Origin: Salinisphaera japonica YTM-1
GTDB taxonomy: Bacteria > Pseudomonadota > Gammaproteobacteria > Nevskiales > Salinisphaeraceae
Reading direction: 5' to 3'
DNA length: 52,417 nucleotides
Assembly: GCF_003788585.1 (NCBI RefSeq)
Contig: NZ_AYKG01000019.1
Location: 1-52,417 of the forward strand
The position numbers and the translations under genes were made by a program. Below are positions 1-52,417 of this stretch, piece after piece. The notes beneath the pieces are model-generated. The model did not search any database. It was not told the origin of the DNA and saw only the letters and a list, made by a program, of their open reading frames with translations. How positions within the stretch are numbered: position 1 is the stretch's first letter; every line of letters starts with the position of its first letter.

Positions 1-36
1 TCAACGCGGGCTCGTATGAAACCTCAACAGACCCCA
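1..36 (-). repeat. End of dispersed inverted-repeat element (copy C), cut by the window edge
   Basis: Read on the minus strand from 36, the sequence is CTGGGGTCTGTTGAGG followed by TTTCATACGAGCCCGCG. The copy at 1699 reads TTTCATGCGAGCCCGCG at the same place, and the copy at 8205 begins GGGGCTGTTGCCG. The similarity starts abruptly inside the M23 reading frame, as expected for an insertion. Only the first 36 bases are visible. Confidence 0.6.
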
Positions 37-478
37 GAGCATCGCTACTCGATCGGCGCACGGCAGCCACCTCGGCCTGCTCGCGGACGATGCGTTTGGC
101 GACGGCCGGCGGCGGCGTGGCCGTCTTCTGGGGCACGCCGTTGACCCGCTGGACAGGCCAATCGTGGGTCCGAATCGCGATTTGTACGTGCGCCACGCGC
201 CCGTCGGGATACGTGATCGTCACCTCGGCCGGCTGGCGGGCATCACGGGCAATGCCGAACACCACTGTGCCGTAATCCGTCACCCGCAGATCGCGCCCGG
301 CGTAGCGCACGCTGCTATCGGGCGCCACGCGGCCGATGACCATCGCACCCTGCTCGGCCGTGTCGGGAAAGCGTGTGGCTACCTCGGCCTGAGCCGCATT
401 CAGCCCCAGGCCCACCAGCACCAGCAGCTCACAGACCCTGCGCAACAACAAGACAGGCATACGCGTTCGACGACTCAT
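1..478 (-). CDS. Periplasmic M23-type (LytM) peptidase, N-terminal part, cut by the window edge
   Basis: No stop codon occurs before the left edge, so only 159 codons are visible. The product starts MSRRTRMPVLLLR and runs through a hydrophobic stretch to NAAQA (about residue 31), a probable Sec signal. A beta-rich domain of about 80 residues follows, then DWPVQRVNGVPQK and TPPPAVAKRIVRE. As I know the family, this linker precedes the metallopeptidase domain in Gram-negative M23 peptidoglycan hydrolases. The catalytic HxxxD and HxH motifs would lie outside the window. The ATG is supported by AAGGGG 4 nt upstream. The last codons (36 down to 1) read into the end of the dispersed repeat found at 1699 and 8205, so the gene may be disrupted before its catalytic domain. 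Assignment to M23 is moderate because it rests on the linker alone. Confidence 0.6.
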   Translation of the reverse strand, partial: MSRRTRMPVLLLRRVCELLVLVGLGLNAAQAEVATRFPDTAEQGAMVIGRVAPDSSVRYAGRDLRVTDYGTVVFGIARDARQPAEVTITYPDGRVAHVQIAIRTHDWPVQRVNGVPQKTATPPPAVAKRIVREQAEVAAVRRSSSDALGSVEVSYEPAL

Positions 479-567
479 GAGGCCCCTTGCCGAGATATTA
501 GCGGCATCGCTGAATGAACCGGCTCCGTAATCTTGCGCATGCGCAAAGCCGCTGTTTTCTGGTCATC

Positions 568-584
568 TTTAGGGCCTGTTGCCG
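568..584 (+). repeat. Solo end of the dispersed element (remnant D)
   Basis: TTTAGGGCCTGTTGCCG matches the outer end of the elements at 1699 and 8205 over about 15 bases and then diverges. It lies just upstream of the broken TauD fragment, near the point where that gene lost its 5' half. It could be the scar of an insertion or deletion, but the match is short and might be chance. Confidence 0.35.
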
Positions 585-620
585 CTGATGGTTGAGCGTG
601 CATACGACCGGGATCGCCCT

Positions 621-1011
621 ATGACGACATCGCTTTCTCTACCTGAGCATATCGCCTTTGGCTACGAAACTGACGCGATCGATCTGGCCGGCCTGACGGA
701 TCAGGACGCGATGCAACGCCATCCGCTGCTGCGTCGCCACCCCATCACCGGCGAGATTGCGCTTTACTTATCCACGCTCGAGCGTTGTAGCGAGCTGTCG
801 GGTTACACGCCCGCCCAGAGCCAGGAGACGATCGAAGCGCTGTATGAGCAAGCACGCTTGAACGTTGTCTCTATCGTCGCGTCTGACGCCCCACGATGTC
901 GTCATCCGGGGTGGCCGCGTGAAGCTGCATCACGGCGACCATAGTGCGACGGTGAGCGATCGCGTACTCCATCGCGGTATGGTCAAAAGCGAAGTCCCCA
1001 TTCCGGCTTGA
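621..1011 (+). pseudogene. TauD/TfdA-type Fe(II)/2-oxoglutarate dioxygenase remnant, 5'-truncated and frameshifted
   Basis: One frame gives MQRHPLLRRHPITGEIALY...IEALYEQA, the usual middle of TauD-family enzymes (compare HPVVR.HP.TG..ALYV). The expected C-terminal part continues only after a frame change between about 862 and 880, as TPHDVVIRGGRVKLHHG and DRVLHRGMVKSE, ending at TGA 1009-1011. It corresponds to the family's HDVV.WDNR...HH and R.MHR motifs, but W-D-N has become R-G-G. The N-terminal half with the HxD iron ligands is absent. The single open frame runs on to a stop at 942-944 without the C-terminal motifs. I read this as a dead gene fragment. It has no obvious RBS. Confidence 0.6.
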
Positions 1012-1030
1012 TACAAACAAGGACGATTGC

Positions 1031-1702
1031 ATGAGTTACAACGCACTGATCTTTGGCGGCATCGGCTCGCTGGTCGAGACCTCGCATATCCAGCTGGCCT
1101 GCTTCAACGAGGCGTTTGCCAATCTGGGCATCGATTTCGTCTGGACTGAAGGCGCCTATGCCGAAAGCCTGAACGACTCGGGCGGTCACAAGCGCTTGGC
1201 CGAGCTGAGCGTCGACGACGGCCGCACGCTCACCGACGACGAGATCGCCAACGTCCACGCGGAAAAGACCCGGCTGTTCCAGGAACACATCGTGCGCGAC
1301 GGCCTTACCCTGCGCGACGGCGTGCCCGAGCTTCTGCATGCCGCCATGGCCCGCGGGGCCAAGCTGGCCTGGGCCACGACCACTGCGCGCGAAAACATCA
1401 TGGCGATCTTCAAAGCGGTCGAGGATCTGGCGCCCGATATGTTCGAGTTCATCGGCGACGATTCCCGGGCCGAGAACAGCCAGCCTGCCACCGATATTTA
1501 TGATGCAGCACTTGCCGCCATGAACCTGTCACCCGATGCGGCGGTCGCCATCGAGGACAACCCCAAGGGCGTTGCCGCAACCAAGGCCGCCGGGCTCTAT
1601 ACCATCGCCTTCCCGGGTGCCATGCACGTCCACCACGATTTCAGCACGGCCGACAAACGCCTGGCCTCGCTGGCCGATGCCGCGATGATGATCGCTGAAT
1701 AG
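1031..1702 (+). CDS. HAD-superfamily protein lacking the catalytic aspartate (putative non-canonical HAD)
   Basis: A 223-residue protein with the length and layout of HAD-IA (CbbY/phosphoglycolate phosphatase-like) enzymes: a cap region at about 20-95 and a core with motif II (WATTT, about 114-118) and motif IV (AIEDNPKG, 173-180). Motif I, normally DxDGT, reads FGGIGSL at 8-14, so both Asp residues are replaced (G9 and I11). The motif III Lys is Q151 (SQPATDIY). By normal HAD chemistry it should not form a phospho-aspartyl intermediate. I recall relatives with a similar FGxIGT motif, so this may be a conserved variant rather than decay, and the frame is intact with ordinary codon use. The TAG stop (1700-1702) is part of the repeat element that follows. 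Substrate unknown. Confidence 0.8.
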   Translation: MSYNALIFGGIGSLVETSHIQLACFNEAFANLGIDFVWTEGAYAESLNDSGGHKRLAELSVDDGRTLTDDEIANVHAEKTRLFQEHIVRDGLTLRDGVPELLHAAMARGAKLAWATTTARENIMAIFKAVEDLAPDMFEFIGDDSRAENSQPATDIYDAALAAMNLSPDAAVAIEDNPKGVAATKAAGLYTIAFPGAMHVHHDFSTADKRLASLADAAMMIAE

Positions 1703-1972
1703 GGCCTGCTTACGTTTCATGCGAGCCCGCGCCAAGCGATCCATCAATTGACTATGGGCGGCAAGACGAAGCGTAGCCCGCGCCGCGCAGTCACCCTGCG
1801 CCAGTGAGCTAGAACGCTGGATTGCCAACGTGTCGCGAATTTTTGGGGCGCTTGTCCCGAAGGGTTGGGCCGCCCATGAAATTGAAGATGGGCGCCCTGC
1901 CGCTGAGGAGTCTTGCAGGGCACACTGCGGACTTTCGACGAAAGTGGCGCTCGCATAACGGCAACAGACTAG
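1699..1972. repeat. Dispersed inverted-repeat element, copy A (MITE-like)
   Basis: About 274 bp with imperfect ends: TAGGGCCTGCTTACGTTTCATGCGAG on the left against the complement of CGCATAACGGCAACAGACTAG on the right. It aligns end to end with the copy at 8205-8478, including 24 identical bases at 1848-1871 (there 8330-8353), with nearly the same length. A CTAG at 1969-1972 and ATAG at 1699-1702 could be target duplications, as in IS5-type elements (inference). It has no coding capacity for a transposase. The left end provides the stop codon of the HAD gene; the right end abuts the AGGA that serves as RBS of the beta-lactamase gene. Confidence 0.75.
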
Positions 1973-1982
1973 GACATTTACC

Positions 1983-2876
1983 ATGCCGACACGTCGTTCT
2001 GTCATCCAGGGCATCGCCGCGATGGCTGGGCTGGTTATGTTCGCGCCGGCCTTGGCAAACGACCGGCGCGCGGTGTTTCTGGCACGCATGAAAACACTGG
2101 AAGCCCGCCACGGCGGCCGGCTTGGCGTGTCGGTGTGCGATACGACCGGCGCGCGGCGCTTGTCCCACCGCGGCGATGATCGCTTTTTGTTGTGCAGCAC
2201 GGTGAAGCTGCCGCTGGCCGCGTTGATCCTGTCGCGGATGGATGCCGGTCAGGAATCGCTGGAACGACACATCGACTACACCCGGGCGGATCTGGTCACT
2301 TATTCACCGGAGACCGAACAGCACGTGGCGACCGGCATGACGCTGGGTGCGATCTGTCGTGCCGGACTGACACAAAGCGACAACACCGCGGCCAATCTGA
2401 TGTTCGCCGCCGTTGGCGGGCCGGCAGCGCTAACGGACTTCATCCGCGCACTGGGTGACGCCACGACCCGCTCGAACCGGCTCGAGACCGCACTCAATGA
2501 GCCGACTCTGAACGCCAAGGACACCACAACGCCCAACGCCATGCGGGGCTTGATGACGCGGATTCTGCTGGGCGACGTATTGAGCCATGGCGCCCGCGCG
2601 CAATTGCTGACCTGGATGCAGGCCAACCAGACCGGCGATCATCGCCTGCGGGCCGGGCTGCCGAGCGCCTGGCGTATCGGCGACAAGACCGGATCGGGTG
2701 GCGACAACACGGCCGCCGATATCGCGATCATCCATCCCGGCGCGGGCCATGCGATTGTCGTCAGCGCCTATTACGCCGGTTCGCGCGCGAGCGGGGAGGC
2801 GCGTGACCGGGTGCTGGCTGATGTGGGCCGCGCGGTGGCCGAGCTATATCAAACGGGCAGCGACAGGCATGGCTGA
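1983..2876 (+). CDS. bla: Class A beta-lactamase with Tat-type signal
   Basis: A 297-residue serine beta-lactamase with all class A motifs: S72-T-V-K75 (nucleophile and general base), S132-D-N134, E173-P-T-L-N177 (the Omega-loop Glu, Ambler E166) and K235-T-G237. The N-terminus MPTRRSVIQGIAAMAGLVMFAP has a twin-arginine pair and a hydrophobic segment ending APALA, so export to the periplasm by Tat is likely. It would hydrolyse beta-lactam rings. The spectrum cannot be read from sequence by eye. The start is backed by AGGA 8-10 nt upstream. The 3' end overlaps the csaA start by 8 nt, suggesting a shared transcript. No mobile resistance context is visible except the short repeat element just upstream, so it looks like a resident chromosomal enzyme. 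Confidence 0.93.
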   Translation: MPTRRSVIQGIAAMAGLVMFAPALANDRRAVFLARMKTLEARHGGRLGVSVCDTTGARRLSHRGDDRFLLCSTVKLPLAALILSRMDAGQESLERHIDYTRADLVTYSPETEQHVATGMTLGAICRAGLTQSDNTAANLMFAAVGGPAALTDFIRALGDATTRSNRLETALNEPTLNAKDTTTPNAMRGLMTRILLGDVLSHGARAQLLTWMQANQTGDHRLRAGLPSAWRIGDKTGSGGDNTAADIAIIHPGAGHAIVVSAYYAGSRASGEARDRVLADVGRAVAELYQTGSDRHG

Positions 2877-3219
2877 CAGCTCCGAATCGATCGACTTTGC
2901 GGATTTTCTGAAAGTCCGACTCGTCGTGGGCACTGTTGTCTCGGCCGAGGCATTCGCCGAGGCGAGAAAGCCGGCCTATATCCTGCACGTGGATTTCGGG
3001 CCGGAGATCGGCACGCGCAAATCCAGTGCCCAGATCACGGAGCTGTACGCGCCGGATGCGCTCGTGGGCCGTCAGGTCATGGCGGTCATCAACTTCCCAC
3101 CGAAACAGATCGGCCCAATCCAGTCGCAGTGTCTGGTCACCGGTTTCCATGATTCGGCCGGGCGCATCGCCCTGGCGGTGCCGGATACGCCCGTACCCAA
3201 CGGCACACGGCTGTTGTAA
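2869..3219 (+). CDS. csaA: CsaA-like tRNA-binding protein
   Basis: A 116-residue single-domain OB-fold protein: VRLVVGTVVSAEAFAEARKP, then LHVDFG, SSAQIT, VMAVINFPPKQIG and a closing VPNGTRLL. These are the conserved blocks of the CsaA/EMAP-II/Arc1p tRNA-binding fold, at the usual length of CsaA (about 110 residues). CsaA proteins bind tRNA and have been proposed as secretion-related chaperones. The ATG at 2869 lies inside the last codons of the beta-lactamase gene (8-nt overlap), so translation is probably coupled. A longer upstream reading in this frame would run through the bla gene and is not credible. Confidence 0.88.
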   Translation: MADSSESIDFADFLKVRLVVGTVVSAEAFAEARKPAYILHVDFGPEIGTRKSSAQITELYAPDALVGRQVMAVINFPPKQIGPIQSQCLVTGFHDSAGRIALAVPDTPVPNGTRLL

Positions 3220-3270
3220 GCGCTTGGGTTTTCACGCATTTTTGCGGCAACGATTTTTCACGAGGTACTT

Positions 3271-4026
3271 ATGTCTCGCCAGATCTCGATCCAGACGGCT
3301 GACGGTGCGATGGACGCGCATATCTTCGTGCCGGAGAACGCCGACGGGCCGTTACCGGCCGTGGTGCTGTTCACCGATATCGGCGGCCTGCGGCCCTGTT
3401 ATTTCGACAAGGCCCAGACCGTGGCGGATAACGGGTATGCCGTGTTAATGCCCAATATCTATTATCGCGACGCGGCCGGCGCGGTCGTCCCGGAGGGCAA
3501 GAGTTTTCGGGATGATGATGTGCGGCCCACGTTGTTTGAATATGCCGCGCGGCTGAAGCCAGAAGCCCAGAGCCGGGATTTTGCGGGCCTGGTCGATACG
3601 CTCGACGCCGAGGCCGAATTCGCAGCTGGGCCGATCGGCGTGGTGGGCTATTGCCTGACCGGGGCGTTTGCCTTGCGTATGGCGGCCCAGTTCCCGGCGC
3701 GCGTGGCCGCGGCGGCCGGTTTCCATGCCGCCAAACTGGCCGCGAAAGGCGACGATAACAGCCCCGTGCATATCGTCGATCAGATTCGCGCGCGGGTCTA
3801 TTTCGGCCATGCCGACAAGGACGAGCATCTACCGCCGGCCCAGATCGCGCGTATGGAAGAGGCCCTGGCCGCGGCCGGCGTGCATTTCACCACCGAGCTA
3901 TATGCCGGGGCCGCCCACGGCTACACGGCCTTCGATACGCCGGCCTATGACGAGGCCGCGGATGCACGTCACTATAAACGCCTGGCGAGCCTGTTCGAGG
4001 AAACCCTGGGCCTGGACAACGCTTAA
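3271..4026 (+). CDS. Dienelactone hydrolase family protein
   Basis: A 251-residue alpha/beta hydrolase of the DLH family. The nucleophile elbow reads GYCLTG (about residues 129-134) with Cys instead of Ser, as in true dienelactone hydrolases. The acid is in GHADKDE (about 178-184) and the His in GAAHGYTA (about 213-220). The opening VVLFTDIGGLRP is a usual DLH start. Cytoplasmic, no signal peptide. Members cleave dienelactones or other small esters, and no aromatic catabolic genes are nearby to fix the substrate. GAGG 6-7 nt upstream supports the start. Its TAA overlaps the stop of the convergent HlyD-type gene (4023-4026). Confidence 0.88.
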   Translation: MSRQISIQTADGAMDAHIFVPENADGPLPAVVLFTDIGGLRPCYFDKAQTVADNGYAVLMPNIYYRDAAGAVVPEGKSFRDDDVRPTLFEYAARLKPEAQSRDFAGLVDTLDAEAEFAAGPIGVVGYCLTGAFALRMAAQFPARVAAAAGFHAAKLAAKGDDNSPVHIVDQIRARVYFGHADKDEHLPPAQIARMEEALAAAGVHFTTELYAGAAHGYTAFDTPAYDEAADARHYKRLASLFEETLGLDNA

Positions 4027-5165
4027 TCGGCGCCCGACCGCGCCGCTTCCAGGCCGGCGCGGTCGGTGGGCTGGCCGTGCACGCCAAGGTTCGAGTCCAC
4101 GTCGGTTAGATCGGTATGGATCGTGGTCTCCACCGACAGCCCCTGTTTGAGGCGCGCGATCGCGCCCTGGCCCGGATCGATGGTGATCTTGATCGGCAGG
4201 CGTTGAACCACCTTGGTGAAATTGCCGGTGGCGTTGTCGGGGGCGATAGGTGAAAACGTCACGCCCGTGGCCGGGGCCAGGCTATCCACATGCCCGGTCA
4301 ACGGCGCATCCGGAAAAGCGTCTACATGGATCGAGACACGCTGACCCGGGCGCACATGGGTCAGCTCGGTCTCGCGATAATTAGCCTGTACGTAGATATT
4401 CTGTAGCGGCACCACGGCCATGAGTGCCGTGCCCGGATCCACCCAGGCGCCGGGGCGGGCCGCGCGCTCGCCCACCACGCCGGCCTTGGGGGCAACGATC
4501 GTCGTATACGACAGGTTCAGGCGTGCATCGGCCAGCTGGGCCTGGGCCACGGCAAGCTGTGCCTCGGCCTGTTGTTTCTGGGCTTTCAAGACCTTGAGCT
4601 GGCTCTTTGTGGCGTCCAGGTCGGCCTGATCGGCAGCCAGTTGGCCGTCCGCCGAGCGCGAATCGGATTCCTGACGCTGGCGTTGCTCCTCAGAAATGCC
4701 GTTGGCGCGAGCCAGTTCGCGATAGCGCTGTGCGTTGCGCGCGGCGAAATCGGCCGAGGCCTTGTCGCGTTTGACCACGGCCCGGGCCTGATCGATCAGC
4801 GCGGGCTGGCGTTCGATTTCGGCACCAAGCTCATCCACGTGTGCCCGGGCCGTGCCGGTCTGGGCCTTGGCCTCGGCCACCGCGGTTTCATAGGGCCGGG
4901 CATCCAGGCGCACGAGCGGCTGGCCTTTCTCGACGACCTCGTTATCGGCGACCAACACTTGGGCGATCTGGCCCGAGACTCTGGGTGCGATCGTCACATA
5001 ATGGGCTTCGATCTGAGCATCGTTGGTCCAGATATCGGCATCGGGCACAAAAGTCTGCCAGAGGGCTGCGGCAATGCCTACGACGAGGATCAGCGCGATC
5101 ACGCCGATCATCACGTACCAGCCGAGCGAGCGCGATTTCTGGGGTGTTTCGGAGTCGTCTGCCAT
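4023..5165 (-). CDS. HlyD/EmrA-type membrane fusion protein (efflux periplasmic adaptor)
   Basis: A 380-residue adaptor. It has one N-terminal membrane segment (about residues 14-36, LGWYVMIGVIALILVVG), a first lipoyl half-motif (APRVSGQIAQVLVADNEVV, about 62-80), a long Gln/Ala-rich coiled-coil hairpin (about 100-205), a second lipoyl half (TTIVAPKAGVVGERAA, about 216-232) and a beta-barrel region (IYVQANYRETELTHVRPGQ). This is the EmrA layout: it joins an inner-membrane MFS pump to an outer membrane channel. The ATG lies 1 nt after the stop of the MFS gene (TGATATG), so it is the last gene of marR-emrB-emrA. No outer membrane factor is in the operon; a NodT-type gene at 24.6 kb is a possible partner. 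Confidence 0.9.
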   Translation of the reverse strand: MADDSETPQKSRSLGWYVMIGVIALILVVGIAAALWQTFVPDADIWTNDAQIEAHYVTIAPRVSGQIAQVLVADNEVVEKGQPLVRLDARPYETAVAEAKAQTGTARAHVDELGAEIERQPALIDQARAVVKRDKASADFAARNAQRYRELARANGISEEQRQRQESDSRSADGQLAADQADLDATKSQLKVLKAQKQQAEAQLAVAQAQLADARLNLSYTTIVAPKAGVVGERAARPGAWVDPGTALMAVVPLQNIYVQANYRETELTHVRPGQRVSIHVDAFPDAPLTGHVDSLAPATGVTFSPIAPDNATGNFTKVVQRLPIKITIDPGQGAIARLKQGLSVETTIHTDLTDVDSNLGVHGQPTDRAGLEAARSGAD

Positions 5166-5166
5166 A

Positions 5167-6732
5167 TCAGGTGCCGGGCGGAATTTTGAGTCGGGGCGGA
5201 TACACGCGCTCGGTGATCACACAGGTCATGAGCAGCCCGACGGCAAGCACCAGCATGAGCTGCCAGCCGTCGGCCAGAGCCAGCGTCTGGGCCTGGCTCT
5301 GGATATGGCTGGCGAACTGCGACATCGCGCTGGCGCTCGCGCCGTCGGCGCGCATCGGCGCGGGGTCGTGGCCGGTCAGCGCGGTGGACTGAGCCAGCTC
5401 GTAGCGATGGGCACCGATACGATCGAGCAGCGCGTGTGAGTGGGTATCGCTTCGTACACGCAGGAACCAGTCGAGCACGCCGGTGCCGATCGGTGCGGCC
5501 AGTGCGCGGGTGACGTTGATGGTGGCCGCGGCATAAGGGCCTTCCTGCGGCGCGACCACGCCGGTAGCCAGCATCAACAACGAGACCACCACCAGCGCCT
5601 GACCCACCACGGCGATCGACTGGCCGAGATAGAAATTATGCCGGATCCAGTCCGGAGACACTTGGGTATACAGCAGGCACGTGGTGGCCACGAGCACGAG
5701 CCCGACCACCAGACACCAGCGCGCGTCCACGCGTTTGAAATTCAGCAGCCACGACACCGCCGGCAGCAATACCAGCGGCGGCAAGGCCACGATCATGGCT
5801 ACCGGCATGGTCTGGGCCGGGCGATAACCGTGTACCTCGGACAAGAACCGCGACGGCAGGTTAGAGAACGCAAAGCCCAGCACGATGAAGCCAAACAGCA
5901 TGATCGTGCCGAAGGCAAAGTTCGGGCGCAGCAACAGCTGGGGCCAGATGAACGGCACCGGGTGATAGCACTCGTGCCAGACAAAGACCACGAGCGAGAC
6001 GCTCCCCACGATGGCCAGAACATCGATCATCGGGGAATGCAGCCAGTCCAGGCGCTCGCCTTGGGAAAACAGCGTGACGATACAGATGCCGGCGGTCCAG
6101 CCGAGGATCAGCCCGATCCAGTCGAGCTGCTTGAAGCGTTCCAGGCGCAACGGATCCTGCGGTATGCCATAGACGATCAACCCAAAGGCCAGGGCCGCGA
6201 CCGGCACCACCGAGAGATAGATCGCGTCATAACCGGCCACCTGGTGTGCCCAGGCCACAACCGGCGCGCCGAAGTTGGGCGCAAAGGTGGCCGTCAATGC
6301 ATAGGCGGCCAGCCCGAACAGCTTGATCGAGGGCGTGAGAAACCGAAGTGCCACCGTCATCAAGAGCGGAATCAGAAACCCGGTCGACAGCCCCTGTAGA
6401 TAGCGCAGGCCATAAAACAGCTCCGGCGAGTTGACCGCGGCACACCCGAGCGACAATACGGCCAGCATGAGCGTGGCAAAGGCCGCGAACCGGCGCATGG
6501 AAAACGCAATGGCCAGCCAGGGCGCGACCAGCATGCCCATGACCTCGCCCACGGAAAACAATGTTTCGAACCAGCTGCCGCGATCAATCCCCACGCCCAG
6601 ATGACCGCGGATATCGGCCATCGCCAGCGTGGTGGCCTGGGCGTTGATATCGGCCGCGATACAGGCCAGCAGCACACCGGCCAGGCCCGCTAGCAGATAA
6701 CCCGCCATGCGCGGCTCGCTGGCCTCAGCCAT
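5167..6732 (-). CDS. DHA2-family MFS efflux transporter (EmrB-like)
   Basis: A 521-residue protein with about 14 hydrophobic segments from residue 9 on and a polar loop near residues 435-485. The order marR-MFS-HlyD marks it as the pump of an EmrAB-type tripartite system exporting hydrophobic compounds by proton antiport. Typical pieces are ADIRGHLGVGIDRGSWFET in the first loop and LRYLQGLSTGFLIPLLMTVALRF in the motif C-like area. I chose the ATG at 6732 (MAEASEPRMAG): it overlaps the marR stop as ATGGCTGA. An 11-residue longer version would lie further inside marR. Substrate not predictable. Confidence 0.9.
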   Translation of the reverse strand: MAEASEPRMAGYLLAGLAGVLLACIAADINAQATTLAMADIRGHLGVGIDRGSWFETLFSVGEVMGMLVAPWLAIAFSMRRFAAFATLMLAVLSLGCAAVNSPELFYGLRYLQGLSTGFLIPLLMTVALRFLTPSIKLFGLAAYALTATFAPNFGAPVVAWAHQVAGYDAIYLSVVPVAALAFGLIVYGIPQDPLRLERFKQLDWIGLILGWTAGICIVTLFSQGERLDWLHSPMIDVLAIVGSVSLVVFVWHECYHPVPFIWPQLLLRPNFAFGTIMLFGFIVLGFAFSNLPSRFLSEVHGYRPAQTMPVAMIVALPPLVLLPAVSWLLNFKRVDARWCLVVGLVLVATTCLLYTQVSPDWIRHNFYLGQSIAVVGQALVVVSLLMLATGVVAPQEGPYAAATINVTRALAAPIGTGVLDWFLRVRSDTHSHALLDRIGAHRYELAQSTALTGHDPAPMRADGASASAMSQFASHIQSQAQTLALADGWQLMLVLAVGLLMTCVITERVYPPRLKIPPGT

Positions 6733-7180
6733 CGAGGACAGCGCCGTCGCCGAGATGCAGGGCATCGGTCATCTGATCGGCAATCGCCACGAAGCGCGCC
6801 ACATCGGTATCCGTCAGCCCGCCGGCCATGCGCTGGCCGGCCGCCGCCTGGATATCGATGACACGAGCAAGCCGGTCCTGGCCGGACGAGGTGATCGCCA
6901 GCAGCGGCCTCCGCCGGTCGGCCGTGTTGTCGCGCTGAACGACCAGACCCTGCTCGCGCAGTCGGGCCACGGCACGGGTCACCTGGCCCCGATCGCTATC
7001 CATACGGGCCGCCACGCCCTGCACCGTGGGCGCATCTGCGGCGGCCACGCCTTTGAGCACCCGTACCTGGGCCACGGTCAGATCGATATCGTGGGCGCGA
7101 AAGCCCTCGCGCATGGCGCGCTGATAGGCATGCATCAAACGATGCAGGCTTTCGCCGAAGATCAGTCGCGTATCGCTCAT
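6725..7180 (-). CDS. MarR-family transcriptional regulator
   Basis: A 151-residue winged-helix protein. The recognition part is about residues 47-75 (APTVQGVAARMDSDRGQVTRAVARL), followed by the wing DNTADRRRPLLAITSSG (about 83-99), the classic MarR D-x-R-x3-L-x-L-T pattern. Helices at each end (LHRLMHAYQRAMREGF; RFVAIADQMTDALHL) should form the dimer interface. First gene of an operon with the MFS and HlyD genes, overlapping the MFS start by 8 nt. It probably represses its own operon through the perfect inverted repeat at 7225-7243, released by a small phenolic or drug-like ligand (family knowledge). No strong Shine-Dalgarno precedes the ATG. Confidence 0.9.
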   Translation of the reverse strand: MSDTRLIFGESLHRLMHAYQRAMREGFRAHDIDLTVAQVRVLKGVAAADAPTVQGVAARMDSDRGQVTRAVARLREQGLVVQRDNTADRRRPLLAITSSGQDRLARVIDIQAAAGQRMAGGLTDTDVARFVAIADQMTDALHLGDGAVLDG

Positions 7181-7224
7181 TCACTGCATGCACCAGGCAA
7201 TAATCCAGCGAATGATCGTCGATC

Positions 7225-7243
7225 TCGTTGACACCGTCAACGA
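7225..7243. promoter_or_regulatory. Probable MarR operator (perfect inverted repeat)
   Basis: TCGTTGAC-ACC-GTCAACGA, two 8-base arms around 3 bases, lies 45-63 nt upstream of the marR start and about 112 nt before the divergent MBL gene. Size and symmetry fit MarR-family operators, which normally sit in the promoter of their own operon. Binding is inferred from position only. Confidence 0.6.
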
Positions 7244-7354
7244 TCGATCGGTCCATGATTAATACCCGGCCGATATCCGACAGCGGGCCCGTTCATGCAA
7301 AACCGATGCTGATTGTTGTAGGTTGCGTGTATTGCTCACAATCGTTTCAACGAC

Positions 7355-8209
7355 ATGACACAGCGCCAACCTGCCAACGCCCATCGTCTGGCGATCGGTG
7401 ATTTCACGCTCACCACCCTGATGGACGGCCAGTTTGAGGCCGGCCTCGACGTGCTGCTCAACATCGACGACGCCGAGGCCAAGCAGCTGCAGGACGCCAG
7501 CCGTCGCCCCACGCCGGCGCGTATTTCGCTGAGCGCGTATCTGTTGGATACCGGCCGCCAGAAGATTCTGATCGATGCCGGTTTCGGGCCGCTGGGCGGC
7601 GATGCCGGCGGGCGGCTGGCTGCCAGCCTGGCTGATGCCGGTGTGGCCCCCGAGGATATCGATACGGTGCTCGTCACCCATATCCATCCCGATCACGTCG
7701 GCGGGCTGATCGACGACAACGATAAACCCACCATGCCCAACGCCACGGTGCTGATCCCGGCCGGCGAGCTGGATTTCTGGTCCGGCGACGCGCCCAACGA
7801 ACAGCTCGCCGAGCATTTCCAGGCCGCCGATCGCGTGCTCAAGGCCATCGGCTCGCAGGTTCAGCGCCTGGAGGGCGACGATGTCCTGCCCGGCATCACC
7901 CGCGTGGCGCTGCCGGGCCATACGCCGGATCACTCGGGCTATCGCATCAAGTCGAACAACGAGCAGGTGCTGATCTGGACCGATGTCGTGCACATGCCAC
8001 AGATCCAGTTTCCGAACCCGGATGCCGGCATCGGCTTCGATGTCGACCCCGACCAGGCCCGCAAGACCCGCCGCGAGATCATGGCCGATGTGGCCCAGTC
8101 GCGTGAGATGGTCGCCGGCCATCACCTGGACTTCCCGGGCGTGGGCTATGTCGTCGCCGACGGCGACGGCTATCGCTTCCTGCCGCACGTCTGGGAGCCT
8201 ACTGCCTAG
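7355..8209 (+). CDS. MBL-fold metallo-hydrolase
   Basis: A 284-residue metallo-beta-lactamase-fold enzyme. The metal motif HIHPDH is at 109-114 (THIHPDHVGG); further ligands are in LPGHTPDHSGY (about 188-198), the Asp of IWTDVVH (about 209-215) and AGHHLDF (about 250-256). A binuclear zinc hydrolase is expected. The layout resembles AHL lactonase/AidC-like and aryl-hydrolase groups, but no substrate can be assigned. No signal peptide. Divergent from the marR efflux operon, so the two may share regulation. Its stop codon (TAG 8207-8209) is part of the terminal inverted repeat of element B. The protein ends normally just before it, so an original stop may have been replaced. Confidence 0.85.
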   Translation: MTQRQPANAHRLAIGDFTLTTLMDGQFEAGLDVLLNIDDAEAKQLQDASRRPTPARISLSAYLLDTGRQKILIDAGFGPLGGDAGGRLAASLADAGVAPEDIDTVLVTHIHPDHVGGLIDDNDKPTMPNATVLIPAGELDFWSGDAPNEQLAEHFQAADRVLKAIGSQVQRLEGDDVLPGITRVALPGHTPDHSGYRIKSNNEQVLIWTDVVHMPQIQFPNPDAGIGFDVDPDQARKTRREIMADVAQSREMVAGHHLDFPGVGYVVADGDGYRFLPHVWEPTA

Positions 8210-8478
8210 GGGCTGTTGCCGTTTCGTACGAGTCCGCGCCAAGCGCTGTTTTGCGGCAAGACGAGGCATAGCACGCGCCGCGCAGTCGTTCTGCGCTAGC
8301 GTGCTAAAACGCTGGATTGCCGCAAAACAGCGCTTGTCCCGAAGGGTTGGGCCCAAAATTTGGCCATGCGGCGTTGCTCACCTTGATCGTGGCACGCCAC
8401 GACCGGCGGCTCGCGCCTTGCCTAGCCGAATTTTGGGCGCCAACGCGGCGCTCTTACGAAACGGCAACAGCCCCTAGG
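8205..8478. repeat. Dispersed inverted-repeat element, copy B (MITE-like), with perfect 24-bp ends
   Basis: The 24 bases at 8205-8228 are exactly complementary to 8455-8478 (outer part CCTAGGGGCTGTTGCC). CTAG occurs at both edges (8206-8209 and 8474-8477), suggesting a 4-bp target duplication as in IS5-type insertions (inference). Inside are two more inverted repeats: 8243-8259 with 8317-8333 (17 bp, perfect, GCGCTGTTTTGCGGCAA) and 8347-8365 with 8424-8442 (TTGGGCCCAAAATTTGG-like, imperfect). The whole can fold as a compound hairpin. There is no transposase frame, so it is non-autonomous or a folded intergenic repeat. Same family as copy A (1699-1972), of the same length. Confidence 0.85.
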
Positions 8479-8504
8479 CTTGGCGGGGAGAACGGTTCTC
8501 TTTT

Positions 8505-8675
8505 ATCCGCAGATGAACGCAGATAGACGCGGGTGTGGACCTGGTGGGGCCACTGGATTGCGGTGATGCCATAGCCTGCATGTTGCCGATGGTTTGTAGA
8601 TGATGAAGATAGCCGTAGCGGCTTCTTTCATCTTTCTGTATCCATCTGCGTTTACTCGGCGTTCATCGGCGGATT
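8505..8675. repeat. Second repeat type: inverted ATCCGC(A/C)GATGAACGC arms
   Basis: ATCCGCAGATGAACGCAGAT at 8505-8524 faces its approximate complement at 8645-8675 (ends GGCGTTCATCGGCGGAT). Similar GCAGAT/GCGGAT words recur at 17941-18080. The 307 bases between element B and the next gene hold nothing else I recognise; frames across them are short and lack family motifs. The motif type is a common intergenic repeat in environmental bacteria as far as I recall. Confidence 0.55.
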
Positions 8676-8785
8676 GCTTTTTTCTCCGATCGTCGATTAT
8701 CTCGATCCCTGAGGCGTGGTGATTCACGCTCGGCGCCATGCCCAATCTGCGCAATCGGCGGATAGTCTTTTCAAAAGGCGATGTT

Positions 8786-9667
8786 ATGAAAATAGGATTC
8801 ATTGGCCTCGGCGCGATTGGTACGCCCATGGCGCATAACCTGGTGGCGGCCGGGCTGGATGTAACGGTCTGGAATCGCACCGCCGACAAGTGCAAGCCGT
8901 TGGTTGAGGCGGGCGCAACACAGGGCGACTCACCGGCGGACTGTGCAGCCTGTGATGTGCTTATCACGATGCTGGCCGACGACGCGGCGCTGTCGGCGCT
9001 GGTCGAGGAACACGATCTGATCGGTGCGTTGGGCCAGACCACGGTGCATGTGAACATGGCCACGGTATCGATCGACTTTGCCAAGGCCATGGCCGAGCAG
9101 CACGCGGCGGCCGGCAAGACATATATCGCAGCTCCCGTGCTCGGCCGACCGGATATCGCCAAGGCCGGCAAATTACAGATCGTGGCCGCCGGTGATGCGG
9201 ATGCGATCGAAACGGCACGCCCGGCCTTTGACGTCATGGGCGCCAAGGTCTGGCCGGTCGGTACGGATGCCTATCGCGCCAACGTGATCAAGCTGGCCAC
9301 CAATTACATGTTGATGGCCGCGGTCGAGACGATGGGCGAGGCCGCAGCACTCACGGCCAGCTATGACGTCGAACCCGGCGATTTTCTGGAAATCGTAACG
9401 TCCTCGGTGTTCGCGGCACCGGCCTATCAAGGCTATGCCCCGGCGATGGCCCAGCGCGACTACGACAACCCGGAAGGCTTCAAGCTCGCACTCGGCGCCA
9501 AGGACGTGGATCTGGCGCTGGCCGCGGGCCATGCCAACAATGTGGCCTTGCCGGTCGGAGCCGCAGTCCGCGAGCGCCTGGCCGAGGGGATGGCCGCCGG
9601 CGAAGGCGATCTGGATCTCTCCGCGCTGGCCGAGGGCTCGCGCCGGGCCGCGCATCTGGACGACTGA
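8786..9667 (+). CDS. NAD(P)-dependent 3-hydroxyisobutyrate dehydrogenase-family oxidoreductase
   Basis: A 293-residue beta-hydroxyacid dehydrogenase. The Rossmann start MKIGFIGLGAIGTPMAHNL carries GxGxxG (residues 7-12). The catalytic Lys is in VIKLATNYMLMA (about 170) and the helical C-terminal domain ends with the GFKLALGAKDVDLALAAG block (about 231-248), typical of HIBADH/tartronate semialdehyde reductase/GLYR-type enzymes. The substrate specificity block is not close enough to one subgroup for me to name it. The ATG at 8786 is preferred over an upstream ATG at 8738 because AAAAGGCG lies 5-12 nt ahead and the fold begins right at MKIGFIG. Single gene, followed by a terminator-like hairpin. 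Confidence 0.88.
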   Translation: MKIGFIGLGAIGTPMAHNLVAAGLDVTVWNRTADKCKPLVEAGATQGDSPADCAACDVLITMLADDAALSALVEEHDLIGALGQTTVHVNMATVSIDFAKAMAEQHAAAGKTYIAAPVLGRPDIAKAGKLQIVAAGDADAIETARPAFDVMGAKVWPVGTDAYRANVIKLATNYMLMAAVETMGEAAALTASYDVEPGDFLEIVTSSVFAAPAYQGYAPAMAQRDYDNPEGFKLALGAKDVDLALAAGHANNVALPVGAAVRERLAEGMAAGEGDLDLSALAEGSRRAAHLDD

Positions 9668-9698
9668 TCCCGCCCGTTCGCATCATCTGCCACAATGA

Positions 9699-9726
9699 GC
9701 ACATCGCGTTTTTCGATGCGCTTTTT
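9699..9726 (+). terminator. Possible Rho-independent terminator
   Basis: Stem GC-a-CATCG (9699-9706) pairs with CGATG-c-GC (9714-9721), with one mismatch and a 7-base loop, followed by TTTTT (9722-9726). It lies 32 nt after the dehydrogenase stop and before the DUF47 gene. The stem is short, so efficiency is doubtful. Confidence 0.45.
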
Positions 9727-9753
9727 CATTCGTGCCGACGATGAGATCACGTC

Positions 9754-10443
9754 ATGGACATCAGTAAAGCCAGCCCGCTGTCTCGCCTGTTCGGGGGCGG
9801 CTCGCCTTTCGAGGCGCTGTCCGAGCATATCCGCCAGGTCGATCGCGGCGCGGATCTGTTGACCAATTTCTTCAACGCCAGCACCGAAGGCGATTGGGAT
9901 CGCGCGGGCGCCTTGTATACCGAAATATCCGAGTGCGAGCACGAGGCCGACGATCTCAAGGATCGTATCCGGCTGAACCTGCCCAATACACTGTTCTTGC
10001 CGATCTCTCGGTCCGACCTGCTCGAACTGGTCGAGGCCCAGGACAAGATCATCAACAAGATCAAGGACATCGCCGGGCTCATGACCGGCCGGCGCATGCA
10101 GTTTCCGCCGAATCTGCTGGCGCCGATCAATAAATACATCCAGGTTACGATCGATACCGTGCACCAGGCGCGCAAGGTGCTCGAGGAGCTCGACGACGTG
10201 CTGGAATCCGGCTTTGGGCGCAATATCTCCGAGATGATCGAGGATATGGTCGTCGAACTCGGCAAGCTGGAAAAACGCGCCGATGAAGAACAGATCGCCA
10301 TTCGGCGCAGCCTGCTGGCCCAGGAATCCGAGCTGCCACCGCTGGAAGTGATGTTTCTCTACCAGATCATCGACTGGATCGGCACCGTGTCTGATCGCGC
10401 CGAGCGGGTGGGGGCGCGCCTGCAGATCATGATGGCTCGCTAA
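9754..10443 (+). CDS. DUF47 / PhoU-like Pit accessory protein, copy 1
   Basis: A 229-residue all-helical cytoplasmic protein of the DUF47 (TIGR00153) family, which resembles PhoU. Visible signatures are SPFEALSEHIRQVDRGADLL, ISECEHEADDLKDRIRLNLPNTLFLPISRSDLLELVEAQDKI with the acidic E/D..E.D metal-type positions, and VMFLYQIIDWIGTVSDRAERVG. Such proteins are usually paired with Pit-type phosphate transporters and are thought to tune them (family knowledge). It is followed after 75 nt by a paralogue and then by a Pit gene at 11366, all on one strand. No Pho box was found upstream. Confidence 0.9.
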   Translation: MDISKASPLSRLFGGGSPFEALSEHIRQVDRGADLLTNFFNASTEGDWDRAGALYTEISECEHEADDLKDRIRLNLPNTLFLPISRSDLLELVEAQDKIINKIKDIAGLMTGRRMQFPPNLLAPINKYIQVTIDTVHQARKVLEELDDVLESGFGRNISEMIEDMVVELGKLEKRADEEQIAIRRSLLAQESELPPLEVMFLYQIIDWIGTVSDRAERVGARLQIMMAR

Positions 10444-10459
10444 ACACGCCGAGCCCGGC

Positions 10460-10475
10460 TGTCACGAGCGTGACA
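10460..10475. promoter_or_regulatory. Perfect inverted repeat between the two DUF47 genes
   Basis: TGTCAC-GAGC-GTGACA (6-base arms, 4-base spacer) lies in the 75-nt gap between the paralogues, 44 nt before the second start. Half of it resembles a Pho-box half-site (CTGTCAC), but the arms are inverted, not direct, so it is not a standard Pho box. No T-run follows. Could be an operator or a small RNA hairpin. Confidence 0.35.
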
Positions 10476-10518
10476 TGACCGCCTCTTAACATCGAGCCAA
10501 ATCCGTACTGGCCGGCCC

Positions 10519-11205
10519 ATGACACCACCGACCGGTTCCGCGTTGTCGCGCGTGTTTGCGAAATCGCCGTTTGCTGCCTTGTCACGCCACATCGAGGCCG
10601 TGAACGACGGTGCCGAGCTGTTGGCAGATTTCTTGATCGCCGCCCAGACCGGCGACTGGAAACGCGCAGCACGTCTGCACGAGACGATCGTGGCCGCCGA
10701 GCATCGCGCCGACGACCTGAAAGATGAAATTCGTCTGCATTTGCCGCGGCGGCTGTTCTTGCCGGTCTCGCGCGCTGATCTGCTGGAGCTGATCGAGGCC
10801 CAGGACAAGATCATCAACAAGATCAAGGACATCAGCGGGCTCATGTTGGGCCGGCGCATGCAGTTTCCGGCCGATATCGATACCGCAATCCATGACTACA
10901 GCGATACCGCGATTGCGGCCGTGGCCGAATCACGGCATCTGCTGGCCGAGTTCGATGCCTTGCTGGGCGCGGGTTTCACCGCCGACGGCGAGGACATGAT
11001 TTCGGCCTCGGCCGAGCGGCTGTCGCAGTTGGAAAAACAGGCCGATCGCCAACAGATCGATATTCGCCAGGCGCTGCTGGCCATCGAGGCCGATTACGCA
11101 CCGCTGGACGTGATGTTCATCTATCGCGTGATCGATTGGATCGGTACCCTAGCCGACCGTGCTGACCGCGTAGGCACACGCCTACAGATTCTGGTGACAC
11201 ACTGA
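10519..11205 (+). CDS. DUF47 / PhoU-like Pit accessory protein, copy 2
   Basis: A 228-residue paralogue of the preceding gene with the same blocks: SPFAALSRHIEAVNDGAELLADF, VAAEHRADDLKDEIRLHLPRRLFLPVSRADLLELIEAQDKI and DVMFIYRVIDWIGTLADRADRVG. The middle is most alike: QDKIINKIKDI is shared and the DNA around it is almost identical for about 75 bases, while the flanks have clearly diverged (for example ECEHEADDLKD against AAEHRADDLKD). A tandem duplication with later divergence, or with gene conversion of the core, fits. It probably serves the Pit transporter that starts 160 nt downstream. Having two DUF47 partners beside one Pit gene is unusual in my experience. Confidence 0.88.
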   Translation: MTPPTGSALSRVFAKSPFAALSRHIEAVNDGAELLADFLIAAQTGDWKRAARLHETIVAAEHRADDLKDEIRLHLPRRLFLPVSRADLLELIEAQDKIINKIKDISGLMLGRRMQFPADIDTAIHDYSDTAIAAVAESRHLLAEFDALLGAGFTADGEDMISASAERLSQLEKQADRQQIDIRQALLAIEADYAPLDVMFIYRVIDWIGTLADRADRVGTRLQILVTH

Positions 11206-11365
11206 TGCCTGCCTGCCCTGCCCCAGCGGCTGTTTCCGGCCGATCGGCAAGTCTGATGAAACCGGCGCCCGCCCCGACGCCTCGTCTGCCGACGCGCACG
11301 ACCCGATCCTTGCGCGCCGATCGCGCTCGGACCATGCTCGCTGCGATCCCGACAAGGATTTCTGC

Positions 11366-12628
11366 ATGTCCCTGATTGCTCAACACACCGAGCTGTTGCT
11401 CATTCTGGCCTGTGTCTTCGGTTTCTTCATGGCCTGGGGCATCGGCGCCAACGACGTGGCCAACGCCATGGGCACCTCGGTGGGCTCCGGGGCGATAACC
11501 ATCTGGCAGGCGGTGATCATCGCCGGCATCTTCGAGTTCCTGGGGGCCTGGCTGGCCGGGGGCGAGGTGACCCAGACCATCAGCGGCGGGCTGATCAAGC
11601 CCGAGGTAGTGGCCGCTCAGCCGGATCTGCTGGTCATTGGCATGCTCTCGGCCCTGGTGGGTGCGGGTACGTTCTTGTTGGTGATGTCGACGTTCGGCAT
11701 GCCGGTATCGACCGGGCAATCGATCATCGGCGGCATTCTGGGCTTTGCCCTGGTGGCCTTCGGTGCCGGGCCCATCAACTGGGGCGAGATTCTCTCCATC
11801 GTGATGAGCTGGATCGCCTCGCCCATCATCGCGGGCGGACTGGCGTTTCTGTTGTTCGAATCGATCCGGCGGCTGGTGCTGGAAAACCCCGATCCGGCGG
11901 CCGGCGCCCGGCGCTATATTCCGGGCTATGTATTTCTGGCCGCTCTCGTGATTTGTCTGGTCACGTTGATCAAGGGCCTGTCGCATATCGGCCTGAACCT
12001 ATCGCTTGGCACGAGCATCGCGATTTCGATCGGCATCGGCCTGGCCGTGGCTGCCGGCGCGGCCCTGATTCTCAAACGGGTGGATCTGACGCCCGAGGCC
12101 CGGGCCTCGGACAAGTTTCGTAACGTCGAGCGCGTGTTCGGCTATGCCCAGATATTCACCGCAGCCACCATGGCGTTTGCCCACGGCTCCAATGACGTGG
12201 CCAACGCGGTCGGCCCGCTGGCGGCCATCATCAATACCCTGGCCCATCCCGGCGAGATCAGCGGCCAGTCCGAGGTGGCCGGCTGGGTGCTGGTACTGGG
12301 CGGTGCGGGTATCGTGTTCGGCCTGGCCACCTATGGCCATCGCGTGATCAAGACCATCGGCGGGCGCATCACCGAGCTGACCCCCACGCGTGGCTTCTCT
12401 GCCGAGCTGTCGGCGGCCAGCACCGTGGTACTGGCGACGTGGTTTGGTATTCCGGTATCCACCACGCAGACGCTGGTGGGCGGCGTACTGGGCGTGGGCC
12501 TGGCGCGCGGCATGCGGGCCCTGGATCTGTCGGTGCTGGGCGGCGTGTTCGCCGGCTGGATATTGACGCTACCGGGCGCGGCGCTGTTCTCGATCGTGTT
12601 CTATTACTTGCTGCACGCACTGCTGTAA
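11366..12628 (+). CDS. pit: Inorganic phosphate transporter, PiT family (Pit)
   Basis: A 420-residue inner-membrane protein with about 10-11 hydrophobic segments and the duplicated PHO-4 signature: GIGANDVANAMGTSVGSGAIT (about residues 27-47) and AHGSNDVANAVGPLAAI (about 271-287). Each half also carries a PVSTGQS/PVSTTQT motif. PiT proteins are low-affinity, proton- or sodium-driven importers of phosphate, usually as metal-phosphate. Length is usual for bacterial members without the large central domain. AAGGA about 9 nt before the ATG supports the start. Follows two DUF47 accessory genes, which fits a phosphate-uptake unit; the 160-nt gap before it may hold its own promoter. Confidence 0.95.
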   Translation: MSLIAQHTELLLILACVFGFFMAWGIGANDVANAMGTSVGSGAITIWQAVIIAGIFEFLGAWLAGGEVTQTISGGLIKPEVVAAQPDLLVIGMLSALVGAGTFLLVMSTFGMPVSTGQSIIGGILGFALVAFGAGPINWGEILSIVMSWIASPIIAGGLAFLLFESIRRLVLENPDPAAGARRYIPGYVFLAALVICLVTLIKGLSHIGLNLSLGTSIAISIGIGLAVAAGAALILKRVDLTPEARASDKFRNVERVFGYAQIFTAATMAFAHGSNDVANAVGPLAAIINTLAHPGEISGQSEVAGWVLVLGGAGIVFGLATYGHRVIKTIGGRITELTPTRGFSAELSAASTVVLATWFGIPVSTTQTLVGGVLGVGLARGMRALDLSVLGGVFAGWILTLPGAALFSIVFYYLLHALL

Positions 12629-12709
12629 GGGCCAACCACTTTCGTGGCCCCGCAGGCGATCACGTATCTTGAACAGATTGCCCGCAATTATTTAAAGGCA
12701 CAGCCTTTC

Positions 12710-13381
12710 ATGGCTCATTATCTGTTCTTCGATCTCGACGGCACGTTGAGTGATACGCACGATCTATCGCGCGCGACCTGGTTCGAGATCCTGCGCCCAC
12801 ACGGTATTGATGTGGACTACGATTTCTATCACGAGCGTCTCCACGGTCGAGACACCCCCGACGTGCTGGCCGAGCTGCTGCCCGAGATGGACGAAGCCGC
12901 ACGCCAGGATCTGCACGCCCATCAAGCCGCGCGCTACCGGGATCGTACGCGCCGGGCCGCTCCGTTGCCGGGCGTGACGCCGTTTCTGGATGCCGCGCGC
13001 GACAAGAGCTTCAAGCTGGCACTGGTCACCAACGCACCGAAGGCGGATGCGCTCGAATCGTTGATTCCCCTGGGCCTGGACACGGCCTTCGAGCCCCGTG
13101 TGTTCAAGGACGACGTCTCGAAGATCAAGCCCGACGCCGAGCCTTATACGCTGGCACTGTCCCGCGCAGGCATCCAGGCCCACGACGCGATCGCCTTCGA
13201 GGATTCGCCGCGCGGCGTGCAGGCGGCCTGTGCAGCCGGGCTGGCCGCCGTCGCGCTTGTCACCACGCATCACCCACAGGCACTACGTGACGCCGGCGCA
13301 TCCCTGGTGATCGGCGATTTCTCGGATCCGATCCTCGACGAGCTGCTGGATGATCCAACAGCCGTCATCGCCCGGGCGTGA
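12710..13381 (+). CDS. HAD-IA family phosphatase (phosphoglycolate phosphatase/CbbY-like)
   Basis: A 223-residue HAD hydrolase with intact catalytic motifs, in contrast to the protein at 1031: motif I FFDLDGTLSD (D8 and D10), motif II LVTNAPK (about 105-111), the motif III Lys in KIKPDAEPYTLAL (about 142) and motif IV AFEDSPRG. The helical cap (about 16-80) marks subclass IA. It would remove phosphate from a small phosphorylated metabolite. The substrate is unknown because phosphoglycolate, beta-phosphoglucomutase and sugar-phosphate enzymes look alike here. I use the ATG at 12710, directly before the conserved beta-strand, not the longer frame from 12644; AAAGGC lies about 11 nt upstream. 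Confidence 0.88.
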   Translation: MAHYLFFDLDGTLSDTHDLSRATWFEILRPHGIDVDYDFYHERLHGRDTPDVLAELLPEMDEAARQDLHAHQAARYRDRTRRAAPLPGVTPFLDAARDKSFKLALVTNAPKADALESLIPLGLDTAFEPRVFKDDVSKIKPDAEPYTLALSRAGIQAHDAIAFEDSPRGVQAACAAGLAAVALVTTHHPQALRDAGASLVIGDFSDPILDELLDDPTAVIARA

Positions 13382-13408
13382 TAGCGCCGGAACTGAAGAT
13401 CTAATGCG

Positions 13409-14443
13409 TCACTGCGGATCCGGCGGCTCGGCCTCGAAGTCGATATCCTCGGCGCGCTTGGCCACGTTGTCGGCCACGAACGCGCCGCGCTCACCGATCG
13501 GCTTGTTGCCGGATACCGTGGTGTCCTCGCTGGTCTGAAACTCCATCTGGGCATTGATCTCGCCACCGACCAGCATGATCAGCACGGTGATATACAGCCA
13601 GGTGAGCACCACCACGACCGCGCCCAGCGAGCCGTAAGTGGCGGAATAGCTGCCGGAAAACGCCACATAGAGCGAAAAACCCAGCGAGCCGATGATCCAG
13701 AACACGGTCACGATGGCCGCGCCCACGATCACCCAGCGCCATTTGGGCCGGGTACGGCTGGGCCCGTAGCGATACATGCCGGCAATACCCAGCATCAGCA
13801 GCAGCGCACCGGCGCCCAGGCCCACGCCGCGGGCCACGCCCACGGCCCAGGTCGGCAGGCCGAGCGCGGCCGTGACCAGCGGCACACCGGCCGCCAGCAG
13901 GGCCACGCCGATCAGCCCGGCAATGATGGCAAACGTCAGCGCCAACGAGACCAGCGTGGCCACCACGAAGTTGCGTGACTCTTTCTCGGCATAGACCACG
14001 TTCAGCGCCACCATCAACGCCGTGGTGCCCTTGCGCGCCGACCAGAGCGCCAAAGCCAGCGTGATGACCGCGGCCAGCCCGAGCGAGCCGGTCGGGCGCG
14101 CGGCGATCTGGGTCATCTGGTCCGTGATCGTGCTGATGACATCCGGCGGCACCATGCCGGACAGGCCCTGTATCTCACGCACGACCTCGTTGGGATCCTG
14201 AAACAGGCCATAGATCGAAACGAACGCGGCCACGCCGGGAAAGATCGCCAACAAGCCATAGAACGATACGCCGGCGGCGATGATCGACAGGTTGTTGTCG
14301 GAAAACGCATGAAAGACACGCAACAACACGTCTTTCCAGCCGATCAACGGGATATGCGCCGGTGTGCGGGCCTTGCGGCCACGGCCGTTGGCTTTTATCT
14401 CAGTGCCGTGGTTTAAGGCTTGGGCGTTCTTGCGATGCACCAT
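13409..14443 (-). CDS. YihY/BrkB-family inner-membrane protein
   Basis: A 344-residue membrane protein. A basic N-terminus is followed by the family hallmark FHAFSDNNLSIIAAGVSFYGLLAIFPGVAAFVSIYG (about residues 42-77). Further membrane segments lie at about 125-150, 155-185, 195-225 and 232-262, with SYSATYGSLGAVVVVLTWLYI and GGEINAQME near the end, and an acidic tail. YihY proteins were once called RNase BN, which is now regarded as wrong; a transport or envelope role is assumed but unproven. AGGA close upstream of the ATG supports the start. Monocistronic, convergent with the HAD gene. Confidence 0.92.
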   Translation of the reverse strand: MVHRKNAQALNHGTEIKANGRGRKARTPAHIPLIGWKDVLLRVFHAFSDNNLSIIAAGVSFYGLLAIFPGVAAFVSIYGLFQDPNEVVREIQGLSGMVPPDVISTITDQMTQIAARPTGSLGLAAVITLALALWSARKGTTALMVALNVVYAEKESRNFVVATLVSLALTFAIIAGLIGVALLAAGVPLVTAALGLPTWAVGVARGVGLGAGALLLMLGIAGMYRYGPSRTRPKWRWVIVGAAIVTVFWIIGSLGFSLYVAFSGSYSATYGSLGAVVVVLTWLYITVLIMLVGGEINAQMEFQTSEDTTVSGNKPIGERGAFVADNVAKRAEDIDFEAEPPDPQ

Positions 14444-14493
14444 GACGTCCTGTGATCCCGTATGTTTTTTCGAGTATACGCAGACTCGCGGCG

Positions 14494-15330
14494 TTATCGC
14501 CTGCGCCGCTCTGCCGCCCTGGGCCGCGTGTCGCCCCAGCTCATATCGCGATAACGCGCGATATCGTCGCCAAAGAACGGATACTTGATGACATCGAAAT
14601 ACGGCGAGTGATCGAAATCACGCGGGGTGATCAGCCGGGCGTTGCTGCGATAGAACATGGCCTGGCCGTCGGCGCCGCGGTGCATGACCGGCAGGATGGG
14701 ATAACGCACGCTGGCAAACGCATTGGCCAGCAGCGTCGAGCAGATCGCCCGTGTAGGCTCGCCGTGGCCGGCTTCGAACAGGCTCGAGCGCCAATGGCGC
14801 GGCAACAGACCATAAGGAAAAAAGAACCGCAGCAGATCGAGAATCTGGCGCGTGTCATAGGCCATGCCCAGGCGATCCAGGGCATAAGCCAACACCCGAT
14901 CCCGATCGCCGGCGGCGATTTCATGCGGCCGGCACAGGCGCAGATGCTCTTGCCGATAGCGATCGAGTGCCGACAGATGCACGCCCTCGCCGAGCTGGGC
15001 CTCGAGTATCAACGGCGTATCGGGCGCCCAGCCGGCGGTCTTGATCGCGGCGACCGCTTCCGGGTGGACCATATCCCCGGCCCGCCCGATATAAAGCGCG
15101 GCGTGGGTCCAGGCACTCAGCGTCACGCTTTGAATGATGCCGGCCACACGGCTGCGCCCTTCCACGAGGATCACGTCAACCGGCTGGATCTGCTCGCAAA
15201 GACGCTCGAAGTCGGTCCGCGGCACGCCCCGCGGCGTGACATCCTGCGACAGCCAATCCGCGGCCGTCTGGACAAGCCGCGCTGGCAGGGAGCCGATCGT
15301 TGCCATGCTGTCATCTCGTTGCGTGCTCAT
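14494..15330 (-). CDS. YiiX/YebB-like permuted papain-fold (NlpC/P60-type) cysteine hydrolase
   Basis: A 278-residue protein with the circularly permuted NlpC/P60 order: a conserved start PVDVILVEGRSRVAGIIQ, the catalytic His in SAWTHAALYIG (H76) and the catalytic Cys near the end of the fold in TRAICSTLLANAF (C197), preceded by MAYDTRQILDL. These enzymes act as amidases or thioesterases on acyl or peptide substrates in the envelope, but the substrate here is unknown. No clear signal peptide. An upstream start 29 codons earlier would reach into the divergent promoter, so I prefer the ATG at 15330, with no strong RBS at either. Divergent from the DUF1624 gene with a palindrome between them. 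Confidence 0.75.
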   Translation of the reverse strand: MSTQRDDSMATIGSLPARLVQTAADWLSQDVTPRGVPRTDFERLCEQIQPVDVILVEGRSRVAGIIQSVTLSAWTHAALYIGRAGDMVHPEAVAAIKTAGWAPDTPLILEAQLGEGVHLSALDRYRQEHLRLCRPHEIAAGDRDRVLAYALDRLGMAYDTRQILDLLRFFFPYGLLPRHWRSSLFEAGHGEPTRAICSTLLANAFASVRYPILPVMHRGADGQAMFYRSNARLITPRDFDHSPYFDVIKYPFFGDDIARYRDMSWGDTRPRAAERRRR

Positions 15331-15387
15331 GAATCCCGGAGCATGACAGAGCCCGCGACGCTTTCGCAGCGCCCAATCGGCTGGGCC

Positions 15388-15405
15388 ATATATCGTATGA
15401 TATAT
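15388..15405. promoter_or_regulatory. Palindrome in divergent promoter region (candidate operator)
   Basis: ATATATC-GTAT-GATATAT (7-base perfect arms) lies in the 99-nt gap between the divergent hydrolase (starts 15330) and DUF1624 (starts 15430) genes. AT-rich symmetry in GC-rich surroundings suggests a regulator site or overlapping -10 elements for both directions. No regulator gene is adjacent. Confidence 0.45.
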
Positions 15406-15429
15406 CGTTTGTTTCAAGCGCCTGTTTCA

Positions 15430-16590
15430 ATGTCGTCCGTGTCTGTTGCCCCGCCGGCCTCTCGTATTGCCAGCATCGATGCCCTGCGCGGGCTTGTCAT
15501 GTTGTTGATGCTGGTCGATCACACCCGTGAATACTTCTATCTGCATGCCCAGGTCAGCGACCCGATGGCGGCCGACACCACGCCGGGGCTGTTCGCAACC
15601 CGCCTGTGTGCCCACGTCTGTGCCCCGGTGTTCATCGCCCTGACCGGGCTGGCGGCCTGGCTCTATGGCCAGAAACACGGGCCGGGCGCGGCGCGCGGTT
15701 TTCTGTTCAAGCGCGGGCTGTTCCTGGTGGTGCTGGAGGTCACGCTGGTCAACTTCGCCTGGACGTTCGACCTCACACCCGAAACCTATTTTCTACAGGT
15801 GATCTGGGTGATCGGGCTGTCGATGATCGCCCTGGCCGGGCTGATCGGGCTACCGCGACGGCTGATCCTGCTCATCGGCGCGCTGCTGGTGCTGGGCCAT
15901 AACCTGCTCGATGTCATCCATATCCCGGCGGAACAGATCGGTACGACCGTCTGGACGATCTTGCACGAGCGCGGGCGTATTCCACTCGATTTTCTGCCCT
16001 GGCAGCCCAGTGCACGAACCTCGTATCCGCTGCTGCCCTGGATCGGCGTGATTGCGCTTGGCTGGTGTGCCGGGCCGTGGTTTTCCCGAGACAGCCGGCC
16101 AGATCGTCGACAGCGCTATCTGTGGTGGGCCGCGGGCATCATGTTCGCGGGCTTTGTCGTGCTGCGCACGCTCAACGGCTACGGCGAGCCGGTGGCCCGC
16201 TGGCCCGACGCCCACGGCGTGATGGCCGTACTGTCATTCTTCAATCTGACGAAATATCCGCCGTCGGCCGATTTCATCCTGTGTTATCTGGGCATCGGTA
16301 CCGCGCTGCTGGCCGGATTCAAGCATCTACCGGCGCGTGCGCTGGGCGTGTTGACGATCTTTGGCAGTGCCCCCCTGTTCTTCTATCTGGTGCATCTGTA
16401 TCTGCTGCACGGCGCCAACCGCCTGGCCGGGCTGTTCTTCGAGCCGGCCTATGGGGCACTGGTCAGCGTCGACCACTGGGGCTGGCTATGGCTGATCGCC
16501 GGGGCCGTGGCACTGGCCACGGCCCCGGCCTGTTACGGGTTCGGACGCTACAAACAACGCACCGACCAGGCCTGGGTCAAATATCTGTGA
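15430..16590 (+). CDS. DUF1624 / heparan-glucosaminide N-acetyltransferase-like membrane protein
   Basis: A 386-residue polytopic membrane protein. It opens with SRIASIDALRGLVMLLMLVDHTREYF (about residues 11-36), the conserved start of the acyltransferase-3-like DUF1624 family, where an Arg and His in the first helices are thought to take part in transmembrane acyl transfer. About ten hydrophobic segments follow, ending with LFFYLVHLYLLHGANRLAGLFF and a short KQRTDQAWVKYL tail. Function in bacteria is uncertain: transfer of an acetyl group to a sugar across the inner membrane is the family idea. The ATG at 15430 is preferred; one at 15400 would begin inside the palindrome. Single gene. Confidence 0.85.
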   Translation: MSSVSVAPPASRIASIDALRGLVMLLMLVDHTREYFYLHAQVSDPMAADTTPGLFATRLCAHVCAPVFIALTGLAAWLYGQKHGPGAARGFLFKRGLFLVVLEVTLVNFAWTFDLTPETYFLQVIWVIGLSMIALAGLIGLPRRLILLIGALLVLGHNLLDVIHIPAEQIGTTVWTILHERGRIPLDFLPWQPSARTSYPLLPWIGVIALGWCAGPWFSRDSRPDRRQRYLWWAAGIMFAGFVVLRTLNGYGEPVARWPDAHGVMAVLSFFNLTKYPPSADFILCYLGIGTALLAGFKHLPARALGVLTIFGSAPLFFYLVHLYLLHGANRLAGLFFEPAYGALVSVDHWGWLWLIAGAVALATAPACYGFGRYKQRTDQAWVKYL

Positions 16591-16666
16591 GCCGACGCGA
16601 CCAGCGGCACAAGGTCAAAACCCAGGGTTTAGATAAACTTCAACGATCGTTTCGACGGGTGTTTTC

Positions 16667-17818
16667 TTGTCCTCTATCCCCGAGCCGGCCTATATCGATC
16701 CGGCGACCGATCAAACCTATCCAATAACGACGCCGCGCTGGTGTTCGGACACCGGCAGCCCGCTGATGGTCACGCCGCTGGCCGGCATCACGCGTGATGC
16801 GATCGATGCCACCTGCCGATCGCTTTGGCGCTACCGGGCAGCGTTGCCGCTCCCGGTAGCCGCGCCGATCACACTGGGCGAAGGCATGACGCCCCTGATC
16901 GCGCGTGACTGGCGCGGGGCCCGCCCGTATTTCAAACTCGAGTGGCAATCGCCGACCGGCAGCTTCAAGGATCGCGGCGCCTCGGTGATGTTGTCGATGC
17001 TGCGCGAGCAGGGCATTCGTCACGTGCTCGAGGACAGCTCCGGCAACGGCGGGGCCGCCGTGGCCGCGTATGCCGCAGCCGGCGGCATGGCCGCCAAGAT
17101 ACTGGTGCCGGCTTATACCCAGGCCGGCAAGACCGTACAGATGCGTGCCTATGGTGCCGAGTGCGAGCTGGTGCCCGGCAGCCGCGCCGACACGTCAGCC
17201 GCCGCCGAGCGTCAGGCCCGCGATATCTTCTATGCCAGCCATGCCTGGCAGGCGTTTTTCCTCCAGGGTACCAAGACGCTGGCCTACGAACTCTGGGAGG
17301 ATCTGGGGTTTCGCGCGCCGGACAACATCATCATCCCCACCGGGGGCGGCAGTAATATCCTGGGTTGCGATATCGGTTTTTCCGAGCTGCTGCGTGCCGG
17401 CGAGATATCGCACCTGCCGCGACTGTTTGCCGCTCAACCGGAACACTGTGCGCCGCTGCACGCCACATTTTTAAGCGGAGCCGATACGCTGGCCACGATT
17501 GATGCACGGCCCACCCTGGCCGAAGGCACGTCGATCGAACGCCCGATTCGGTGGCGCGACGTGCTCGGGGCGATTCGTCGCTCGCACGGCCAGACCGTGG
17601 CCATCTCCGAAGCCGAGATCGAGGCCTCGCACGAGGCTCTGGCCCGCGCGGGCTTCTATGTCGAGCCAACCTGCGCCACCGCCGATGCCGCGCTGGCCCG
17701 GCTGCTGGACGCCGGCGTCATCACCGCCGACCAAACGACCGTTGTCGTACTCACCGGCAGTGGCCTGAAAGCCACCCAGCGTATCGGCGAACTCTTGGGC
17801 GCGTTGCCCGGCGCGTAA
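16667..17818 (+). CDS. Threonine synthase-like PLP-dependent enzyme
   Basis: A 383-residue fold-type II PLP enzyme. The cofactor Lys is K101 in SPTGSFKDRGASVMLS, the phosphate-side loop is DSSGNGGAAVAAYAAAGG and the second glycine loop is PTGGGSNILG. The N-terminus (YPITTPRWCSDTGSPL, about 18-33) and LGEGMTPLI are typical of threonine synthase (EC 4.2.3.1, O-phosphohomoserine to threonine), but many paralogues in this group act on other amino acids, and no hom or thrB gene is in view. The start appears to be TTG (16667), because the conserved N-terminal block begins before the first ATG (16766). Cytoplasmic, single gene. Confidence 0.8.
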   Translation: MSSIPEPAYIDPATDQTYPITTPRWCSDTGSPLMVTPLAGITRDAIDATCRSLWRYRAALPLPVAAPITLGEGMTPLIARDWRGARPYFKLEWQSPTGSFKDRGASVMLSMLREQGIRHVLEDSSGNGGAAVAAYAAAGGMAAKILVPAYTQAGKTVQMRAYGAECELVPGSRADTSAAAERQARDIFYASHAWQAFFLQGTKTLAYELWEDLGFRAPDNIIIPTGGGSNILGCDIGFSELLRAGEISHLPRLFAAQPEHCAPLHATFLSGADTLATIDARPTLAEGTSIERPIRWRDVLGAIRRSHGQTVAISEAEIEASHEALARAGFYVEPTCATADAALARLLDAGVITADQTTVVVLTGSGLKATQRIGELLGALPGA

Positions 17819-17940
17819 TCGTTCATTTCGGCATTTAGCCGCTGATGAAAGCCGGTTTCGCCGATTAAAATCACGAAAACTCTGATGGAAGACTTGGCGG
17901 ACTTGTACTCAGCCGTACGAACCGCCGCCCCACCAAGCCC

Positions 17941-18080
17941 TAATCTGCATCATCTGCGAAATCTGCGGATGATTTCTTTAAAGAACGCACACGCCTTAGC
18001 CCACCACGCCTCGAAATCAAGTCGCCCTGTATCGTCGTCTTCAATCGGCGGCCATCGGTGTCCATCGGCGGATTGGCTTG
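17941..18080. repeat. Intergenic repeat region with GCAGAT/GCGGAT words
   Basis: The 282-nt gap between the threonine-synthase-like gene and leuA carries ATCTGCGAAATCTGCGGAT (17952-17970) and, 75 nt on, AATCGGCGGCCATCGG...CATCGGCGGAT (18042-18073). The words match those of the repeat at 8505-8675, here in the same orientation rather than inverted. No coding signal was seen in the gap. Confidence 0.45.
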
Positions 18081-18100
18081 TCTTGGCTAAAAACGACCGA

Positions 18101-19795
18101 TCAGCTCGCCAAGGCAGTCAGGCCGCCGCGCTGGCCGGTGTCGTCGGTCTCACGCGAGAGATTGATCGCGCTGATGATGGCCTTGATCGAGGCCGAGAGC
18201 GTGTCGGCGTCCTCGGCCACGGCCGGAATACGCACGGTGCCGGATTTGATCTGCACGAAGGCGATGGCATCCGCATCCGAGCCGGCCGATACCGCCTGCT
18301 CGGCATAATCGGCGATCATCAGGTCGTCGCCGGTGCGTGCATTCCAGGAGGCGACAAAGGCGGATAACGGGCCGTTGCCCTGGCCTTCGAGCGTGAACTG
18401 CTCACCGTTCTCGGTCACGGTAACCGAGATCTTCTGGCCTTCGCCGGCCCGGCGCACGCTGTAGTCCACCAACGAGATCGGTGTCTGGCGATCGAAATGG
18501 GTGAACAACAGATCACGGATCTCGGGCGAGCCCAGCTCGCCGGTGATCTTTTCGCTGGCCGCCTGGACGTGCGGGGCCAGCGCCAGCATCATCCATCGTG
18601 GCAGGTTGATGCCGTAGTCGCGCTCCAGCAAGAAAGCCATGCCGCCCTTGCCGGACTGGCTGTTCACGCGGATGACGGCCTGATAATCACGGCCGATATC
18701 GCGCGGGTCGATGGCCAGATACGCCACCTGCCACGGCTCGTCGTCTTGCTGCTTGCGCAGCGACTTGCGGATGGCATCCTGATGGCTCCCGGAAAACGCC
18801 GTATAGACCAGCTCGCCCACCCACGGGTGGCGCGGGTGCAGGGCAATGCCGGTGCACTCGTGTACCACGCGCACGATCTCGTCGGGGTTGGACAAATCCA
18901 GCTCGGGATCCACGCCCATCGAATACAGATTCATGGCCAGCACGACCATATCCATATTGCCGGTGCGCTCGCCGTTGCCCAGCAGCGTGCCTTCGACGCG
19001 CTCGGCGCCGGCCAGCATGGCAAGCTCCGCGGCCGCCACCGCGCCGCCGCGGTCGTTATGCGTATGCACCGACACGATCACCGATTCGCGGTTCTTCACG
19101 TTCTGGCAGAAATACTCGATCTGGTCGGCGTGATAATGCGGGCCGACCTGCTCGACGGTGTTGGGTAGGTTGAAGATGATGCGATCGGCCGGCGTGGGCT
19201 CCCAGACGTCCATCACCGCTTCACAGATCCGCACCGCGAAATCCATCTCGGTGGTGGAAAAACTCTCCGGCGAGTATTCCAGGCGCCAATCCACACCGGG
19301 CCGGGCACGGGCGTTTTCCTTGACCCGCTTGGCCCCGCCGACCGCGATATCGATGATGCCGTCCTGGCTCATCTCGAATACACGCTCGCGCTGGACGGTC
19401 GAGGTGGAGTTGTAGAGATGGATGATGGCCTTGGGCACGCCGTCCAGTGACTCGAACGTCTTGTCGATCAGGTGATCGCGACACTGGGTGAGTGCGGCGA
19501 TGGTCACGTCCTCGGGGATCTGGTTCTCGTCGATCAGCCAGCGCACGAAGTCGTAATCCGGCTGGCTGGCCGAGGGAAAGCCGACCATGATTTCCTTCAC
19601 GCCGATATCGACCAGCAGCTTGAACAGTTTCTGTTTCTGTTCGACCGTCATGGGCTCGAGCAGCGCCTGATTGCCATCGCGCAGATCCTCGCTGACCCAG
19701 ATGGGGGCGCGGGTGATCTCTTGATCGGGCCAGGTGCGGGTGAACCCCGTGACCTTGGGCGCCGGCGAATACTTGCGATGATCGAATCGGGACAT
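18101..19795 (-). CDS. leuA: 2-isopropylmalate synthase, LeuA (type 2)
   Basis: A 564-residue enzyme catalysing the first committed step of leucine synthesis: acetyl-CoA plus 3-methyl-2-oxobutanoate to 2-isopropylmalate (EC 2.3.3.13). The TIM-barrel start is APIWVSEDLRDGNQALLEPM (about 29-48), and the metal-binding HxH is in IVSVHTHNDRGGAVAAAELA with GNGERTGN after it. The C-terminal part (about 430-560, including QGNGPLSAFVASW) is the LeuA dimer/regulatory domain that binds leucine for feedback control. Length fits the longer LeuA type. I choose the ATG at 19795 because GGAG sits 6 nt upstream; one 33 nt further out has no RBS. Divergent from an Lrp-type regulator, which may control it. Confidence 0.95.
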   Translation of the reverse strand: MSRFDHRKYSPAPKVTGFTRTWPDQEITRAPIWVSEDLRDGNQALLEPMTVEQKQKLFKLLVDIGVKEIMVGFPSASQPDYDFVRWLIDENQIPEDVTIAALTQCRDHLIDKTFESLDGVPKAIIHLYNSTSTVQRERVFEMSQDGIIDIAVGGAKRVKENARARPGVDWRLEYSPESFSTTEMDFAVRICEAVMDVWEPTPADRIIFNLPNTVEQVGPHYHADQIEYFCQNVKNRESVIVSVHTHNDRGGAVAAAELAMLAGAERVEGTLLGNGERTGNMDMVVLAMNLYSMGVDPELDLSNPDEIVRVVHECTGIALHPRHPWVGELVYTAFSGSHQDAIRKSLRKQQDDEPWQVAYLAIDPRDIGRDYQAVIRVNSQSGKGGMAFLLERDYGINLPRWMMLALAPHVQAASEKITGELGSPEIRDLLFTHFDRQTPISLVDYSVRRAGEGQKISVTVTENGEQFTLEGQGNGPLSAFVASWNARTGDDLMIADYAEQAVSAGSDADAIAFVQIKSGTVRIPAVAEDADTLSASIKAIISAINLSRETDDTGQRGGLTALAS

Positions 19796-19877
19796 GTCGT
19801 GCTCCGTGATGCTATCCGTGTCGGTCATGTGCGACCGAATAACGCCATGATACGCCGGCCTGTCCGGCAGAACGTTG

Positions 19878-19928
19878 CGATATTGTGGCTTTTAGCGCGC
19901 TTATCGGTTTTTTATTGCGCTAATATCG
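19878..19928. promoter_or_regulatory. Nested dyad symmetry between leuA and the Lrp-type gene
   Basis: Two nested inverted repeats share one centre: outer CGATATT (19878-19884) with AATATCG (19922-19928), inner TAGCGC (19893-19898) with GCGCTA (19917-19922). The segment is clearly AT-richer than its surroundings and lies in the divergent gap (19796-19955). Lrp-type regulators often bind such spaced dyads and wrap DNA, so autoregulation and control of leuA are likely guesses. Confidence 0.5.
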
Positions 19929-19955
19929 GCAAAACGCGCAACTTAATATCAACCC

Positions 19956-20441
19956 ATGGCCGAATCACGCACCGACGACGATCTCGATCGCTTCGACCGC
20001 CAGATCTTGCAGATCCTTCAGGCCGAGGGCCGCATCAGCAATCAGGCGCTGGCCGAGCGGGTCAATCTCTCGCCCTCGCCCTGCCTGCGCCGCGTGCGCG
20101 CGCTGGAAGCGGCCGGCTTCATCACCGGCTATCGCGCCGAGGTGGATCCGCGCCGGCTGGGCTACGGGCTGAACGTGGTGCTGCATATCTCGATGGACCA
20201 ACACACGCCCGAGCGCTTCGAAGCCTTCGAGGCCCGCGTGGCCGAGCTGCCCGAAGTGGTGGAGTGCCTGCTCATCACCGGCCAAGAGGCCGATTACCAG
20301 CTCCGGATCTGGGTCGCCGACATGGACGACTATCAGCGTATTCTGCTTCAGCACATCACCCGTATTCCCGGGGTGTCCGGCGTGCATACCAGCTTTGTGC
20401 TGCGCCGCGTCATGCCGGCGCGGGGCCTGCCGCCCCGCTGA
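19956..20441 (+). CDS. Lrp/AsnC-family transcriptional regulator
   Basis: A 161-residue regulator. The N-terminal helix-turn-helix reads DRFDRQILQILQAEGRISNQALAERVNLSPSPCLRRVRALEAAGFI (about 11-56), with the SPSPCLRR recognition helix of Lrp proteins. A linker follows, then the RAM ligand-binding domain (about 66-150) with VVECLLITGQEADYQLRIWV. Lrp-type proteins sense leucine or other amino acids as octamers. Its position head-to-head with leuA strongly suggests a local role in branched-chain amino acid control. No operon partner downstream. Confidence 0.92.
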   Translation: MAESRTDDDLDRFDRQILQILQAEGRISNQALAERVNLSPSPCLRRVRALEAAGFITGYRAEVDPRRLGYGLNVVLHISMDQHTPERFEAFEARVAELPEVVECLLITGQEADYQLRIWVADMDDYQRILLQHITRIPGVSGVHTSFVLRRVMPARGLPPR

Positions 20442-20513
20442 TTGCCCCGGGCCGATCATTTTGGTGCATAATACAGGTTAATAGCCGCCCGACTGTCTTT
20501 CGCCCGGAGCCTC

Positions 20514-22109
20514 ATGACCCAGGTAGAGGCCATGTTCGAGCGCTACGGCCCGAAATACCGTCTTTACGTCACGATCACGGTGTTGCTCGGCCTGGTGGCA
20601 CTTGGCATGTCGATCACGATCGTCAACGTCGCGACCCCTTACATCAAAGGGGCATTCGGCATGAGCGCGTCGCAGGTGCAGTGGCTGTCGACCGGGTTTC
20701 TGGCGGCCACCACCGTCACCCTGTTGATCTCGCCCTGGCTGATGAGCGCCTTCGGCCAGCGCAAGACGTATGTGGGCTTGCTCCTGGTGTTCATCGCGGC
20801 CTCGTTATTGGGCGGCTGGTCCGAGGGCATGGGCATGGTGATCGCTGCCCGCGTGATCCAGGGGGCGATGACCGGCGTGATTCGCCCGGTGGCCCTTGAA
20901 GCCCTGTTCATGGTCTACCCGCCGGAAAAACGCGGCCTGGCCACCGCGATCTATGCCATGAGCCTGGGCCTGCCGTTGACGCTGGCCAGCGTCGTGGGCG
21001 GGTTTCTGGTGCACGACTTCAACTGGCGCTATGTGTTTTTCATCGTGTTGCCGATCTGCGTGGTGGCCATTCTCATGGGGCTGGTCTTCTTGCCCGATCG
21101 TGAAGAAACCGGGCCCAAGCCCAAGCTCGACTGGATCGGGGCCACGGTGTTGTTCGTGTCGATATTCGCGCTGTTGGCCGCCCTGGCCAACGGGCAGCGC
21201 TGGACCTGGAGCAGTGCCAGTATCCTGTGGCTGGAGGCCATCGCCCTGATCGGCACGGTGTTCTTCATCTGGTGGGAGCCGCGCCAGGAACGCCCGATTC
21301 TGGATCTGGATATCTTCAAGACCCGGGAGTTCCTGGCGGGCTCGATCGTGTTGTTTCTGTTTGGCGGCGCGTTCTACGGGGTGATGTATCTGTTGCCGCA
21401 GTTCATGGACTCGATCCTGGCATACAGCCCGGTGACCTCCGGCATTCTGTTCACGCCGTCGACCCTGGTGCTGGCCGTGCTGGTGCCCCTGGTCGGCCGG
21501 CTCAACGACAAGCTGCCGCCGCACTGGATATCGGTGCCGGCGCTGCTGGTCGCGGCCTATGCCACCTGGCGCTTTGCCCAGGCCGACTGGAGCACGTCGT
21601 TCTTCTCGTTGACGGTCTCGATGTCGTTGGTGGCCACCGCGATTGCCGCCGTGCCACCGCCCACACTCTCGCGCTCGATCGCGGCCCTGCCGCCGCGGCT
21701 GATCGGCTATGGCTCGGGAGCGATCAATTTTGCGCTACAGCTGGGCGGCGCCTTCGGCACGGTGCTGCTCGTGGCGCTGCTCGATCGCCGTACGGCGCTG
21801 CATAGCGCACAACTGACCCATCAAGGGCTCACGCCGGGTAACCCGATCGCGATGGAGGCGATACGCCAATACGGCGAGATCGCGGCGCGCACGGGCACGT
21901 CCGAGGTGTATCAACAAGCCGCCGGCCAGGTGCTGCTGTCTCGCGTGGATGCCACCTGGGCCACGATCTATGCCTATCAGGACGGCTTTCTGGTCGTCGC
22001 CGTGGGCCTGGCCATCGTGACGGTTCCTTCTTACCTGTTGTCTCGTTGGGGCCTGGCGCGTGAGCGACAGGCGCGCGCAGAAAATGCCGCGCAGCCCCAA
22101 GGCACCTGA
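20514..22109 (+). CDS. DHA2-family MFS efflux transporter (EmrB-like), second copy
   Basis: A 531-residue transporter with about 14 hydrophobic segments. Landmarks: ITIVNVATPYIKGAFGMSASQVQWLSTGF in helix 1-2, the motif A-like AFGQRKTYVG, ARVIQGAMTGVIRPVALEALF and PLTLASVVGGFLVHDFNWRYVFFI (motif C and after). The next gene is an EmrA-type adaptor, so this is an EmrB-type drug or metabolite exporter. It is only distantly similar to the pump at 5167-6732 judging by eye, so it is not a recent duplicate. CGGAG lies about 4 nt before the ATG. An ATAAT-like -10 preceded by TG is present at about 20464-20471 in the 72-nt upstream gap. Confidence 0.9.
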   Translation: MTQVEAMFERYGPKYRLYVTITVLLGLVALGMSITIVNVATPYIKGAFGMSASQVQWLSTGFLAATTVTLLISPWLMSAFGQRKTYVGLLLVFIAASLLGGWSEGMGMVIAARVIQGAMTGVIRPVALEALFMVYPPEKRGLATAIYAMSLGLPLTLASVVGGFLVHDFNWRYVFFIVLPICVVAILMGLVFLPDREETGPKPKLDWIGATVLFVSIFALLAALANGQRWTWSSASILWLEAIALIGTVFFIWWEPRQERPILDLDIFKTREFLAGSIVLFLFGGAFYGVMYLLPQFMDSILAYSPVTSGILFTPSTLVLAVLVPLVGRLNDKLPPHWISVPALLVAAYATWRFAQADWSTSFFSLTVSMSLVATAIAAVPPPTLSRSIAALPPRLIGYGSGAINFALQLGGAFGTVLLVALLDRRTALHSAQLTHQGLTPGNPIAMEAIRQYGEIAARTGTSEVYQQAAGQVLLSRVDATWATIYAYQDGFLVVAVGLAIVTVPSYLLSRWGLARERQARAENAAQPQGT

Positions 22110-22120
22110 CGCTATTTCTT

Positions 22121-23440
22121 ATGACTGATACCAAGCCCGAATCCGCCGAGCCGAAGACCGCCTCTACGATGCGCCGATGGCTCAAGCGCGTGGCGATCGT
22201 CGTGGCCGCGATACTCGTGATCGTATGGCTGGCGTTCTGGCTTCATCACCGCCTGACCCACGTCTCGGAAAACGATGCCCGCATCGAGTCGCACGTGATC
22301 ACGGTGTCTTCGCGACTGGATGGCCGGGTGACCGGTTTCGATCTCATCGAGGGCGATCGGCTGGCCGAGAACGAGACGATCGCCCAACTCTACAGCCGCC
22401 CGGATACCTTGCAGCTCGACGAGCTCAAGGCTCGGATCGATCATATCCAGACCGAGCTTGCCCTGGCCCGCCAGCAGATCGGCGGCGGCGTGGATTCAGC
22501 CCGGGCACGGCTGGCTGCTGACAAGTCAGCCATGGCGGCGGCCAAGGCACGGATGGAAAAAGCCCACAACAATTACACCCGGGCACAGAATCTGTACGAG
22601 GCCAAGGGGGGAACCGAAAAACAGCGCGATATCTATCGCTACGATTATCAATCCGCCCAGGCCGATTATCAGCGCGCCCAGAGCCAGGTGAAACAGGACC
22701 AGGTGGCCATCGCCAACGCCAAGACCGGCCTGTTGTCGGCCGGCCAGGTCACCAATCCTGACGTGCTGAAATCACAGCTTGAGATCACCCGCGCCAAACT
22801 CGCCCATCAACAGAACATGATTGATGACCTGACCGTGAAAAGCCCGATCCACGGCGTTGTCGACAAGACCTTCATCGAGCCCGCTGAATATATTTCGGCC
22901 GGCCAGCCCATCCTGATGATGCACGACCCGCGTGATGTGTGGGTCGAGGCGAATATCAAGGAAACCGCCGTAGGCGATCTGGCCGTGGGCCAGCCGGTGG
23001 CCATCACGGTCGATGCCCGCCCGGATACGACCTATACCGGCCATATCCAGGTCATCGGCGGCGCGGCCACCAACCAGTTCGCGCTGCTGCCCGACCCCAA
23101 CCCGTCGGGCAATTTCACCAAGATCACCCAGCGTATTCCGGTGCGTATCGCCATCGACCACGGGCCCAAGATTCAGGTGTCGCCCGGCATGATGGTCGAG
23201 GTCGATATTGACATCACCGGCGACGGCACGACTGAGGCCCGCCAGCAACAGGCCCCGATTCGTACCCGCGCCGATGAAGTTCGGGGCCCCGCGCCGTCGT
23301 CCAGCGCCGAGCCGGACGATCAGGCCCGTACCTCGGGCCATGCAGCAGACGGTCTTCTTGCCAGCCGCACGCCGTTACAGCCCGATCTCCGGCTGGCCCC
23401 TGCCGCGCCCATCGGCCGCGCACCGGATTCGCTAGACTGA
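22121..23440 (+). CDS. HlyD/EmrA-type membrane fusion protein, second copy
   Basis: A 439-residue periplasmic adaptor. It has a membrane anchor at about 24-45 (VAIVVAAILVIVWLAFWLHH), the first lipoyl half (VITVSSRLDGRVTGFDLIEGDRL, about 59-82), a coiled-coil hairpin (about 100-225), the second half (TVKSPIHGVVDKTFIEPAEYI) and a beta-barrel with VWVEANIKETAVGDLAVGQPV. The last 60-65 residues are a Pro/Ala/Arg-rich tail (PIRTRADEVRGPAPSSSAEP), longer than in typical EmrA and probably disordered. It starts 11 nt after the MFS stop, so emrB-emrA order. Which outer membrane channel it uses is unknown; the NodT gene at 24639 is the closest candidate. Confidence 0.88.
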   Translation: MTDTKPESAEPKTASTMRRWLKRVAIVVAAILVIVWLAFWLHHRLTHVSENDARIESHVITVSSRLDGRVTGFDLIEGDRLAENETIAQLYSRPDTLQLDELKARIDHIQTELALARQQIGGGVDSARARLAADKSAMAAAKARMEKAHNNYTRAQNLYEAKGGTEKQRDIYRYDYQSAQADYQRAQSQVKQDQVAIANAKTGLLSAGQVTNPDVLKSQLEITRAKLAHQQNMIDDLTVKSPIHGVVDKTFIEPAEYISAGQPILMMHDPRDVWVEANIKETAVGDLAVGQPVAITVDARPDTTYTGHIQVIGGAATNQFALLPDPNPSGNFTKITQRIPVRIAIDHGPKIQVSPGMMVEVDIDITGDGTTEARQQQAPIRTRADEVRGPAPSSSAEPDDQARTSGHAADGLLASRTPLQPDLRLAPAAPIGRAPDSLD

Positions 23441-23466
23441 CGCCCTCTTCGCAAAACAGCGGCGTC

Positions 23467-23760
23467 ATGGCAAACGAGTCTCTCTTTCACTGGGCCGGTG
23501 AGCAGCTGGGCCAACTGATCCGTACCGTGGTCGACAGCCTGGCCTGGGTGCTCACACACCTGTCCGAGGCGGTTGGCGGGTTCTATACCGGGCTGCGGGA
23601 TACGCTGGGGATCGGCGACTCCACGGCCAGCCTCGTGATACTCATCATCGGCCTGCTGGTGCTCGTTGCCGGGCTGCGGCGACTACTGGCGGTGCGGCTG
23701 ATCTCCGGGCTGATCTTCACCGTACTCGGCGTCGCCCTGCTCAGCTGGCTGATGGGTTGA
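23467..23760 (+). CDS. Small hypothetical membrane protein
   Basis: A 97-residue protein I do not recognise. The N-terminal half (FHWAGEQLGQLIRTVVDSLAWVLTHLSEAVGGFYTGL) looks like amphipathic helices. The C-terminal half contains two closely spaced hydrophobic segments (about 55-70 and 77-95, SLVILIIGLLVLVAGLRRLL and VRLISGLIFTVLGVALLSWLMG), so an inner-membrane location is likely. It begins 26 nt after the EmrA-type gene and may be co-transcribed. The RBS is weak, but codon use (GC-rich third positions) matches real genes nearby. Function unknown. Confidence 0.65.
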   Translation: MANESLFHWAGEQLGQLIRTVVDSLAWVLTHLSEAVGGFYTGLRDTLGIGDSTASLVILIIGLLVLVAGLRRLLAVRLISGLIFTVLGVALLSWLMG

Positions 23761-23843
23761 CGCCCCGGCGAGCAACATCCGCGCACCGGGCCGTGTCGTA
23801 GGCTGATCACACTCTGCTGTCCTGCTTTCGGGATCGATTCGTT

Positions 23844-24602
23844 ATGGCAAGCAAACATATATTGATACAAGGCGGTGCGCGCGGCCTGGGACTGGCGCTG
23901 GTCACCCAGCTGCTCGAAGACGACGCCACCCGGGTGAGCGCCACCACGCGACACCCGGAACACGCCGACGAGCTCAAGGCGTTACAGGCCAGGGCCGGCG
24001 ACGATCGTCTGGCAATCGTGGCCCTGGACATCACCGACGAGGCCAGCATCGAGCAGGCCCGACAAGAAATCGGCGAGCGCCACCCGCGCCTCGATCTGTT
24101 GATCAACTGTGCCGGGCTGCTACACGACGAGGCCAGCGGCCAGTGGCCGGAAAAACGCCTGGCCGATATCCAGCCCGAGCATTTCGCGGCCAGCTTTGCC
24201 GTCAACGCCACGGGCCCGGCGCTGATGATCAAGCATTTCTCGGATCTGATGACCCACGGCGATCGCGCCGTGCTGGCCTCGATCAGCGCGCGGGTGGGCT
24301 CGATATCGGATAACGGCTACGGCGGCTGGTATGGCTATCGGGCCTCCAAGGCCGCCCAGAACCAGCTTACCCGCACGGCGGCGATCGAGCTGGCACGACG
24401 ATCCAAGCGCTTGATCTGTGTGGGCCTGCATCCCGGCACGGTCGATACCGATCTGTCCGAACCGTTTCAGAAGCGTGTGCCGGAAAAACAGCTCCAGACG
24501 CCGATCCAGGCCGCAAAGCATCTGTTGGGCGTCGTTGCTCAATTGACGCCGGAGGATACCGGCCAGCTTTTCGACTGGGCCGGGAAGAAGATCGCCCCGT
24601 AG
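23844..24602 (+). CDS. SDR-family oxidoreductase (CsgA/C-factor-like)
   Basis: A 252-residue short-chain dehydrogenase. Cofactor motif GGARGLG (10-16), NCAG (about 88-91), the catalytic Ser in ASISARVGS, and YxxxK as YRASK within GYRASKAAQNQLT. The GLHPGTVDTDLSEPF segment after it is typical of the C-factor/CsgA-like group, including eukaryotic-like oxidoreductases named after Myxococcus CsgA. Substrate unknown. ATG preceded by GGGATCG. Convergent with the outer membrane factor gene, with a small hairpin (24604-24619) between them. Confidence 0.88.
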   Translation: MASKHILIQGGARGLGLALVTQLLEDDATRVSATTRHPEHADELKALQARAGDDRLAIVALDITDEASIEQARQEIGERHPRLDLLINCAGLLHDEASGQWPEKRLADIQPEHFAASFAVNATGPALMIKHFSDLMTHGDRAVLASISARVGSISDNGYGGWYGYRASKAAQNQLTRTAAIELARRSKRLICVGLHPGTVDTDLSEPFQKRVPEKQLQTPIQAAKHLLGVVAQLTPEDTGQLFDWAGKKIAP

Positions 24603-24603
24603 T

Positions 24604-24619
24604 TCGGCGGGAACGCCGA
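24604..24619. other. Short hairpin between convergent genes
   Basis: TCGGCG-GGAA-CGCCGA: a 6-bp perfect stem closed by a GGAA (GNRA-type) tetraloop, 2 nt after the SDR stop and 20 nt from the end of the OMF gene. It lacks a T-run, so it may only protect 3' ends. Confidence 0.35.
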
Positions 24620-24638
24620 CTCGCGGGCGCCGTGGCGC

Positions 24639-26171
24639 TTATTCGCGCGCTGCGGCCGGGATACCTGTCGCCGCCGAAAGCGCCTGCCCGTCGGCGTTGG
24701 TCCAGCCGCCGCCCAGCGCGCGGAACAGATCGGCGGTATCGCGATATCGCGTCACCCGTGCCTTGGTGACATCCAGCTGCGCGTTCTGGTATTGCGCCTG
24801 GGCGGTATAGAGCGAAACATAATCGGCCGCGCCGTTTCTGATCTGGGTACGCACGGTATCCAGATTGTTGCCGGCCGCATCCACGGCGGTTCGTTGGGCG
24901 ATCAGCGCGCGGGCATCGGCTTCCAGCGAGCGCAGGGCATTGGCCACATCGCCAAAGGCCGCCAGCGTGGTCGCGCGATAATCCGCCAGCGCGGCCACGT
25001 ACAGATCCTGGGCCTGGCGACGCTGGGCCCGCAGACGCCCGCCGGCGAAGATCGGCGCGGCCAGCTGGGCGCCCAGGGTATAGAGCGCGTTGATGGGGTC
25101 CCCCAGATTGGCCGGCGTGAGCGCCTGGCGGGTATACGAGCCGCTGATCCGCACGTCAGGCAATAGATTGGCCGTGGCCACACCGATCTGTGCGCTGGCG
25201 GCGTGCACGGCGGCCGCGGCGGCCAGAACGTCCGGGCGCTGGTTGACCAGCTGGCTCGGCAGGCTGGCCGGCAGGTCGCGCGGCAGAGCGAGTTCATCGA
25301 GCGTGAAGGCCGGGTCATTGAACTGGCCCGGCGTGCTGCCAACAAGCACGGCCAGTCGATTCACGGCCAGTGTCTTCTGTTTCTTCAACGGCTCGAGCGA
25401 GGCACGCGTGCGGGCAAGCTGGGTACGGATCTGGGTCGCATCGGCATCGATCGCCACACCGAAGGCGATCTGCTTGCCCACGATATCCAGGGCGTCCGAT
25501 TGGCTGTCGATCAAGGCCTCGGTGGTCTGAATCGCCGCGTTCAGCCCGGCTTCGGCCACGGCCGTGGCCACCACGTTATTGATCAGCGTGACATAGGTAT
25601 TGACCACCTGATACTGCTGCTCGTCGAGCGCTGCACTGGCGGCCTCGATCTGGCGCCGGGTACGGCCGAACAGATCCAGATCGTAGCTGGCCGTGGCCTG
25701 GGCATCATAGAAATTGAACACGTTAGTGAACTGCGGATCGTTGATGCCGAACTGGGCGCCCGTCACCCGTCTACGGTCATAACCCGCGCCCACGTTGATC
25801 TGGGGATACAGGGCCGCCTTGTTCTGCTTGACCACCTCACGCGCGGCCTTGATCCGGGCCTGGCCGGCGGCCAGCGTCGGGCTGTCCTCGATCGCCTGCT
25901 TGATCAGCGCGTCCAGGCGCTGGGATTCGAATACCCGGTACCAGTCGGCGCGCACCCGGGCGGCGGTATCGAATGCCTGCGCCGCGATGCCCGCGCTATC
26001 GTCGGCTGCGGGCTTGTTCGTATCGCCGGCGGTTTCCGGGTTCACGTCATAGGCCGTGTCCTCGGGCGCTGCCGGGGCCTGATAATCCGGGCCGACCGCA
26101 CATGCGCCAAGCAGCAGGCCGGCCGCGGCCATACCGAAAAGGCGTGAAGAACCGCCAAGAGTACATCGCAT
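24639..26171 (-). CDS. NodT-family outer membrane efflux lipoprotein (TolC-like OMF)
   Basis: A 510-residue lipoprotein. The signal peptide ends in the lipobox LLGAC (C24 from the ATG used), followed by the family hallmark AVGPDYQAPAAP. Two OEP repeats make the beta-barrel/alpha-tunnel: DWYRVFESQRLDALIKQAIEDSPTLAAGQARIKAARE in the first and QLVNQRPDVLAAAAAVHAASAQIGVATANLLPDVRISGSY in the second. It forms the outer membrane exit of tripartite pumps, presumably serving one or both EmrAB-type pairs here, although it is on the other strand and not in either operon. A start 30 codons further upstream would spoil the signal peptide, so I prefer 26171. Confidence 0.92.
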   Translation of the reverse strand: MRCTLGGSSRLFGMAAAGLLLGACAVGPDYQAPAAPEDTAYDVNPETAGDTNKPAADDSAGIAAQAFDTAARVRADWYRVFESQRLDALIKQAIEDSPTLAAGQARIKAAREVVKQNKAALYPQINVGAGYDRRRVTGAQFGINDPQFTNVFNFYDAQATASYDLDLFGRTRRQIEAASAALDEQQYQVVNTYVTLINNVVATAVAEAGLNAAIQTTEALIDSQSDALDIVGKQIAFGVAIDADATQIRTQLARTRASLEPLKKQKTLAVNRLAVLVGSTPGQFNDPAFTLDELALPRDLPASLPSQLVNQRPDVLAAAAAVHAASAQIGVATANLLPDVRISGSYTRQALTPANLGDPINALYTLGAQLAAPIFAGGRLRAQRRQAQDLYVAALADYRATTLAAFGDVANALRSLEADARALIAQRTAVDAAGNNLDTVRTQIRNGAADYVSLYTAQAQYQNAQLDVTKARVTRYRDTADLFRALGGGWTNADGQALSAATGIPAAARE

Positions 26172-26338
26172 AGAGCAAGAATCCGGGCGTGGAATGATGA
26201 ACTGCACGGGTGGTCTGGGTGATCGTAATCTAGGCGTCAGCACGATAGCTGTCAAATACAACTAAATGAGGACTCGCTCAATCGTGGCGTCATGACCGCC
26301 GCAGGCTGTCGCAAAAAGACAAATCGCCAGAACTGATC

Positions 26339-26367
26339 TTGTCTTTCAGACTGTTCTTCCATACAGT
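26339..26367 (+). promoter_or_regulatory. Predicted promoter of the radical SAM gene
   Basis: TTGTCT (26339-26344), a 17-base spacer and TACAGT (26362-26367) fit a sigma70 promoter. The usual start point about 7 nt after the -10 falls on or next to the A of the ATG (26374), so the mRNA may have almost no leader. No Shine-Dalgarno is present before this ATG, in line with a leaderless message. The -10 overlaps the LexA box. Confidence 0.5.
26351..26366. promoter_or_regulatory. LexA (SOS) box
   Basis: CTGT-TCTTCCAT-ACAG matches the gammaproteobacterial LexA consensus CTGT-N8-ACAG exactly in the invariant bases. It covers the predicted spacer and -10 and ends 7 nt before the start codon of the PA0069-type gene, the expected layout for LexA repression. 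As I recall, PA0069 is among the LexA-controlled genes of Pseudomonas aeruginosa. Confidence 0.75.
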
Positions 26368-26373
26368 TTTTAT

Positions 26374-27465
26374 ATGACGCATCGCCCGGTTCATCACACC
26401 TCTCGCGGCGCGCTGACCAACACGGCCAGCCGTTTCGCGGCCACGCACGCAGAGGACTTCGACGACGGCTGGGACACGCTGGACACAACGGCCGAAGAAG
26501 ACGCCGAGCAGGCCCCGCCGACACGCCTGCACCGCGACCCCACACGCCGGGTTATCGCGACCAACGACTCGCCGGACGTGCCCTTTGCCGCCTCGATCAA
26601 CCCGTACAAGGGCTGTGCCCACGGCTGTATTTATTGTTTCGCCCGGCCCACCCACGAATATCTCGATCATTCGGCCGGGCGGGATTTCGAGACCGAGCTC
26701 TACTACAAGCCCGAGGCCGCTACGCTGCTGGCCGATGAGTTGCGCCATTCGGCTTATCGCTGCACCCCCATCACGCTGGGGGCCAACACCGACCCCTACC
26801 AGCCGGATGACCGCAAGCTGGCCATCACGCGCGAGATTCTGGAAACCGCCGAGGCCTTCAACCAGCCGGTCTCGATCATCACCAAGGGCGCCCACGTCAC
26901 CCGTGACCTGGATATTCTGGCGCGCCTGGCCAAGCAGAATCTGGTCAGCGTGTTCGTCTCGGTCACGAGCCTGGATACGGCGATCAAGCGCACGCTGGAG
27001 CCGCGCGCGGCGGCCCCCGGCCAGCGGCTCAAAACGATCGCGGCGTTGGCCGATGCGGGCGTGCCCACCGGCGCGCTCGTGGCCCCCATCATCCCGATGA
27101 TCACCGACCACGAGATCGAGCACTTGATAGAAGCCGTGGCCACCGCCGGTGCCACGCGCGCCAACTACGTGCTGCTACGCCTGCCCCACAGCGTGAAAAC
27201 CCTGTTTCGCGAATGGCTGGATGCCCACTACCCGGACCGCGCGGCCCACGTCATGAGCCTGATCAACCAGATGCGCGGCGGCGCAGACTATGAGTCGGCC
27301 TGGGGCACGCGCATGACCGGCACCGGCACCTATGCCGATCTCATCGCCAAGCGGTTTCGCCTGGCCTGTACGCGCCACGCGCTGAACCATGAACGCTTCG
27401 AGCTGGACACCTCGGCCTTCGCCCCGCCGCCGGCGTCAGGCGATCAGATGGGGCTTGGGTTCTGA
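26374..27465 (+). CDS. PA0069-family radical SAM protein (SplB-related)
   Basis: A 363-residue radical SAM enzyme. The iron-sulfur motif is C81-AHG-C85-IY-C88 in INPYKGCAHGCIYCFARPTHEYL, preceded by the family N-terminus SRGALTNTASRF and followed by TLGANTDPYQPDDRKL and IITKGAHVTRD, as in PA0069-type proteins, which are distant relatives of spore photoproduct lyase. The substrate is unknown. The LexA box at its promoter points to a role in the DNA-damage response, possibly on damaged nucleic acid (inference). The start is fixed by the conserved N-terminus and lacks an RBS. The next gene on the strand (27519) is an MFS transporter 53 nt away. Confidence 0.92.
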   Translation: MTHRPVHHTSRGALTNTASRFAATHAEDFDDGWDTLDTTAEEDAEQAPPTRLHRDPTRRVIATNDSPDVPFAASINPYKGCAHGCIYCFARPTHEYLDHSAGRDFETELYYKPEAATLLADELRHSAYRCTPITLGANTDPYQPDDRKLAITREILETAEAFNQPVSIITKGAHVTRDLDILARLAKQNLVSVFVSVTSLDTAIKRTLEPRAAAPGQRLKTIAALADAGVPTGALVAPIIPMITDHEIEHLIEAVATAGATRANYVLLRLPHSVKTLFREWLDAHYPDRAAHVMSLINQMRGGADYESAWGTRMTGTGTYADLIAKRFRLACTRHALNHERFELDTSAFAPPPASGDQMGLGF

Positions 27466-27518
27466 GCCAAGCGACGCCCGTGGCACAGTAAGCGCCGCTC
27501 TACCTCGGTGCGCCCTGC

Positions 27519-28970
27519 ATGAATCGTGCTTCTGACACTGCCTCGACCTCGCCGTTGACCAACCCGCTGTTGCTGGTGATGGTGCTGGCCGCCTTCACCA
27601 GCGTGCTCAACAACAGCATGGTCAACGTGGCCATTCCGGCGGTCAGCGCGCATTTGCACGTCTCGGCCAGTGCCTCGGGCTGGATCGTCACGGCGTATTC
27701 GATCGTCTTTGCGACTGGCGTTGCCCTCTATGGGCGCGTCTCGGACAGCTACAGCCTGCGGGCGACGTTTCTGGCGGCCCTCGTCATCTTCGGCATCGGG
27801 TCGCTGGCCTGTGCCCTGGCCCCGACCTTCGGCGTGCTGGTCGCCGGGCGGGCGGTACAGGCAGCAGGTGCTGCCGCGATCCCCTCGTTGGCTTATGGCT
27901 CGGTGGCACGGCTGTTTCCGGCCGGGCAACGCGGGGCGGTGTTCGGTACGTTGTCCTCCGCGGTGGGCCTGGGGGCGGCCGCCGGGCCGTTGGTGGCCGG
28001 TATCGGCGTGACGGCCGCCGGCTGGCGGGTGTTGTTCTACGGCACACTGGCGGTGATCGCATTGTTGTTCGCCGCGGCCTGGCGCTATCTGCCGGATTTG
28101 AACGCCGAACGGGCGCGCAGCCCGCATCGGTTTGCCCGGCTGGACTTGCCCGGCGGGCTGTTGCTGGCGTCCGGTGCGGCTGCCCTATTGTTTGGTATGA
28201 CGACTGCCAATCACAGCGGGCTAGCCGCGCCACAGGCCTGGGGCGCGCTGGTAGCCGCCGTCTTACTGCTGACCGGCTTCACGATTCGGATCCGGCGGGC
28301 CGCATTTCCTTTCGTGCCGCCGGCGTTGTTTGCCAATACCCAGTTCCTCTCGGCCTCGGGCATCGCGCTGCTTTCCCAGGGGGCATTCATCGGCGGTGGG
28401 CTGTTTTTGACCCCGCTGCTGCTGATCAATCAGATGGGGCTCACGGCATTTCAAACCGGGCTTGTCATTGCCCCAGGTGCGTTCTCGGTCGCCCTGCTCT
28501 CACCCACGATCGGGCGGCTGTCGGATCGTTTTGGGCCGCGTGCGGTGCTCGGCACGAGCCTTTCGATTCTTTTGGCCGGCCTGTTGTTCATGTCGTCGTT
28601 TGCGGTCGGCGCCGCACCTTGGCGGGTCGCCATCGCCTTGGTGATCGCCAGTACCGGCTATGCCGGCGTGACCTCGCCAGCGGCCAATGCGGCCTCGAAG
28701 GCGCTGACGGCCGAGATTGCCGGCGTGGGCTTTGGGATCTATCAGCTTTTCTTCTTCTTAGGGTCTGGCACCGGGGCCGCGGTGTTCGGCAGCGTGCTGG
28801 CACTTCGACAACGCCAGGGCACGCCCGCGCTCAATCCGTTTTATGGTCAAGGCACGGCCACGGCTGCTTTTTCAGATGCGTATCTGGTGGCCTGTATCGC
28901 CGTGCTGGTGGCCTTGATGTTATTGATCGGGCTCGGCCGGGCGCGCCCGGTATCGATGGAGAAAAGCTGA
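27519..28970 (+). CDS. DHA2-type MFS drug transporter
   Basis: A 483-residue permease with about 14 membrane segments. Helix 1 reads LLLVMVLAAFTSVLNNSMVNVAIPAV (drug transporter motif D1-like), then ASASGWIVTAYSIVFATGVALYGRVSDSYSLR (motif A) and GRAVQAAGAAAIPSLAYGSVARLFP (motif B), with GAAAGPLVAGIGVTAAGWR in the motif C position. No adaptor gene follows, so it probably exports its substrate to the periplasm alone. The stop overlaps the next ATG as TGATG, coupling it to the DUF2141 gene. Substrate unknown. Confidence 0.88.
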   Translation: MNRASDTASTSPLTNPLLLVMVLAAFTSVLNNSMVNVAIPAVSAHLHVSASASGWIVTAYSIVFATGVALYGRVSDSYSLRATFLAALVIFGIGSLACALAPTFGVLVAGRAVQAAGAAAIPSLAYGSVARLFPAGQRGAVFGTLSSAVGLGAAAGPLVAGIGVTAAGWRVLFYGTLAVIALLFAAAWRYLPDLNAERARSPHRFARLDLPGGLLLASGAAALLFGMTTANHSGLAAPQAWGALVAAVLLLTGFTIRIRRAAFPFVPPALFANTQFLSASGIALLSQGAFIGGGLFLTPLLLINQMGLTAFQTGLVIAPGAFSVALLSPTIGRLSDRFGPRAVLGTSLSILLAGLLFMSSFAVGAAPWRVAIALVIASTGYAGVTSPAANAASKALTAEIAGVGFGIYQLFFFLGSGTGAAVFGSVLALRQRQGTPALNPFYGQGTATAAFSDAYLVACIAVLVALMLLIGLGRARPVSMEKS

Positions 28971-29392
28971 TGCAACGATTGTTGATGGGTCTGATGTTGG
29001 CCGGTCTGTGGCTGCCCGCGCTGGCGGGCGCGGCCACGCTGACCGTCGAAGTGACCGGGCTGAAGAACAACACGGGCGTGGTACGGGTCGCGGTCTGTGA
29101 TCGCGATCATTTCACCGAGGCCGAATGTGCCTATAAAGGCGCCGCCGCACCTGAAAATGGGGCCGCCGCGGTCACGATTGGGGATATTCCGCCCGGCGTG
29201 TATGCCGTACAGGCCTATGCCGATACCAACGACAACGACACGCTGGATACCAACTGGATCGGCTGGCCGAAGGAAGGCATGGGCTTTTCCAATGACGCGA
29301 AGATGCATCACGGCCCGCCGGACTATGACGCGGCCGCGATCAAGCTGCGTGAGCCCGGCGGCACGATTCGCTTTGCCATGCAGTATTTCTGA
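28970..29392 (+). CDS. DUF2141 domain-containing exported protein
   Basis: A 140-residue protein. A signal peptide (MQRLLMGLMLAGLWLPALAGA) precedes a DUF2141 domain: LTVEVTGLKNNTGVVRVAVCDRDHF, then IPPGVYAVQAYADTNDNDTLDTNWIGWPKEGMGFSNDA, all typical of this family of small beta-sandwich periplasmic proteins. Function is unknown; in some bacteria the domain accompanies carotenoid or isoprenoid genes, and here it lies next to the carotenoid-like cluster on the other side of a convergent junction. Its TAA (minus-1 nt from 29393) touches the stop of the aldehyde dehydrogenase gene. ATG overlaps the MFS stop by one base. Confidence 0.82.
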   Translation: MQRLLMGLMLAGLWLPALAGAATLTVEVTGLKNNTGVVRVAVCDRDHFTEAECAYKGAAAPENGAAAVTIGDIPPGVYAVQAYADTNDNDTLDTNWIGWPKEGMGFSNDAKMHHGPPDYDAAAIKLREPGGTIRFAMQYF

Positions 29393-30844
29393 TCAACGCA
29401 TCCGGGCCCGGCCCGCACGGATCGCGGTCTTGAGCGCGGCCAGTTTTTGCCCGAAACCGCGCCCGTGCGCGATCGTGAGATACGCCTTGAACAGATCGGC
29501 GTCGTGCTCGCTGGCCGGCGCCAGATGCGGGCGGGCCATGCCGCGACGGGTAAGCACGGTCTGGGGCCGGGTCATTTCCAGCAGGCCCTCAGCACCGCGG
29601 GTCGTGCCATGGCCGCTGGCCTTGGCGCCGGCAAACGGCGCACGGGGATCGGCGGTGGGCGCGATCAAGTCGTTGATCGTGACTACGCCGGCGTGCAAGC
29701 GTTCGGCCAGTGCTGCGGCCTCGACCGGGTCGCCAAAAACCGCGGCCCCCAGGGCATAGTGGCTGTCGTGATCGATAGCGATTGCGTCGTTGATCGTGTC
29801 GATCGGCTGCAACGTGGCCACCGGGGCGAACAGATCGCCCGGCAGCGGTGAATCGCTCGGCGATTGTTGGGCCAGCACACAGGGCGCCATGCCGGTCGCG
29901 CCGAGCTCGGGCGACGCGCCGAGAAGACGCCAGCCGCATGCCTGCGCGCCAGCGATGCGCTCACAGGCCATGGCCCGCGGTTTGACGTCTAGCGCACGCG
30001 CCGGCGCATCGGCCAGGGCGTCGCGCAGTGCTGATGCCAGCGCATCAAATCGTTCGCGCACCACGAACACCCGTCTTGGTGCGATACAGGTCGCCCCGCC
30101 GTTCAGGCTCATGCCCCAGGCGATCGCCCGCGCGGTCACGTGGATGTCAGCGCCGGCCAATACGAACACCGCATCGTTTCCCGAAAGCTCCAGCACGGCC
30201 GGCACCGTGCGCGCGGCCAGCTGGCCGGCCACGGCGCGCCCGGTGGCTGCTGACCCCGTCAGAAACAGTTTGTCGATGGCGGCCGAGGCCAGCGCTTCAC
30301 CGGCGCCCGGATCCTCTTCGATGATTTGAAACAACGCGCCCGGCAAGCCAGCGGCGACCAGTGCGGCGCGCAGCCAGACGAGCGACGCGCTGGCGTGCGG
30401 CGCGGGCTTGACGATGACAGCATTGCCGGCGGCCAACGCTTGAAGAATCTGTACGCCGGCCAGCAACAATCGATAGTTGCCCGGGGCGATGATCGCGACG
30501 ACACCCAACGGCACGCGCCGAACCGTGCCGCGCACACCCCAGAGCCAGGCCGGGCGCCCGTTCGCGCCAAAATGCCGGGTAGCCAGCACGCGCGCCGCAC
30601 AGCGCTCGATAAAGCGCGCCGCATCTGCCAACGGGATGATCTCGGTCGTCAGTGTCTCGGCGGGCCCGCGATCGAAGCGATCTCCGACGGCCGCGATGAC
30701 GGTATCGGCCTCTTGGGCCAGCGCGTGGCGCACGGCCCCGACCAACCGCGCCCGTGTCTTGACCGGGCGTGCCTGCCAGGCCGGCAGCGCCGCGCGGGCA
30801 GCATCGATCCGGGCCTTAAGGCACGCGGTCTGCGGGTCGTTCAT
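29393..30844 (-). CDS. Aldehyde dehydrogenase family protein, probably carotenoid-aldehyde oxidation
   Basis: A 483-residue ALDH with the catalytic Cys in SLNGGATCIAPRRVFVV (about 253), the general-base Glu in VLELSGNDAVF (about 209), the Asn of IAPGNYRLLL (about 123) and the Lys of IVKPAPHAS (about 146). A hydrophobic-substrate ALDH is expected. The product of the divergent operon suggests oxidation of a carotenoid aldehyde (4,4'-diapo type) to the acid, like AldH of staphyloxanthin synthesis or CrtNc of methylotrophs (inference). I use the ATG at 30844 with GGTGGA 8 nt upstream; starts at 30853 (ATG) and 30865 (TTG) are possible. Confidence 0.85.
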   Translation of the reverse strand: MNDPQTACLKARIDAARAALPAWQARPVKTRARLVGAVRHALAQEADTVIAAVGDRFDRGPAETLTTEIIPLADAARFIERCAARVLATRHFGANGRPAWLWGVRGTVRRVPLGVVAIIAPGNYRLLLAGVQILQALAAGNAVIVKPAPHASASLVWLRAALVAAGLPGALFQIIEEDPGAGEALASAAIDKLFLTGSAATGRAVAGQLAARTVPAVLELSGNDAVFVLAGADIHVTARAIAWGMSLNGGATCIAPRRVFVVRERFDALASALRDALADAPARALDVKPRAMACERIAGAQACGWRLLGASPELGATGMAPCVLAQQSPSDSPLPGDLFAPVATLQPIDTINDAIAIDHDSHYALGAAVFGDPVEAAALAERLHAGVVTINDLIAPTADPRAPFAGAKASGHGTTRGAEGLLEMTRPQTVLTRRGMARPHLAPASEHDADLFKAYLTIAHGRGFGQKLAALKTAIRAGRARMR

Positions 30845-30915
30845 GGCGTTCATCCACCGCGACAAAACCGCCGAACGACGCGTTCGGCACGGTGCGCCAT
30901 ACTATCGTGACGGCC

Positions 30916-30929
30916 ATGCACGCGTGCAT
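30916..30929. promoter_or_regulatory. 14-bp perfect palindrome in the divergent carotenoid promoter region
   Basis: ATGCACGCGTGCAT is fully self-complementary and lies in the 170-nt gap between the ALDH gene (start 30844) and the first desaturase gene (start 31015). A shared operator is a reasonable guess; no regulator gene is adjacent. Confidence 0.4.
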
Positions 30930-31014
30930 CGCGCTCGTCGCAGCTGACGTAAGCGTTGTCGATACGACGGCGCAGCTGCCGTGGCTTCGCGGGCTCACGA
31001 GAAAAGGCAACCAC

Positions 31015-32604
31015 ATGATTCAACAAGCCCTTCGATCCGGGGCACGCCAGGCCGTGGCCCAGCTGCGCGCCATGGCCGGGCGCAGCGCCGGCAAGCAGGT
31101 GGTCATCATCGGTGCCGGACCGGGCGGGCTGGCCACGGCCATGCTGCTGGCCGCCAATGGCGCCGACGTCACGCTGCTTGAGCGCGAGGATCGCGTGGGC
31201 GGGCGCACATCCTCGCTGGTCATGGACGGCTTTACGTTCGATCTGGGCCCGACTTTTTTCCTCTACCCCGAGATTCTGGCCGAGATCTTTGCCGCCTGTG
31301 GCCGGCGTTTCGAAGACGAGGTCGATCTGGTGCGGCTCGATCCCATGTACCGGCTGATCTTCGAATCCGGCGGCTCGATCCTGGCCAGCCACGACGTGGA
31401 CAAGCTCCAGGCCGAGGTCGCCCGCTTTGATGAAGACGATGCCAAGCAGGTGCCGGCGTTTCTGGAAGCCAATCGCATCAAGTTCGATGCGTTTCGCCCG
31501 CTCTTGCAGCGCCCTTTTGCCTCGTTGCGTGATCTGACCCACCCGGACGTATTGAAGGCCCTGCCCTTGATGCGCCCGTTTTCCAGCGTGGATACGGACC
31601 TGAAGCGCTGGTTCAACCATCCCCAGGTGCGCCTGGCGTTCTCGTTCCAATCGAAATATCTGGGTATGTCGCCGTTCAAGTGCCCCAGCCTGTTCACGAT
31701 TCTGTCGCACGTGGAACACGGCTTTGGGGTGTTTCACCCGATCGGCGGTTGCGGAGCCATTTCCCAGGCCATGGCGCGCGTGGCGCGTGATACGGGCGTG
31801 GATATTCGTTTGTCCGAGCCGGTCGCCCGGATCGAGTTCGACGGCAGGAAAGCCGTGGGTGCCATCACCGGCCAGGGGTTCTATCCGGCCGATGCCATGG
31901 TCGTGAACGCCGATTTTGCCGGTGCCATGCACAAGATGGTGCCCGACCGGCTGCGCCGGAAATGGACCGATGCCCGCATCGAGAAAAAACAATACAGCTG
32001 CTCGACCTGCATGCTCTATATCGGGCTGGAAGGCAGCTACCCGGCGCTGCATCACCACACGATTCATCTCTCGGCCGATTATCTGGACGATATCCGGGCC
32101 ATCGAGGACCAACGCGCCCCGGTTGATCCCACGCTGTATATCCAGAACGCCAGCCAGACCGACCCCACCCTGGCCCCGGCCGGCCACAGCACGATCTACA
32201 TGCTGGCCCCGGTGGGGAACCTGGCCCCCGACGGCGGGCCGATGGACTGGGCCGAGGCCGGCCCGCGCTATCGCGAGCTGATGTTGAACCGCCTGGCCGG
32301 GTTGATCGGCATCGAGCGCACCGATCTTGATACGCGTATCAAGACCGAGCACATGATCACGCCGGCCGATTGGGCCACCCGCTACGCTATCTATCGCGGG
32401 GCCACCTTCAACCTGGCGCACAACATCGGCCAGATGTTGCATTGGCGCCCCAATAACCGCTTCGAGGATCTGGAGCGCGTGTATCTCACCGGCGGCGGCA
32501 CCCATCCGGGAAGCGGGCTGCCCACCATCTTCGAATCCGCCCGGATTGCCGCTAGTCTGATCGACGATGATCTGCATCTCTCACGACAAGGAGTGTTGTC
32601 ATGA
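31015..32604 (+). CDS. CrtI/CrtN-type FAD-dependent carotenoid desaturase or oxidase, first copy
   Basis: A 529-residue flavoprotein of the phytoene desaturase family. The FAD dinucleotide motif is VVIIGAGPGGLATAMLLAANGADVTLLE (about 29-56), followed by the family string GGRTSSLVMDGFTFDLGPTFF, and the C-terminal signature VYLTGGGTHPGSGLPTIFESARIAA. Of the C40 CrtI and C30 CrtN/CrtP branches, the neighbourhood (ALDH, acyltransferase, glycosyltransferase) favours the C30 type. I cannot tell by eye whether it desaturates or oxidises the end methyl group. The ATG at 31015 has AAAAGG 8-13 nt upstream; a longer frame from 30892 would cover the promoter palindrome. Overlaps the next gene by ATGA. 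Confidence 0.87.
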   Translation: MIQQALRSGARQAVAQLRAMAGRSAGKQVVIIGAGPGGLATAMLLAANGADVTLLEREDRVGGRTSSLVMDGFTFDLGPTFFLYPEILAEIFAACGRRFEDEVDLVRLDPMYRLIFESGGSILASHDVDKLQAEVARFDEDDAKQVPAFLEANRIKFDAFRPLLQRPFASLRDLTHPDVLKALPLMRPFSSVDTDLKRWFNHPQVRLAFSFQSKYLGMSPFKCPSLFTILSHVEHGFGVFHPIGGCGAISQAMARVARDTGVDIRLSEPVARIEFDGRKAVGAITGQGFYPADAMVVNADFAGAMHKMVPDRLRRKWTDARIEKKQYSCSTCMLYIGLEGSYPALHHHTIHLSADYLDDIRAIEDQRAPVDPTLYIQNASQTDPTLAPAGHSTIYMLAPVGNLAPDGGPMDWAEAGPRYRELMLNRLAGLIGIERTDLDTRIKTEHMITPADWATRYAIYRGATFNLAHNIGQMLHWRPNNRFEDLERVYLTGGGTHPGSGLPTIFESARIAASLIDDDLHLSRQGVLS

Positions 32605-34121
32605 CCCGGCCTACCATCGGCATCATCGGCGCCGGCCTCGGCGGCCTGGCCGCCGCCGTGACCGCTGCGGCCCGCGGTTACGACGTCACCGTGCTGGAAA
32701 AGAACGACTGGCTCGGCGGCAAGGCCGCCGTGCTGGAAGAAGACGGCTTTCGTTTCGACATGGGCCCGACGATCCTGACCGTGCCGCGTGTGTTGGAACG
32801 TATCTTCGGCGAGGCCGATACCCCCATCGAATCCATGCTCGATCTGGTGCGCCTGGACCCGCAGTGGCGCTGTTTCTTCGAGCCCGGCGACGTGCTCGAT
32901 CTGCACCAGGACATGGCCACGATGGATCGCGAGCTGGCCGCCTTCGCACCGGGTACGGAAAAAGGCTATCGCGATTTTCTGGCCGTGGCGGAGAATCTGT
33001 CGCGTATCTCGGACAAGTTCTTTTTCTGGAAGGCCGTTCAGGATCTCAAGGACACCATCGACGTGGGCCAGAACATGTCATGGCACACCATGCGCGACGT
33101 GATGGCCCTGCGCATGCATCAGTCCGTGGGCGGGCTGGTACGCAAGCACGTGAAAGACAAGCGCGTGGCCCAGATGCTCGATCATTTCATTCAGTACGTG
33201 GGCAGCTCGCCGGCGGCCTCGCCGGCCGTACTGGCCGGCATCGCCCATATGCAGGTCGGCGAAGGCGTGTGGTACCCGATGGGCGGCACGCGGGCCGTGC
33301 CGGCGGCACTGGCGCGCCTGGCCGAGTCACTCGGCGTGACGTTTCATACCGGCGTGGATGTCGCCCAGATCACGATGGACGGGCGACGCGCCACCGGCAT
33401 CAAGACCACCGACGGCCAGACCATGGCCTTTGACGCCGTGATCTCCAACATGGATTCGGTGCGCACCTATCGCGAGCTGGTGGGCGGCGCCCCGGCCAAG
33501 GCCTTTGCCAAGACCGGCCAACGCGAGCCAGCCTGCTCGGGCGTGGTGCTCTACCTGGGCCTGGATCGTGCCTACGAGCACTTGGCGCATCACAACTTCG
33601 TCTTCTCGCGCGACCCGGAAGAAGAGTTCGAAGCGATCTATCACAAGGGCGTGCCCGCACCCGACCCCACGGCCTATATCGCAGCCCCCGCGCGCACGGA
33701 GCCCGGCGTGGCCCCGGACGGCGGCGAAGCGCTCTACGTGCTGGTGCACACGCCCTATCTGCGGCCCGGCCAGAACTGGCAGGACATGCTGCCCGGCTAT
33801 CGCCAGGTGATCTTCGACAAGCTGGCCCGTGCGGCCGGCATGGATGATCTGGAGGAGCGGATCGTGGTCGAGCGTGCGCTCACCCCACAGGATATCCACG
33901 AGCGTTATCGCGTGCTGGACGGGGCGATCTATGGCCTGGCCAGCCACGGCAAGATGATGGGCGCGTTCAAGCCCGGCAACCGCAGCCGCTATGTCGACGG
34001 GCTGTATCTGGCCGGCGGCTCGGCCCATCCCGGCCCGGGCATGCCCATGGCGCTGATGTCCGGCTGGATCGCCGCCGATGCGCTGGATGCGGATTTCGGA
34101 GAACGACAGGGCGCGGCGTGA
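32601..34121 (+). CDS. CrtI/CrtN-type FAD-dependent carotenoid desaturase, second copy
   Basis: A 506-residue phytoene-desaturase-family protein. FAD motif IGIIGAGLGGLAAAVTAAARGYDVTVLEK (about 6-34), then LGGKAAVLEEDGFRFDMGPTILT, a central GVWYPMGGTRAVPAALARLA, and the C-terminal signature LYLAGGSAHPGPGMPMALMSG. The second of two non-identical desaturase-type genes in a row, as in C30 carotenoid clusters with separate CrtN desaturase and CrtNb/CrtP oxidase. The wording HPGPGMPMALMSGW is closest to classic desaturases, so this copy may be the desaturase (weak inference). Starts with ATGA overlapping the previous stop; its own stop overlaps the next GTG start. Confidence 0.88.
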   Translation: MTRPTIGIIGAGLGGLAAAVTAAARGYDVTVLEKNDWLGGKAAVLEEDGFRFDMGPTILTVPRVLERIFGEADTPIESMLDLVRLDPQWRCFFEPGDVLDLHQDMATMDRELAAFAPGTEKGYRDFLAVAENLSRISDKFFFWKAVQDLKDTIDVGQNMSWHTMRDVMALRMHQSVGGLVRKHVKDKRVAQMLDHFIQYVGSSPAASPAVLAGIAHMQVGEGVWYPMGGTRAVPAALARLAESLGVTFHTGVDVAQITMDGRRATGIKTTDGQTMAFDAVISNMDSVRTYRELVGGAPAKAFAKTGQREPACSGVVLYLGLDRAYEHLAHHNFVFSRDPEEEFEAIYHKGVPAPDPTAYIAAPARTEPGVAPDGGEALYVLVHTPYLRPGQNWQDMLPGYRQVIFDKLARAAGMDDLEERIVVERALTPQDIHERYRVLDGAIYGLASHGKMMGAFKPGNRSRYVDGLYLAGGSAHPGPGMPMALMSGWIAADALDADFGERQGAA

Positions 34122-34906
34122 GCCGTGTATCACCCGCGGCCGGGGCCGTCATGGCCCAGCGCTCGGCGCTGGCCACGGCGTTTTTCACGTGGGTGATGCA
34201 GCGCCAGATCGCAGGCTCGTTTAACGCGCTGCGGATCGCCCGGCCCGGCCTGCCCGAGCTGCCCGCCAACACGCCACTCGTGGTCTATTCCAACCACCCG
34301 GCCTGGTGGGACCCGGCACTCTATATCGTGCTGGCCGGGCAGCTGTTCGCTGATCGTGACAGCTACGGGCCGATGGACGCCGCGGCCCTGGATCAATACC
34401 GGATTCTGCGTCGCGTCGGTATCTTCGGTATTGATACAGAAGGCTATCGCGGGGCCGCGCGTTTCCTGCGCGTGGCCGAGGGCCTGCTTGCAAGCCCGGA
34501 TCGCATGCTCTGGGTGACGGCACAAGGCGCCTTCGCCGATCCGCGGGCACGCCCGCTCACCCTGCGCCCGGGCCTGGCCCGGCTGTTGGCCCGCGTACCC
34601 AACGCCGTTGCCGTGCCGTTGGCGATCGAATACCCGTTCTGGCAAGAAAAACAGCCCGAGGCGCTGTGTCGTTTTGGCACGCCGATCGCTGCGAATCAGG
34701 CCAGCGCCGAGGCTCTAACCACGGCGCTCACCGAGCAGATGGATCGCCTGGCTGATAGCGCGATGATGCGCTCGCCCGATGATTTCGACACCCTGATCGC
34801 CGGGCGCGCGGGCGTCGGCGGCGTCTATGATCTGGGCCGGCGTGTGAAGGCCGCGCTGCAGGGCCGGGCGTTTGATGCCCGGCATGATCAAACCCCGCCG
34901 CGATGA
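34118..34906 (+). CDS. PlsC-type acyltransferase of the carotenoid cluster
   Basis: A 262-residue 1-acyl-glycerophosphate acyltransferase-like protein. The catalytic HxxxxD reads SNHPAWWDPALYI (H60 and D65), with a later block GIDTEGYRGAARFLR and a substrate loop near VTAQGAFADPRARPLTLRPGLARLL. A phospholipid role is possible, but its place between carotenoid desaturase and glycosyltransferase genes suggests it esterifies the sugar of a glycosylated carotenoid, as CrtO does in staphyloxanthin synthesis (inference). GTG start, overlapping the previous stop (GTGA), and ATGA overlap with the next gene: strict translational coupling. Confidence 0.85.
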   Translation: MSRVSPAAGAVMAQRSALATAFFTWVMQRQIAGSFNALRIARPGLPELPANTPLVVYSNHPAWWDPALYIVLAGQLFADRDSYGPMDAAALDQYRILRRVGIFGIDTEGYRGAARFLRVAEGLLASPDRMLWVTAQGAFADPRARPLTLRPGLARLLARVPNAVAVPLAIEYPFWQEKQPEALCRFGTPIAANQASAEALTTALTEQMDRLADSAMMRSPDDFDTLIAGRAGVGGVYDLGRRVKAALQGRAFDARHDQTPPR

Positions 34907-36030
34907 TCCTCGCCGCCTGGATCGCGCTGGGACTGGCCGGGCTCTACGCCGGGCTGACGTTGATCAACCTGGCGCTGTTTCGAGTGCCTGGGGCGGTGTC
35001 GGATGGTGCGCCGCGCCGGGCCGTGTCTCTGTTGATTCCGGCTCGCGATGAAGGCGCGCGTATTGGCGCCACGCTCGACGCCGCACTAGCCAGCCGCGAC
35101 ATCGAGCTGGAAATCATCGTGCTCGACGACGACTCAAGCGACGATACGCCCGATCAGGTCAGCGCCCTGGCCGCCCGTGACGCGCGTGTGCGATTGATCA
35201 CCGGGGCCCCGCTGCCGGCCGGCCTGAACGGCAAGCAACATGCCTGTGCCCAGCTGGCCACTGCAGCCCGCCACGACACGCTGGTCTTCATCGATGCCGA
35301 CGTGCATCTGGCCCCCGACGCGCTGGCCCGGGCCACGGCCTGGCTGCACGGGCGCGGGCTGGGGCTGGCCAGCGGGTTTCCGAGCCAGCCGACCGATACC
35401 TGGGGCGAGACGCTTCTGGTGCCGATGATTCCGGTGCTGCTGCTGGGCTATCTGCCGCTGGGCCTGGCCCGCCTGATGCCGCGCGCGCCGAGCCTGGCCG
35501 CCGGCTGTGGCCAGCTCATGCTCGTGACGCGCGCGGCCTATACCGCCGCCGGCGGGCACGCGGCGATCGCCACGCGCATGCACGACGGGCTGAACCTGCC
35601 GGCCAATGCACGCCGGGCCGGCCATGCCACGGATCTGTTCAATGCCGCGGGCCTGGCGCGCTGTCGCATGTACGACGGGTTTGAAAGCGCCTGGCGCGGG
35701 TTTTCCAAGGACGCGACCGAGGGCATGGCCACGCCGCCGGCGTTGCCGGTCTGGACGTTGCTCCTGGCCGGCGGGCATCTCTGGCCGTTCGTGGTGCTGA
35801 TCGCGGCCTTGTTCACGGCCTCGATTCAGGCGCTCGGGGTCGCCGCCCCTGCTGTCGTGCTGCTTGCCGTCGCACGGATTGCCGTGGCCCGCGCCACGGG
35901 TCAGCGCGCCCTGGCCGTGGCGCTGCACCCGGCGGCCGTGGTCGCGACGCTGGCCCTGCAATGGCAGGCACTCATCGCCGCCCGTCGCGGGCGCGCCCGC
36001 ACCTGGCGCGGCCGTACCTATACGCCGTGA
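34903..36030 (+). CDS. Family 2 glycosyltransferase of the carotenoid cluster (CrtQ-like)
   Basis: A 375-residue membrane-associated GT-A enzyme. An N-terminal membrane helix (about 2-24) precedes SLLIPARDEGARIGATLDAAL, IIVLDDDSSDDTPDQVSALA and the DxD motif in LVFIDADVHLAPDALARA (about 125-142). Two or three C-terminal hydrophobic segments (about 282-345) anchor it. GLNGKQHACAQLA is typical of the GT2 subgroup found with carotenoid genes. Likely transfers a sugar to the carboxyl group of a carotenoid acid (inference). Last gene of the four-gene operon; its 3' end overlaps the convergent alpha/beta hydrolase gene by 13 nt. Confidence 0.86.
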   Translation: MILAAWIALGLAGLYAGLTLINLALFRVPGAVSDGAPRRAVSLLIPARDEGARIGATLDAALASRDIELEIIVLDDDSSDDTPDQVSALAARDARVRLITGAPLPAGLNGKQHACAQLATAARHDTLVFIDADVHLAPDALARATAWLHGRGLGLASGFPSQPTDTWGETLLVPMIPVLLLGYLPLGLARLMPRAPSLAAGCGQLMLVTRAAYTAAGGHAAIATRMHDGLNLPANARRAGHATDLFNAAGLARCRMYDGFESAWRGFSKDATEGMATPPALPVWTLLLAGGHLWPFVVLIAALFTASIQALGVAAPAVVLLAVARIAVARATGQRALAVALHPAAVVATLALQWQALIAARRGRARTWRGRTYTP

Positions 36031-36980
36031 GTGTTATCCATGGCCAGCTCGCCGTTGATGAGGGCGCGGATCCAGGCCACATAGCGCGGCAACAGCCGTG
36101 GCGGCAGGTCATGGCCCAGGCCGTCGATCTCCTCGTAATGCACGTTGGGCAGGTGGGCGGCCGTGTCGCGCCCGTGGGCCACGGGCAAGAGCGGATCGGC
36201 CTTGCCGTGGATGACCAGCGCCGGCTGGCGGATCGTTTCCAAGGTATCGCGGCGCGAGGTGGCCGAGAGCACGGCCAGCATCTGGCGATGCGTGCCGGCC
36301 GGCGAGTAGGCCCGCTCGGCGTTTTTCAGACATTCGCGGTACCAGTCGGCTTCGCTGCGGGCGAGCTTGGGATCCGTACTGCCGATCATGCGCATGGTCT
36401 TGGCCATCTGCGCGGCCACGTCTTCCGGCGCGCGGCTCTTTGGCTTTTTGGCCAGGCGTCGCAGCACGCGTAGACGGCTACGCGGCAGTTTCTGATGGCC
36501 CGAGGTCGACATGATCGAGGTGAGTGTCTTGACCCGGCCCGGATCCTGCGCGGCCAGGATCTGGGCGATCATGCCGCCCATGGACACCCCCACCACATGC
36601 ACCTCGGTCACGCCCAGATGATCGAGCAGGCCGGTGGCATCGTCGGCCATGGCATACAGATCATACGGCGCGCCGATATCGCGCTTCATCACCCCGCGCA
36701 GGAATGCCTTCACCGGCGACGGATACGGCTTTTTCGTCTTGAACTGGCTCGACAGGCCGATATCGCGGTTATCGAAACGAACCACGTAGAGCCCCGTATC
36801 GGCCAGCGCGCGACAGAAGGCATCCGGCCAGGCGCGCAGCTGCATGCCCAGGCCCACGATCAGAAGCAGCGCGGGCTTGTCGGGCCGGCCGAAGGTTTCG
36901 TAGGCGATCGTCATGTCGCCGATCTCGCAGCGTTCGACCGTATCCGCGCCGTCGAGTGCGGGGGCAAGAAACTCCGTCAT
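36018..36980 (-). CDS. Alpha/beta hydrolase
   Basis: A 320-residue alpha/beta-fold hydrolase. Oxyanion-side strand LLLIVGLGMQLRAWPDAFC, then RFDNRDIGLSSQF, the nucleophile elbow VVGVSMGGMIAQILAA (Ser), the acid in VIHGKADPLLP and the His in IDGLGHDLPPRLL. No signal peptide. The RFDNRDIG string is common to a widespread esterase/haloperoxidase-like group of unknown substrate. AGGA 9 nt before the ATG at 36980 supports this start; the frame extends 49 codons further but would cover the divergent DUF1992 gene. Confidence 0.88.
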   Translation of the reverse strand: MTEFLAPALDGADTVERCEIGDMTIAYETFGRPDKPALLLIVGLGMQLRAWPDAFCRALADTGLYVVRFDNRDIGLSSQFKTKKPYPSPVKAFLRGVMKRDIGAPYDLYAMADDATGLLDHLGVTEVHVVGVSMGGMIAQILAAQDPGRVKTLTSIMSTSGHQKLPRSRLRVLRRLAKKPKSRAPEDVAAQMAKTMRMIGSTDPKLARSEADWYRECLKNAERAYSPAGTHRQMLAVLSATSRRDTLETIRQPALVIHGKADPLLPVAHGRDTAAHLPNVHYEEIDGLGHDLPPRLLPRYVAWIRALINGELAMDNTHGV

Positions 36981-37041
36981 AAACTCGTGTCCTGATTCGA
37001 CCGCGTACTGATGCCGCACGCGCACGCTACAATCCAGACCG

Positions 37042-37452
37042 ATGAGCCTACTCGACCAACTCGCCGACGCCCATATCCAGACCGCGATCGACAACGGCGA
37101 TCTGGACAACCTGCCCGGCCAGGGCAAGCCGTTGCCCCCGGACGAGGCCCGCCAGGTGCCGGCCGAGCTGCGCGCGGGCTATCGCCTGCTCAAGAACGCC
37201 GGCTTCGTGCCGCCCGAAATACAGACCCACCGCGAGCTGCGCGAAGTCGAGGATCTGCTGGCCCAGGCCCTGCCCGAGTCCGAGGCGCACGAGCGCTTGA
37301 GCCGTCGGGCGCGCTGGATCGAGACACAGTTATCGACCTCGCGCCGTGGGCGGGCGCTGCTGGCTGATCGCACCTACGGCGATGCCCTGCGCCGGCATCT
37401 GGCCGGGAGCGATAACGGGGCCGATGACGAGTGCGATGACAAGCAACGCTGA
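37042..37452 (+). CDS. DUF1992 (DnaJ homologue subfamily C member 28 domain) protein
   Basis: A 136-residue soluble protein matching the DUF1992/DnaJC28 conserved domain: the start LLDQLADAHIQTAIDNGDLDNLPGQGKPLP is its hallmark, followed by LRAGYRLLKNAGFVPPEI and a helical Glu/Arg-rich rest. Despite the name it has no J domain. Molecular function unknown. Divergent from the alpha/beta hydrolase and overlapping the next GNAT start by 17 nt, which suggests co-translation of the two. Confidence 0.9.
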   Translation: MSLLDQLADAHIQTAIDNGDLDNLPGQGKPLPPDEARQVPAELRAGYRLLKNAGFVPPEIQTHRELREVEDLLAQALPESEAHERLSRRARWIETQLSTSRRGRALLADRTYGDALRRHLAGSDNGADDECDDKQR

Positions 37453-37999
37453 TATCTCGATTCGGCGTGCGCACGGCCCGGCCGATCGGGCCGCAATCAG
37501 TGAGCTGGCGCATCGCATCTGGCCCGCCCACTACGCACCGATCATTGGCCACGCCCAGGTCGATTACATGCTGGCCCAGGGCTATACGCCGACCGCACTT
37601 GCCGCCGCCGAAGACGCCGGCACTGCGTTCTACCTGGCCGAGCAGGCCGGGCAAGCGCTGGGCTATGCCGCGCTGGCGCCGGAGCCGGGGCCGGGGCCGG
37701 GGCCGGGGCCGGGGCCGGGGCCGGAACCCGCCACGATGCTGTTGGACAAGCTCTATCTCGACGCCTCGGCCCGTGGTCAAGGCATCGGCCGCGGGCTGCT
37801 CGCGTATCTGATCGATGCCGCACGGGCGGGCCGCGCGCGCCAACTCACGCTACGCGTGAATCGCCACAACACCGCCAGCATCGCGTTCTACCAGCGCGCC
37901 GGGTTCGTGATCGTGGCCGAGCACGCCAAGGCCATCGGCCACGGGTATGTCATGGATGACTACCTGATGACCATGGATCTTAGCGCCCGTAGCCGATAG
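37436..37999 (+). CDS. GNAT-family N-acetyltransferase with a (Pro-Gly)n insert
   Basis: A 187-residue GNAT enzyme. The acetyl-CoA loop is SARGQGIGRGLLAYLIDAA (about 111-129), preceded by LLDKLYLDA, and the C-terminal fold block is VNRHNTASIAFYQRAGF. Between two core strands (about residues 83-98) lies an EPGPGPGPGPGPGPGPEP stretch encoded by the GGGGCC tract at 37687-37722, absent from relatives I know, where only a short loop is found. It would lengthen a surface loop without changing the frame. Substrate (protein, amine or antibiotic) unknown. The ATG lies inside the DUF1992 gene; the 3' end overlaps the convergent prpE gene by 20 nt. Confidence 0.85.
   Translation: MTSNADISIRRAHGPADRAAISELAHRIWPAHYAPIIGHAQVDYMLAQGYTPTALAAAEDAGTAFYLAEQAGQALGYAALAPEPGPGPGPGPGPGPEPATMLLDKLYLDASARGQGIGRGLLAYLIDAARAGRARQLTLRVNRHNTASIAFYQRAGFVIVAEHAKAIGHGYVMDDYLMTMDLSARSR
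37687..37722 (+). repeat. Hexanucleotide tandem repeat (GGGGCC)6 inside the GNAT gene
   Basis: Six perfect GGGGCC units flanked by degenerate ones (GGAGCC before, GGAACC after). Because the unit is 6 bp, copy-number changes add or remove one Pro-Gly pair and keep the frame. G-runs of four at regular spacing can form G-quadruplexes. Confidence 0.95.
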
Positions 38000-39887
38000 T
38001 CGCCAGCCGCTCGGCGATCTCGTCCAGGCCGCTGGCATCGTCGATGGTGGCCGGAATCTGAACCTCGTCGCCGTCGGCGATCTGGCGCAGGGTGGCCCGT
38101 ACGGTCTTGCCCGAGCGCGTCTTGGGCAGGCGCTCGACGATCACGGCTTTCTTGAATGCCGCCACCGGGCCGATGGCCGCCCGTACGGCGGCGATCAGCT
38201 CCGCCACGATATCGGCTTCGGGGCGCTCACAGCCGGCCTTCAAAACCACGAGGGCCACCGGCAACTGGCCCTTGTCGGCATCGCGGGCGCCGATGACCGC
38301 GGCCTCGGCCACGTCGTCGTGGGCGGCCACGATCTCCTCGATCATCCCGGTGGACAGCCGATGTCCGGCGACGTTGATGATGTCGTCGATACGGCTCATC
38401 ACCCACAGGTTGTCATCCGCGTCGAAATAGCCGGCATCGCCCGAGCGATAATAGCCTTCGTAGGCCGATAGATAGGCCTCGACGTAGCGCGTGTCGTTGT
38501 TCCAGAGCGTGGTCAGCGTACCCGGCGGCAGCGGCAGGGCGATCGCGATATCGCCCATCTCGCCGGCGGCAACGTCCTGGCCGTCGGGGCCCAGCACATG
38601 CACGTCATAGCCCGGCATGGGCCGGCCCGCCGAGCCACTGGGCACGGCCAGATCCGCGATGCCCAGCGGGTTGGCCGTGATGGCCCAGGCGGTCTCGGTC
38701 TGCCACCAGTGATCGACCACGGGCACGTTCAAATGCCGGGCCGCCCAGGCCGCGGTATCCGGATCACAGTGCTCGCCGGCCAGAAACAGCGCGCGCAGGC
38801 ACGAGACATCGTGGCCGGCGGCGGCCCGGCCTTCCGGATCGATTTTCTTGATCGCCCGGAAGGCGGTCGGCGCGGTGAAGAACACGTTCACGCCGTGGTC
38901 TTCGATCACGCGCCAGAAGGCCCCGGCATCGGGCGTGCCCACGGGCTTGCCTTCGTAGATGACCGTGGTGCAGCCGAGCAGCAGCGGCGCATACACACAA
39001 TAAGAATGGCCGACCACCCAGCCCACGTCCGAGGCGGTCCAGAACGTATCCTGCGGCGTGAGCCCGTAGACCGCGCGGGCCGAGTAGTGCATGGCCACGG
39101 CATGCCCGCCGTTGTCGCGCACCACGCCCTTGGGGCGGCCGGTGGTGCCCGAGGTATAGAGAATATAAAGCGGGTCGGTAGCCGCTACCGGCACACAATT
39201 CGCCGGACGGGCGCTAGCCACGGCTTCATGCCAGTCGATATCACGCCCGGCGATGAGATCACAGGGCTGGGTGTCGCGCTGGATGATGATGCAGCGCTCG
39301 ACCTTGTGCGCGGCCAGCTCAATGGCGTGATCCAGCAGCGGCTTGTAGGCCACCACCCGGCCCGGCTCGATACCACAAGAGGCCGAGATCACGAGCTTGG
39401 GCGTGGCGTCATCGATACGCTTGGCAAGCTCCGGCCCGGCAAAGCCGCCGAAGACCACCGAATGCACCGCGCCGATCCGCGCGCAGGCCAGCATGGCGAT
39501 CACGGCCTCGGGCATCATCGGCATATAGATGATCACGCGGTCGCCTTTTTCCACGCCCAGCGCGGCAATGGCCCCGGCGAAACGCGCGACACGCGTCAGC
39601 AGCTCGTCATAGGTCAGGCGGGTGATCGTGCCCGTGACGGGGCTGTCATGGATGAGGGCCACGCGCTCGCCGTGGCCGGCCTCGACGTGGCGATCCACGC
39701 AGTTGTCGCAGGTATTGAGCGTGGCGCCGACGAACCAGGAATAGAACGGGGCCGCACGGGCATCGAGCACGCTTTCCGGCTCGCTCATCCAGCGGATATG
39801 GCCGGCCTCACGGTCCCAGAAGGCCGCGGGGTCGGTACGGGCAAGCTCGAAATCCGCGGCGTAGCGTGTCGCAGGCGATGGGCTCAT
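37980..39887 (-). CDS. prpE: Propionate--CoA ligase (PrpE-like acyl-CoA synthetase)
   Basis: A 635-residue ANL-superfamily enzyme. An acetyl-CoA-synthetase-type N-terminus (FWDREAGHIRWMSEPESVLD), P-loop-like ILYTSGTTGRPKGVVRDNGGHAVAM (about 239-263), WWQTETAW, YRSGDAGYFDADDNLWVMSRIDDIINVAGHRLSTGMIEE (hinge and A8) and the catalytic Lys in KTRSGKTVRATLRQI near the end. The VVFGGFAGPELAKRIDDATPK and NNDTRYVEAYLSAYEG strings are those of PrpE/ACSS3 rather than Acs. Reaction: propionate + ATP + CoA to propionyl-CoA + AMP + PPi. The first ATG is used; a TTG five codons upstream is possible. A gap of 71 nt separates it from the DUF892 gene upstream on the same strand. Confidence 0.9.
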   Translation of the reverse strand: MSPSPATRYAADFELARTDPAAFWDREAGHIRWMSEPESVLDARAAPFYSWFVGATLNTCDNCVDRHVEAGHGERVALIHDSPVTGTITRLTYDELLTRVARFAGAIAALGVEKGDRVIIYMPMMPEAVIAMLACARIGAVHSVVFGGFAGPELAKRIDDATPKLVISASCGIEPGRVVAYKPLLDHAIELAAHKVERCIIIQRDTQPCDLIAGRDIDWHEAVASARPANCVPVAATDPLYILYTSGTTGRPKGVVRDNGGHAVAMHYSARAVYGLTPQDTFWTASDVGWVVGHSYCVYAPLLLGCTTVIYEGKPVGTPDAGAFWRVIEDHGVNVFFTAPTAFRAIKKIDPEGRAAAGHDVSCLRALFLAGEHCDPDTAAWAARHLNVPVVDHWWQTETAWAITANPLGIADLAVPSGSAGRPMPGYDVHVLGPDGQDVAAGEMGDIAIALPLPPGTLTTLWNNDTRYVEAYLSAYEGYYRSGDAGYFDADDNLWVMSRIDDIINVAGHRLSTGMIEEIVAAHDDVAEAAVIGARDADKGQLPVALVVLKAGCERPEADIVAELIAAVRAAIGPVAAFKKAVIVERLPKTRSGKTVRATLRQIADGDEVQIPATIDDASGLDEIAERLATIGYGR

Positions 39888-39958
39888 GGCGGGCACGATC
39901 AAAAACGATGCGTTGACGATGCCACTTGACCGCGCCCCGACCTATACGACTTTCGACC

Positions 39959-40444
39959 TTAGCTGGCGAGATAGTGCTTCGTGGTATCCACCAGCACGTC
40001 GTCCAGCCATTTGGCCATGGCCACGTCATCAGCCACGAGTGATTCGAGCGTGGCCTTGGCCTGGCCTTCATCCGCGGCCTCGGCGGTCGTGACCAGCGCT
40101 CGATAATTGGCGATTTCGAAGTGCTCGAAGGCGATGCTGGCGGCCACACTCTGTACCGGCGTCTCGCCGCTCATCTGCGTGCCCCAGGAATGACCCACGG
40201 CCGAGACCTTGCCGCCGATGTCCTTAGCTTTGCTGACATCGCTGCCCAGGTCAGCCAGCAGTTCGGCGATCTCTTTCTGGTGGGCCCGGGTCTCTTCGAC
40301 GTGCTCGCGCATGCGGGCCGCCAGCTCGGGATAGTCGTCCTCGAGCGCGTCGGTGCGGCCAGAAAGCATGGTCTCGCCGTGCTTGGCGAAGGCATGGGCC
40401 TCTTGTAGCCATTCGATCAAGGTGTCTTTATGCGATTGCGCCAC
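39959..40444 (-). CDS. DUF892 (YciE/YciF) ferritin-like protein
   Basis: A 161-residue four-helix protein. Helix pieces: DTLIEWLQEAHAFAKHGETML, PELAARMREHVEETRAHQKEIAELLADLG (carrying ExxH-type ligands), SVAASIAFEHFEIANYRALVTTAEA (second ExxH) and LESLVADDVAMAKWLDDVLV. This is the ferritin-like DUF892 fold of YciE/YciF, linked to osmotic and general stress in enterobacteria. I choose the GTG at 40444, not the ATG at 40516, because GAGGAC sits 6 nt before the GTG and the family starts there; the extra 24 codons look non-native. Confidence 0.82.
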   Translation of the reverse strand: MAQSHKDTLIEWLQEAHAFAKHGETMLSGRTDALEDDYPELAARMREHVEETRAHQKEIAELLADLGSDVSKAKDIGGKVSAVGHSWGTQMSGETPVQSVAASIAFEHFEIANYRALVTTAEAADEGQAKATLESLVADDVAMAKWLDDVLVDTTKHYLAS

Positions 40445-40534
40445 GATGGTGTCCTCTTGGCAAAAATACTGATGGTGCAGGCGTTTCACGTGTAACCAAC
40501 GTGATATAGCCCGCAACTGATGCAGCCCACGGCA

Positions 40535-41065
40535 TCACGTGAGAATCGACAATGCCTCGGCAAACGCATCGTGAGCCTCATCGGAAAACAACACGAAGCG
40601 CGCCCGGCGCAGCGAAATGACCGAGCGCGCGGCCTCGCCCACGGTTTCCATGGCGATCGTGGCGGCCTCACTCAGCGGATACCCATAGATGCCGGCCGAT
40701 ATCGCGGGAAACGCGATCGAGGCCGCGGCCTTGTCTTCAGCCAGCTCAATGGCCGTGCGATAGCAGGCCGCCAACTGCGGGGGCACATCCGGGTCATCGG
40801 AATAGACCGGCCCGGCACAATGCACCACCCAATCATTGGGCAGATCGAAGGCCGGCGTGATCACGCCTTGCCCGGCGCTGATGGGCGCCAGTGCGCGGCT
40901 GGCCTCGACCAGCTGCGGCCCGGCTGCGCGATGAATCGCGCCGTCGACACCGCCACCGCCCTTGAGCTGTTGGTTGGCCGCGTTGACGATCACCTCGATA
41001 TCGCCCTGATCGGTGATATCGCCCTTGATGCATTCGATGGTCATCTCGCCGATGGCGCGCTGCAT
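40535..41065 (-). CDS. Macrodomain protein (O-acetyl-ADP-ribose deacetylase-like)
   Basis: A 176-residue macrodomain. Ligand loops: IKGDITDQGDIEVIVNAANQQLKGGGGVDGAIHRAAG (about 12-48), where the Asn of NAAN and the GGGGVDGAIH loop bind ADP-ribose, and FPAISAGIYGYPLSEAATIAM (about 126-146), the second loop. This is the YmdB/MacroD type, which removes ADP-ribose or deacetylates O-acetyl-ADP-ribose. Start is ATG 41065 (MQRAIGEMTIECIKG); ATG 41044 is an alternative. Divergent from the DUF2254 gene, whose start is 55 nt away. Confidence 0.88.
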   Translation of the reverse strand: MQRAIGEMTIECIKGDITDQGDIEVIVNAANQQLKGGGGVDGAIHRAAGPQLVEASRALAPISAGQGVITPAFDLPNDWVVHCAGPVYSDDPDVPPQLAACYRTAIELAEDKAAASIAFPAISAGIYGYPLSEAATIAMETVGEAARSVISLRRARFVLFSDEAHDAFAEALSILT

Positions 41066-41120
41066 AACTCGTGCTCTGTTTGCCTGTAAAGTCGCCCCAT
41101 ATTTACGCGATGGAGCCCCT

Positions 41121-42470
41121 GTGGCCAAGCTTGTCCAATTCTGGACCGCCATACAGAACAGCTACTGGTTCATTCCCTCGGTGATGTCGCTGGGGGCGGC
41201 TCTGCTGTCGTTTTTGCTGGCCGCCGCCGACGGCTGGCTGGGTAATTCGTGGATCGATGCGGTGCCCTGGGTCTATCGCGTACAAGCCTCGGGCGCGCGC
41301 GACGTGCTGACCACGGTGGCCGGCTCGATGATCGGCGTGGCCGGGGTGACGTTCTCGATCACGATCGCTGCCCTGTCCTACACCACCACGATTCTGGGCC
41401 CCCGCCTGCTCACCAACTTCATGAGCGACAAGGGTAATCAGATTACGCTGGGCACGTTTCTGGCCACCTTCACTTATTGCCTGTTGCTGCTGCGCACGAT
41501 TCAGGCCAGCAACGACACGGGCACCACCTTCGTGCCGCATCTGTCGATCCTGTTCGCGATCATGCTGGCGATGGCCAGCCTGGCGGTGTTGATCTATTTC
41601 ATTCATCACATCGCCGAATCGCTGCATGTGTCCAACGTCATCGCCGATATCGCGGCTGATCTGGATCGGGCGATCGAGGCTTTCGATAATCGCTCGCGCG
41701 ATACCGAAGACCGCCAGCCGGCCGCGGCCCTGCCCACCGATTTCCTAGAGCGCTCGGCCCCCGTGCGGGCCACCCAGGACGGTTATATCCAGAACATGGC
41801 GCACGCCACGATCGTGAACGCCGCCTTCAAGCACGATCTGGTGGTGCGCGTAGAGCGCGTGCCGGGCGATTTCGTGGCCGAGCAACAGATTCTGGCGCGT
41901 GTGTGGCCGGCCGATGCGCTCGACAACAGCAATATAGAGGGCACGGTACAACGCGCCTATGCCATCGGCAGCCAGCGCACCAAGCCACAGGACGTGCTCT
42001 TTCTGGTCAACGAGCTGGTCGAGATCGCGGCCCGTGCCCTGTCGCCCGGCACCAACGACCCGTATACCGCCATGAGTTGCCTGGACTGGCTGGTTGCCTC
42101 GCTCAACCGCCTGGCGCGTCGGCGCATGCCCTCGTTGACCTATTTCGATGACAACGACGTGCTGCGGCTCTGGGCGCCAACGTTCGATTTCGAGGCTCTG
42201 GCCAACGCCATCTTCGATCAGCTGCGCTGCTATTTCGCCACCGACGTGAATGCGGCCGTTCACATGCTCGACCGGCTGGGCGAATGCGGCGAGTTCATAG
42301 GCCGCTCGACCGATCGCGACCTGTTGCATGCCCATGCCAAAGCGCTCGACACCGCGGCCCGGCCCAATATCCACAACCCGCGCGACGAGGCACGGCTCGA
42401 TGAAGCCGCCCGGCGTGCCGATCGCTTGTTGACACACCCCGACGAGCGCCGCGGCGCACTGCCCGCTTGA
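41121..42470 (+). CDS. DUF2254 family membrane protein
   Basis: A 449-residue inner-membrane protein. Four N-terminal membrane segments (about 13-35, 60-85, 105-125, 135-160) include VLTTVAGSMIGVAGVTFSITIAALSYTTTILGPRLLTNFM, the hallmark of DUF2254. The large soluble C-terminal part has GYIQNMAHATIVNAAFKHDLVVRVERVPGDFV and ALSPGTNDPYTAMSCLDWL. Function unknown. The GTG start at 41121 is chosen because GGAG lies 5 nt upstream; longer versions would run into the divergent macrodomain gene. Confidence 0.85.
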   Translation: MAKLVQFWTAIQNSYWFIPSVMSLGAALLSFLLAAADGWLGNSWIDAVPWVYRVQASGARDVLTTVAGSMIGVAGVTFSITIAALSYTTTILGPRLLTNFMSDKGNQITLGTFLATFTYCLLLLRTIQASNDTGTTFVPHLSILFAIMLAMASLAVLIYFIHHIAESLHVSNVIADIAADLDRAIEAFDNRSRDTEDRQPAAALPTDFLERSAPVRATQDGYIQNMAHATIVNAAFKHDLVVRVERVPGDFVAEQQILARVWPADALDNSNIEGTVQRAYAIGSQRTKPQDVLFLVNELVEIAARALSPGTNDPYTAMSCLDWLVASLNRLARRRMPSLTYFDDNDVLRLWAPTFDFEALANAIFDQLRCYFATDVNAAVHMLDRLGECGEFIGRSTDRDLLHAHAKALDTAARPNIHNPRDEARLDEAARRADRLLTHPDERRGALPA

Positions 42471-42522
42471 ACTCATCAGCCGCGGCGCCATTTCCTGTGA
42501 CACGCCTTCGTTTGTAACCGTG

Positions 42523-44664
42523 ATGTCCTCGATGAACCAGAGCCAACGCGCTGACCTGCCGGCCCCACCGATCGCCAAGAAAGCGCCCGTCGAAACCACG
42601 GTGCACGGCGTGCGCCTCATCGACGACTATGCCTGGCTGCGTGATCCCGACTGGCGCGAGGCCATGATGGACCCGAGCCGCCTGGACCCCGAGATTCGGG
42701 CGTATCTCGAAGCCGAAAACGCCTATACCGAGGCCATGATGGCCGCTACCACCGCGCTTGAGACCGAGCTGGTGGCCGAGATGCGGGCCCGCATGGCCGA
42801 GGTGGATGCCAGCGTGCCCACGCCCGACGGCGACTGGGTCTATTACGTGCGGTTTCGTGAAGGCGGCCAGCACCCGATCTTCTGTCGCGCGCCAAGGTCC
42901 GCCGACGGCAGCGCCGAGCCGGGCGAGCCGCTTACCGATGAGCAGATCCTGCTGGACGGCGACGCCGAGGCCGAAGGCCGGACTTATTTCTCGCTGGGCG
43001 CGGTCGATCACAGCCCCGACCATGCCAAGCTGGCCTTCGCCCTCGACGAGCGCGGCTCCGAGGCCTACACCATCCACGTGCGCGATATCGCGACCGGTGA
43101 CGAGATCCAGCCGCCGATCGACAACGCCACCGGCAACGCGGCCTGGTCGGCCGACAGCGCCACGCTGTTCTTCACGACCCTGGATGACAATCACCGGCCG
43201 TGCCGCGTCTGGCGCCTGGCGCTGGGCGCGCCCCAAACCGAAGCCACGCTGGTCTATGAAGAGCCCGATGCCGGTTTTTTCGTCTCGATCGGCGAGACCC
43301 AGTCGGGCGATTTTCTGCTCATCCAGGCCCATGACCACGCCACCAGCGAAACCCGTTTCATCCCGGCCGCCACGCCCGAGGCCACACCTACGCTAATCGC
43401 CGAACGGGTAACGGGCCGCGAATACAGCGTGGACGACGACAACGGCACGCATTTCGTCATCCTCACCAACGCCGGCGGCGCCGAGGATTTCCGGCTCATG
43501 CGCACGCCGGTGGGCACGCCCGCCTATGACCACTGGCAGGAAATCGTGGCCCACGAACCGGGCCGGCTGATCCTCGATCACGTGGAACTGGCCCGGTATC
43601 GCGTACGCATGGAACGCGCCGATGCCCTGCCGCGGATCATCATCACCGACAAACAGACCGACACCGATCACGCCATCGCCTTCGACGACGAGGCGTATTC
43701 GCTGGGCATGTCGGTAGGCTATGAGTACGACACCCAGACCCTGCGTTTTCTCTATAGCGCGCCGCATGTCCCCGACGAGACCTTCGACTACGACATGGCC
43801 CAGCGCACGCGCGTGCTGCGCAAGCAGCGCCAGGTGCCCAGCGGTTTCGAGCCCGATAATTACATCGTGCGCCGAATCACGGCCGATACGGCCGACGGCG
43901 AGGCCGTGCCGATTACGCTGATTCATCATCGCGACACGCCGATCGATGGCAGCGCGCCCTGTCTGCTCCACGGCTACGGCGCCTACGGCATCAGCGAGGC
44001 AGCCGCGTTCTCGTCCAGTCGTTTCTCGCTCATCGATCGCGGCTTCATCCACGCCATCGCCCATGTGCGTGGTGGCAAGGAACGCGGCTATCGCTGGTAT
44101 CTGGACGGCAAACTCGACAAGAAGCCCAATACCTTTGCCGACTATATCCGCGTGGCCGAGCATCTCTGCGAGACGGGCCTCACCGCCCCCGGCCGGATCG
44201 CGGCCTTCGGCGGCAGTGCCGGCGGCATGCTGGTGGGAGCGGTCGTCAACCAACGGCCCGATCTGTTCGGCGCAGCGATTGCCGACGTGCCGTTCGTGGA
44301 TGTCCTGAACACCATGATGGACGACACCCTGCCGCTCACCCCGCCGGAATGGCCCGAATGGGGCAACCCGCGCGACGACGCGACGGCTTTTGCCACTATC
44401 CACGGCTATTGCCCCTACCAGAACGTCACCGCCCAGGATTACCCGGCCCTGCTGGTCATCGCCGGCGTGTCCGACCCGCGCGTGACCTACTGGGAACCGG
44501 CCAAATGGACCGCCAAGCTGCGGGCCACCAAGACCGATACCAACCCGCTACTGCTCAAGACCCACATGGCCGCCGGCCATGGCGGCCTGCCCGGGCGTTT
44601 TGCCGCACTGGAGGAAATGGGGCTGATCTTTGCGTTCTTGTTAAGCCAGATCGGCGCTCGTTGA
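42523..44664 (+). CDS. ptrB: Oligopeptidase B (S9A prolyl-oligopeptidase family)
   Basis: A 713-residue serine peptidase. The beta-propeller (about 70-405) caps an alpha/beta-hydrolase domain with the nucleophile in AFGGSAGGMLVGAVVN (Ser), the acid in IAGVSDPRVTYWEPAKW (Asp) and the His in HMAAGHGGLPGRF. HVRGGKERGYRWYLDGKLDKKPNTFADYI and LLHGYGAYGISEAAAFSSSRF are family hallmarks. Oligopeptidase B cuts short peptides after Arg or Lys in the cytoplasm. ATG 42523 is used (a GTG directly before it is also possible). Ends 40 nt before the promoter of the NYN unit. Confidence 0.93.
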   Translation: MSSMNQSQRADLPAPPIAKKAPVETTVHGVRLIDDYAWLRDPDWREAMMDPSRLDPEIRAYLEAENAYTEAMMAATTALETELVAEMRARMAEVDASVPTPDGDWVYYVRFREGGQHPIFCRAPRSADGSAEPGEPLTDEQILLDGDAEAEGRTYFSLGAVDHSPDHAKLAFALDERGSEAYTIHVRDIATGDEIQPPIDNATGNAAWSADSATLFFTTLDDNHRPCRVWRLALGAPQTEATLVYEEPDAGFFVSIGETQSGDFLLIQAHDHATSETRFIPAATPEATPTLIAERVTGREYSVDDDNGTHFVILTNAGGAEDFRLMRTPVGTPAYDHWQEIVAHEPGRLILDHVELARYRVRMERADALPRIIITDKQTDTDHAIAFDDEAYSLGMSVGYEYDTQTLRFLYSAPHVPDETFDYDMAQRTRVLRKQRQVPSGFEPDNYIVRRITADTADGEAVPITLIHHRDTPIDGSAPCLLHGYGAYGISEAAAFSSSRFSLIDRGFIHAIAHVRGGKERGYRWYLDGKLDKKPNTFADYIRVAEHLCETGLTAPGRIAAFGGSAGGMLVGAVVNQRPDLFGAAIADVPFVDVLNTMMDDTLPLTPPEWPEWGNPRDDATAFATIHGYCPYQNVTAQDYPALLVIAGVSDPRVTYWEPAKWTAKLRATKTDTNPLLLKTHMAAGHGGLPGRFAALEEMGLIFAFLLSQIGAR

Positions 44665-44703
44665 TGCCCCTCGGCTCGAAGGAAACGCGTGCTTTTTTCA
44701 ACC

Positions 44704-44732
44704 TTGACCCGAATTTAGCACCTCGCTATATT
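44704..44732 (+). promoter_or_regulatory. Near-consensus sigma70 promoter in front of the NYN unit
   Basis: TTGACC (44704-44709), exactly 17 bases, then TATATT (44727-44732). This is the best promoter match I saw in the window. It would start RNA near 44739, about 8 nt before the hairpin at 44747, and it lies after the end of the oligopeptidase gene, so the hairpin downstream is not simply that gene's terminator. Confidence 0.75.
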
Positions 44733-44738
44733 TCAACC

Positions 44739-44801
44739 GTATAGCGCCCATGAGGCTTAACCGGTAGCGATATCACCGGAGCGGCCTCATGGGTTTTTTT
44801 T
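44739..44801 (+). ncRNA. Candidate structured leader or small RNA ending in an intrinsic terminator
   Basis: From the predicted start, about 63 nt run to the T-tract. The RNA would consist almost entirely of a hairpin: CCCATGAGGC (44747-44756) pairs perfectly with GCCTCATGGG (44784-44793); inside it CCGGT (44761-44765) pairs with ACCGG (44775-44779); then T8. A five-codon frame ATG-AGG-CTT-AAC-CGG-TAG begins in the 5' arm (44750-44767) without an RBS. Either a free small RNA, or an attenuating leader for the NYN gene that starts 18 nt after the T-run. I do not recognise a known riboswitch class. Confidence 0.5.
44747..44801 (+). terminator. Strong intrinsic terminator/attenuator before the NYN gene
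   Basis: A 10-bp perfect stem with an inner 5-bp stem and a run of eight T (44794-44801). Located between its own promoter and the RBS (AAGGAG 44808-44813) of the NYN gene, so read-through must be regulated or partial for the gene to be expressed from this promoter. Confidence 0.85.
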
Positions 44802-44818
44802 GGCTGGAAGGAGCGACG

Positions 44819-45508
44819 ATGAAGACCGCGATATTGATCGATGGTGGCTTCTTCGTCCGGCGTTACAGGTCGATCAAGGCACGCGTGGCGCCTGATCAGG
44901 CGATTACCGCTGACGTTATGGCAAGAGATATTTCGGCTTCTGCCTACCGATGGATCCGTAAAGCAAATCCGATTGGTCACAAACGCCGCGAGCTTTATCG
45001 TATTTTCTTTTACGACTGTGCGCCGACTCGGTACAACGCCGGCCCGCATCCGATAACCGGGGAGATCGTTCGCGTCGAAGACACGATTGATTTCGGATTC
45101 AGACAGGATCTGCACGCCAAGTTGCGACAACAACGAAAAATGGCGCTTCGTCTGGGCGAGATTCAAGCGAAGAACGGCGATTGGACGTTGACGCCCGGCG
45201 CGATCAAACAATTGCGTCGCGGCATATGCCTTGAAGATCTGGATCGGTCGGCGATGTACTACAAGGTCAAGCAGTCTGGCGTCGATATGCGTATCGGGCT
45301 GGATATCGCATCGCTGGCTCAACAACAGGCTGTCGATCAAATTATTCTAGTGGCTGGTGATTCTGACTTCGTACCAGCATCAAAAATGGCCCGACGCAAC
45401 GGCATCGATTTCATTCTCGACCCGATGTGGAATCCGATCAAACCCGATCTCAACGAGCACATCGATGGCTTGTGTTCAGTCATGCCGAACCCGGATCGAG
45501 CGCGTTGA
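44819..45508 (+). CDS. NYN-domain protein (PIN-like ribonuclease, LabA/DUF88 type)
   Basis: A 229-residue protein with the acidic site of NYN/PIN nucleases: D8 in MKTAILIDGGFFV, D66 in RIFFYDCAP, D156 and D162 in SGVDMRIGLDIASLA, and D181/D183 in IILVAGDSDFVPASKMARRNG. These fold like PIN-domain RNases and are expected to cut RNA using metal ions. The start at 44819 has an excellent RBS (AAGGAG, 5 nt spacing). An in-frame ATG at 44789, inside the hairpin and preceded by GGAG, could add 10 residues (MGFFWLEGAT), but these do not fit the fold. The gene looks less GC-rich than its neighbours, hinting at acquisition. Preceded by the promoter-hairpin-T8 leader. Confidence 0.85.
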   Translation: MKTAILIDGGFFVRRYRSIKARVAPDQAITADVMARDISASAYRWIRKANPIGHKRRELYRIFFYDCAPTRYNAGPHPITGEIVRVEDTIDFGFRQDLHAKLRQQRKMALRLGEIQAKNGDWTLTPGAIKQLRRGICLEDLDRSAMYYKVKQSGVDMRIGLDIASLAQQQAVDQIILVAGDSDFVPASKMARRNGIDFILDPMWNPIKPDLNEHIDGLCSVMPNPDRAR

Positions 45509-45617
45509 TTTGGGATTCGCCCGACCTTTGCCCGCCACTATGTTAAATCGGGGGCAAGTGGCAACGCGTATCATAAGTCAACGTTTTCAAATGTTTGACT
45601 AACAGGTCGTAGCCATC

Positions 45618-46343
45618 GTGCCGAAATCGCTCTATCGTTTTCGTCAGAAAAAACACGTGCCACGCCTGCTGGCTGGCAGCGCCGGGGTTGTCTTCGGCGC
45701 GCTGCTCGCCAGTACCGGTGCCGTAGCGTCGCCGCTCGGTGACACGCTCCAAAAACTGGCACCCAACGCCGACAAACACGTGTTGTCGATGGCCGCCGAG
45801 GCCATGCAGTGTGCGGAGTATCACGGCCAGCCGGATGCCAACACCCTGGCGGTCATTGATTATTCCAAACCCTCGACGGCGCGTCGGCTGTGGGTGTTCG
45901 ATCTGTCGAAACCGGCGCTTCTGTTTCATGAGCGGGTCGCCCACGGCAGCGCCACGGGCGACAACAAGGCCACCTTCTTTTCCAACAAGCCGGGCAGCCA
46001 TGCTTCGAGCATCGGCCTGTATCGCACGGCCAACAGTTATTACGGCAGCAAGGGCTATGCGCTGCGCCTGAAAGGCCTGGAAGACGGCGTCAATGACAAT
46101 GCTTATCGCCGGGCGATCGTGATGCACGGGGCGGATTACGCCAAGCCGTCGTTCGTCAAACGCATCGGCCGGCTGGGGCGCAGCTGGGGCTGTCCGGCGG
46201 TGCGTCCGGCAATCGTCAAACCGTTGATCAACAGTCTCAAGGGCGGTCAGTATCTGTTCGCTTATTATCCGAAACCGGACTGGATCAAGCACAGTGATTA
46301 TCTGCACTGCACGGCCAGTCAACAGGCTCAGGCCAGCCGCTGA
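45618..46343 (+). CDS. YkuD_2-type murein L,D-transpeptidase-like protein
   Basis: A 241-residue exported protein. Basic start (MPKSLYRFRQKKHV), hydrophobic segment to GAVAS (about residue 38) as a signal peptide. The catalytic domain has HGSATG, SSIGLYRTANSYYGSKGYALRLKGLEDGVNDNAYRRAIVMHGADY (His) and GRLGRSWGCPAVRP (nucleophile Cys). This is the murein L,D-transpeptidase catalytic-domain family (YkuD_2), thought to form or attach 3-3 cross-links or proteins in peptidoglycan. GTG start; no strong RBS and no later good start before the domain. Confidence 0.87.
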   Translation: MPKSLYRFRQKKHVPRLLAGSAGVVFGALLASTGAVASPLGDTLQKLAPNADKHVLSMAAEAMQCAEYHGQPDANTLAVIDYSKPSTARRLWVFDLSKPALLFHERVAHGSATGDNKATFFSNKPGSHASSIGLYRTANSYYGSKGYALRLKGLEDGVNDNAYRRAIVMHGADYAKPSFVKRIGRLGRSWGCPAVRPAIVKPLINSLKGGQYLFAYYPKPDWIKHSDYLHCTASQQAQASR

Positions 46344-46390
46344 TCGCGGCAGGCCACACGATTGCCTGAACGTGATAAATAGGAGATCCC

Positions 46391-47152
46391 ATGTCTTTGA
46401 GACTTGACGATACGGTCGCGGTCATCACGGGTGCCTCCAGCGGCATCGGCGCGGCCACGGCCCGGGCGTTGGCCGAGCGCGGTGCCCATGTGGCGCTTCT
46501 GGCCCGGCGCGCCGATCGCCTGGCTGATCTGGCCGACGAGATCACCCAGCACAACCACGGCAAGGCGGTGGCCTACTCGGTGGATGTGGCAGATGCCGAT
46601 GCCGTACGCGACGTGATGACCCGCGTCGCGGCCGATTTCGGGCGGATCGATATCCTGGTCAACGGCGCCGGGGTGGGGACATGGGCGCCCGCGCTGGAAG
46701 CCGAGCTGGCCGACTGGCAGGCCATGGTCGATGTGAACGTCTCCGGCGTATTGAACACGACGCATGCGGCCTTGGCCCATCTGGTCTCGGCCGCTGACGG
46801 GCCGCGGGGGATCGCCGATGTGGTCACGATCAGCTCGATCGCCGGCAAGCGCGTGCCGGGGCCGAACAGCAACGTCTATTCGGCGACCAAGTTCGCCGTC
46901 AACGGCTTTTCCGAGGCCCTGCGCCAGGAGCTTGGCGCCAAGCATGTCCGTATGGGCCTGATCGAGCCGGGCCTGGTCACGACCGAGATGACCACGACCG
47001 GCGAGACCTATGCCCCGGACACGACCCAACCCACGGGGCTGGGTTATCTGGCGCCCGAGGACGTGGCCGATGCCGTGGCTTACATGATCACCCGGCCGCG
47101 CCACGCGGCCGTCAACGAGATCGCGATCCGGCCGACGGAACAGTCGAACTAG
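46391..47152 (+). CDS. SDR-family oxidoreductase
   Basis: A 253-residue short-chain dehydrogenase: TGASSGIG (14-21), VNGAGVG, the catalytic Ser in TISSIAGKRVPG, YSATK with the Lys, and IEPGLVTTEM. Length and motif spacing are those of classical SDRs. Substrate unknown; the YdfG-like group (serine/3-hydroxy acid dehydrogenases) is the nearest by feel. AGGAGA 4-9 nt before the ATG gives a firm start. The stop overlaps the convergent lipoprotein hydrolase gene by the four bases CTAG. Confidence 0.9.
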   Translation: MSLRLDDTVAVITGASSGIGAATARALAERGAHVALLARRADRLADLADEITQHNHGKAVAYSVDVADADAVRDVMTRVAADFGRIDILVNGAGVGTWAPALEAELADWQAMVDVNVSGVLNTTHAALAHLVSAADGPRGIADVVTISSIAGKRVPGPNSNVYSATKFAVNGFSEALRQELGAKHVRMGLIEPGLVTTEMTTTGETYAPDTTQPTGLGYLAPEDVADAVAYMITRPRHAAVNEIAIRPTEQSN

Positions 47153-48123
47153 GGGCCATACACCTCGCCCGCGAAGCCGTCGATGGCCCGCGCGGTACGC
47201 CGCGGGGCTTCGCGGATCGGCGTATGGCCTACGTCGTCGAAGATGACCACACGGCTGTCGGCCAGGCCGGTCGCCAGCTCGTCGGTCACGCGGACATCGA
47301 AGATCCGGTCTTTCGCGCCCCAGATAATCAAGGCGGGCATCCGCAGCCCGTTCAACACCATCTGGAACGAACTGGCCGGCAGGTTGTTCTGTACGCTGAG
47401 CAGGTTGTCGAGGATCTTGCTCTGGGCATAGCGATGGGCCACGGCCTGCAGTGCGAGTGCATGCTCGATGCTGTCCGGGATGAACGGCGGTCTGGCCATG
47501 GCAAAGCTCAGCAGCCGGTCATAATCGGCGATGGACCGAACCGCCAGCGGATTCTCGCCGCGGGCGATGGCCTGCATCACGGGCGAGGGGTTGTTGCGAT
47601 ATACGCCGGCGGCGTCGATGAGCACCAGGCCGCGGGTCTTGTCCGGCTGGCCCAGCGCCCAGAGCTCGGCCACGGCCCCGCCCATCGAGTGACCCACGAG
47701 GGTGTAATCATCCAGCCCCAGCGCACGGGCGAAATCGATCAGGGTGTTGGACATACCGTCGGCCGAGGCGTTGTCATCCAACGGCGTTTCACCGTGGCCG
47801 GGCAGGTCGGGGACGATGAGATGCCAGCGGGGCGTCAGCTCTCGGGCCACCCGGTTCCAATGGTTGCGATCGCCGGTATAGCCATGCAGTAACACGAGTG
47901 TCGGTGCGGCCGCCGGCCCACCTTCGGAATACGTGACCGGCGTGTTGTCGGGCAATGTCGCGACATGCGTGGACAGGCCGGCCCAGCCGCGCTCCTGGCG
48001 CATGAAATCCGCGAGCTGGGCGGTATCCGAGCGCCCGACGCCGGCGCAGCCGGCAACGAGCGCTACGAACAGGAGCGTCAGCCCGACGGCGCCGCAGCGC
48101 CAACGGGGCATGAGTGAGTGCAT
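47149..48123 (-). CDS. Alpha/beta hydrolase lipoprotein
   Basis: A 324-residue esterase-like enzyme with a lipoprotein signal: MHSLMPRWRCGAVGLTLLFVALVAGC, lipobox LVAGC (C26). Fold motifs: LVLLHGYTGDRNHWNRV (oxyanion HG), LPGHGETPLDD, VGHSMGGAVAELWAL (nucleophile Ser), IWGAKDRIFDVR (Asp) and FDDVGHTPIREAP (His). It resembles lipase/esterases such as LipA-like or meta-cleavage product hydrolases, anchored in the envelope. Substrate unknown. The frame runs far upstream of 48123, but the lipobox fixes this start. Confidence 0.88.
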   Translation of the reverse strand: MHSLMPRWRCGAVGLTLLFVALVAGCAGVGRSDTAQLADFMRQERGWAGLSTHVATLPDNTPVTYSEGGPAAAPTLVLLHGYTGDRNHWNRVARELTPRWHLIVPDLPGHGETPLDDNASADGMSNTLIDFARALGLDDYTLVGHSMGGAVAELWALGQPDKTRGLVLIDAAGVYRNNPSPVMQAIARGENPLAVRSIADYDRLLSFAMARPPFIPDSIEHALALQAVAHRYAQSKILDNLLSVQNNLPASSFQMVLNGLRMPALIIWGAKDRIFDVRVTDELATGLADSRVVIFDDVGHTPIREAPRRTARAIDGFAGEVYGP

Positions 48124-48235
48124 GGCGCGGTCTCGTCGGAATAACCCCCGAGTATGGCGTCGTTTCGTCAAGGTGCCGATACGACATTCGGCGCCGCCGC
48201 ACAGACCGCGCCGGCTGTTTCTTGGGCCACGCGCG

Positions 48236-50008
48236 TCAGGCGGTATCGGTATTGAAGTTGGCGCGTACCGGCGCCAGCGCCGGCGCGGTCTGTCGTTCGA
48301 CAGAGGCCCCCTCGCCTGCGACCACGTGGTTCTGGCTGTTCTCGACGAGATAGGCTGCGCCAAAGCGCTGCCGGTCGTTGCGGGTTTCGATGTCGTCGAC
48401 GAACCACCACTCGGACTGAACACGCTCGCGCGTGATATCCAGCAACATATAGCCACGGCTGGCCAGCTCCACGTATTGCATCGCCGGGTTCTGACTCTTG
48501 ACGCTTTCGGGATCGCCGTTGCTGCCGGGCGAAGTCACCGAGGTGCCCACGAACTCAACGGCCATGCTGCCCGTGCCGGTGTCCGGATTATAAAAATCGG
48601 GGTTGTTGGGATCTTCGGTGATGTCCTGCGCCCAGGAGGTATGGATATCGCCCGTCAGTACCACGATATTGTCGATGGCCACATTGGGCGCGCCCTGGCC
48701 GCCGCGGATCAGGCGCCACACACGCTCGCGGGCCCGCGGATAGCCGTCCCACTGATCGGCATTGATGAACACGCCGCCCTGGCCGTCGGGATTCTCTGTA
48801 TTGGCGCTGTTCGGCGCGCCCACGGCTTTGAGCTGGCCGAACATGACCTGCTGGCCCAAGAGCTGCCAGCGCGCGGGGCTGTTCTGTAGCTGATCGGCCA
48901 GCCAGTCATACTGGTCGTTATCGATCAGGGTACGCTCCGAATCGGCGTAGGCGCCGGTATCGGTGAAGCCGTTCTCGGCGTTGTTGTCGAGTTGTTCGTC
49001 ACGGCCGATCAGGCGCGTATCGAGCATGTTCAGGCGCACCAGATCACCGAAATCGAAGCTGCGATAGATCGGTAGCGGCGTATCCGGCTCGGATTCTCGA
49101 ATCGGCAGCCATTCATAGTAGGCCTGCACCGAGGCCGTCTCGCGCTTGGGCCACGGCCCCTCACCGCGGGCCGGGTCATGGTTCTGGGCGCCGCCCTGCC
49201 AACTGTTGTTGGCCGATTCGTGATCGTCCCAGACCACGATCATCGGATGCTGGCGATGGACGGCCTGCAGATCGGGATCGGTGCGGTAACAGGCATAGCG
49301 GGTGCGATAATCATCCAGCGTGACGATCTCATACGGTGGCTCGGGCGCGCGGCCCAAGGAGCGGCCGTCGCCGTACTCGTCGGGGTTGACCTCGGGCGGC
49401 ACGCCGCGGCCCGGATATTCATAGATGTAGTCGCCCAGGTGCAGCACGACATCCAGATCGGCCCGTTCGGCGATCCGCCCATAGACGTTGAAGAACCCGA
49501 ACGGGTAGTTCGAGCAGGAGACCACGGCCATGCGCAGGCGCTCGACGCCGGCCTCGGGCAGCGTACGGGTGCGCCCGATCGGGGAGGCCGTGCCCAGCGC
49601 ATGGAAGTCGTAGTAATACGTGGTGCCCGGCGCCAGGCCCGCGGCATCAACTTTCACCGTGTAGTCGCGCTCGGCATGGGTCACGACCGTGCCGCTACGT
49701 AGCGGGTTGGTCATATCCGGTGATTCCGACAGGCGCCATTCGACGCTGACGTCCCCGGCCATAGCGGGCGTGACCCGCGACCAGAGCATCACCCGATCGG
49801 CCAGCGGATCGCCACTGGCGACCCCGTGGGCAAACGCCGTGTCCGAACTGCCCGGACTGCGCCCGACCCGTACATCCGCGCCGTCGCTACAGCCGGTGAC
49901 AAGCCCGGCGCCCACGACCGCACCCGCGGTATAGCCAGCCCGCCGCAAGAATGAGCGGCGCGACTGCGGCGCGAAGAAAGACGTACGGCGTTTTTCGCGG
50001 TGACCCAT
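48236..50008 (-). CDS. phoD: PhoD-family alkaline phosphatase/phosphodiesterase
   Basis: A 590-residue exported metalloenzyme. Tat motif RRSFLRR (17-23) with a lipobox-like LVTGC (C40), a PhoD N-terminal beta domain (HGVASGDPLADRVMLWSRVTP...PGTTYYYDF), then the metallophosphoesterase part: VVSCSNYPFGFFNVY, VLHLGDYIYEYPG, IVVWDDHESANNSW and VVLTGDIHTSW. It should release phosphate from organic mono- and diesters outside the cytoplasm, using calcium and iron in characterised PhoD. A Pho box lies 56-73 nt upstream (50064-50081), so induction by phosphate starvation through PhoB is likely. 112 nt after it lies the lipoprotein hydrolase gene on the same strand. Confidence 0.93.
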   Translation of the reverse strand: MGHREKRRTSFFAPQSRRSFLRRAGYTAGAVVGAGLVTGCSDGADVRVGRSPGSSDTAFAHGVASGDPLADRVMLWSRVTPAMAGDVSVEWRLSESPDMTNPLRSGTVVTHAERDYTVKVDAAGLAPGTTYYYDFHALGTASPIGRTRTLPEAGVERLRMAVVSCSNYPFGFFNVYGRIAERADLDVVLHLGDYIYEYPGRGVPPEVNPDEYGDGRSLGRAPEPPYEIVTLDDYRTRYACYRTDPDLQAVHRQHPMIVVWDDHESANNSWQGGAQNHDPARGEGPWPKRETASVQAYYEWLPIRESEPDTPLPIYRSFDFGDLVRLNMLDTRLIGRDEQLDNNAENGFTDTGAYADSERTLIDNDQYDWLADQLQNSPARWQLLGQQVMFGQLKAVGAPNSANTENPDGQGGVFINADQWDGYPRARERVWRLIRGGQGAPNVAIDNIVVLTGDIHTSWAQDITEDPNNPDFYNPDTGTGSMAVEFVGTSVTSPGSNGDPESVKSQNPAMQYVELASRGYMLLDITRERVQSEWWFVDDIETRNDRQRFGAAYLVENSQNHVVAGEGASVERQTAPALAPVRANFNTDTA

Positions 50009-50063
50009 GCACGGTTCCTATGTTGTTGTTCGACGCGATTGCCGATGAGTCTCGGCGCCCATC

Positions 50064-50081
50064 ATGAAAGCGTGATGAAAG
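50064..50081 (-). promoter_or_regulatory. Pho box (PhoB binding site) upstream of phoD
   Basis: On the minus strand the sequence reads CTTTCAT-CACG-CTTTCAT: two identical 7-mers separated by 4 bases, the exact geometry of the PhoB box (consensus CTGTCAT-N4-CTGTCAT with T tolerated at position 3). It points toward phoD and ends 56 nt from its ATG. No comparable site was found before the pit/DUF47 genes. Confidence 0.75.
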
Positions 50082-50148
50082 GATCGCACTTGAGCGCGCG
50101 CGGCTCGCGGCCTATCGTCGAATCATCGAACACACATCGAACGCCCCC

Positions 50149-50400
50149 ATGGCAGACGACAACCACGGCAAATCGATCAAGAACGACGATCAGTACGAAG
50201 CGCTGCGCGAGGAAGGCGCCAGCAAGGAAAAAGCCGCTCGAATCGCCAACGCCGACAACCCCGGCAAGAAAGGCGGCCAGGCCGATCCCTACGAAGACTG
50301 GACACAGGACGAGCTCTACGAGCGCGCTCAGGAGATCGGTATCGAGGGCCGCTCGGAGATGAACAAGACAGAGCTGAAAGCCGCTTTGCGCAATCACTGA
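50149..50400 (+). CDS. Small Rho_N-like (DUF7218-type) protein
   Basis: An 83-residue very charged protein. The first part, SIKNDDQYEALREEGASKEKAARIANA, is typical of small stress-type DUF7218 proteins. The second part, WTQDELYERAQEIGIEGRSEMNKTELKAALR, is a Rho N-terminal/SAP-like helix pair. Probably a small nucleic-acid-associated protein of unknown role. No good RBS precedes the ATG. Divergent from phoD; the Pho box lies in the shared gap but is oriented toward phoD. Confidence 0.82.
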   Translation: MADDNHGKSIKNDDQYEALREEGASKEKAARIANADNPGKKGGQADPYEDWTQDELYERAQEIGIEGRSEMNKTELKAALRNH

Positions 50401-50449
50401 CGGCCATCCATCACCGGCGCTTGGCTTGCGCCCGGGCCACCCCCATATC

Positions 50450-50480
50450 GTCTCAGTACGAGACCGTATGCACGATACGG
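50450..50480. other. Two adjacent small hairpins in the gap before the beta-CASP gene
   Basis: GTCTC-AGTAC-GAGAC (50450-50464) is followed immediately by CGTAT-GCACG-ATACG (50465-50479). Neither has a T-run. They sit in the 204-nt gap between the Rho_N-like gene and the beta-CASP MBL gene, which otherwise shows nothing I recognise. Confidence 0.35.
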
Positions 50481-50604
50481 GCAACTGATCCAATCGCCGC
50501 CGCGCTGCGTAGCCTGAAACTGGCGTGTGCCTGTGACACCGACGTGTCGACGTCAGGCGCCGCCGGCGCGGATCGGCATCATCCAGGATCCACGGATCGA
50601 GACT

Positions 50605-52200
50605 ATGCAAGTGACCTTCATCGGTGGCGCCGACGGCGTGACCGGTTCATGCACCCTGCTCACCGATGACCGCATTGGTGTACGGGCACTCGTGGACTGC
50701 GGGGCCTACGCCGAGCGCCCGGCAGGTATCCCCGACGGCGCCCCGCGCCTGCCGTTTGATGCCCGCCTGCTGGATTTCGTGGTGCTCACGCACGCCCATC
50801 GGGATCACTGCGGCCGGCTGCCGCAGCTGCATCGTGCGGGGTTTCGTGGGCCGGTCTACTGCACCGATGCCACGGCCTGGATGACACGCCTGGCACTGCT
50901 GGACGCGGCCAAGTTCTCGCGCGAGTACGACGCCAGCGACGTCGAGATGATCGATTTCCACACCGTGGATCGCTGGCCGGATTTCGTCTTCGACACGCCG
51001 CTGCGCCTGCACGGCCTGGCGATCACCTTTCATCGCAGCGCGCATATTCTGGGTGCGGTATCGGCCACCCTCGGCTGGCGCAGCCGCGTGGGCGTGGCCC
51101 GTGCGATCACGTTTTCCGGCGATATCGGCGGCAACACCCCGGACAACCCGTACCAGTCGCTTCTGGCCGGACAGACCCTGCCGCCCAGCGTGGATTACAT
51201 GGTGGTCGAATCCACTCGCGGGGCCGAGCCGGCACGCGGGCCCGAGTACAAATCCTTTGATGCACGCATTCAGGCCTGGGCCGACTTGCTGGCCGATAGC
51301 GACGCCCGTGGCGGCGGCCCGGTCATAGCGCCCTGTTTCGCGATCCACCGGGCCCAGGAGCTGTGGTTCGATCTGGATACCGTACTGCGTGTGACCGGTG
51401 CCGGCGCCCCCGATGCCGCTGGCCGGCCGCGCTGGCTGTCGCTGGATGCCCCGTTGGCCACGCGCATGACCGAGGTCTATGCCGCGGCGTTGGCAGACCG
51501 GCCCGGTCCAGCCGGTGCGCCGGCTTATCGCAATCCGGACATGGCGGCCCGGCTTGGCCTGGCCGACGAGGCCGCCGTGGATGATTATCTGGGCGCGCTC
51601 TGGCGACGCGTGGCTGACAACAAGGCCCCTGGCGGCACCCTGCGTGCCATGCAGGACGAGACTTTAAGCCGCGTGATCGCCCTGGCCGGCTCCGGTATGT
51701 GCGAAGGCGGGCGTATCGTGGATTTCATCGCCGACCAGATCACCAATCCGGCGGCCACCATTGTACTGTGCGGCTATGCCCCGCCCACCACCGGCGCCGG
51801 GCGGCTGCGCGCCTATCTGAACGGCGAGTGGCCCGAGGGTATGGCCTTGCCGCTGGGCAATGTCCGCCTGGACACCTCGCGTATTCGTGCACGCATCGTG
51901 GATTTCGGCGATTACTACTCCGGTCACGGCGATCTCGATGCCCTGCAGCGGTTTGTCTTCGACCCGGCCGGCCCGGAGGCTCGGCCCCGCGTGCCGGCGA
52001 CCGTGTTTCTCAACCACGGCGAGACCGAATCCCGTATCGCCCTGGCCGAGACCCTGCGCGCACGGGCCGATGCGAACACCCCCGGCGATCGCGCCCTGGC
52101 ACGTGTGATCCTGCCCACCGGGGGCCAGCGATTCGATCTCGACTCGCCCGACCAGCGCCGCGAGAACATGGCCCCGCGGCGGCGACGGCTGTCAGGCTGA
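50605..52200 (+). CDS. Beta-CASP metallo-beta-lactamase (CPSF73/RNase J-like)
   Basis: A 531-residue MBL protein with beta-CASP features. Opening QVTFIGGADGVTGSCTLL is the classic start of bacterial CPSF-type proteins; HxHxDH is THAHRDHCGRLP (63-68); then HSAHILGAVSATL, TFSGDIGGN, IAPCFAIHRAQEL and, in the C-terminal part, SGMCEGGRIVDF, YYSGHGDLDAL and LNHGETES. Such proteins are RNA nucleases or esterases; the group with GADGVTGS is often annotated as an RNA-processing exonuclease without proof. It differs from RNase J by length and lack of the C-terminal domain. The ATG at 50605 fits the fold start. Confidence 0.87.
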   Translation: MQVTFIGGADGVTGSCTLLTDDRIGVRALVDCGAYAERPAGIPDGAPRLPFDARLLDFVVLTHAHRDHCGRLPQLHRAGFRGPVYCTDATAWMTRLALLDAAKFSREYDASDVEMIDFHTVDRWPDFVFDTPLRLHGLAITFHRSAHILGAVSATLGWRSRVGVARAITFSGDIGGNTPDNPYQSLLAGQTLPPSVDYMVVESTRGAEPARGPEYKSFDARIQAWADLLADSDARGGGPVIAPCFAIHRAQELWFDLDTVLRVTGAGAPDAAGRPRWLSLDAPLATRMTEVYAAALADRPGPAGAPAYRNPDMAARLGLADEAAVDDYLGALWRRVADNKAPGGTLRAMQDETLSRVIALAGSGMCEGGRIVDFIADQITNPAATIVLCGYAPPTTGAGRLRAYLNGEWPEGMALPLGNVRLDTSRIRARIVDFGDYYSGHGDLDALQRFVFDPAGPEARPRVPATVFLNHGETESRIALAETLRARADANTPGDRALARVILPTGGQRFDLDSPDQRRENMAPRRRRLSG

Positions 52201-52221
52201 ACGACACGCCCTTGTGTCTTG

Positions 52222-52248
52222 CCCCGGATATCTAGCTAGTATCCGGGG
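52222..52248. terminator. Hairpin after the beta-CASP gene
   Basis: CCCCGGATA-(9 nt)-TATCCGGGG, a 9-bp perfect stem, 22 nt after the stop. No T-run follows, so it may slow decay or act with Rho rather than terminate on its own. Confidence 0.45.
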
Positions 52249-52397
52249 TGCTCGCCGGGTGAGCTTCCACACGCCCTGAGGTTTTTAACCTGCGCGTTAG
52301 ATCAGGCCCCCGGCGTTTTAATCTCGACCAACTTGAATGGTATCCAAGCGCCCGACAATCGATCGGTGATGCTGTACGGACAAGGAGAAGTGACGAG

Positions 52398-52417
52398 ATG
52401 ACGGTTTTTATTGGTAT
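52398..52417 (+). CDS. Start of a gene cut by the right edge
   Basis: ATG ACG GTT TTT ATT GGT begins at 52398, with AGGAG at 52384-52388 and GACGAG just before the ATG. Only six full codons (MTVFIG) are visible, so nothing can be said about the product. The upstream 197-nt gap (52201-52397) otherwise holds only the hairpin at 52222. Confidence 0.45.

Follow-up and report, generated by a model that had tools for sequence, protein, structure and literature searches.

A short hairpin RNA with a promoter-like sequence in front of it and a terminator-like tail behind it precedes the gene of an NYN-domain protein in Salinisphaera japonica YTM-1, and comparison of homologous loci shows that the RNA and the gene are kept as a pair and move together. 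We consider, with a probability of about one half, that the two form a mobile two-part module, in which excess hairpin RNA is recognised by the NYN protein and restrains a predicted RNase, probably for phage defence. The unit is located in the window, by which we mean the whole stretch of 52,417 nt that was analysed. A first-pass annotation of this DNA had pointed to a possible undescribed RNA-RNase unit, which might be an attenuator, a stand-alone RNA of about 63 nt or a type III toxin-antitoxin-like layout. The unit itself is real, since its hairpin is conserved and covarying among related leaders and its T-rich tail is retained.

The promoter, stem, inner stem, eight T, ribosome-binding site and NYN gene were all found by sequence reading where that annotation had located them, on the forward strand. 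The sigma-70-type promoter (44704..44732; 10/12) comprises TTGACC (44704-44709), a 17-nt spacer and TATATT (44727-44732), and the predicted transcription start lies about 8 nt 5' of the outer stem. The predicted small RNA of about 62 nt (44739..44801; putative ends), recognised from its fold and from a match to the model R2 described below, has an intrinsic terminator at its end. Its outer stem, apparent from the sequence, the fold and covariation, pairs CCCATGAGGC (44747..44756) with GCCTCATGGG (44784..44793) in 10 perfect pairs, to which folding adds a G-U pair at each end. An internal loop, with UUAA on the 5' side (44757..44760) and AGCG on the 3' side (44780..44783), encloses an inner stem-loop (44761..44779) formed by CCGGT (44761-44765) and ACCGG (44775-44779). 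The terminator tail of eight T (44794..44801) is followed by the ribosome-binding site AAGGAG (44808..44813), and the gene for the NYN-domain (PIN-like) predicted RNase (44819..45508; 229 aa; PHROG 5783) opens at ATG 44819 and closes with a stop codon ending at 45508. An alternative ATG at 44789, inside the hairpin, opens the same frame; ATG 44819 fits better with the ribosome-binding site and with the homologues.

The window hairpin exceeds chance and is no chance terminator. It folds at -30.2 kcal/mol versus -16.8 +/- 3.1 in shuffles (z -4.3), none of 200 shuffles being equally stable, and on neither strand of the 52 kb is there another perfect 10-bp inverted repeat whose loop measures 20-40 nt and whose next 10 letters include six or more T; none was found by the same criterion in 10 shuffles. 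The promoter is present as annotated, and promoter-like sites recur in related leaders at about the same distance from the stem, but taken alone the window promoter is at chance level, with two promoter-like sites in 4 kb against 1.3 +/- 1.1 expected. The Rfam scan of the window gave no family at gathering score. A Macro-domain gene (40535-41152, minus strand) is located about 3.6 kb upstream of the promoter-hairpin-NYN unit.

To describe the RNA as a family, 80 genome loci and 20 viral loci with NYN homologues were compared (100 sources, 652 kb), and in more than half of the 100 a hairpin with a U-tract lies directly before the start codon. Thinning of 44 leaders, by which near-copies and one chance stem (L072) were dropped, left 34 non-redundant leaders, and these were the seeds of a covariance model, R1. 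In the form common to them, an outer stem of about 8 bp leads to an internal loop in which AGUA(A/C) faces CGA(N), and beyond it an inner stem opens with GC/GC and bears a loop often containing AUCC. In the 34 leaders, 13 of the 15 predicted pairs have changed on both sides, 94.5% of the pair cells are paired versus 72.9% in shuffles, and 118 cells have changed on both sides versus 28.9; all slid versions score far lower. Within the internal loop, GUA and, opposite to it, the A of CGA are invariant in these leaders, which is more than termination alone needs. The AGUA/GA internal loop may be bulged-G-like, as in the sarcin-ricin loop.

R1 gave 53 matches at E <= 1 in the 100 sources, L002 and L006 being one site, and at each of the remaining 51 sites, including the 34 seeds, an NYN start codon follows after 5-54 nt; 47 of the 100 sources, among them the window and L007/L008, gave no match. 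Of 79 related leaders, 76 have a T-rich tail (at least five T in 10) behind the stem, versus about six at random places. Promoter-like sites are present in 41 of 80 related leaders versus 5.9 in shuffles (maximum 11 in 100 rounds), and in 22 of these 41 the -10 box is 11-14 nt before the stem, so that the predicted transcript would be little more than the hairpin. Covariation of the stem, which the first-pass annotation had proposed to look for in homologous leaders, is seen, and its remark that tandem repeats are absent agrees with the single hairpin in the window and with the lack of a second R1 match at all 85 matched loci. Rfam searches of 20 homologue loci found only tRNA, C4, c4-a1b1 and Acido-Lenti-1 families, none of them at the leader. 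In L012, L028, L037 and L045, a distance of about 90 to 1,200 nt separates the tRNA genes from the leader downstream, which suggests tRNA-linked islands. The C4 antisense RNA and its c4-a1b1 target, which are phage immunity RNAs, lie about 0.8 kb upstream of the RNA-NYN unit in L017 (1938-2121), and the Acido-Lenti-1 RNA (RF01687) about 0.6 kb upstream of that in L020 (2210-2274, minus strand).

The window protein and those of L007, L008 and L246, which come from the family of Halomonas ramblicola (Halomonadaceae), form a clade (100/100) that falls inside the type B homologues, whose leaders mostly have AGUA opposite CGAAA. The four window-type leaders have YUAA opposite AGCR instead (CUAA and AGCA in the three Halomonadaceae copies); all 64 of their pair cells are paired and four pairs have changed on both sides, although four sequences are few. 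The Halomonadaceae copies (L244, identical with L007; L245, identical with L008; and L246) retain TTGAC and TATACT promoter boxes. R1 matches neither the window nor these leaders, while it does find the B-type leaders L219, L010 and L220 (E 5.9e-5, 1.6e-4 and 3.7e-3). A second model, R2, has 12 seed sequences, which belong to types A and B and include none of the window type, and its top match in 63 kb is window 44739-44800 (21.3 bits, E 8.5e-4), followed by the three Halomonadaceae copies. The alignment spans the stem, an AUAG-like flank and the U-tail and leaves the middle 33 nt, the core, unaligned, so part of the score reflects likeness to a terminator. On these alignments, the window copy appears to belong to a divergent branch of the NYN-leader RNA, grouped with Halomonadaceae. 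R2 also matched 12 of the 47 further loci, in L259 away from the leader; it was silent on L039, L055, L080, L096, L256, L258, L269 and L271, and the odder hairpins among them (part of types D and E) are therefore without demonstrated kinship. Scans of viral sequences for the window-type core and for a Pseudomonas-type pattern found nothing.

The product of the window gene matches Pfam NYN (PF01936) at residues 151-197 (E 6.4e-8; 33.7 bits versus a cut-off of 24.2), which is its sole Pfam domain at E <= 0.001, so that it falls outside the ToxN/AbiQ toxin family. It matches phrog_5783, a phage family without assigned function (E 4.3e-71), and the PADLOC defence model of LabA-like NYN nucleases (E 8.2e-7); no NCBIfam model matched. 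An AlphaFold2 model from 44 aligned sequences reached a pLDDT of 91.3. NYN domains ranked first when it was compared by VIA-align, with mouse and human MARF1 at Z 15.7 and 15.5 (5yaa, 15.7) and VPA0982 at 15.4 (2qip), and the T5 5'-exonuclease came after them at Z 10.4. Foldseek with the same model returned nothing at E <= 0.001 and no NYN entry among the 50 matches listed, and a sequence search of the PDB gave a single designed protein at E 0.097. Residues D8, D66, D156, D162, D181 and D183 are invariant in all 44 aligned rows; D8 and D181 are the two that the first-pass annotation had singled out. The predicted structure thus has an NYN/PIN-like fold with conserved acidic residues, and the protein is a predicted RNase.

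The RNA-NYN cassette is mobile. In the window it stands between a prolyl oligopeptidase gene upstream and an L,D-transpeptidase gene, and in one relative (G011, 81% complete), on which the empty site rests, both neighbours are present (89.9% and 87.3% identity) and the gap between the aligned blocks measures 94 nt versus 900 in the window. The inserted cassette would thus span approximately 44665..45540; the other four transpeptidase loci align in the transpeptidase gene only. The NYN gene has a GC content of 53.3% versus 64.4% for the window, and only 0.5% of 690-nt stretches are equally low, so the lower GC, which the first-pass annotation had taken as a hint of a mobile unit, is borne out. 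A search for NYN gave 5 genomes out of 61 near relatives and 19 out of 369 from the class, the own genome and partial matches being counted in both, and 16 out of 275 from the family to which H. ramblicola belongs. The neighbours differ between genomes: by the names read by eye, DNA polymerase I is upstream in L007 and L008, and IMP dehydrogenase-like and GMP synthase-like genes flank the unit in L009. The R1-type rows of the protein tree span at least six phyla.

NYN homologues were also found in 162 plasmid records, 134 of them from Campylobacter, and in 15 phage records. The gene is located between a LexA-family regulator and an N-like gene in Escherichia phage ev099, after a LexA-family regulator in Proteus phage Brookers, and between an XRE regulator and the integrase in Streptococcus phage Javan85; it therefore adjoins a repressor-type regulator in three of the five phage records viewed, while it follows the terminase gene in Moraxella phage Mcat4 and has neighbours without names in Dorea phage DO134P1. 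Superinfection-exclusion genes often adjoin the repressor in phages, and the repressor-adjacent position of NYN in three of five phages thus makes phage defence a likely use. All eight named phage and plasmid records have, by eye, a hairpin near the start codon (with a weak tail in Campylobacter), and R1 matches three of the eight. On a Thermus plasmid (L272, 136-6693), NYN is flanked by helicase-related and N-6 DNA methylase genes and may be part of a defence operon.

Protein and RNA may have changed together. The tree comprises 118 of the 128 distinct NYN proteins, short, partial and leaderless ones being omitted; its RNA labels were partly set by hand, L076 being moved from RNA-less to RNA-bearing (R2, E 0.011), and seven distant rows are omitted from the residue counts. 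K153 is found in 75 of 75 rows with canonical RNA, in none of 27 RNA-less rows and in none of the four window-type rows. D145 follows this pattern at the 90% threshold and K73 at the 85% threshold, both with lower conservation than K153. Three shared losses among 73 conserved columns have a P of about 0.008 (85% threshold) and two among 65 a P of 0.04 (90% threshold), in a post hoc comparison with about two independent events. In addition, L047, which has an odd RNA, carries T153, and L224 carries A145. The loss of K153, together with K73 and D145, in homologues that have no RNA or an RNA with an altered core hints that NYN touches the RNA core, with K73, D145 and K153 as candidate contact residues.

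The RNA-less clade (27 homologues, 100/100 support; 26 named Rhodanobacteraceae and one Lysobacterales) retains the presumed catalytic acidic residues. Neither R1 nor R2 has a match at E <= 1 at any of its 27 loci; R1 also found none in 16 genomes of the clade, an empty result that proves little, and window-type variants would escape this model. L043, L056 and L067 have similar neighbours, which suggests that they represent one stable locus. In this clade the enzyme exists without the RNA, perhaps in an altered role. An obligatory antitoxin would hardly be so lost, and the clade counts against the antitoxin reading to that extent.

The RNA also occurs without NYN. When the RNA was searched for by itself, the 61 genomes gave a single match, before NYN, and 398 genomes gave eight matches, of which four precede NYN, one precedes an apparently cut NYN and three have no NYN within 1.5 kb. 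Viral contigs searched by pattern gave 19 R1 matches: 10 with NYN (two on contigs already fetched by NYN), one at a contig end and eight without NYN, of which two have short downstream sequence and one, L123, is probably due to chance because it has no U-tract. The solo copies L118 (62 bits), L152 (59) and L122 (56) retain the stem, the core, a U-rich tail and promoter-like sequence, and may be remnants of lost NYN genes. In L118 (9219-10178), a viral contig, the RNA lies after two genes that look repressor-like by eye and before a RelA_SpoT-domain gene; in L152 (9255-9569, minus strand) it abuts a truncated ToxN_toxin gene (PF13958, E 1.6e-18) on the other strand. In L236 (1501-1553) the RNA, again solo, has an N6_Mtase gene on one side and a candidate type I specificity gene (PF01420 just below cut-off) on the other. 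In L200 (3146-3200) the gene directly downstream is not NYN but a small one that contains an RNA polymerase alpha C-terminal domain (PF03118). In L111 (4550-4780), near the contig end, the promoter-like sequence that precedes the RNA has a near-copy immediately behind the RNA. In E. coli the leader is present in 274 of 5,426 genomes, while leader plus gene is covered to 80% or more in 73; among the 25 matches listed, the match extends over only 473-480 of 983 bases in 17, mostly O157:H7, and the annotated gene in EDL933 has 390 bases. These E. coli copies are close relatives and represent no independent events.

A relative of the RNA probably exists in Staphylococcus aureus. Rfam TEG147 (RF03535) scores 52.6 bits (E 1.8e-10) at the NYN leader of Javan85, just below its gathering score of 56.1, and the core GAGAGUA of that leader recurs in the consensus GAGAGUA...CGAAA of TEG147. 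The window site gives 15 bits (E 9.1), far below the same gathering score; it is the only match at E <= 10 in its own genome, and the match is weak because 10 of 14 control genomes also give one. The TEG147 consensus has no match in phages, plasmids or viral contigs. In the passages of PMC5826253 that deal with it, Teg147 is a bona fide 60-nt sRNA expressed in S. aureus HG003 (386294-386353 in the HG003/NCTC8325 table), kept as trans-acting by curators who excluded processed UTRs, riboswitches and products of premature termination. A passage of PMC3053349 places it on a genomic island, and according to the part of PMC7779021 concerned the family came into Rfam via a course. Sequence likeness thus makes a relationship between Teg147 and the NYN-leader RNA probable.

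In the module that we favour, most transcripts would end at the U-tract as free RNAs of about 60 nt, and the NYN mRNA would arise when the polymerase occasionally reads through; the terminator would thereby set the ratio of the two, with the RNA abundant and the enzyme rare. NYN would recognise the hairpin core, and the excess RNA would hold a potentially toxic RNase in check, most likely in the manner of type III antitoxins and as the AbiF RNA does. This reading is favoured because the RNA covaries, precedes NYN, exists solo and appears to coevolve with K153, and because NYN adjoins repressor-type regulators in three of the phages; it is weakened by the RNA-less clade, by the absence of tandem repeats and by the two of five phage records in which no repressor adjoins NYN. 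Its main rival is that the hairpin acts only in cis: it would terminate transcription conditionally, NYN might bind or cut it in autoregulation, and the short RNA would have no later role. This is possible but the less probable view to us: the retained T-rich tails, the short distance of 5-54 nt to the gene, the cis-regulatory type label of TEG147 in Rfam and the existence of RNA-less NYN all suit an attenuator, whereas solo copies that keep stem, core and U-rich tail, and the curation of Teg147 as a trans-acting sRNA in the part of PMC5826253 cited above, speak against it. Copies without NYN and the expression of Teg147 support an action in trans, and with it the stand-alone RNA of the first-pass annotation gains ground, while its attenuator and type III-like readings are not separated by sequence alone.

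The same evidence of a conserved core, linkage and coevolution would fit equally if the RNA were an activator, guide or cofactor that NYN needs, not an inhibitor; however, beyond the inner stem and the short loop the RNA has no variable guide-like segment, and the RNA-less homologues retain the presumed catalytic residues, so we regard such a role as unlikely. It is very improbable that the hairpin just terminates the upstream gene or serves as an insulator and has nothing to do with NYN in particular. Its position just after the peptidase gene and its strong terminator form would agree with that, but the sole relative with an empty site has other sequence between both neighbour genes, upstream genes vary among the genomes viewed while RNA and NYN remain together, and the conserved internal loop and covariation contradict it. 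We give just as little credence to a riboswitch that controls NYN in response to a small molecule or an ion: the internal loop does have invariant letters and the terminator could serve as expression platform, yet in an RNA of about 60 nt a single hairpin would have to be both aptamer and terminator, which leaves hardly any space for an alternative fold, some copies have no NYN downstream, and mobile elements, not metabolism, are often the setting.

The results join a widespread phage family of unassigned function (PHROG 5783) to a structured, strongly covarying RNA and suggest a partner for Teg147, an S. aureus sRNA that is so far unexplained. Should the RNA hold the RNase in check, PIN-like nucleases would join the enzymes controlled by RNA antitoxins, and such antitoxins would include single hairpins without repeats; the module reading can be tested directly by way of the candidate contact residues and the natural RNA-less clade. 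More speculatively, the unit could represent a new class of RNA-restrained toxin or defence RNase, in which a single hairpin, perhaps as a mimic of the enzyme's target, neutralises an NYN/PIN-like protein; the unit would spread on phages and plasmids, and solo RNAs, perhaps including Teg147, would be orphan antitoxins or phage anti-defence RNAs.

Among known systems, the NYN/LabA-like RNases (PF01936), such as MARF1 and VPA0982, have the fold and the acidic residues in common with the window protein, and we know of no RNA partner of such a hairpin type for them. No paper that pairs NYN genes with a hairpin RNA was found in the open-licence literature searched; the word "undescribed" in the first-pass annotation therefore holds for the NYN link in the papers searched, but not for the RNA, whose relative TEG147 is already in Rfam. 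TEG147 resembles the NYN leaders in its GAGAGUA...CGAAA core, stem, U-tail and length of 60 nt, and differs in that even the Javan85 leader stays under its gathering score and the window lies far lower. In the C. difficile prophage system AbiF/RCd22, according to the passages of PMC12373285 on it, a small RNA with its own promoter and terminator precedes a protein gene, is co-transcribed into it and binds the protein. The likeness to the window unit is one of layout, but there the protein is of the Abi_2/AbiD/F type, the RNA has two motifs of RF03085 and the interaction was tested, whereas here we argue from sequence; the window protein is NYN, not Abi_2 (HEPN), and no Rfam family reaches gathering score in the window, which places the unit outside AbiF. 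Type III systems (ToxIN, CptIN, TenpIN) resemble the window unit in their order of antitoxin RNA, intrinsic terminator and RNase gene, which in those systems are co-transcribed according to the passages of PMC12373285 concerned. The terminator between RNA and gene is present in the window in sequence form, and a shared promoter may be indicated there by the promoter-like sites; for ToxIN an anti-phage role is given in abstracts. The unit falls outside type III because it has no tandem repeats and a toxin of another family than ToxN/AbiQ: where type III systems combine repeats with a ToxN-family enzyme, here one hairpin would neutralise an NYN/PIN-like protein.
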